Positions 1-30,052 of a DNA stretch of 30,052 bases are shown piece after piece. Within the stretch, counting starts at the first letter, position 1; each line of letters begins with the position of its first letter. The translations under genes and the position numbers were made by a program. The notes under the pieces were generated by a model, which saw nothing but the letters and a program-made list of their open reading frames with translations, was not told the DNA's origin and did not search any database. Location of the stretch: IMG/VR virus record IMGVR_UViG_3300031840_000121, positions 1-30,052 of that record. One strand, written 5' to 3'. Origin of the DNA: a virus.

Positions 1-1
1 G

Positions 2-217
2 CATACAATAGAATCACTTACAGAAGTTGGCATTGATTACAGAAAGTTAAACAAGGAGCAGATAGATGCTATCATGTTTCCAGACCATGCACCTGAAAAT
101 TACTACCAAGATGGAGAGATAGGAGAGAAAGAAGCAGACTACCTACACAGCCAGAGACTGATTCAATGTGGAGTTGTCGGGGAGACATATAAGAAAGCAT
201 GGAAGCTCGTATATTAA
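2..217 (+). CDS. Partial hypothetical protein, 3' end only
   Basis: An open frame enters from the left edge and ends at TAA 215-217, giving 71 residues with no start in the window. The visible part is charged and Tyr-rich (it includes EQIDAIMFPDHAPENYYQDG) and ends KAWKLVY. No family is recognised. It lies on the same strand as the early gene block, about 50 bases before the HNH gene, so it is probably the last gene of an upstream early or replication operon. The frame is open throughout with natural-looking composition, so I am fairly sure it is coding but cannot say what it does. Confidence 0.6.
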   Translation, partial: HTIESLTEVGIDYRKLNKEQIDAIMFPDHAPENYYQDGEIGEKEADYLHSQRLIQCGVVGETYKKAWKLVY

Positions 218-269
218 TCGTAGTAATTGAAAATAATTATAACTAAATTAAAAAGAATCGAAACTTGAG

Positions 270-788
270 ATGTTGAAGAGATGTGCTAAATGTAAAGAAG
301 ACAAACCCCGTAAGGAGTTTTATATCAATCGTGCCAAGCCCGATGGTAGACAGTACTTATGTAAGATTTGTCAAAAGAAATATCACAACGATACGTGGTA
401 TGAATCTCATAGGCAACACAGGATACAACAGGTCAAAGAAAGAAAAGCTCGTGTAACAAAAGAAAACTATAAAAGAATATTTATGGAGTACTTTATTTAT
501 GGCTGTGTAGATTGTGGTGAGAACGACCATCGACTTCTGGAGTTCGATCATGTTAAGGGATCGAAAAAGAGAGGGAAGTTTAGACCAACTGAGGGAGTTG
601 GACATCTTGTGAGAACTGGATACAAGTGGGAAACCATAGAGAAAGAAATACAGAAGTGCAAGATAAGATGTAGGAACTGCCATCACTTAAAGACCCATAA
701 GCAATTTGGTTACATGAAGCATATAGAAGACGTTGTAAAAGAATATAATAAAAAACGGGAACAAATCAGTAAACGATGCGTTACATAA
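270..788 (+). CDS. HNH endonuclease
   Basis: A 172-residue protein with two cysteine clusters. The N-terminal one is a zinc-ribbon-like set (C5, C8, C31, C34). The C-terminal half carries the HNH core: CVDCG at 79-83, the FDH motif at 92-94 whose His is the expected general base, and CRNCHH at 134-139 supplying the second zinc pair and the metal-binding end. In this family the fold nicks or cuts DNA with one divalent metal. Many phage copies are free-standing homing endonucleases; others assist packaging. Here it stands among early genes, far from any terminase, with no intron visible, so a homing role is more likely. The ribosome site before ATG 270 is weak. The family is confident, the role is inferred. 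Confidence 0.85.
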   Translation: MLKRCAKCKEDKPRKEFYINRAKPDGRQYLCKICQKKYHNDTWYESHRQHRIQQVKERKARVTKENYKRIFMEYFIYGCVDCGENDHRLLEFDHVKGSKKRGKFRPTEGVGHLVRTGYKWETIEKEIQKCKIRCRNCHHLKTHKQFGYMKHIEDVVKEYNKKREQISKRCVT

Positions 789-812
789 TAGAACAACAAA
801 AAGGAGACAACA

Positions 813-1052
813 GTGTTTACAGTACTAAGTAAACTCAAATATCAAATAGCTAAGGAGATCACTAATGTGGAGAAGCAGTGGGACGATAATCCATCTAACG
901 ATTATTATTTCGCTGAGATTAGTGGACTAAGAAAAGCCCTAGAGTTCGTGCAGAAAGCAGAAGCAGATGAGCTAACAGCACTAGACAAATGGGCACAACA
1001 AGAAAAAGGAAAGGACAATGCAGTCAACACTAGGGAATTATCAAGAGGTTAA
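813..1052 (+). CDS. Hypothetical small protein
   Basis: A 79-residue acidic, mostly helical-looking protein. It starts at GTG 813, chosen because an AAGGAG ribosome site lies at 801-806 with good spacing and no better ATG exists in frame. No motif is recognised. Its 3' end overlaps the next gene by 35 bases in another frame, which is long for this genome. It sits 24 bases after the HNH gene and is probably co-transcribed with it. Confidence 0.6.
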   Translation: MFTVLSKLKYQIAKEITNVEKQWDDNPSNDYYFAEISGLRKALEFVQKAEADELTALDKWAQQEKGKDNAVNTRELSRG

Positions 1053-1206
1053 CGTACATAACGTTAAGTCTTTGTCTACTGAGACATCGGCTATTAGAAA
1101 TGGCAAGAATTACGTCAAGACTATATATGCAAAGACAGATGGAGGTGCTGTCATAGAGATTAACTTCTTTGCAGATAAAGAGTCTATATTGGAGACAAAA
1201 GACTAA
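1018..1206 (+). CDS. Hypothetical small protein
   Basis: A 62-residue protein starting at ATG 1018 inside the end of the preceding gene, with a purine-rich AAAGGAAAGG just upstream as the ribosome site. The second half (YAKTDGGAVIEINFFADKE) looks like a short beta hairpin. No family is recognised. The overlap of 35 bases suggests translational coupling. It is followed by the GC-rich structured element at 1219-1298. I am moderately sure it is real because of the ribosome site and natural composition. Confidence 0.55.
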   Translation: MQSTLGNYQEVNVHNVKSLSTETSAIRNGKNYVKTIYAKTDGGAVIEINFFADKESILETKD

Positions 1207-1218
1207 ATGAAATTATTA

Positions 1219-1298
1219 CAGGGCAGGCAGGATCGGTTTTTGCTCCAACGAATTTTCCGATCCACTCCGCAACTACACATCTCAAAGGGCCTGCCCTG
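1219..1298 (+). ncRNA. Candidate structured RNA or leader element
   Basis: An intergenic GC-rich block in AT-rich surroundings. The outer stem pairs CAGGGCAGGC (1219-1228) with GCCTGCCCTG (1289-1298), 10 perfect base pairs. Inside it GGATCGG (1230-1236) pairs with CCGATCC (1257-1263) around a 20-base loop, leaving about 25 unpaired bases (1264-1288). A second register is possible for the outer stem, since GGGCAGG at 1221-1227 can also pair with CCTGCCC at 1295-1301. No T-run follows, so it is not an ordinary terminator. It ends 24 bases before the Cas4-like gene and just before its AAAGGA site. It could be a leader control element, a processed RNA or a protein-binding site; I recognise no known RNA family. 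Confidence 0.45.
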
Positions 1299-1322
1299 CC
1301 CCTATATACCAAAGGACAAATT

Positions 1323-2051
1323 ATGTTAGACATACAAAAGATATACGAAGACTGGTTGCGAAAGGGCAATGACCTTCACCAGAAAAAAAGATATCAAGGC
1401 AAGGAAGAATGGTTTCACGCTTCTTCAGCGGGAATGTGCATGAGGAAACATTATTTTCAACATGTAGCAGATGTGGAGCCAAAAATAATAGATGATAAAA
1501 CCATGAGATTGTTTCGGCTTGGAGACTTAGTACATGGAGATATACAAGAAGCATTAATGGACTATGCAAGAATCAACGGTTCTCAAATAATGATAGAACG
1601 TGAGATACAATTACCAGAGGTAAATGTACGTGGCTTCTTAGATGTAATGATTATTGAGGATGATGCGTTATATGATATTAAAACGTGCAATGCTTGGAAG
1701 TGGAAAGGATTGTTTGGTCGTAACCCAGACCCCAACCCGTCTGTGAACTATAACATACAGTTAGGTACATACGGTTGGTGGGTTGAGGAACATACTGGGA
1801 ACAAATTAAAAAAACTGTCGTTACTATATTACAATAAAGATAATTCAATGATGAAAGAAAAAGTAGTGCCAACATCGTACGTGCAGAAAGCAAAAGAATA
1901 CTGGCATCATGTTAACAAGAATTTTGAAACAGGTAATCCACCTATTGAGCTAGGTGTAGCTCCTGTATATAAGTGGGAGTGCAACCCTAAGTATTGCAAC
2001 TTTTATGAAATATGCGGTGGTGGATACAAAGAGAAAGGAGTCGATCTATGA
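1323..2051 (+). CDS. Cas4-like RecB-family nuclease with Fe-S cysteines
   Basis: A 242-residue PD-(D/E)XK nuclease. The order of motifs fits the Cas4/RecB nuclease family: C39 in GMCMRK, H71 in GDLVHG, D107 in GFLDV, D118-I-K120 as the catalytic D-x-K, Q146 and Y150 in the QLGTY motif, and three C-terminal cysteines C220, C225 and C231. In Cas4 and AddB-type nucleases one N-terminal and three C-terminal cysteines hold a 4Fe-4S cluster. Known members resect DNA ends as exonucleases. There is no cas1, cas2 or CRISPR array here, so a role in phage recombination or replication is more likely than spacer acquisition. It overlaps the next gene by 4 bases (ATGA), with AAAGGA before its own start. 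Confidence 0.85.
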   Translation: MLDIQKIYEDWLRKGNDLHQKKRYQGKEEWFHASSAGMCMRKHYFQHVADVEPKIIDDKTMRLFRLGDLVHGDIQEALMDYARINGSQIMIEREIQLPEVNVRGFLDVMIIEDDALYDIKTCNAWKWKGLFGRNPDPNPSVNYNIQLGTYGWWVEEHTGNKLKKLSLLYYNKDNSMMKEKVVPTSYVQKAKEYWHHVNKNFETGNPPIELGVAPVYKWECNPKYCNFYEICGGGYKEKGVDL

Positions 2052-2455
2052 GCGACAAACAACCCGATTGGGATAAGATAACAGAAGGTAAAATACGACA
2101 CGGTGTCGCAGTAGCCTTCATTGAAAAGGGACATGAACTTACACCTGACAACATGAAAACAATGGAGAAATGGGTGCAGTTTATCATACATGGTTATCAC
2201 GGCATTAAAGAAATGCTTGATAAGAAAGAAGCCATGACAGATGAAGAACTGGTTAAGGAGGTAAAGGATAAGTTTAATGGTGAAGTAATTAAAGAAACAG
2301 ATGAAGAGTATGTTGAGAAGCAGATTAAGAAAGCAGTGCAGTCTTTAGGGGCTAAGAACAAAAATAAAGTACTATATCAATTAAAAAACGGCAACATTAC
2401 TATTGATAATTTAGATGCATGTTTATCTAAAATAGAGGTAATGAAGTCAGCCTAA
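2048..2455 (+). CDS. Hypothetical protein coupled to the Cas4-like nuclease
   Basis: I place the start at ATG 2048, which overlaps the nuclease stop as ATGA and follows a GAAAGGAG ribosome site. A start at 2012 would extend into the nuclease with unlikely sequence. The 135-residue product begins MSDKQPDWDKITEGK and is charged and helix-rich, without cysteines that suggest metal binding. No family is recognised. The exact coupling to the nuclease suggests the two products are made together and perhaps act together. Confidence 0.75.
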   Translation: MSDKQPDWDKITEGKIRHGVAVAFIEKGHELTPDNMKTMEKWVQFIIHGYHGIKEMLDKKEAMTDEELVKEVKDKFNGEVIKETDEEYVEKQIKKAVQSLGAKNKNKVLYQLKNGNITIDNLDACLSKIEVMKSA

Positions 2456-2456
2456 G

Positions 2457-2930
2457 ATGGATTTAGGAGATGCATTTTACCCTGACGATCCGCTTGATTT
2501 CAGTAAGTCAGTTCCTGCGGGAAGATACACCGCTAGTATTGTAAGCATGGATATATCTGAGAATGTAAGGTTTGGTAGGTATGTGGCAGATATATTTAAG
2601 CCTGAATACGAAATAGATAAGGACGAGCATCCCGAATATGCTGATAGTATCGTAAAGGATAATGGGATATTCAGATACAAGAAGACGGAAGATTCGTTAT
2701 ACGAGCACAAGAAGAACTGGGGCTTTGCAAAGTTTATCTCCATGATGAAGCTTAGGAAAGAAGATGGGAAGGGTAATCAACTGCCCTTCCTTTATCTTCA
2801 CGATATTAAAATGGCTAAGGTATTAATAGACGTATACAGAAAGAAGTTTATAAACGATTTAGATACAGAAGTTCATTACCCTGTAGCCAGAGTAATACAA
2901 TTATTAGATCAACCACCCGTACCCTTCTAA
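2457..2930 (+). CDS. Hypothetical protein, possible ssDNA-binding protein
   Basis: A 157-residue protein that starts 1 base after the preceding stop. It opens with a beta-rich segment (VPAGRYTASIVSMDI) and ends in DQPPVPF. A terminal Pro-Phe after an acidic residue recalls the C-terminal tip by which bacterial SSB proteins recruit partners, and the neighbours are nucleases. It might therefore be a phage single-strand DNA-binding or accessory protein. That is inference from the tip and the context only; I see no OB-fold signature I can trust. Confidence 0.7.
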   Translation: MDLGDAFYPDDPLDFSKSVPAGRYTASIVSMDISENVRFGRYVADIFKPEYEIDKDEHPEYADSIVKDNGIFRYKKTEDSLYEHKKNWGFAKFISMMKLRKEDGKGNQLPFLYLHDIKMAKVLIDVYRKKFINDLDTEVHYPVARVIQLLDQPPVPF

Positions 2931-3412
2931 TGGATATACTAACAAAAAAAGGACAGAAGTCTTTGGAGTATGAAAGAAAAATGTTAGACAAAATAAACTT
3001 TCATATATGCAAAGAGCACAAGGAAAACTCTATGTTGATAGAGACAGACAAAAACATGGATGCTAAGGTAGATGGAATTATTGTGAAAAACAATCAGGTT
3101 TCAGGAATTTTCGAGTCTAAGTGTAGAGATATGAGCCTTATGAAACTCAGAGAGTTTGGGTCTTGGCTTATTACCTTTGACAAAATACTTGAAGGTAGAA
3201 AACTATCACAGCTTTTGAGAGTTCCTTTTATTGGCTTTCTTTATTTGATACCAGATGAGATTATTATGTATTGGAAAATAACAGATAAATATGGAAACTT
3301 TTTGTTTGATTTTGACGTTAAAAACACAAAGACACAGAAAACAATTAACGGTGGTAGCATTGTCAGAACCAATGCATATCTACCAGTAAAAAGAGGAGTA
3401 GAGCTATTATGA
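2930..3412 (+). CDS. Putative PD-(D/E)XK nuclease-like protein
   Basis: A 160-residue protein joined to the previous gene by a TAATG overlap. A PD-(D/E)XK-like core is visible: E15 in the first helix, D48 in KVDGII, then a strand with E62-S-K64 (FESKC), matching the D...(D/E)xK pattern with the usual spacing. This fold is shared by restriction, recombination and repair nucleases. The middle is hydrophobic (around 110-125, FIGFLYLIPDEIIMYW) and probably forms core strands. Substrate and role are unknown. It lies between an SSB-like candidate and unknown small genes. The catalytic core is plausible but read by eye. Confidence 0.65.
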   Translation: MDILTKKGQKSLEYERKMLDKINFHICKEHKENSMLIETDKNMDAKVDGIIVKNNQVSGIFESKCRDMSLMKLREFGSWLITFDKILEGRKLSQLLRVPFIGFLYLIPDEIIMYWKITDKYGNFLFDFDVKNTKTQKTINGGSIVRTNAYLPVKRGVELL

Positions 3413-3654
3413 AAGAGTACACCTGTACAGCTTTAATTAAGTATTCTAAGCAAGAAGTTGAGTTACACATTAACGCACTAAAGATAGCGTTACAAGGAGA
3501 CAGTATGCAAAGCTATAGAGGCCCCTATCTTGCGTTATTAAAAGACATGGAGAGAATTAAGGAACAGATATTAGATAAAGAAAACGATGCGATGGCAGAC
3601 AGATCATCAGGAACAAATTTAATTGTTGAAGATAGCGTGATAAATAATGTTTGA
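3409..3654 (+). CDS. Hypothetical small protein
   Basis: An 81-residue protein whose start overlaps the previous stop by 4 bases (ATGA). The centre looks like two helices (KQEVELHINALKIALQGD and the DMERIKEQILDKE segment). No family is recognised. It lies in the early nuclease run and is coupled on both sides, since the following small zinc-ribbon gene begins 8 bases before its stop. Confidence 0.65.
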   Translation: MKEYTCTALIKYSKQEVELHINALKIALQGDSMQSYRGPYLALLKDMERIKEQILDKENDAMADRSSGTNLIVEDSVINNV

Positions 3655-3817
3655 TCTTACCAGAACAAAATATGTAAACGGTCAGTATGTCATAGAGTAT
3701 TTGTATGAATGTGATAAATGTGACAATACTCACTGGTCAGATTCTAAAAGACTTTATATGAGCTGTCCTGTTTGTAGAAATAAAAAACAACATAGCAAAA
3801 TGAGGCTAGCAATATGA
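3647..3817 (+). CDS. Small zinc-ribbon protein
   Basis: A 56-codon gene, easy to miss because of its length. It starts at ATG 3647 inside the end of the previous gene and ends at TGA 3815-3817, overlapping the next start (ATG 3814) as ATGA. The product has two CxxC pairs, CDKC at 25-28 and CPVC at about 42-45, separated by 13 residues, as in a small zinc ribbon; the C-terminus is basic. Such proteins often bind nucleic acid or a polymerase. The exact coupling to both neighbours and the paired cysteines make it a convincing gene. Its function is unknown. Confidence 0.75.
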   Translation: MFDLTRTKYVNGQYVIEYLYECDKCDNTHWSDSKRLYMSCPVCRNKKQHSKMRLAI

Positions 3818-4146
3818 AGAATCCTAAAAATGTAAAGCGTGGCAGGAGAGCAAGACAGCGTGGTGCAGAGCTACAAAGACAAGCAGTACGCATGGCAAAA
3901 GAAGCGGGCTTAGAGGCATTTAATAGAGATAGGGGTGGAGCACAACACGAGCAAGGGGATATAGAAATAGAAGGACAGTATTTTGGATGCAAAAGAAGAA
4001 AACAAATAGCAATGTGGATGAAGCCAGAAAAACAAGAGCACGGTGTAGTGATTCGTGAGGATCGTGGCAAACCATACATTGTATTAGACTATGAATATTT
4101 TATTAACACATTATCTATAATGAAGGAGATGGCAGGTGAAAAATAA
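3814..4146 (+). CDS. Holliday junction resolvase-like protein (Hjc-type fold), atypical active site
   Basis: A 110-residue protein that looks like the phage and archaeal Hjc-type resolvases. A basic N-terminus leads into RGAELQRQAVRMAKEAG, giving the helix glutamate E19; then NRDRGGAQHEQGDIEIEG gives D49; then the strand YFGCKRRK gives K60. Active members normally carry E-x-K here and this protein has G58-C-K60, so one metal-binding glutamate is missing. It may use another ligand (E51 or E53 are close), be inactive, or act only in binding. Enzymes of this family cut four-way DNA junctions in recombination and before packaging. It overlaps both neighbours. Confidence 0.7.
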   Translation: MKNPKNVKRGRRARQRGAELQRQAVRMAKEAGLEAFNRDRGGAQHEQGDIEIEGQYFGCKRRKQIAMWMKPEKQEHGVVIREDRGKPYIVLDYEYFINTLSIMKEMAGEK

Positions 4147-4354
4147 TAAACTAATGGGGACAAGAGGTCTCGTTACATACTATAAAAAAATTATCAAAGA
4201 AGGTCGAGTTTCAAAAAACGGATCAACTTACAAAAGAATGGTGGAGCTTGAAACAAAATTGAATAACAGAACAGGGCAAGCGAGTTCTTACGAAAGAGAT
4301 AAGAAGAATGATAAATTAGAATCTCTGCGTTGGCTAAACAAAGTAATGAATTAG
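4136..4354 (+). CDS. Hypothetical small basic protein
   Basis: A 72-residue lysine-rich protein. It starts at GTG 4136, with AAGGAG at 4122-4127; the alternative ATG 4154 would shorten it by 6 residues. It overlaps the resolvase-like gene by 11 bases and ends at TAG 4352-4354. No motif is recognised. Basic charge and position suggest a nucleic-acid role, which is only inference. Confidence 0.6.
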   Translation: MKNNKLMGTRGLVTYYKKIIKEGRVSKNGSTYKRMVELETKLNNRTGQASSYERDKKNDKLESLRWLNKVMN

Positions 4355-4377
4355 CTTGCCCATAACTAGGAGGCACA

Positions 4378-4587
4378 ATGGCCGAATACAAACAAAAAGA
4401 AAACAGCTTTACGCTGTGGAAAAACAAGTTCAAAAAAGATGGCGATAAGAAGCCTGATTATACTGGTAACGGTATGGTAAATGGAGAGAAGAAAGACTTT
4501 TCTTTGTGGATCAACGAAACCGATAAGGGAGATAGGTATCTTTCTGGCCAGTTTAAAGAAGAATACAAAAAAGACACGCCATTCTAG
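4378..4587 (+). CDS. Small hypothetical protein with SSB-like C-terminal tip
   Basis: A 69-residue protein with a strong AGGAGG ribosome site at 4369-4374. The layout (a short KQKENSFTLWKNK opening, a PDYTG motif, a FSLWIN strand, a GDRYLSGQF strand) resembles small beta-barrel phage and plasmid proteins of the DUF736 type, though I cannot confirm that. It ends in DTPF, an acidic-Pro-Phe tip like that of SSB proteins. It is the last gene before the terminator at 4600-4640, and a strong ribosome site suggests abundant product. It ends at TAG. Confidence 0.75.
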   Translation: MAEYKQKENSFTLWKNKFKKDGDKKPDYTGNGMVNGEKKDFSLWINETDKGDRYLSGQFKEEYKKDTPF

Positions 4588-4599
4588 TGCTTGTTAATA

Positions 4600-4640
4600 A
4601 TAGGGGGGCTACGGCCCCCTTATTCATTAGTTTATTTTTA
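4600..4640 (+). terminator. Rho-independent terminator with UACG tetraloop
   Basis: A 10-pair hairpin: arms 4600-4609 and 4614-4623, with the core GGGGGC pairing to GCCCCC, one G-U pair, and the loop TACG, a UNCG-type stable tetraloop. It is followed by a T-rich run (about 4629-4637). It lies 13 bases after the stop at 4587 and closes the main early operon. The two genes after it may need their own promoter or read-through. Confidence 0.8.
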
Positions 4641-4650
4641 GGCGATACTT

Positions 4651-4953
4651 ATGTCCAATAATTTATTTTACAGCCGTAATCGTGAGATTAGAGGGGGTTT
4701 TTTAGAGGCAATGTTTGAAATTTGTAGTAAAGTTGATAGAACCTGTGGTTTTTGTGGTAAATCGTATTTTAACCCACAAAAGCAAGAAAATGATGACCAA
4801 CTTAAAAAATTTTGTGGTGTTGCAGGTAGTTATGATACTCTAGTTTCTTCACTTCCAGAGTGTTGGTTGAAAATGACAAAAAGTCAAAGGTCTACATATA
4901 CAAAGAAAAAGAAAGAAGAACTTTTTTCTATAGAAATAAGGAGAAATAAATAA
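4651..4953 (+). CDS. Hypothetical protein
   Basis: A 100-residue basic protein after the terminator. It carries several cysteines (including CGFC at about 32-35) but no clear second pair, so a zinc site is possible and not shown. The C-terminal 25 residues are very lysine-rich. No strong ribosome site precedes ATG 4651. It overlaps the next gene by 1 base (TAATG), so the two are coupled. Confidence 0.6.
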   Translation: MSNNLFYSRNREIRGGFLEAMFEICSKVDRTCGFCGKSYFNPQKQENDDQLKKFCGVAGSYDTLVSSLPECWLKMTKSQRSTYTKKKKEELFSIEIRRNK

Positions 4954-5306
4954 TGGATATACTAGATGATTTTTCCAGTAAGCCAACATTAACATATCAC
5001 TGCATTAAAGAAGATTGTAATAATTCTCATGTGTCTGACGGATACATATTTATGGTTTGCAAATTACACGGTAAGGACAGACCAGTTATGAGATACGATG
5101 GAAAGAAAGAAAGCGATTTAAAAGAGGAATTAGATAATCAAGAAAGATTGTCGGAAGAACATGCAAAAGAAATTATGGGTATTATTTCTGATTGCTTTAC
5201 GAAGAGAGTCACAGGAGATGCTTATTACAAAAAACTAGCTGACTTCTGGGAAAGAATTGGGTTTCCAGAATTTGCAGAGGAAACCTTGTTGCATCTTAAA
5301 GATTAA
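4953..5306 (+). CDS. Hypothetical protein, last gene of the plus-strand arm
   Basis: A 117-residue protein. The first 40 residues contain cysteines and histidines (YHC, EDCNNSH, CKLHG) that could form a small zinc site; the rest is helical and acidic, with SEEHAKEIMGIISD and a C-terminal helix. No family is recognised. It follows the previous gene by a TAATG overlap with AAGGAG just upstream. Its stop overlaps the stop of the large minus-strand gene by 4 bases, so the two transcription units run into one another. Confidence 0.65.
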   Translation: MDILDDFSSKPTLTYHCIKEDCNNSHVSDGYIFMVCKLHGKDRPVMRYDGKKESDLKEELDNQERLSEEHAKEIMGIISDCFTKRVTGDAYYKKLADFWERIGFPEFAEETLLHLKD

Positions 5307-8300
5307 AACTGAAATAGTTCAGAGTAAATATCCAGTAACTCATCATGCCTTAATAGTCTATTGTATGCTTTGTTACCTATTCTTTTTCTTAACTCTGCTA
5401 ATCGTTGAGTATAAACTAAATCACTTTTCCCCGGAGCAATCTTAGACTTAATTAGTAATCTTTTTCCAATAATTGATTTGGATATACTAGAAGGGTCTTT
5501 TCCTGTATCACTAACAGCATCCACAATATACTTACTTACTGTAGATGGATCGTCTCCTGCCATGATAGCATCATAAGCCTTATTCATATTTCTTCTAAAG
5601 TTTTTAATTTCTTCGTCTGGCTTTGATATGTATGTTCCACCATATTTGTTTTCAAACTTCCATCTATAATAGGCACGAATAGCATTATCATCTTTTTTAG
5701 TTTCTGGATTACCAAGACCTACACCAACTAAAGTTTGTTTAAACAAACGATTGGCAGGAAAGAATCTTTCACCAAACTTTATTGCTCTATCCATAGCTTC
5801 ATCATAAGTGTATCTTCCTGTTCCCCGTATTGCCTGAACAACTTCTTTTCCCAAAACCCAAGGATAAAACACATCCATGATACTTTCTTTGCCTCCTGCC
5901 GTAGATTGAAGTATTTGACCGTACAACCCGGCAAATGTCGTATATGCCCAACTTTTTGCAAGAAACTCCAAAGGGCTTTCTTTTACTTCATTCCATTTTA
6001 TTTCAACATTGTCTTTACCGCCATATACAAAGGCTAATAAAAACTGTGCTGTAGCACCAGAAACAGCTCCTCCAAATAAGTCACTCAGTACTGATTGTGT
6101 TACATCTACTAGCTTCTTATAGTCTTTCTCAGCGAATGATTCATTGACTGCTTTTGAATTTGTTCTAATGATCCTGTTTAAAGACCTTATTTTCATTTGA
6201 GCGTATGTTTCAAAAGCCGTTACTGCTCTAAAAATTCTTCGTTGCTCTAATCTAGATTGTTCACCTGCTCTTTGAGCACCGCCAGTTAAGGCGGCCGGGG
6301 CTCTTCTAATCAAAGCATCATACAGTTCTTGAGGTGCTTTCCCAGAAACCATTAGTTCTGCATCAGATCGTGAAAAACCCATTTCTCTTAAAAGCAAGGC
6401 ATCTTTACCTGTTCCTTTTTGATTTTTAAATTTTTGTGTTCTATTAAAAGCAACAACAGCACTTATTTTTTCTTGAAATTCATTTAAATACCTGTATAAA
6501 AATGCACTTCTTTGAGCTTCGTTTAGTTGCTTAACTCTGGACTCTACAGGCCTTACTGGATTGGTAGCTAGATTGGTAACATCAGAAGTAAATGCACCTA
6601 TAGAGTTTAAAGTAGCCTCTAAGGCTTTTGCTTTCCCAGATGGCAAACCTAATTTTAAGTCATATACTGCCTTTATCAAACCCGGTGTTCCAGAAAACCT
6701 TCTAATGCTACCTAAAAATTCAGGAATATTTGGGACTACGGAAACAGATAATGAAGTAGCTCTTACAGTATTGTAAGCACCCTTAACTGCTCTCATAGCC
6801 TTGCCACTCATAGAGCCCGCTTCTAATATAGGAGCCTCAACAGGTGCACCGCTTAAAGACCTGACCATTTCGTGAAATTCTATTGTAGTACCACCCTCGG
6901 ATTCTATTGCTTTCTTAAATTTGTTTACTGTGCTAGTGTTGTTAATTTCTTGACCAAATACGGTTGCAACTCCAACTCTAGCGGCTCCTGTCTCAGCTAA
7001 TCTTTGAGCATATTCATAAGGTCTATACTCTACTAAAGGTATAATATCTCTACCAACTTCAATGGCATGTGGTATATGTTTCCACTTACGACTGTGCTCT
7101 ACCTGAGTAGTTCTTGTTGGGTTTTCTGTAGATTTACCAGAGATATTATCAGTAAACTCTTTAAAGTATTCTCTTACATTAGCTTCAGGACTTCCTGTTG
7201 CTTGAGCAAACTTAGAAACCATTTCTGTAAATTCTTTTGATCCTGAACCCTTACCTAATATAGCGTAAAATTCATTAGACATAATTCTAGGTGCAATCTC
7301 CCTACCTATAACCTTAAAAGGTCTGGCAACGCCATCTTTTCCTTCTGTGTAAATATTGTTTTGTTCAAATATGCGACCCCTTCCTTCTATTAAATCACGT
7401 TGCAATTCAATAAGAGGCTTTTCTTTAGGGCTTGTTTTAATCGTACCTTCAATTTTACCATGTAAATTTGACTGTAAAATTTTATTACCACCTATATCAA
7501 CTTCTACAAAATCAGAAAGCTCCCTAATTACTTTACCATCTTCACCAAATCCTTTACCACTAAGCTCTAACACCTTGTCAAGAGTTGGTGCTAATTCACC
7601 TCTTACCTGCTTTTGCTTGTCAATTACCCTTCTACCCAACTCTGCTGACTGAACAGAAGATTGAGTCCCTACACTAGCGGCCCTCTCAACCATATCTGAA
7701 AATGCATGATTGTAAATCTTAGTAACTAGATTTCTTTTGTTAGTTACTGGTGGGTTATTTGTAGACGGGGTAACAAAAGATATGTTGCTATCTGCTTGTT
7801 CTTTCTTGCTAAGTCTTTCCATTGCACTGTTATACAGTGTATTTAATTGAGCATCACTATACTTCTGAGGTCTTTTTTTGCTTGATCCAAACAATCTTTT
7901 AAGCATGTTAGGAGTTGGTATTCCAAAAAAAGCCATCAACTCAATGCCTTCGTTATTTGCCCTTTCTTGAACATCCCTTCTTAATTCTTTAGCTTTTTGA
8001 TTGGAAACCTCAAGGCGTTTCCTTTGAATTTCTGTAAGGGACTGACTTTGCAAGGCTTGTTCATTTGATCTAATCGTTATATCTAAATCAGCATACTCTT
8101 TCTGTAACAGATACCCTTTTGCTTTTTTCTCAAAGGCTCCCTTTGCAGGTAACTCTTCTATTGTTTGCTTTGGTGGCTTAACAACTTCCGTTACAGGAGC
8201 TGTTTGCTTTGCAGGCTGTGTAACCTCTACTGTATCAATAATTTTTCCATCTTTTCTTATAGTGATAGATGGATTTGTACCTTTTGCTCCAATATTTCTT

Positions 8301-10597
8301 TTTTGTATTGTTTTTTTAGTTCCCTTGTTCGGCCCATCAACCACTTCAACAGTAATAGATTTTTGGGTTTCATTTAAAATTTTTACGTTTGATCCGTTAT
8401 TAGACCTGTACACTTGATTTTTAACACCAGAAACCTCATTAAAAAAGCTAGAAAAAAAACGCTGTCTAGTAGATGGAGCAACACTAGCTTGTGGAAACTC
8501 TTGCGTTGTAGGTTGCTCAACTTGTGTAGTTCTTTCCCTTGTAGGTGGTGGATTAACAGGGATTTCTACAAGAGAATTAACTTTTACAGGTTGACTTTGT
8601 AACCTAGAAGTTTCAAGTAAAAGCTCTAATTGAGTTCCTTGGCTACCAACTCTTTTCTGAGCCTCCTCAGCAATTCTTTCCCTAGCATCTATCTCTATCT
8701 GCCTCATTTGTCTTCTTCCTACGTCAGCAGGATGTAGTGATACTTCTAACGTTGGGTCTGGTATAAAAGGTTTGTTTAAAACCGCTGTTTCATCATAGTA
8801 TTTATTTAATCTTTGCTGTTCAGAACGAGACCTTCTCTTCATTTGCAATCTAACTTGCTCTGTGCTCGGAGTTGTTTTGGGGGTTAAAGCTGTGTTAATC
8901 TCTGCTTGACCAACACCAATTTCATTTAACCTAGCCACCTTTAAATCTATTTGAATTTGCAAGTCATCTAAGATTCTTTGATTAGAGCGATTTCTTTCTA
9001 AAGAACTCATATCCTCAGCAAGTCTTTTGATCTCTTGGTTTAATTGTACTCTTTCACTAACAGGTTTTATACCACGACCTTCAGGCTGAAGGACGTTGAC
9101 ATCTGAAGGCTTTGCCTCTGCTCCTATTTCTTGTATTATCGTACCTCTATTTACTTTAGTAGGTGTTTTTCCCTCCATAGCTAACTCTAAAGAAGTTTTT
9201 AACTGCCTACTAGCAGTGTTTGCAACTACATCTAAAGGCTTACCAGTAGCCTCTACTATACTTTTAAATTCATTAGCAATGGGTTCAGTAACTTGACGTA
9301 TTTGTTCAGTACTGGTAAACGCTTTAATTGCTTTTATTCCTATGATAGTACCAGCCGCATCTAAGTAATTGTCAAACTTTAATTCCTCTCCAGCTAATAA
9401 TGTTGGAACAGTTCCCAATCCAATAACCTCACCAGCAAACTCACCAGCCTTAGCACCTATTTCACCACTAGCTCTCTTACCAAGAATCGTTCCAGCAAGG
9501 CCGAGAGAACCAACCGTAGACCCCGTTACTGTTCCTTTTAAAAGTGCATGCAATGCCTCTATAGGGTCTACAGAACCTGTAGTTTCTATTTGATCTGCGA
9601 TGTTAGCACCCGCATCAAAACTGGAGAATCCACCAGCTCCACCAACAATTCTTTGAAAGGCGTTTTTGGTAAATACCCTAGCTTCAGGAAGTGTCATACT
9701 TGTTCTTTTCGCTAGTAAATTAGCGGCTTCATCAGCATACTTTCCTACTTGCTTTACCTTACCTAACTGACCACCAAAAGCAAAAAGTGCCGCATCCACA
9801 GGCATTACCATTGATATTGCACTTGATGCCATGTGCTCTAATCTACTAGCTGGATAGTCACTTACATCAACATCTTGCTCTAACCCAATAGACCTAAAAA
9901 CAGAACCAGTTACAGAATTTTCCATCCCCAAATTGACTATGTTAGGTGGAGTGCCACCAACTTTAGAAAACACTGCATTGTAAGCCTGTTTAGGACTTTT
10001 TCCTGCTTTCATTTCTTTAGACATTTCTTGATGTAGCATTTTCTTGTTAAAGAATCTTGCAACATCTTTACTGTCAGGGGTAAAAGGTAATCCTAGTTCT
10101 TTTCTTTGATCTTCTAGTCTTTTTACCTCTTCAGCCATAGGGGGAATGTCAGAACCAATAGCTTGCCCCTGATCTGGAAAAATCGCAGAAGTAGGTATCC
10201 CCATTACAAATTTTGGTTGACCTATCAATTTACTAATTCTTTTTTCAGGGTCTGGATTATCCAACGCCCTCATAACATATTGAGGATTGTTTTTATTCTC
10301 CTCAAGTCCTTTTATCAAAGCATCAATGCGTTCATTTCTTTGTGGGGCTTGAGTCTCTTGAGGTGCAGGAGGACTTTCTTCATTAAAGAAAATATCATCC
10401 GTGTTTACAAAGGGCTCTGGAGACGATACTAATAATTCAAAAGATTCGTAGTCTGGCAGGTTGTACTGGTCGCCAATGTAGTCATAAAAAATTCTACGCT
10501 TAGAGGAATCTTGCATCCCACTTGAAAAGGCATCAAATGTTCCAAGGTTGTATTTTTTGGACACTTCATTGTAAATTGACTCTAGGGGCTCTTTCAT
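5303..10597 (-). CDS. Giant internal or ejected virion protein candidate
   Basis: A 1764-residue protein, last gene of the virion operon. Residues 1-55 form a short helical module (YNEVSKKYNLGTF, then a KRRIFYDYIGDQYNL segment) of a kind seen at the start of large phage virion proteins. About 318-430 is glycine- and alanine-rich and hydrophobic, apt to insert in membranes. Coiled-coil stretches lie near 509-562 and 822-879, a Pro/Thr/Gln-rich linker near 640-730, and a small SH3-like strand set near 729-770. The C-terminal 600 residues are long helices with no catalytic motif I recognise. Length, position after the tail genes and the hydrophobic part suggest an ejection protein that enters the host envelope with the DNA. 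A polyvalent-protein type is an alternative. Confidence 0.7.
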   Translation of the reverse strand: MKEPLESIYNEVSKKYNLGTFDAFSSGMQDSSKRRIFYDYIGDQYNLPDYESFELLVSSPEPFVNTDDIFFNEESPPAPQETQAPQRNERIDALIKGLEENKNNPQYVMRALDNPDPEKRISKLIGQPKFVMGIPTSAIFPDQGQAIGSDIPPMAEEVKRLEDQRKELGLPFTPDSKDVARFFNKKMLHQEMSKEMKAGKSPKQAYNAVFSKVGGTPPNIVNLGMENSVTGSVFRSIGLEQDVDVSDYPASRLEHMASSAISMVMPVDAALFAFGGQLGKVKQVGKYADEAANLLAKRTSMTLPEARVFTKNAFQRIVGGAGGFSSFDAGANIADQIETTGSVDPIEALHALLKGTVTGSTVGSLGLAGTILGKRASGEIGAKAGEFAGEVIGLGTVPTLLAGEELKFDNYLDAAGTIIGIKAIKAFTSTEQIRQVTEPIANEFKSIVEATGKPLDVVANTASRQLKTSLELAMEGKTPTKVNRGTIIQEIGAEAKPSDVNVLQPEGRGIKPVSERVQLNQEIKRLAEDMSSLERNRSNQRILDDLQIQIDLKVARLNEIGVGQAEINTALTPKTTPSTEQVRLQMKRRSRSEQQRLNKYYDETAVLNKPFIPDPTLEVSLHPADVGRRQMRQIEIDARERIAEEAQKRVGSQGTQLELLLETSRLQSQPVKVNSLVEIPVNPPPTRERTTQVEQPTTQEFPQASVAPSTRQRFFSSFFNEVSGVKNQVYRSNNGSNVKILNETQKSITVEVVDGPNKGTKKTIQKRNIGAKGTNPSITIRKDGKIIDTVEVTQPAKQTAPVTEVVKPPKQTIEELPAKGAFEKKAKGYLLQKEYADLDITIRSNEQALQSQSLTEIQRKRLEVSNQKAKELRRDVQERANNEGIELMAFFGIPTPNMLKRLFGSSKKRPQKYSDAQLNTLYNSAMERLSKKEQADSNISFVTPSTNNPPVTNKRNLVTKIYNHAFSDMVERAASVGTQSSVQSAELGRRVIDKQKQVRGELAPTLDKVLELSGKGFGEDGKVIRELSDFVEVDIGGNKILQSNLHGKIEGTIKTSPKEKPLIELQRDLIEGRGRIFEQNNIYTEGKDGVARPFKVIGREIAPRIMSNEFYAILGKGSGSKEFTEMVSKFAQATGSPEANVREYFKEFTDNISGKSTENPTRTTQVEHSRKWKHIPHAIEVGRDIIPLVEYRPYEYAQRLAETGAARVGVATVFGQEINNTSTVNKFKKAIESEGGTTIEFHEMVRSLSGAPVEAPILEAGSMSGKAMRAVKGAYNTVRATSLSVSVVPNIPEFLGSIRRFSGTPGLIKAVYDLKLGLPSGKAKALEATLNSIGAFTSDVTNLATNPVRPVESRVKQLNEAQRSAFLYRYLNEFQEKISAVVAFNRTQKFKNQKGTGKDALLLREMGFSRSDAELMVSGKAPQELYDALIRRAPAALTGGAQRAGEQSRLEQRRIFRAVTAFETYAQMKIRSLNRIIRTNSKAVNESFAEKDYKKLVDVTQSVLSDLFGGAVSGATAQFLLAFVYGGKDNVEIKWNEVKESPLEFLAKSWAYTTFAGLYGQILQSTAGGKESIMDVFYPWVLGKEVVQAIRGTGRYTYDEAMDRAIKFGERFFPANRLFKQTLVGVGLGNPETKKDDNAIRAYYRWKFENKYGGTYISKPDEEIKNFRRNMNKAYDAIMAGDDPSTVSKYIVDAVSDTGKDPSSISKSIIGKRLLIKSKIAPGKSDLVYTQRLAELRKRIGNKAYNRLLRHDELLDIYSELFQF

Positions 10598-10600
10598 ACA

Positions 10601-11581
10601 TTAATTAAAATTCAAACCGGGTATGTTTATTTTAGTAGACTCTGCTGGAGCTGAATCGGTTGTAGGTATCGTTAAGCCCCCAGCTTGATTATCTAGAGTT
10701 AAAGCTTGAAGCTTATCTAGAATTCTTGTTCTGTCTTCCTCTTTTTTCAACACTTGATCAGGAGTCATACTTGACCTGAAAAAAGTTAACTCTCTATCTA
10801 TAGAAGACAAAGCCGCCTCTAAACCCTTTATAGTTGCTCCCTTTGGAGCCTCCTTCACAACATTAGGTAAAACCCTTTCTTTTGTGTCTGCATAGTAGTT
10901 ATAGCCATCGTTACCTCTTATGATTTCTCTTTCCTTAGGGTCTTTTAAACTGGTGATGTTTTTTATAGCACCAGATGGATCATACTGAGACTGCTGTAAA
11001 ATAATTTTTGCATTAGGATTGTCTTTGTTAGATTCGTACCACGTTTGAACTTGAGATTGAAGTAAATTATTATTAATAGATCTTATTTTCCCTTTTACTT
11101 GATTTATCCGGGCCTGATTACTCCTAACGCTAGGGCTATCAAGTAAACTGTTGTAGTATTCTAGTTGCTTATTTTCAGGCTCAGACATATCCGATGGGTT
11201 TAACATAGCATCAAAAGCATTAGCCTCTTCTTCAGAAATCCTACCAAGCTCCTTAATATCTTCATTTTCTGAGCTCATCATTGCTTTTGCTCTTGCAGAC
11301 TCAGGCAATCCCTTTATCAGTGCAATCTCATTTGCAAATTGTCGTTGTTTTAACCGATCTTGATAGCGATTTTCTTCCTTCAACCTCTCATCCTTTGCTA
11401 TACGTTGAGAATCCTCATACCTTTTATCTGCCAGTTGCTGTCTTTCAAGGGCTAATTGATTTCTCTGATAATCGTTAAAATAATCTGGCAGTCTATCTAA
11501 AAAGTCTGCAAGGGGATTGTCGTATTGACCGGGAGCCATACGCTGTCTTCTACTATATATACTTCTAGTGTGTCCCGGCAT
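10601..11581 (-). CDS. Coiled-coil virion-associated protein candidate
   Basis: A 326-residue protein with a strong AAGGAGGT ribosome site before ATG 11581. After an Arg-rich start, residues about 35-90 form a highly charged Gln/Arg/Glu coiled coil (QLALERQQLADKRYEDSQ). The rest is helical with a low-complexity C-terminus. No enzyme motif is seen. It ends 3 bases before the giant protein and is coupled to it. Context suggests an internal core or tail-tip partner of the giant protein. Confidence 0.65.
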   Translation of the reverse strand: MPGHTRSIYSRRQRMAPGQYDNPLADFLDRLPDYFNDYQRNQLALERQQLADKRYEDSQRIAKDERLKEENRYQDRLKQRQFANEIALIKGLPESARAKAMMSSENEDIKELGRISEEEANAFDAMLNPSDMSEPENKQLEYYNSLLDSPSVRSNQARINQVKGKIRSINNNLLQSQVQTWYESNKDNPNAKIILQQSQYDPSGAIKNITSLKDPKEREIIRGNDGYNYYADTKERVLPNVVKEAPKGATIKGLEAALSSIDRELTFFRSSMTPDQVLKKEEDRTRILDKLQALTLDNQAGGLTIPTTDSAPAESTKINIPGLNFN

Positions 11582-11592
11582 TTACAACCTCC

Positions 11593-13077
11593 TTAACCAT
11601 AGTCTTCGTATTCACTATAGTCATAGTCTTGATCCTCTACGATTTCATACTGATTTACAGTAGGGTTCCACTGATAAAGAGAACCATTAAACATAACATC
11701 TCCTTGATTACCACTAGGTAAAGAAGAAACTGAAGGTGGTGCTATATATGCCGCACCAAACTTTGCACCTTGACCTATCATACTAGCCGCATCTCCCAAT
11801 GTCTGTGACTCAAATCCTCTAGCCGCTCTGTCTTGTGCAGACTCAAATTGCCCCATAGCAATTTCCCTTTGTTCTTTTTGTGCTTCTTGTGTCACACCAG
11901 AACCAGCAAACCCCGTACCAGCTTGTTGCTGTTGTACCTGTTGAGTTCCAGAAAGCAGACTGCTCTGCAAATTAGATGCCAGTTCATTCAAAGAACTAGG
12001 ATCAAACTGTTGAAATAAAGCTAGTTGATTTTCATTGGCTTTTATACCAGCATCTTGTAAAATTTGTTGTATATCACCAACTCCCCCACCGTACTGGTAT
12101 TCAATAAGGCCACCATCTTCCATTCCACTAAAAAAACCACCACTTGCCAATGATGGGCCTTGTTGACTTCTATAAAGCAAGCCTAAAAGATTAGTATCTG
12201 AAGCATCTACACCAGAGCTTCCTGCAAATGTTATAGGCTCCAATGGCACACCCATTGCAGAATCACCTAAAAACTCTAATCCTTGGGGCCTATTAGCAAA
12301 AGCCTGAGCAGAATCCTGAGCCCCGCCAATTAGACCAGATAAGCTATCTACGTTAGAAGCATCCATTGCAGATAAACTTTGCAAGTAAGCTTCTTCTGTT
12401 CCCGATATAGCACTAGGTAAATCAGCAGACATAGGCGTAGATACTATATTTTGAACATCAGTTGCAACAGGAGCAACTCTTTGAAATGCCTGTCTTGGCA
12501 TGTTTCTTATTCCAAAACTTTTTGCCTTTCCATATATACCACCACCCGGAGTTAAACCAGCAGAAAGACCTGCCTTTAAACCGGATACTATTGCTCTTTC
12601 ACCCATTCCTCTAGTGTAATCTCTACTAGCTTGTTCTACATCTCTAAAAGCCTGCTGTGCAAATACAGTTCCTTCTGTGTCCGCCTTTCTTGTTTTGCCA
12701 GCACCAATACCTTCACCTGCTCTCCTACCTAAAGCGGTTCCAAGACCAGCGGCTAACGCCAATCCTAAACCACCAGTGCTTATTCCAAGAGCACCTAATG
12801 CCGCTGAACCAAGTAAACCTCCACCTAAACCTCCAAGGCTACCAAACAATCCACCACGCTTTTGCCTCTTGCCCTCAGCCCTCTGTTGATCTTCTAACTT
12901 TCTTATATCGCTTTGTCTTTGTTGTGCTTGAGCTAACATAGCCGCACCTCTACTCGTCTGTCCACCGGTTTGGTACATTTGCATAAGATTGCTTGAATTA
13001 CCCATATAAAAGCCACTAAGATTAGGCCCGGACTTTGTAGGCATAAAGCCTTTTGATTGTTGGGAATGTTTAATCAT
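11593..13077 (-). CDS. Glycine-rich internal virion protein candidate
   Basis: A 494-residue protein. Residues 74-128 are an extreme glycine/alanine/leucine stretch (GSLGGLGGGLLGSAALGALG and onward), preceded by a basic, Gln-rich helix at 47-73. A similar small-residue segment recurs near 165-180. The C-terminus is acidic and tyrosine-rich. Such glycine-zipper-like segments fit membrane insertion during DNA delivery, but a purely structural role is also possible. It lies between the appendage protein and the coiled-coil protein and begins after AAAGGAA. No homologue is firmly recognised. Confidence 0.65.
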   Translation of the reverse strand: MIKHSQQSKGFMPTKSGPNLSGFYMGNSSNLMQMYQTGGQTSRGAAMLAQAQQRQSDIRKLEDQQRAEGKRQKRGGLFGSLGGLGGGLLGSAALGALGISTGGLGLALAAGLGTALGRRAGEGIGAGKTRKADTEGTVFAQQAFRDVEQASRDYTRGMGERAIVSGLKAGLSAGLTPGGGIYGKAKSFGIRNMPRQAFQRVAPVATDVQNIVSTPMSADLPSAISGTEEAYLQSLSAMDASNVDSLSGLIGGAQDSAQAFANRPQGLEFLGDSAMGVPLEPITFAGSSGVDASDTNLLGLLYRSQQGPSLASGGFFSGMEDGGLIEYQYGGGVGDIQQILQDAGIKANENQLALFQQFDPSSLNELASNLQSSLLSGTQQVQQQQAGTGFAGSGVTQEAQKEQREIAMGQFESAQDRAARGFESQTLGDAASMIGQGAKFGAAYIAPPSVSSLPSGNQGDVMFNGSLYQWNPTVNQYEIVEDQDYDYSEYEDYG

Positions 13078-13110
13078 GGTATAATTCCTTTGAATTTAAT
13101 ACAACTTTTA

Positions 13111-13797
13111 TCATATTTCCACCTCTACTCGCCATAAAGAAGAAACAAAAAATTCTTTTACACTTGTTGTAATACCAGTGTCTGATGGCGTTATGCTAAT
13201 CATTGCAACATCATTAGATTCTATTGTTGGTGAACTGCTCCAGTCGGACTCATTTACTGTAAGAGTTGTGTTATCTACAGTGTTACCTAAAGCTGAAGAA
13301 TCATACAGGAAGGTGCAAACCTCGTCAACTGTTGCATCTCCATCGTCCATTTTCTTTATCTTAAAAAGAATATCATCTGTGTTGTCTTCAAACACGGGAA
13401 CTTTAAATAGTATTTTTGAACAATGCATTTTAAATGGAGTTAAAAAACCCACATCACATCTTGTAGCTGTATTGTCTGTTGAACTAGACCAAGGTAAAAA
13501 AACTTCAGACGTGCCTAAGTCAACACTAAAGTTGTGTGTAAACACACGATAGTCTATGAATTTGTGTGAATATTTTAAAGTATTTGTAGTTAGTGTCCTA
13601 TCTACATATTGATCGCCATTATTGGACATATACGATTTCCACAACTGTCCAAACTTTTTTCTGTATATTGCTAGCTGACTATTTGATTTTTTTTCAATAG
13701 CAATCTGTCCTTCTACCATACCATTTAAAGATGGCTTACCTTGAAACTCTACAGAGGCTTGTTTTGTGTTTTGGATTCTTCTAGTATCTCTATCCAT
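13111..13797 (-). CDS. Beta-rich virion appendage protein candidate
   Basis: A 228-residue protein joined to the nozzle-like gene by a TAATG overlap. The N-terminus contains GMVEGQIAIEKKSNSQLAIY, a pattern typical of phage fibre or spike attachment regions, followed by a short aromatic helix (FGQLWKSYM). The rest alternates Thr/Ser/Asp-rich strands, fitting a beta sandwich. It is probably a tail appendage or receptor-binding accessory bound to the nozzle. Assignment rests on composition and place. Confidence 0.6.
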   Translation of the reverse strand: MDRDTRRIQNTKQASVEFQGKPSLNGMVEGQIAIEKKSNSQLAIYRKKFGQLWKSYMSNNGDQYVDRTLTTNTLKYSHKFIDYRVFTHNFSVDLGTSEVFLPWSSSTDNTATRCDVGFLTPFKMHCSKILFKVPVFEDNTDDILFKIKKMDDGDATVDEVCTFLYDSSALGNTVDNTTLTVNESDWSSSPTIESNDVAMISITPSDTGITTSVKEFFVSSLWRVEVEI

Positions 13798-16622
13798 TAG
13801 GTAACATTTTTGTTTCTAATGTATCTATATTCAACGCTAATGTCATTAAACTCATACACTCCAGATGTAGTAGCCGCAAACTGTATCTGCAAGCTTTGAC
13901 ATTCTATAGTAGAAGACGGGGTTAATGTTACTACGTCCCATGCACCACTGGTATCTGCTAAGTTACCTGTAAATGTACCACCGCCATCACCAGAAAAATT
14001 TTGCTTACCATCAATAGCATATTTAAAAGGAGTTGTTACAGAGCCATTAGATTTGTAAGTAACAATAACTTTGTATACTTTTTTAATAATACCGGGCTCA
14101 CCAAAATCTATATCTCTTGTAATAAATACTTGATGTGCATTTGCGAGACTAATAGGTAAAAACTTTTTAAAGCTAGTAGTAGTGTGTGATGCATTGTTGT
14201 TAGTAGCTACAATTAAATTATTGTTCCAATCTGTAGAAAAGTTGCTAAATAGATGACTGTCTGTAAAAATAAGATCGTGAAATACCCAACCATCTGAATC
14301 AAAATCATATATCCAACCCTCATCTGAATTGTCAGAAGAATCGTTGGGGCTTCTCATAATAACCAATGAGTTACTAATACTATCGTAACCAATCATAGGG
14401 TCTTTTACGTTTGCTGTACCACGATACCATGCGTTCCATGTTTTATCTGCACCTGTTCCAAGAAAAGAAGCTTTGCTAACCGCTAACTTATCTTTAATAA
14501 GGTTTGTAACTTTTTGACCGTCATATATGTAACATCCATCTTCTGCAACCCAAGCTATACCATATTTTGTTTTTGTTACGCTAAAATTTTTATTTACACC
14601 AGAGTATTTTATTGTTTCTTCTAAGTACCAACCTGCTGGGCTAGGGCTTGCTATATTGATGATATGAACTAGATTATGCTTAAAGGCTACCAACCTATCG
14701 GCATAAGCTTGTAAGGCTGTGTATACCCCATAGTCGCCCTTAGAAACGTCTATAAAATTATGTGGCAGTATCGTGTCAAACTTATTGATTTCACTATACA
14801 TAATCCTGTCACCAAAAGTTTCTAGCTCCCCAGAAGCACCAATAACTCTTACGTTCCCTATAAATGTTCTTCGATTTTCTACAATAGAAGCTTGATACGA
14901 TTCACCTGCACCACCTAATGATACATATTTTACGTCTGGTGAAAACCCATTTATCGTTGTGTATGTATCTAAATTTGGCTTACTTGCATTTCCTGTGGCA
15001 TCTGCAACCACACAAAAACCTTTGTCAACAGCAGTAGCATTTTCTGTCCAAGCTACATGATCTCCATCTATAGTGGTTCGTACACCCTTTACAATATCTA
15101 TGTCTGCAAGTAAAGCTAACTCATTATCTGTATTAGCTTCTCTAATGTATATTCTTCCACCAGATATTCTACCGGGATATGCAACGTCAGCATACACAGA
15201 AACTCTCATAGACTTACCTGCTGTTTGTGAATGAGTAAATGCCGCTATCGTAGCCGCACCGTCCCCCATTCTAACAGGAACAGACTCTTGATTTCCATCA
15301 TATAAAAAACTTTGATAAAATTCGTATGTCAAACCTTCCCAATCACCATCCGCTGTACCATTGCTAACACCAATATTAAAACCTATCCCTCTTCTAAGTA
15401 TGTGTTGCGAATCGTCATTGTGAGTAATTTGACCGATTCCTCCATAATTTCTTTCGTATTGAACATTAGCCGCTAACCCAGCCGCAGGCTTTGTGCAAAA
15501 CAACACTTCTGATGGTCTAGCATCATAGTCTGCTCCAATAGTAATTACTTCACCTGCAAAGTTTTGATCTAAAACGTTTGTGCCAGCACCATTATCAAAA
15601 ACAAATCCAGTGCCAGTGGTAACTTGACCATTTAAAACAAGAGCTGTATGGCTTGCATCTCTTAGTTTCCTTGCAACCCCCCTAGCAAAAGTGTCACTGC
15701 TATCTGTTGGTTGATTAAAATATGCACCTGCTGTATTAGCCGCATGGGTTGTATGACCAAAAGCTATTGTAAGGTTAGCACTATTTGTTTCTGGTGATCT
15801 TAAAACGCTAGAGTGCTCTTGCCACTCTGCAATCGTCAATCCTAAATTATGATTAAATTGATTTCTTTGTATATACCCAAACCATTTTATAATGCTTGTG
15901 TTTGTGGTCTCTGTATCGCATACCCGCAGAACCTCATCTACAAAGTGATATATGTATTTAGCACCATTTATACCTGCTAGCGTTGGGTTTATTTTTCTGT
16001 TAGTCCAACCATTACCTGTTTGCGTGTAATCTGTAGTGGCATTATTAGACCAAACATCTACACCAGCCGCATTTGCACTTGTACCTCTTTTTCCCAATGC
16101 ACACATTTTATCACCGGTAGATCGAATGACTCGTATGGTAGGATTAACAGCGGTATCGTCTTCATTAGTAATGCCAGTTCCTTTTAGTACATAATATACA
16201 TCTCTATCACTAAAGGTTAAGGTTGTTCCACCGGAAACATTTGATAGTGTCGCATCTGATATTTCAAAAGTAGCAGGATCACTTGTTTGAGTTACTGAAG
16301 CGATATAAGCTCCAGCTTTTATGTTTGTTCCGCTTACCGACATGCCAGCAGTTATGTTTGTATTAGCCCCATCCATTATAATTGTCGTTGTTGGGGTAGG
16401 TAATGCAGTAGACCTAGTATTGTCTGTAAATGTACTACCTAAAGCAGAACCACTATTTAAGTTGTCTACAACCTGAGCAACTAAAAAAATACCATTGTTT
16501 TCTTCTGTACCTGTAATCTTTACTAAATCACCAACCTTAATTAGACTACTGGTAAATATAGTACTTATGGTAGAGGTTACACCGCCTACTAGCTTTACAT
16601 ATGAAGTTGAAGGTATTGGCAT
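13797..16622 (-). CDS. Tail nozzle-like protein, main part
   Basis: A 941-residue beta-rich protein. Residues about 20-60 form a small strand domain (VGDLVKITGTEENNGIFLV) and 80-139 another (GMSVSGTNIKAGAYIASV). The body has repeats resembling beta-propeller blades; residues 611-700 include MYSEINKFDTILPHNFIDVS, YADRLVAFKHN and WVAEDGCYIYDG, patterns I associate with podovirus tail nozzle or stabilisation proteins. In the virion this would form the tail tip through which DNA leaves. The start ATG follows directly, in frame, after the TAG of the upstream gene, so both may be parts of one protein. A weak AAGGAA lies 11 bases before the ATG and could allow separate starts. Confidence 0.75.
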   Translation of the reverse strand: MPIPSTSYVKLVGGVTSTISTIFTSSLIKVGDLVKITGTEENNGIFLVAQVVDNLNSGSALGSTFTDNTRSTALPTPTTTIIMDGANTNITAGMSVSGTNIKAGAYIASVTQTSDPATFEISDATLSNVSGGTTLTFSDRDVYYVLKGTGITNEDDTAVNPTIRVIRSTGDKMCALGKRGTSANAAGVDVWSNNATTDYTQTGNGWTNRKINPTLAGINGAKYIYHFVDEVLRVCDTETTNTSIIKWFGYIQRNQFNHNLGLTIAEWQEHSSVLRSPETNSANLTIAFGHTTHAANTAGAYFNQPTDSSDTFARGVARKLRDASHTALVLNGQVTTGTGFVFDNGAGTNVLDQNFAGEVITIGADYDARPSEVLFCTKPAAGLAANVQYERNYGGIGQITHNDDSQHILRRGIGFNIGVSNGTADGDWEGLTYEFYQSFLYDGNQESVPVRMGDGAATIAAFTHSQTAGKSMRVSVYADVAYPGRISGGRIYIREANTDNELALLADIDIVKGVRTTIDGDHVAWTENATAVDKGFCVVADATGNASKPNLDTYTTINGFSPDVKYVSLGGAGESYQASIVENRRTFIGNVRVIGASGELETFGDRIMYSEINKFDTILPHNFIDVSKGDYGVYTALQAYADRLVAFKHNLVHIINIASPSPAGWYLEETIKYSGVNKNFSVTKTKYGIAWVAEDGCYIYDGQKVTNLIKDKLAVSKASFLGTGADKTWNAWYRGTANVKDPMIGYDSISNSLVIMRSPNDSSDNSDEGWIYDFDSDGWVFHDLIFTDSHLFSNFSTDWNNNLIVATNNNASHTTTSFKKFLPISLANAHQVFITRDIDFGEPGIIKKVYKVIVTYKSNGSVTTPFKYAIDGKQNFSGDGGGTFTGNLADTSGAWDVVTLTPSSTIECQSLQIQFAATTSGVYEFNDISVEYRYIRNKNVT

Positions 16623-17027
16623 CTATAGACCACTTCCTTGCTCCGGTGCTTGGGTGTTACCATCTGGGTTTGTAGCCACCTGAACAAAAGCTATGTTACC
16701 GTCACTCGTACCAACAGTTAATGTTGTACCGCTTTTGGTTTCCGTTATAGTTTGATCCGCATCTTTACTGTGATCTGATTCAAAGTAAAACAAACCAAAG
16801 CCACCTAAAACTGTGTTATTTGCAGATGGAATATATTGAGTTAAGTTAGTAGAACCATCGGAGTCTTCGATGTGATTGTATAAACCACCAGCAGTTTTTA
16901 TTTTTCCCAATGCATCAATAGACATATTCTTAATAAATGGATATTGCCTATCTGGTAAGTCTCTAGGGTCTTTACGGTTATTCATACCACCAGACCAGTC
17001 ATTTATTTTGTATATCTGCTTAGGCAT
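16623..17027 (-). CDS. Tail nozzle-like protein, N-terminal part (separated by in-frame TAG)
   Basis: A 134-residue protein that opens with INDWSGGMNNRKDPRDLPDR and then NMSIDALGKIKTAGGL. This 'sGG.N...dP..l.d.q...i.Nm..d..G.i' pattern is the usual beginning of phage tail nozzle or propeller proteins, which normally continue into the body without a break. Here TAG (16625-16623) stops the frame, and the next codon in the same frame is the ATG of the 941-residue body. So this is either a split gene, a read-through gene, or a point mutation or sequencing error. The start overlaps the upstream stop by 1 base (TAATG). Confidence 0.75.
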   Translation of the reverse strand: MPKQIYKINDWSGGMNNRKDPRDLPDRQYPFIKNMSIDALGKIKTAGGLYNHIEDSDGSTNLTQYIPSANNTVLGGFGLFYFESDHSKDADQTITETKSGTTLTVGTSDGNIAFVQVATNPDGNTQAPEQGSGL

Positions 17028-17254
17028 TACTTACCTTTAAACACTCCTTCTAACATATCTGTCATCACATCGACTAATTTCTCAAAAAGCTCTTGTTCTT
17101 TTTCTTCATTAATCCAAGGTAAATTGACACGTTTATTAATTTTTGTAGCCAAGCTCTCTGTGAACTCATCTGAGGCTAAATGCTTTAATGCTTCTTCCTG
17201 CATTCTTTCTGCTTGCTCTTCTGCTAACTTTACTAGCATTGCTTTTATATCCAT
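17027..17254 (-). CDS. Small helical protein
   Basis: A 75-residue, acidic, all-helical protein (KLAEEQAERMQEEALKHLAS). The start ATG directly follows the TAA of the upstream gene. No membrane segment or motif is seen. It lies between the holin-like gene and the nozzle genes and could be a small virion or lysis accessory. Function unknown. Confidence 0.6.
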   Translation of the reverse strand: MDIKAMLVKLAEEQAERMQEEALKHLASDEFTESLATKINKRVNLPWINEEKEQELFEKLVDVMTDMLEGVFKGK

Positions 17255-17437
17255 TTAATCTTCCTTTATTTTCTTGGTTTTTAAATATAAATAATAAATT
17301 TGCACTGAAAACATTATACACATAAGAACACCAGACAGTAAATCTGTCCAGTATACAACGCCTAAGCTTGTGCTTAGTCCTGTTACTTTTAAACTATCCA
17401 TTAATCCATCCACTTTCCATGCATTTTTAAGTGCCAT
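17255..17437 (-). CDS. Small membrane protein, holin candidate
   Basis: A 60-residue protein with one sure transmembrane segment at about 33-52 (LLSGVLMCIMFSVQIYYLYL), a possible weaker one at 17-31, and a short charged tail KTKKIKED. Size, topology and basic tail fit small phage holins, which open the inner membrane at lysis. It lies in a row of small membrane proteins. Its first 37 bases overlap the end of the 39-residue gene upstream. No enzyme partner is recognised in the window, so the holin call is inference. Confidence 0.55.
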   Translation of the reverse strand: MALKNAWKVDGLMDSLKVTGLSTSLGVVYWTDLLSGVLMCIMFSVQIYYLYLKTKKIKED

Positions 17438-17520
17438 AATCTGTGTTTAAACATCTCCCACAGCAACCCAAATAAAGTATCTGAGCTGTATGTTCCTGCT
17501 TTACATATATACTTATACAT
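17401..17520 (-). CDS. Conserved-looking 39-residue protein
   Basis: A short gene (ATG 17520 to TAA 17401) joined to the upstream gene by an exact TAATG overlap. The product begins MYKYICKAGTYSSDTLFGLL and continues with an aromatic, His-rich helix (WEMFKHRLWHLKMHGKWMD). The composition is far from random, and I recall similar tiny proteins in other phage genomes, but cannot name a family. It could be membrane-associated. The coupling and composition support a real gene. Confidence 0.65.
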   Translation of the reverse strand: MYKYICKAGTYSSDTLFGLLWEMFKHRLWHLKMHGKWMD

Positions 17521-17837
17521 TAGTGTTTACCATTTATTCTACTTAGTGAACCTTTTATCTCAGACACTTGATTGTCTAAGTCATTTATTTCTTTTGTAAG
17601 AGCATCAAATTTCCTATCTAGCTTATCATCACTGGCATTCCATCTCGTAATAAGTTTGATAATCATACCCTCTGTATTTTCTAAGGTCTCTGACTGGCCC
17701 TTGTTTTCTACCTTTAGATTTTCAAGAGTTTCTTGTTGTTGTGCTGATTTATTACTAAGTGACACAACTAAATATACAAACATTGCACCTACAACGCCTA
17801 TCATTCCCGCTTCACCGTATAACTGTAAAAAATCCAC
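17520..17837 (-). CDS. Membrane-anchored coiled-coil protein, holin- or spanin-like
   Basis: A 105-residue protein: short N-terminus, one transmembrane segment at about 11-28 (GMIGVVGAMFVYLVVSL), then a long charged coiled coil to the end (KLDRKFDALTKEINDLDNQV). The layout resembles BhlA/UviB-type holins and also inner-membrane spanins. It starts 2 bases after the stop of the 40-residue gene, with AAGGGG upstream. Lysis or envelope function is inferred from topology and neighbours. Confidence 0.6.
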   Translation of the reverse strand: MDFLQLYGEAGMIGVVGAMFVYLVVSLSNKSAQQQETLENLKVENKGQSETLENTEGMIIKLITRWNASDDKLDRKFDALTKEINDLDNQVSEIKGSLSRINGKH

Positions 17838-17839
17838 TC

Positions 17840-17962
17840 TTACCCCTTAATGCATTTTAAAAATTGTTCTATAATTCTTTTAATGTTTTTTTGATTACCT
17901 TGATTTCTCGCTAGCAATACAAGAGTTTTTTCCCTGATTAATGCCTCTTGTAATTCACTCAT
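17840..17962 (-). CDS. Short helical protein (40 residues)
   Basis: ATG 17962 overlaps the upstream stop as ATGA, and TAA 17842-17840 ends 2 bases before the next start, so the gene fills the gap exactly. The product (MSELQEALIREKTLVLLARN, then a basic amphipathic helix ending KCIKG) is helical with no clear membrane segment. Its 3' end holds the AAGGGG ribosome site of the next gene. Function unknown; the fit to both neighbours is the main support. Confidence 0.6.
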   Translation of the reverse strand: MSELQEALIREKTLVLLARNQGNQKNIKRIIEQFLKCIKG

Positions 17963-18279
17963 TTTTTCTTACGCTTTCCCCAACTTAATGGATTAATATT
18001 AAATTCCTTTTCATAGAAGGCTACTTTTTCTGCCAGCTCTTCTCGCTCAGCCCTTTCTTCCATGATATGTTTACTAAGTAAATCCCCAATTTGTTCATTT
18101 GCAACAACAACGTTATCTTCAAGTTTTGCAATTCTAGTCTCAATTTGCCAATAACCATAAACCAACATCCCGATAAGAACTCCAATCTGAGCCAACCACT
18201 TAAGGTTAATGCTAACAATGGCGTTATCATCAAGCACAGTAGCACGATAACTTCTGGCGGTATCTGGTTTGTCATTCAC
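17959..18279 (-). CDS. Membrane-anchored coiled-coil protein, inner-membrane spanin candidate
   Basis: I place the start at GTG 18279, which overlaps the upstream stop as GTGA and follows GAGGTCAA; a TTG at 18300 would add 7 residues. The 106-residue product has a transmembrane segment at about 27-45 (LAQIGVLIGMLVYGYWQ), then a coiled coil to about 92 (HIMEERAEREELAEKVAFYE) and a basic end GKRKKK. This is the layout of inner-membrane spanins such as Rz, which with an outer-membrane lipoprotein fuse the envelope membranes at lysis. A lipoprotein-like gene lies directly upstream. A second open frame (18021-18275) is nested inside. Confidence 0.6.
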   Translation of the reverse strand: MNDKPDTARSYRATVLDDNAIVSINLKWLAQIGVLIGMLVYGYWQIETRIAKLEDNVVVANEQIGDLLSKHIMEERAEREELAEKVAFYEKEFNINPLSWGKRKKK

Positions 18280-18521
18280 TTGACCTCGACTTTTTCCCAA
18301 TCATTGTGTAAGTAACACCAATTAGTATGAGTAGACAAATTACCATAATACCAATGTGTAACTGAATCAACATCCACTATCTCTGTAAACACTGTATTTG
18401 TAACTGTGTCTTGCGGTGTGAGAGGTATGTTTCCTACTATCCACCCTTGACTGCAACTTGGTATTCCTGACATAATTAACAGGAATGCTATAACTCGCAC
18501 TAACAACTTTAAAATCTCCAT
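18276..18521 (-). CDS. Small lipoprotein-like protein, outer-membrane spanin candidate
   Basis: An 81-residue protein with an N-terminal hydrophobic signal (LKLLVRVIAFLLIMSG) ending in I20-P21-S22-C23, a possible but atypical lipobox because of the proline. The mature part is short, with Trp, Tyr and His. A small lipoprotein next to a membrane coiled-coil protein recalls the two-part spanin pair, although in lambda-like pairs the lipoprotein usually comes second. A different small frame overlaps its first half (18367-18549). No strong ribosome site is seen before ATG 18521. Confidence 0.55.
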   Translation of the reverse strand: MEILKLLVRVIAFLLIMSGIPSCSQGWIVGNIPLTPQDTVTNTVFTEIVDVDSVTHWYYGNLSTHTNWCYLHNDWEKVEVK

Positions 18522-18549
18522 TATCTAATTTTTCTATTACTTTGTTCAT
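18367..18549 (-). CDS. Possible overlapping small gene
   Basis: ATG 18549 overlaps the stop of the upstream membrane-protein gene as ATGA, the arrangement used by many true genes here. The 60-residue product starts MNKVIEKLDNGDFKVVSASY, which looks natural, but its second half is rich in Ser, Arg, His and Lys, as expected of a shadow of the lipoprotein frame it overlaps. It may be a real overlapping gene, a coupling peptide, or the start of a frameshifted product. I rank it below the lipoprotein frame. Confidence 0.3.
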   Translation of the reverse strand: MNKVIEKLDNGDFKVVSASYSIPVNYVRNTKLQSRVDSRKHTSHTARHSYKYSVYRDSGC

Positions 18550-18839
18550 AATACCATCCACCATGCAATTCCTGTTTCAACCACAATATCAGCCATAGTA
18601 TTATATGCCCATGCTTTTTTTGTACCATAGGTTTCTTCATCACCTTCAATAAGCCACTCAACAACTTCCCATAACACACCTATAATGAATACACCCATCA
18701 CACACCAAAAGTCTGTCCAACTTAACCATTGAAATACCTTACATAAGAAAGCTCCAGCGGCTAAGTGATAAGCAGTCCAACCATCTAATTGACCTGTGTT
18801 GTATTGCCAAGATACTAATGTTGCTAAAGGATTTTTCAT
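18546..18839 (-). CDS. Three-helix membrane protein
   Basis: A 97-residue, very Trp-rich protein with three predicted membrane segments at about 22-38, 43-64 and 82-97. Between them lie WEVVEW (57-62) and a YGTKKAWAYNTMADIVVE stretch with D84. The pattern of a membrane WExxE followed by a DxxxD/E segment recalls small membrane proteins of the YjdF (DUF2238) type, which is a guess. It overlaps its upstream neighbour by 4 bases (ATGA). It belongs to the membrane-protein cassette and may act in lysis or envelope modification. Confidence 0.6.
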   Translation of the reverse strand: MKNPLATLVSWQYNTGQLDGWTAYHLAAGAFLCKVFQWLSWTDFWCVMGVFIIGVLWEVVEWLIEGDEETYGTKKAWAYNTMADIVVETGIAWWMVL

Positions 18840-19126
18840 TTGGGTTGTATCATATTATTTACTAATTCATGTTTACCTACTAACATTCTTCCTGTACCTC
18901 CACCATGTTCATCTTCACATTTGTCAACATAAGCCTGTTCAATCGTATCCCAACTATCACTTCTCTGTATAACTTCACCATTAAATGTTAAAAAGTATTT
19001 ATATCTAGAAGGATAAGTCAGGGTCTCTGTTGTACCATCTGGGTATTTCTTTGTACGAGTAGAACTAGGAGTTGTATTTCTATATAACTTTAGATCGTGA
19101 CCCTGAGAACTTTTTCTTATCAGCAT
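18836..19126 (-). CDS. Hypothetical protein
   Basis: A 96-residue soluble protein. The centre looks like a small beta sheet (YKYFLTFNGEVIQRSDSW), with a Thr/Ser-rich loop before it, and an HGGG loop near 75. No family is recognised. Its start directly follows the TAA of the upstream gene and its stop overlaps the next start by ATGA, so it is translated with the membrane cassette. Confidence 0.6.
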   Translation of the reverse strand: MLIRKSSQGHDLKLYRNTTPSSTRTKKYPDGTTETLTYPSRYKYFLTFNGEVIQRSDSWDTIEQAYVDKCEDEHGGGTGRMLVGKHELVNNMIQPK

Positions 19127-19357
19127 TTACTTGTCCTCTGATTCTTCTTCTTTAGATAAAGACTCTTTAAGCATATTAACAAATGCATTATGTCCAACTG
19201 ATAACTGCTCAGCAACAAATTGATTTGTTCTTTGCTTATTCTGTATGTCATTAAGATGATTTACCATTATTTTTTGCTCATCAGTCATATCCTCAATGAT
19301 ATATTCTTTATCATCTAAGGTCAAGACTGGCTTCTGTTCTTTTTGTTTTTTAGCCAT
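19127..19357 (-). CDS. Small helical phage protein
   Basis: A 76-residue protein. It opens with a basic stretch, then a short strand pair (VLTLDDKEYIIEDMTDEQK) and helices. The 'l.idgkey...dlt.eqk' pattern followed by helices resembles a small family of marine phage proteins usually found near tail fibre genes (DUF6447-like; I cannot verify this). Role unknown, perhaps a fibre assembly factor. A GGAG-type site lies before ATG 19357. Confidence 0.6.
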   Translation of the reverse strand: MAKKQKEQKPVLTLDDKEYIIEDMTDEQKIMVNHLNDIQNKQRTNQFVAEQLSVGHNAFVNMLKESLSKEEESEDK

Positions 19358-19378
19358 TATTGACTCCTTGTTTGTTAA

Positions 19379-19621
19379 TTAATCTTCTTTCTTGCTATCT
19401 TCGTAAGCTTTCTTTACTTCATCTGTCCACAAAGCACCAGCAAGTGCTTTTAATTCATCGCTTTCTGCACTTATATCTGCATCTGGCATAAATGAATCTC
19501 TATGATAAGAAAATGAAAGTTCTTTGCCATCTTCTACAATAGCAGTTCTTTTTCTTTGCTGAATACATTTGTACTTACCACGAACTTCATAATCATATTT
19601 TATTTCTTTGCTTAAAGCCAT
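19379..19621 (-). CDS. Small phage protein next to tail fibre
   Basis: An 80-residue protein with N-terminal strands (KEIKYDYEVRGKYKCIQQRK, then AIVEDGKELSFSYHR) and a C-terminal helix with ALAGALWTDEVKKAY. I recall similar proteins beside tail fibre genes in other aquatic phages, where their role is not known. It has a strong ribosome site (AAGGAG) and lies 41 bases after the fibre gene. Fibre assembly or attachment is a guess from context. Confidence 0.65.
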   Translation of the reverse strand: MALSKEIKYDYEVRGKYKCIQQRKRTAIVEDGKELSFSYHRDSFMPDADISAESDELKALAGALWTDEVKKAYEDSKKED

Positions 19622-19662
19622 TTTAACTCCTTGTTTGTTCCATTTAATTATCCAATTAAAAA

Positions 19663-22044
19663 TTAAACTCTGTAAGTCATTTCAAAAACTAACCTATCTC
19701 CATTTGCCCAAGTAAAAGGTGACCCTTCTGTAACGCTACCAACGGCCAACGAATCTCCAGAGGTAGTTGCTTTATGAAGATTTAAGGTTGTTGTATTTAC
19801 TGAGCCTTGACAAAATCCAAAATACAAAGCAGCTCCACTATCTAAAAATTCAATTTGACCTTGAGGCTTTATGTCATTTGCTACTGTAAAAGGCAAGTTT
19901 GTTAATGTTGTAGTTCCACTAGCAGAGGTATCAGCCGCCCAAGTAATTTGTCCTTGAACATATACTAAATTGCCAATTTTTGTATATTTACCAGATAATG
20001 TTGCACTTCCTTCCGTAAGATTATCAAATGCTGGTGTAAATGTGCCTTCTTCGTAGTCATCCAGAGTTCTTGCATCTGCACTTGCATTTTGACTATCTGG
20101 AAAGTTTAACTGCCCTTGAGGTAAGTTTACAACTCCAGAACTTAATGTTAATGTTTCTTTCTGAGTACCATTTAACATAGTGTATATTCTTAAATCAGAA
20201 TCCTCATTACCATTTGATACATCGGTCAATCTTCCTATCATTAAAATTGCTTCTGTTGGATTCCCACCATCATCATCAGCATACATATAAATTCTACCAG
20301 TTTCATCATTGTCTGCTGGGTTTGCTCTATCGTTTTTTAAATTTAAAAAGCCACCACTTGAATTGTCTGCTGAATCAATTAAGTTCATATGCCTTGCATG
20401 AACTGTAGCACCACTATCTTGTGCCATATAAACAGCAGTTACATCTGCATTACCAAGTGTTACTGAATTATCTGCTACTCCTGTTGCATTGTAGCCTATT
20501 ACTGTTTGATTAGTACCATTATTAGCCGATGGGTCTGTAATAGCTCCAATTAAAGTATTTTGTGTTCCTGTGGTTACCACATCTCCACTTACATATCCTA
20601 ATGCTGTATTATATGTAGAAGATGAACCATCTTGAGCTGTTAAAGATTGATAACCCACTGCAACATTTCTTGTACCATCAACTTCAGTTGCTAAAGCAGA
20701 TGCTCCAATCGCTACATTATCATCTGAGGTTGTTAAGTTTGCTCCAGCACTTTTTCCAACTAAAACATTTTCATCTGCTGTGGTTAAATCTAAACCAGCA
20801 TCGTCTCCTATGATGACATTATTATTACCACCAGATTGTATGCTGTTACCAGCTAACTCGCCAAAAATTGTATTACCAGAACCAGCATCATTATTACTTA
20901 GTGAGATTCTGGAGTTGTCCTCAAGTTTAAGTCTTATAGCACTACCTGTTACAAGCCTTATATCTTCAGCTCTAATTCCCATTGGTTTTAAAGCACTTCC
21001 AGCGGCATTAATAACTTGCAATGCAAAAACACCAGAACCAATTTCTCCTATAGTATCAGTAAACGAACCTCTTGCATCTGTGCTGATATTTACATCTAAA
21101 GTTCCTACAGGCGTAACTCCAATACCTACCTTGCTTCCCACAATAGACATTGCTGTATTTGTATTATCATTACCTTTAGTTGCCAAGAAATGTAACTCTC
21201 CATCATTAGAAGAATTTGTCTCATCTGTAATCTTAGCAAGTATTCCAGCATATACACTTCCTTCCGCTATCGTAGATGGAGGTTGATTGCTGTCATCTCC
21301 ACCAATAAACATAATACTTCCAAGTGTATCCCCATCAGCACCAGTTGAACTATTAAATAAAGCTAATGTAGGACTCATTTTAGCGGCTGTTGTACCACTT
21401 CCCTCAATGACAACTTGAGGAATAAAAGTTCCATCTGTTGCTTCTAAACCACCTACACTACCTTCTGCTGAACTTTTGACATGAAGAGGGCTATAGGGAC
21501 TTACAGTTCCAATACCAACATTGCCTGAACTGTCTATTCTCATACGCTCAGTAGCGGCCGCTGATGTGTTTGTAGAAAAAACTAAAGCAGTAGAATTATT
21601 GTCAGCCGCAAAAGTAGCCTCAGCTTCACCAGCTATTGAAGCTCCTACCAACTGAGAGTCGCTTCCATCTGCCTCGCTAGCGGCTAAAAACTCTATCCTT
21701 CCAAGTTGGTCATTATCAACTATAGTTGTTTCAGAAGTTGTTAATTGTAAGGTTCCTGCTGGTGTAGCACCTGTTCCAGTAGAACCTAATATTTGAACTA
21801 TCCCTTGTATCTGTTCATCGAATGTATTAGTAGCACTACCCTGTACAGTTAAATCGCCTGTAATAGTTACATCACCTGAGATAGTATTGCTACCACCAAG
21901 GGATACATTAAGTCTGTTATTAGAAGTATCAAGTACAGCGTTTAGTGCTTCTTGAGATGTGTGAGAATTTGCGGCTACGGAGTTGCCTGAAGAATCTAGT
22001 AGTACCTTGTTTAGTACTTCTTTTGTAGTGAATTGGTTTGCCAT
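19663..22044 (-). CDS. Modular tail fibre protein
   Basis: A 793-residue Ser/Thr/Asn/Gly-rich protein. Residues 1-50 contain two related units (KEVLNKVLLDSSGNSV and QEALNAVLDTSNNRLNV), then a VTITGDLTVQG-type strand repeat. About 165-190 holds RMRIDSSGNVGIGTVSP, a fibre motif common in phage receptor-binding proteins. About 408-540 carries trimeric-adhesin-like repeats (NNVIIGDDAGLDLTTADE, NVLVGKSAGANLTTSDD, NVAIGASAL). The last 125 residues form a globular beta domain (GKYTKIGNLVYVQGQI) likely to bind the receptor. No chaperone domain is seen at the end. It would act as a trimer on the virion surface. Confidence 0.85.
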   Translation of the reverse strand: MANQFTTKEVLNKVLLDSSGNSVAANSHTSQEALNAVLDTSNNRLNVSLGGSNTISGDVTITGDLTVQGSATNTFDEQIQGIVQILGSTGTGATPAGTLQLTTSETTIVDNDQLGRIEFLAASEADGSDSQLVGASIAGEAEATFAADNNSTALVFSTNTSAAATERMRIDSSGNVGIGTVSPYSPLHVKSSAEGSVGGLEATDGTFIPQVVIEGSGTTAAKMSPTLALFNSSTGADGDTLGSIMFIGGDDSNQPPSTIAEGSVYAGILAKITDETNSSNDGELHFLATKGNDNTNTAMSIVGSKVGIGVTPVGTLDVNISTDARGSFTDTIGEIGSGVFALQVINAAGSALKPMGIRAEDIRLVTGSAIRLKLEDNSRISLSNNDAGSGNTIFGELAGNSIQSGGNNNVIIGDDAGLDLTTADENVLVGKSAGANLTTSDDNVAIGASALATEVDGTRNVAVGYQSLTAQDGSSSTYNTALGYVSGDVVTTGTQNTLIGAITDPSANNGTNQTVIGYNATGVADNSVTLGNADVTAVYMAQDSGATVHARHMNLIDSADNSSGGFLNLKNDRANPADNDETGRIYMYADDDGGNPTEAILMIGRLTDVSNGNEDSDLRIYTMLNGTQKETLTLSSGVVNLPQGQLNFPDSQNASADARTLDDYEEGTFTPAFDNLTEGSATLSGKYTKIGNLVYVQGQITWAADTSASGTTTLTNLPFTVANDIKPQGQIEFLDSGAALYFGFCQGSVNTTTLNLHKATTSGDSLAVGSVTEGSPFTWANGDRLVFEMTYRV

Positions 22045-22095
22045 AATCTACTCTATATTTCCACCACCACCGCTTTTAAGCATTCATATAGTTAA

Positions 22096-22126
22096 ATTAT
22101 ATGTCGTGAAACTTAACCTAGATCAA
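22096..22126 (-). promoter_or_regulatory. Candidate promoter for the tail fibre gene
   Basis: On the minus strand a perfect TATAAT (22101-22096) lies about 50 bases before the fibre start, with TTGATC (22126-22121) as a possible -35 element. The spacer is 19 bases, longer than the ideal 17. This 104-base gap is one of the longest in the virion block, which favours a regulatory site here. It is a motif match only. Confidence 0.35.
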
Positions 22127-22148
22127 GACAAATAATCAATCAATAATA

Positions 22149-22577
22149 TTATGTAAAACTAGCTGGAACTACTGCTCTGGTTCCTCCAGTCTTACTTCTT
22201 TTCTTTGTGCCATATTTCTTAATGGCCATATCAAATTTTCTTTCATGTCTCATCATTAAGTTCATTGCTACTTGTGCCCTGTTACCATCGGATGTCCTAC
22301 CCGCACGATCCATATACAAACACTTCTTTACATAATCTACAATCGCAGAATGATATAAGTTATCAACATCTGGTGTATCTGTTATTGCTGTAACCTTATT
22401 AGGGTTCCCGTAGTAATGGACAAGTAAACCATTTGTAACAGAATGATCAAACGCCTGATAAGCCTTTCTCTCTGTTCTTGACTCTCCCGTTGAAGAGAAT
22501 GTCGTAATTAAACCTAGATGATCCCCTCTAATAAAATATAAAACCTTATCTTCTGGATACTTTATATTACTTGCCAT
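22149..22577 (-). CDS. Head-tail connector or neck-region protein candidate
   Basis: A 142-residue protein. It starts with strands (DKVLYFIRGDHLGLIT), then a helical middle (HSAIVDYVKKCLYMDRAG) and a basic C-terminal tail with GTKKRSKTGGTRA. The position, after two connector-like genes and before the fibre, suggests a head completion or neck protein. A TAATG overlap couples it to the upstream gene. No fold is firmly recognised. Confidence 0.6.
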   Translation of the reverse strand: MASNIKYPEDKVLYFIRGDHLGLITTFSSTGESRTERKAYQAFDHSVTNGLLVHYYGNPNKVTAITDTPDVDNLYHSAIVDYVKKCLYMDRAGRTSDGNRAQVAMNLMMRHERKFDMAIKKYGTKKRSKTGGTRAVVPASFT

Positions 22578-22927
22578 TATGAAGGCTCCTCTATTGCAGA
22601 CTCTGAAGCAATATCAAACATAAGTGGTTCGCCATCTAACACCCTTGGAACTCTTATGTAGTCACCATCATTATCCATTACGTCTACCCTATGAACCTTG
22701 TTAATGCCCATAGCGTTACTAGATGAATCTGTAGCACTGTCAGACAAATCATAAAACGTTTGATTTGCTACTATGTTAATTTTTGCAGACATTGACTTTT
22801 GAGAGTATTGTCCAAGCTCATTAATAGCATCATTAATTAAAGACATAATATATGTTTCTGGAGCATCAGGAAAAACCTGCCTGACCCTACTAATAATCTG
22901 TTTTACTGTTAAAGAATGTATTGCCAT
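22577..22927 (-). CDS. Head-tail adaptor-like protein candidate
   Basis: A 116-residue protein. Residues 6-45 form two helices (VKQIISRVRQVFPDAPET and YIMSLINDAINELGQYSQ), then beta strands (INIVANQTFYDLSD and VHRVDVMDNDGDYIRVP). Helices followed by a 'q..Ydl....' strand is a pattern seen in podovirus adaptor proteins that dock on the portal. It is coupled to both neighbours by TAATG overlaps. The call rests on pattern and place. Confidence 0.6.
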   Translation of the reverse strand: MAIHSLTVKQIISRVRQVFPDAPETYIMSLINDAINELGQYSQKSMSAKINIVANQTFYDLSDSATDSSSNAMGINKVHRVDVMDNDGDYIRVPRVLDGEPLMFDIASESAIEEPS

Positions 22928-23631
22928 TATTTCAACGCCTGTATCCCCTTATCATAATCTGTTTGTAATTTAGCTTGTTGTTTTTCCATAGAAATTATTT
23001 CACTTAAGTATGCATTACCAGCATTTATATGGGAAGATGCCAGTTCTGTATCTTCAGCCGCATTTTGTGTGACTGCACTATCAAATTGAGTATTAGATAG
23101 AGCTCTTATTGTTTCAATAGCATTTTGCAATGATTTGATTGCACCATAAATAGGAACGAGGTACTCAGCATCATCTGGAAACTTAGCGATAGCACTATCA
23201 CCAAAAGCAACCGTAGGATAATTCAATGTATGCACATGAGCGTTCTGAGCATTGGTAGGCGAAGGAACAACAACTAAAATATTATTTGTAACGTAGTAAG
23301 CAGGGTCTGTAACGGTAGCCGCCATCATATCATCAGCATCTCTAATACGTCCATTTAACTCAGCAGGTACTCTTCTGCAAGGCTGATTGATTGTACCATC
23401 ATCTCTGGTTACGCTGAATATCTCAGAGCCCAAAAGAGTAAGACTTGAACTACTAGTATTTAAATCGTTGGAAGTTGTAAACAAGGACTGTTTTGATCTT
23501 GGTAATGTATTTAGAATCTCTTTAGCACCATCTGTTAGGAACTGAGAAAGTTCTGATTGTGTAGGTGCAGTTCCACTGCTTTCTATTGCTATACTTGTTA
23601 AACCTTCTACTTGTGCTTCAAATGTTGCCAT
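22927..23631 (-). CDS. Head-tail connector-like protein
   Basis: A 234-residue protein. The N-terminal helix region (SELSQFLTDGAKEILNTLP) is followed by a beta-rich middle (YYVTNNILVVVPSPTNAQNA) and a C-terminal helical part that begins FPDDAEYLVPIYGAIKSLQN and ends in a coiled coil (MEKQQAKLQTDYDKGIQALK). The 'fPd....lvp.Ya..k.l...i' stretch is typical of phage connector or tail-adaptor proteins. It would form a ring between portal and tail. TAATG overlaps join it to both neighbours. Confidence 0.65.
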   Translation of the reverse strand: MATFEAQVEGLTSIAIESSGTAPTQSELSQFLTDGAKEILNTLPRSKQSLFTTSNDLNTSSSSLTLLGSEIFSVTRDDGTINQPCRRVPAELNGRIRDADDMMAATVTDPAYYVTNNILVVVPSPTNAQNAHVHTLNYPTVAFGDSAIAKFPDDAEYLVPIYGAIKSLQNAIETIRALSNTQFDSAVTQNAAEDTELASSHINAGNAYLSEIISMEKQQAKLQTDYDKGIQALK

Positions 23632-24017
23632 TACTTAGCTCTCCTAACCTTTCTTGCTACTGCCTTGCTGTATTTAGCCTTTGGCTTACCTGATGCCGTT
23701 GCCTTTCTTTTCTTTCTATTTGTAGCCGCTTTCTGACTTTTAGTTAAACTTTTTCTAACAGTTTCTGGTAAATAACGACCACGTTTCTTTTTTGGTTTCT
23801 TCTTGTCATCTTTACTAACGTAATCCCATTTTTGTTTTGACCACTTAGACAGCTTATTTTTAGATGACTTTTTACCAGAATATGTTCCCCCCATATCCTT
23901 ATAATATTTTACAGCAAGTTGCATAGCTCTAGCAGAGTGTTTTCCACCCATTTTGGCCTTTGCTTTGGCTTTGGCTCTCGCCCACTTGGCAGGGTCTCTT
24001 TTCTTTGCTGTCGCCAC
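23631..24017 (-). CDS. Lysine-rich basic protein (DUF5872-like)
   Basis: A 128-residue, extremely basic protein; start GTG 24017, overlapping the upstream stop as TAGTG. It opens DPAKWARAKAKAKAKMGGK, has MQLAVKYYKDMGGTYSG, KLSKWSKQKWDYV and RGRYLPETVRKSLTKSQK. This layout recalls a small domain shared by phage and giant-virus proteins (DUF5872; from memory). It probably binds DNA or the capsid interior. Position among capsid and connector genes suggests a virion component. Confidence 0.65.
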   Translation of the reverse strand: MATAKKRDPAKWARAKAKAKAKMGGKHSARAMQLAVKYYKDMGGTYSGKKSSKNKLSKWSKQKWDYVSKDDKKKPKKKRGRYLPETVRKSLTKSQKAATNRKKRKATASGKPKAKYSKAVARKVRRAK

Positions 24018-24181
24018 TACTTTTTCTTCTTAGGTTTTGCATGCCTCATCTGAACTTTAAAATCAGCCATAAGACTTGCACCTTTATGTTTTTTAAACTT
24101 ACCACTATGCTTCATTAACTTATAACCACTTCCGGCTTTCATCCAATGATAACCAGCAGGTGCTTTTACTTTTTTATTCAT
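24017..24181 (-). CDS. Small basic protein (54 residues)
   Basis: ATG 24181 overlaps the stop of the upstream gene (TAATG) and its TAG (24019-24017) overlaps the GTG of the next, so the gene fits exactly between two others. The product includes APAGYHWMKAGSGYKLMKHS and ends KPKKKK. I recall similar short basic proteins near capsid genes of aquatic phages. It probably binds nucleic acid; role unknown. Confidence 0.65.
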   Translation of the reverse strand: MNKKVKAPAGYHWMKAGSGYKLMKHSGKFKKHKGASLMADFKVQMRHAKPKKKK

Positions 24182-24471
24182 TACCATTTTACCTTATGAC
24201 TCCAATACCTTGCACTTAACTTGCTTGGCTTAGAATCTTGTGCATTATGTCTAGCATAATACGATTTACGTCTTGCTTTATCTTTTGCTGACTTAGGGTT
24301 TTTACCTGCACCTTTAACACCTTGCTGACCAAAACGTATGGTCTTTATTTTGTCACCTACTTTAGCTACTACTACATGACTTTTCTTAGGGTGACTTGGT
24401 GTACGCTTTGGTTTGTTAAAACCACTTACACCAGCTCTTTTTAATCTTGAATCTTTCTTCTTAACCGCCAT
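24181..24471 (-). CDS. Small basic protein
   Basis: A 96-residue basic protein with GVSGFNKPKRTPSHPKKSHV, then VVAKVGDKIKTIRFGQQGVK, and a C-terminal helix region ending LSARYWSHKVKW. The central strand pair and the 'RHN..d.....AryWshkvkW' ending match a type I remember from other phage genomes, without a known function. The start overlaps the zinc-ribbon gene by 11 bases. With its two basic neighbours it may organise packaged DNA. Confidence 0.65.
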   Translation of the reverse strand: MAVKKKDSRLKRAGVSGFNKPKRTPSHPKKSHVVVAKVGDKIKTIRFGQQGVKGAGKNPKSAKDKARRKSYYARHNAQDSKPSKLSARYWSHKVKW

Positions 24472-24667
24472 AACCTAAATTCTTTCTCATCTTAGTTGTA
24501 TTTTCAGATATGGACTGTACTGATAGCTCTACATCTGTTCTCTTTCCCATCTGTGATGTCATCCACATATTAGTAGTAAATTTACTTTCAGAAGCTTTCT
24601 TTCCGCAAGACCTACAGTAAAACCAGTTGTTTTTATTTTCTTTATTACAATGTATACACTTATTCAT
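24461..24667 (-). CDS. Zinc-ribbon protein
   Basis: A 68-residue protein whose first 25 residues hold two CxxC pairs: CIHC at 4-7 and CRSC at 18-21, a classical zinc ribbon (NKENKNNWFYCRSCGKKA). The rest is polar with GKRTDVELSVQSIS. It begins after AAGGA, directly beside the hairpin at 24678-24728. It may bind nucleic acid or act as a small regulator of the following basic-protein genes. Function unknown. Confidence 0.65.
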   Translation of the reverse strand: MNKCIHCNKENKNNWFYCRSCGKKASESKFTTNMWMTSQMGKRTDVELSVQSISENTTKMRKNLGYGG

Positions 24668-24677
24668 AGTTAATCCT

Positions 24678-24728
24678 TTTTAGGTTTTAGGGGTTACCTT
24701 TTATTGATAACCCCTACAGCACCTAAAA
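24678..24728 (-). promoter_or_regulatory. Two-part hairpin between capsid genes and small basic genes
   Basis: The inner stem pairs 24688-24696 with 24708-24716 (TAGGGGTTA with TAACCCCTA, 9 pairs, 11-base loop). The outer stem pairs 24678-24685 with 24721-24728 (TTTTAGGT with ACCTAAAA, 8 pairs). No T-run follows on the minus strand, so it is not a standard terminator. It ends within a few bases of the ribosome site of the zinc-ribbon gene and could lower read-through, protect the capsid mRNA end or limit translation. Confidence 0.55.
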
Positions 24729-24750
24729 CTGTTATCCTTATATATTCGGA

Positions 24751-25236
24751 TTAAGCACTTGCTGACTCAACAAGAACAACTGTTCCAATAGCAACTGGAA
24801 TATATCCGCTTAGATGCCAATTCACACCGTCACAGATAAGAGTCATTCTTAAACCTTCGATAGCCTGAGAAACAGAACCATCTACGGTTATTTTTGAGAG
24901 TCCATCAACATCGTCTACTGTACTATTAGCCGCACCTGCAACAACGTAACCATATATATCAGTTCCGTTTGCTCCAGTTGTTATGCTAAAGTCTGCATCA
25001 TCGTCACAGTTAACAGTAAAACAAAAGTCATAGCTACAACCTGCTATGGCATCAGATGCCGTTGGCAAGGTTAAAGCTACGTTATTGTCAACCGTAGACA
25101 TATCTACAGCGAAAAGAGTTCCAGACTCAGCCGCAGTCAGTGTTCTTGTCACTGCCGCAGAGTTGTCTATTTTTTGAAACGCCTTTTCACCAGTTTGGAA
25201 GCTTGAACTATTTGCATTTAAACTAGCTGTTTTCAT
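24751..25236 (-). CDS. Capsid decoration or head spike protein candidate
   Basis: A 161-residue Ser/Thr/Ala/Asp-rich beta protein directly after the major capsid gene, with a strong AAGGAG site. It shows TRTLTAAESGTLFAVDMS, NVALTLPTAS, and DFSITTGANGTDIYGYV, a sequence of strands common to phage head-decoration and spike domains. The end is hydrophobic (YIPVAIGTVVLVESASA). Place and composition suggest it coats the capsid. No residue-level proof is available. Confidence 0.65.
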   Translation of the reverse strand: MKTASLNANSSSFQTGEKAFQKIDNSAAVTRTLTAAESGTLFAVDMSTVDNNVALTLPTASDAIAGCSYDFCFTVNCDDDADFSITTGANGTDIYGYVVAGAANSTVDDVDGLSKITVDGSVSQAIEGLRMTLICDGVNWHLSGYIPVAIGTVVLVESASA

Positions 25237-25247
25237 TATCTAACTCC

Positions 25248-26630
25248 TTAATCGTTTTCTAAGTTAAACAAAGCATGAGACTCAGAAAGACTTACTTCTA
25301 AACCAGCTTCGGTTAGAATCATGTCTTTTCTTAAATCCTCATCAGCACCTTGAACGTTGGTCATAACCTGTGTGTCACGGTTAATTCCATTTCCAATCAA
25401 AGGACGATAAGAAACCTGACTCATGTCAGCCATTAGCATGTATCCAGCCGCAATTCCTCTGAAAAGTGGCTCTTTAACAAGGTTAAGTGTTCCGTGAATA
25501 GTATCAATTACCATTACGGAGTGACCGAAAGCACCATTCCTAGTTGTCATGTCTATTCTGTAATTATTAGCAGAATGACCCATAGAAGCATCTAAGAATT
25601 TTCCATCGCCTAACTTGTTAAAAAACGTAATCACTGGTAAGGAACACAAGACTAGCTTGTCAGAAGCACCACCACGAGCAGGATCAAAGATTACTTCAAG
25701 ATCGCTAAGCAATCTATCGTAAGTCATTTCTGCCTGTGCAACGCTTCGGTAGTATGAACTACCTGAAGTATAGCTAAAGTCATCCGTATTTACAACTGGA
25801 TTTACATTTTTAAGGATGTGACCTACAATTCCTTCAGAATATTGAATGCCACCTTGACGAGCTTTTTGACCAAAGAGCATAGCTCTTTCAATGTCAATTT
25901 TATGCTCACGTAGTTTATCAGCCCATAACCTGCTCCACTCGTCTGCGTACCCACGATAGCGAGTTGCATACGCTGTGTTTGTCATCTCAGCGGCTGTCTT
26001 AAAAATCTGGGTATACCCATAATTATCTTCAAGCTCTGTTGAGAAAACGTCAGGAGAACCAGAACCTTCCTCAAAGGAAGTACCGATTATCTGAGCTTCA
26101 TCATTATCAGCAAGAACATTGTACCCAGAAACGTTTGCGTTTGAGACATCAATAATCTTACCTGTAAATGAAGTTTCGCTACTACCATGTGTTACTGCTG
26201 AATCAACACGAACGACCACTTGCCCAATTCCAACATCCCCTGTGCGAGATGCAGTTTGAACAGCGATAACCATTCCTTTTAATAGATAGTCAACAGAGGC
26301 TCCACCAGCAGTGTCAACAGTAAACGCATAAGACGTTCCTGCGGACACAGCAGAACCACCATTAACAGCTCCTTTCAAAAGAAGAGAACGGTCAGTAAAG
26401 TTGATTTTATTACGATTTTCCAAGTAACGAAATACTGGATCATCGGTAGGTGCCTTGGCTACTTGAGAAAGATACACGAAGAATGGAGATTCTTCAGGGG
26501 CCAATTCTGCTACCCTGTCTCCAAAATTAAATATCCGTCTCCTATCAGGAGCCTGACCTACACCAGCAGAGGAAGTAGAAGCTGTGATATCACTGGACTT
26601 TAAAGTGCCAGTATTGTATGATATTGCCAT
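25248..26630 (-). CDS. Major capsid protein (HK97 fold, DUF5309-type)
   Basis: A 460-residue protein of typical capsid size. It opens with RIFNFGDRVAELAPEESPFF, a signature I associate with DUF5309-type major capsid proteins. Further segments match such proteins: EWSRLWADKLREHKIDIERA as the spine-helix region, a DRLLSDLEVIFDPARGGASD stretch, and VKEPLFRGIAAGYMLMADMS near the end. It builds the icosahedral shell. It follows the scaffold gene with AGAGG before the start and is followed by the decoration candidate. Confidence 0.9.
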   Translation of the reverse strand: MAISYNTGTLKSSDITASTSSAGVGQAPDRRRIFNFGDRVAELAPEESPFFVYLSQVAKAPTDDPVFRYLENRNKINFTDRSLLLKGAVNGGSAVSAGTSYAFTVDTAGGASVDYLLKGMVIAVQTASRTGDVGIGQVVVRVDSAVTHGSSETSFTGKIIDVSNANVSGYNVLADNDEAQIIGTSFEEGSGSPDVFSTELEDNYGYTQIFKTAAEMTNTAYATRYRGYADEWSRLWADKLREHKIDIERAMLFGQKARQGGIQYSEGIVGHILKNVNPVVNTDDFSYTSGSSYYRSVAQAEMTYDRLLSDLEVIFDPARGGASDKLVLCSLPVITFFNKLGDGKFLDASMGHSANNYRIDMTTRNGAFGHSVMVIDTIHGTLNLVKEPLFRGIAAGYMLMADMSQVSYRPLIGNGINRDTQVMTNVQGADEDLRKDMILTEAGLEVSLSESHALFNLEND

Positions 26631-26665
26631 TTTATTACCTCTTGGTTTGTGGTTTGTTTGTTATG

Positions 26666-27451
26666 TCACGGTAATCGCAAAGAGCCACTATTTCCCATGA
26701 CGGCATCAAAGACCTTATCAGTATCATTTTTTTGTGATGTCTGAGGTTGACCCTGAAGAACGCCAGCAGTTCTAGGAGCTTGTTTTGCCGCATTTACCGC
26801 TTCCATTGTATCGTTGTTAGCAACGGATTGACCGTTTTGCATCTGCCAGAGCTTTACTAGGTTATTTAAACCTACTTGCTCTTTTGGTTTTGTAGTGAAT
26901 TGTAAGAACTCTTGAATGTCACCATCGGACATCTTATATGTTCCTCTCAATTCATTTACAGTGTTTTGCATTTGCATCTCAGCTTGTATCTGTTGCTGTT
27001 GTTGGGATAACGCAGAAGTCAATCTCTGATTCACTAACGATTCTATCTTATTGTTTACATATCGTCCCGACTCAGAGTTCTCATCTGTGAAAGCATCCCA
27101 AGGATTAAAATCATCCTTCCCGACACTAGGTTCGTTTTGCTGTTGAGTTTGTGGTTGAGCCATACCGCTTTCAAGTGCCTGTACTAAGTCAGGTCTCTGC
27201 TCCAATAACTGAAGTATTTGTGCTCCTTGTTGTAATCTTGCATTTTCAGCTTGTGACCGATCATACATAGATTGGAACTTCTTAGCTTCAGCTTCATAAT
27301 CCATTGAAGTAGCTGGTTCTTGTACTGATTCTTGAATTTGCTCTGGACTCTCAGGCCCAGCTTGCTGATTTACGATATCTTCCACGAAAGCCTCATTAGT
27401 TACGACTTGATCGTTTTGGACATTTACTTCCTGTTGTTCTGTTGTAGACAT
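26666..27451 (-). CDS. Scaffolding protein
   Basis: A 261-residue, acidic, Gln-rich protein between portal and major capsid, the usual place of a scaffold. The N-terminal 60 residues are disordered and acidic; then a coiled coil (EAKKFQSMYDRSQAENARLQ); a Gln-rich helix near 150 (ALSQQQQQIQAEMQMQNTV); the C-terminus is partly basic. Scaffolds guide capsid assembly and leave before or during DNA packaging. No protease is seen in the window. The start follows AAGGAGAG. Confidence 0.8.
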   Translation of the reverse strand: MSTTEQQEVNVQNDQVVTNEAFVEDIVNQQAGPESPEQIQESVQEPATSMDYEAEAKKFQSMYDRSQAENARLQQGAQILQLLEQRPDLVQALESGMAQPQTQQQNEPSVGKDDFNPWDAFTDENSESGRYVNNKIESLVNQRLTSALSQQQQQIQAEMQMQNTVNELRGTYKMSDGDIQEFLQFTTKPKEQVGLNNLVKLWQMQNGQSVANNDTMEAVNAAKQAPRTAGVLQGQPQTSQKNDTDKVFDAVMGNSGSLRLP

Positions 27452-27470
27452 AGTCTCTCCTTAGATGTCT

Positions 27471-29501
27471 CTAGGCTTCAGGAGTAGAACTGACTTTTCT
27501 CTGAACATCTTTCAGATTACTAGCCAATTTCTCCACCTCTAGCTTCACCTCGTTTTCTAGTTTACTACGTTGCACTCTTCTGTCTGCTTTAGATTCTGAA
27601 GAAACTTCAGATAGCCTAGATTTAAACTTTTCAACCTCGACTCTTTTTCTATCGCTAACAGACTCTCGTTGTGCGGTTTGCAAGTCACCCTGCAAATTCT
27701 TTATCTGATCCTGCATTGCCTGAACCTGTTGCTGTAATAACTGCTTCTCTTCTGTTCTACGCATAATGCCTTCCTTATCAAACAACTCAGGATTCTTCTT
27801 TAATACTTCATACCTGTCTACAATCCCCATTTGGAAAGCCTCTAAGTACACTGCAAGTTCTGCATATTTACTAGAAGGCATTGTAGAACCCGGTTCAATT
27901 CTTATGTCATGCTGATCTAACGCATGTTTTTCTTTCTTTAAATCTAACACAGCTCCGGAAACATCTGTATAAAAATTTGCCATAACTTCAGTTATATTGT
28001 TATTTGGCTGTGCTAAACGAAAAATCTTTTTATAAGTGTAGTGACCTTTAGACAGGTTGTACAAAACCTTGCCCAATTTATTAATGCTAAACTCTATATC
28101 TCTAAGTTTAGACTTTGGCCTCTCACTTCCCAGTGCAATCATTCTTTCCGTGGCCCTCATTGTCTCTGGAGCTTTTTCTGCAAAGCCATGCATCATTTCT
28201 GGAAGTCCAAATATAAAATCTATGTAAAACTCTGACTGTTGTATTAACCTATAGAACTCTCCAGCTAAAGGTTGAGGAGCTGGGTAGTGCGGCTCACCTT
28301 GGGATGAATCGACTTCAATAACGGCATTTGGATTTGCCCAGTCTTTTTCTAGCTGATCTATATCGTCCACACTACCCAAAGGTACTAACAGTTTTAAACC
28401 CGCTGATGCTTGTGCATGAGACAATGCCAATGACCACAACTTATTGAGCAGTCTTTGCATAGGTCTTGCTCTAGATACATCTGATTTGGGATAAGGAGTG
28501 CCTGTCCAGATATTTGGAAGGGGCACTATGGGATATTCATCGGTATTAAGTATCTGTTCATATAGCACAACCTCACCCATCGATGCACATACCTTTACAC
28601 GAGTTTGTAAAACTTCTATTGCTGTAAAAGCTCCAATGTCAAACGCCTCTAAATTTTCCGATACAAACTTAGCATATTCTTCTTGAGAAAGAATACTTTC
28701 CTCCTGACTCTTCATATCTATGATACGATAATAAGGAACTTTTATTTTATAAAATCTTTCTAGTACTTGATATTTTTTTACTTGATAATAATCTTTGTCT
28801 TTTACCTCCGCTGGAGTAAACACATTCATAGAGTTTTTGTTTTGAGAAGAAGGGTAATCTTCTTCATCATACGTAAATCCAGATATATCGTTTATTAAAC
28901 CCGGTATCTCTTCTCCTGTTTCCGGATCAACCCTATCTCCTAATTCTGGGTAGAGGTTAACGGCTTGCTCACCTGTAAGGATGGTGGAAAGGATGATACC
29001 ATCTGAATCGCTAAACCAACGGTCACGAGAACTAGGAGAAGCATAAACTCTGAACGGGTCAACATAAGTGAACTTAACGTCACCTCTACCAAAATCTGAT
29101 TCTCTGTCAATATAGGCATACAAATAGCCCATGCCTGTAGTAGCATAGTCTTGTATCGCTTGTTTCATCTGCCAATCACCATCAGACTTTTGCCATACAT
29201 AACCCATCACCGTTCTCCACAATGTAGCAACTTGTACATCGGAATCTTCTCTAGGGGTTATTGTAAATGCAGGAGGTCTTGATGTAAGCACTGCTTTAAA
29301 TTTTTCTATTGCGGCAGATACACGATCCATAGGTATATCTGCTTGGTTTCTAGATGCTAGGTCGTCAGATTCATCCTGACTAAAATGATTACCAAGATAG
29401 AAATCAATGTCCTTACGAGCTTCCGTGTCCCATTCAGATCGTGAGTCACGCCATTGCCTATATAAATCATCATTTTGTAATGCTCTTGGGTCTTGTTCCA
29501 T
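27471..29501 (-). CDS. Portal protein
   Basis: A 676-residue protein with the layout of P22-like podovirus portals. The N-terminal wing has DPRALQNDDLYRQWRDSRSE and a DIDFYLGNHFS segment; then SAAIEKFKAVLTSRPPAFTI, ATTGMGYLYAYIDRESDF and VKFTYVDPFRVYASPSSRD. Near 350 is RARPMQRLLNKLWSLALSHA. The last 120 residues are a long charged coiled coil (QMQDQIKNLQ type), which may be the barrel. Portals form the 12-fold ring at one capsid vertex and the channel for DNA packaging and exit. Its ATG lies in frame 3 bases after the TAG of the upstream gene. Confidence 0.9.
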   Translation of the reverse strand: MEQDPRALQNDDLYRQWRDSRSEWDTEARKDIDFYLGNHFSQDESDDLASRNQADIPMDRVSAAIEKFKAVLTSRPPAFTITPREDSDVQVATLWRTVMGYVWQKSDGDWQMKQAIQDYATTGMGYLYAYIDRESDFGRGDVKFTYVDPFRVYASPSSRDRWFSDSDGIILSTILTGEQAVNLYPELGDRVDPETGEEIPGLINDISGFTYDEEDYPSSQNKNSMNVFTPAEVKDKDYYQVKKYQVLERFYKIKVPYYRIIDMKSQEESILSQEEYAKFVSENLEAFDIGAFTAIEVLQTRVKVCASMGEVVLYEQILNTDEYPIVPLPNIWTGTPYPKSDVSRARPMQRLLNKLWSLALSHAQASAGLKLLVPLGSVDDIDQLEKDWANPNAVIEVDSSQGEPHYPAPQPLAGEFYRLIQQSEFYIDFIFGLPEMMHGFAEKAPETMRATERMIALGSERPKSKLRDIEFSINKLGKVLYNLSKGHYTYKKIFRLAQPNNNITEVMANFYTDVSGAVLDLKKEKHALDQHDIRIEPGSTMPSSKYAELAVYLEAFQMGIVDRYEVLKKNPELFDKEGIMRRTEEKQLLQQQVQAMQDQIKNLQGDLQTAQRESVSDRKRVEVEKFKSRLSEVSSESKADRRVQRSKLENEVKLEVEKLASNLKDVQRKVSSTPEA

Positions 29502-29504
29502 ACG

Positions 29505-30052
29505 CTAAAAGGGCATGCCTCTCATCATTATCATTCTCTGTAGCATTTGTCTTGTCATCTCTTTACCCGCATCTTTTTCTCTGTCTAAAACAGGATTTCC
29601 AGTTTCAGAGTCTAAAGATTCTGCACCTTCCAATAAACCTTTTAGTTTTAGTAGCTGTAATGTTTTCCTAGCTTTGTTTACCGTATCTTGCTCAATGCTA
29701 TCTTGCAACATCATAGCCTGATCTCTCACTCCCAACTGACTTCCTTCATACATAGAAGGATCTGCTTGCCTAGCATCAATCTGCAATGGGTCTTTAGGTT
29801 GAGGTGGTAATGGAATACCCTCTTCTACGGGGCCACCTTCTTGAAAGGGTAGCAAGTCACGAAGACTGCGTTTTTTTGGTGCTAAGTACTCGTCTATCAT
29901 AGCCATTGGAATTGAGTCTTGCTCTGCTGAAACCATTTTTTGAACAGCGTCCATATATGCTTTATTTCTAGACATTTGCAACCTGTCAGACATTCCTTCT
30001 CCCGCATAATACCTCAATCCCTCTCCACCTCCAACTTGTTCGGCAGGTATAG
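29505..30052 (-). CDS. Partial protein upstream of portal, open at the window edge
   Basis: The frame stays open to the right edge, so the 5' end is probably outside the window; a TTG at 30017 and an ATG at about 29993 are possible internal starts only. The visible product has YYAGEGMSDRLQMSRNKAYM, a Pro-rich linker (EEGIPLPPQPKDP), and a helical C-terminus ending MIMMRGMPF. No family is recognised. It directly precedes the portal gene in the operon and may be a packaging or internal virion protein. It ends at TAG. Confidence 0.65.
   Translation of the reverse strand, partial: IPAEQVGGGEGLRYYAGEGMSDRLQMSRNKAYMDAVQKMVSAEQDSIPMAMIDEYLAPKKRSLRDLLPFQEGGPVEEGIPLPPQPKDPLQIDARQADPSMYEGSQLGVRDQAMMLQDSIEQDTVNKARKTLQLLKLKGLLEGAESLDSETGNPVLDREKDAGKEMTRQMLQRMIMMRGMPF

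Follow-up and report, generated by a model that had tools for sequence, protein, structure and literature searches.

The closest described counterparts of the locus considered here are the tail nozzles of podophages. In T7 (gp12; PDB 6r21, 7boy; PMC6702177) and in the short-tailed Kuravirus SU10 (gp17; PDB 7z47, 7z4b; PMC9509320) the nozzle is a hexamer that combines a platform with a seven-bladed propeller, and in SU10 gp17 the chain runs from the N-terminal platform part into blade 1 (PMC9509320). Each of these nozzle proteins is one chain, as is chain U of the cyanophage A4 portal-tail complex (PDB 9k09_U), with 1005 residues. Also relevant are translationally coupled gene pairs, which overlap or are separated by a very short gap and whose products are likely subunits of one complex. 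Such subunits are enriched for short gene overlaps, and in the gene pairs tested re-initiation drops steeply with distance, being nearly lost at ~20 nt (PMC10666635).

The window, the whole stretch of DNA that was analysed, is a virus record of 30,052 bases that may be a fragment. Its minus strand encodes a P22-type portal (27471-29501) and, in a further likeness to SU10, an SU10-type major capsid protein (25248-26630). A 793-aa protein encoded at 19663-22044 (minus strand) matches tail spike or fibre and virion structural families (phrog_23837, phrog_4636, phrog_9942) and is likely a receptor-binding fibre. The original prediction described a nozzle gene interrupted by an amber codon, with a 134-residue N-terminus and a 941-residue body that lie in the same frame with only TAG between them. 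The ORFs bear this layout out, and the features on which the argument turns are the following.

16623..17027, minus strand: gene A, N-terminal nozzle chain of 134 aa, predicted to supply platform and first-blade strands, ending in TAG (ORF; N-terminus alignment to one-chain nozzles; 36-sequence family).
16623..16625, minus strand: TAG stop codon of gene A, immediately 5' of the gene B ATG (sequence; TAA or TAG in relatives).
16633..16644, minus strand: Shine-Dalgarno-like stretch GGAGCAAGGAAG within the end of gene A (predicted duplex; no synonymous change in codons 128-132).
13797..16622, minus strand: gene B, nozzle body chain of 941 aa (beta-propeller and platform) with its own ATG at 16622-16620 (ORF; start conserved in all split relatives; fold matches to phage nozzles).
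16179..16766, minus strand, approximate limits: insert of ~200 residues across the end of A and the start of B, with the gene border inside it (alignment A4; low pLDDT at residues 118-138).

The stop codon of A and the ATG of B abut, with a gap of 0 and in one frame, so that the border reads ...GCAAGGAAGTGGTCTA TAG ATGCCAATACCT... A gap of 0 is found at 4 of the 25 same-strand junctions of the window (16622/16623, 17254/17255, 18275/18276 and 19126/19127), where TAG, TAA or TGA precedes the ATG, and a 1-nt overlap at 5 more. The junctions at 17255 and 19127, to which the original prediction had drawn attention, are real, and a third, at 18275/18276, reads TGA ATG. Because a gap-0 border is in frame by definition, the shared frame of A and B is no evidence for read-through, and their arrangement is not in itself unusual in this operon. 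What is beyond chance, as judged from sequence comparison, is that A and B together match one nozzle protein elsewhere. A changed genetic code, which the original prediction already held to be unlikely, was rejected: TAG also terminates the genes at 29505-30017, 27471-29501 and 18021-18275, and it swaps with TAA among relatives.

Searches of Pfam and PHROGs with A and B returned no informative family, and profile searches of PDB sequences gave nothing useful, with no sequence similarity to PDB chains, T7 gp12 included, being detected. The nozzle assignment therefore draws on two lines of evidence, the comparison of folds and the homology to one-chain proteins, and both uphold it. An AlphaFold2 model of joined A+B, in which TAG was read as Q and which was based on alignment A4, has a mean pLDDT of 77, with residues 1-40 at 86-88; the joining forces A and B together in this model. 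When it was compared with the PDB by Foldseek, the first 32 matches were phage tail chains, mostly podophage nozzles, with E values of 2e-18 to 9e-7 and low TM-scores of 0.2-0.5. They include the cyanophage A4 chain, the best match and one of similar length (2.2e-18), SU10 gp17 (1.9e-17), Pa223, the crAss001 muzzle, VP1, T7 gp12 (1e-10 to 6e-9) and P22. Platform and beta-propeller, the nozzle fold seen in SU10 gp17, are recovered for the A+B model in these matches. Homology gives the same answer, in that A aligns at the N-terminus, and B in the body, of single ORFs of ~780 aa (L074-L078). Together these comparisons support the assignment of A+B as a podophage tail nozzle, N-terminus plus body, in which A would correspond, by analogy with the solved structures, to the initial strands of the platform together with some of blade 1. 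The departure from the solved nozzles is in the encoding: SU10 gp17, T7 gp12 and the 1005-residue A4 chain are single chains, whereas the window has two ORFs, of 134 and 941 residues, and all relatives with A likewise have two.

A could instead be a separate protein with another role, for example an adaptor or assembly factor, that is merely descended from a nozzle N-terminus, B alone forming the nozzle. A is encoded separately, its tail is long and variable, and its binding to B is presumed, but A retains the conserved N-terminal motifs of the one-chain nozzles, and the alignment reveals no other N-terminal platform part in B. Moreover, an earlier model with a poorly aligned N-terminus found the same nozzle families with weaker scores, and better modelling of the A region improved the best PDB nozzle match from 4e-14 to 2e-18, although the two models differ elsewhere too. 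A separate role for A is thus considered unlikely.

The state of the border in relatives bears on how the two ORFs are to be read. Searches of viral contigs yielded 78 loci with B as query and 80 with A, and a third search with an alignment of A as query yielded 80 loci, many on the same contigs. When junctions were told apart by 75 nt of sequence, the loci that contain an A gene gave 71 distinct ones; they include close relatives of one another and are not 71 independent events. The stop codon of A is TAA at 59 of them and TAG at 12, B starts with ATG at 69, and the spacing from stop to start runs from -1 to +20 nt (22 junctions at -1, 10 at 0, 12 at +2 and 11 at +3). With respect to A, B lies in frame 0 in 30, in +2 in 39 and in +1 in 2, which places 41 out of frame. 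Seven loci of one subgroup (L052-L056, L058 and L073) stand outside this count since the start motif failed there; there, too, an ATG overlaps the stop or lies close to it. The split is present in every relative that has A, and no fused A-B ORF occurs at the 71 distinct junctions.

Close relatives of the window exchange TAG and TAA at the same site between near-identical flanks; the TAG ATG border is identical in six separate contigs (L001, L003, L005, L006, L016 and L036), and TAA ATG stands in others. In the A family of 36 sequences the first ~115 residues are conserved and the last ~20 vary freely, as expected for a true C-terminus, and the start of B is conserved in all subgroups. The conserved border, the free C-terminus of A and the conserved B start together imply that B is a gene with its own start, and the splits in all relatives with A, with that same conserved start, imply that a fused product is not a trait of the family. 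On one contig (L014 and L082, IMGVR_UViG_3300030389_000392) the B homologue is frameshifted at about residue 164; neighbours at 93-94% identity are intact, and the frameshift is possibly a sequencing or assembly error.

In light of these relatives, the interrupted single gene of the original prediction, for which a comparison with homologues for fused forms had been proposed, gives way, as does its idea that read-through of the amber codon yields two forms of the protein. The same split in most relatives had been named there as an outcome that would refute it, and the relatives do show that split, with either TAA or TAG. Programmed or suppressor-mediated read-through of TAG, which would yield small amounts of a fused A-B nozzle in addition to the separate chains, draws on the single in-frame TAG in the window and on the ability of the joined sequence to be modelled as a nozzle, but it is confronted by a majority of junctions that are out of frame, by spacings that run from -1 to +20 nt and cover all three relative frames, with none fused, by the interchange of TAG and TAA between near-identical relatives, and by a B gene with a start and ribosome site of its own. 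Further, the RNA at the junction is no more structured than shuffled sequences (z=0.47), and no tRNA gene was found in the window, possibly a fragment. Read-through is accordingly judged very improbable. Still more so is the idea that the TAG is an error of sequencing or assembly, or a nonsense mutation that arose recently within one gene: TAG is one base from sense codons, but TAG ATG is repeated in separate contigs, TAA ATG is found in others, and the whole group has the split, which leaves this account scarcely any probability. A two-chain protein or simple split gene was also among the options offered originally, and it is the one that the evidence supports. A ends at its own stop, B starts at its own conserved codon, and the border is kept in every relative frame and with either stop. 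It was concluded that the podophage tail nozzle is very probably encoded as two chains, by a pair of ordinary genes that abut.

The sequence around the border is consistent with translation of B from its own start. The stretch GGAGCAAGGAAG upstream of B is predicted to pair with the anti-Shine-Dalgarno sequence at -9.3 kcal/mol, one of the strongest such duplexes of the window, and 10 nt separate it from the B ATG. Codons 128-132 of A, which bear it, show no synonymous change in 19 close relatives, and mean synonymous change over codons 127-132 is 0.05 versus 0.24 overall, a value as low being found in 2.5% of 6-codon windows; this reduction weakly suggests constraint on a Shine-Dalgarno element. 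In other split relatives the match ranges from strong to none, several having none, which fits coupling through closeness. That closeness is seen both in the window, with its gap of 0, and in relatives, where 58 of the 71 junctions have a spacing of -1 to +4 nt or less. In their overlaps or very short gaps, A and B resemble the coupled pairs described above, and the proposal that their products form one complex is a second likeness, with coupling at this locus taken from the arrangement of the genes.

The one-chain proteins indicate where the border between the two chains falls. A search with a one-chain ORF found 80 loci, and those readable from the start are single genes. These nozzles form an uncultured sister group (L074-L078, L149-L227), ~30% identical to A and B over the N-terminus and body and set among similar gene types, and they differ from the window in being a single ~780-aa ORF without the insert and without the split. 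In the joint alignment (A4) the one-chain forms lack approximately residues 88-283 of A+B, so the split sits inside an insert. Among split forms the length of the insert differs, being ~80 residues shorter in L030 and L100. The gene border, at residue 135 of the joined model, falls within residues 118-138, whose pLDDT is below 50, and is modelled as a disordered linker.

Several additional observations concern these proteins. B starts with an N-terminal domain (16622-16400 in the window) that in several relatives gives weak matches, with a GD.IKI.GT..NNG motif, to phrog_1236 'head protein', a short profile (E 1e-4 to 7e-4); the inserted domain may be a module that phages share. The split nozzles L033, L035, L038, L039, L043 and L097 form a subgroup with an additional insert, longer than 100 residues, in the middle of B (alignment A4 columns ~570-735). 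One contig of 80,282 bases (IMGVR_UViG_3300030708_000851) carries two diverged one-chain nozzle genes, L160 and L196, 81% and 55% identical to L075; either the assembly merged two phage genomes, or this phage has two nozzles.

In a tree of the body, all 42 one-chain representatives form one group apart from all 54 split ones, and the branch between them measures 1.14 substitutions per site (support 1.000). Because this tree is unrooted, we infer fission rather than fusion from the nozzle chains matched in the PDB, which are single, making the split state the derived one. A fused form that retains the insert was not found among relatives of A. The likely history is that a one-chain nozzle gained an insert of ~200 residues and then underwent a single split within it, and the best reading is that this fission is old and stable and lies inside the inserted domain.

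The two-chain nozzle would be made as follows. From one mRNA, A would be translated, and the ribosome would stop at TAG and restart at the adjacent ATG of B, aided in the window by the Shine-Dalgarno match in the end of A. Such coupling would keep the amounts of A and B near equal. To judge by homology and the model, the strands of the N-terminal platform and of the first blade would come from chain A, and the rest of the propeller and platform from chain B. No covalent bond would join the two in the assembled nozzle, which would probably consist of six A+B pairs. As the border lies in a flexible stretch of the inserted domain, the body could fold with the link cut.

The isolate phage collection contained no match for A, B, another B, a one-chain relative or the portal, and bacterial and archaeal genomes contained no match. 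No description of a split nozzle was found in the literature searched, which covers part of published work. What looked like a broken gene is thereby recast as a conserved two-chain form of the nozzle through which podophages eject their DNA, in a group without an isolate match. Automatic annotation will label A as an unknown small protein and so miss the N-terminus of the nozzle. The chances are somewhat better than even that, throughout a large uncultured podovirus group, the nozzle is a hetero-oligomer with A plus B at each position, fixed by one ancient fission in the inserted domain, and that, unlike in the solved one-chain nozzles, the cut could free the platform or the first blade to move during DNA ejection. 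The two groups, one with a single chain and no insert, the other with two chains and the insert, are a natural pair in which to study how a structural gene can be divided and still work.
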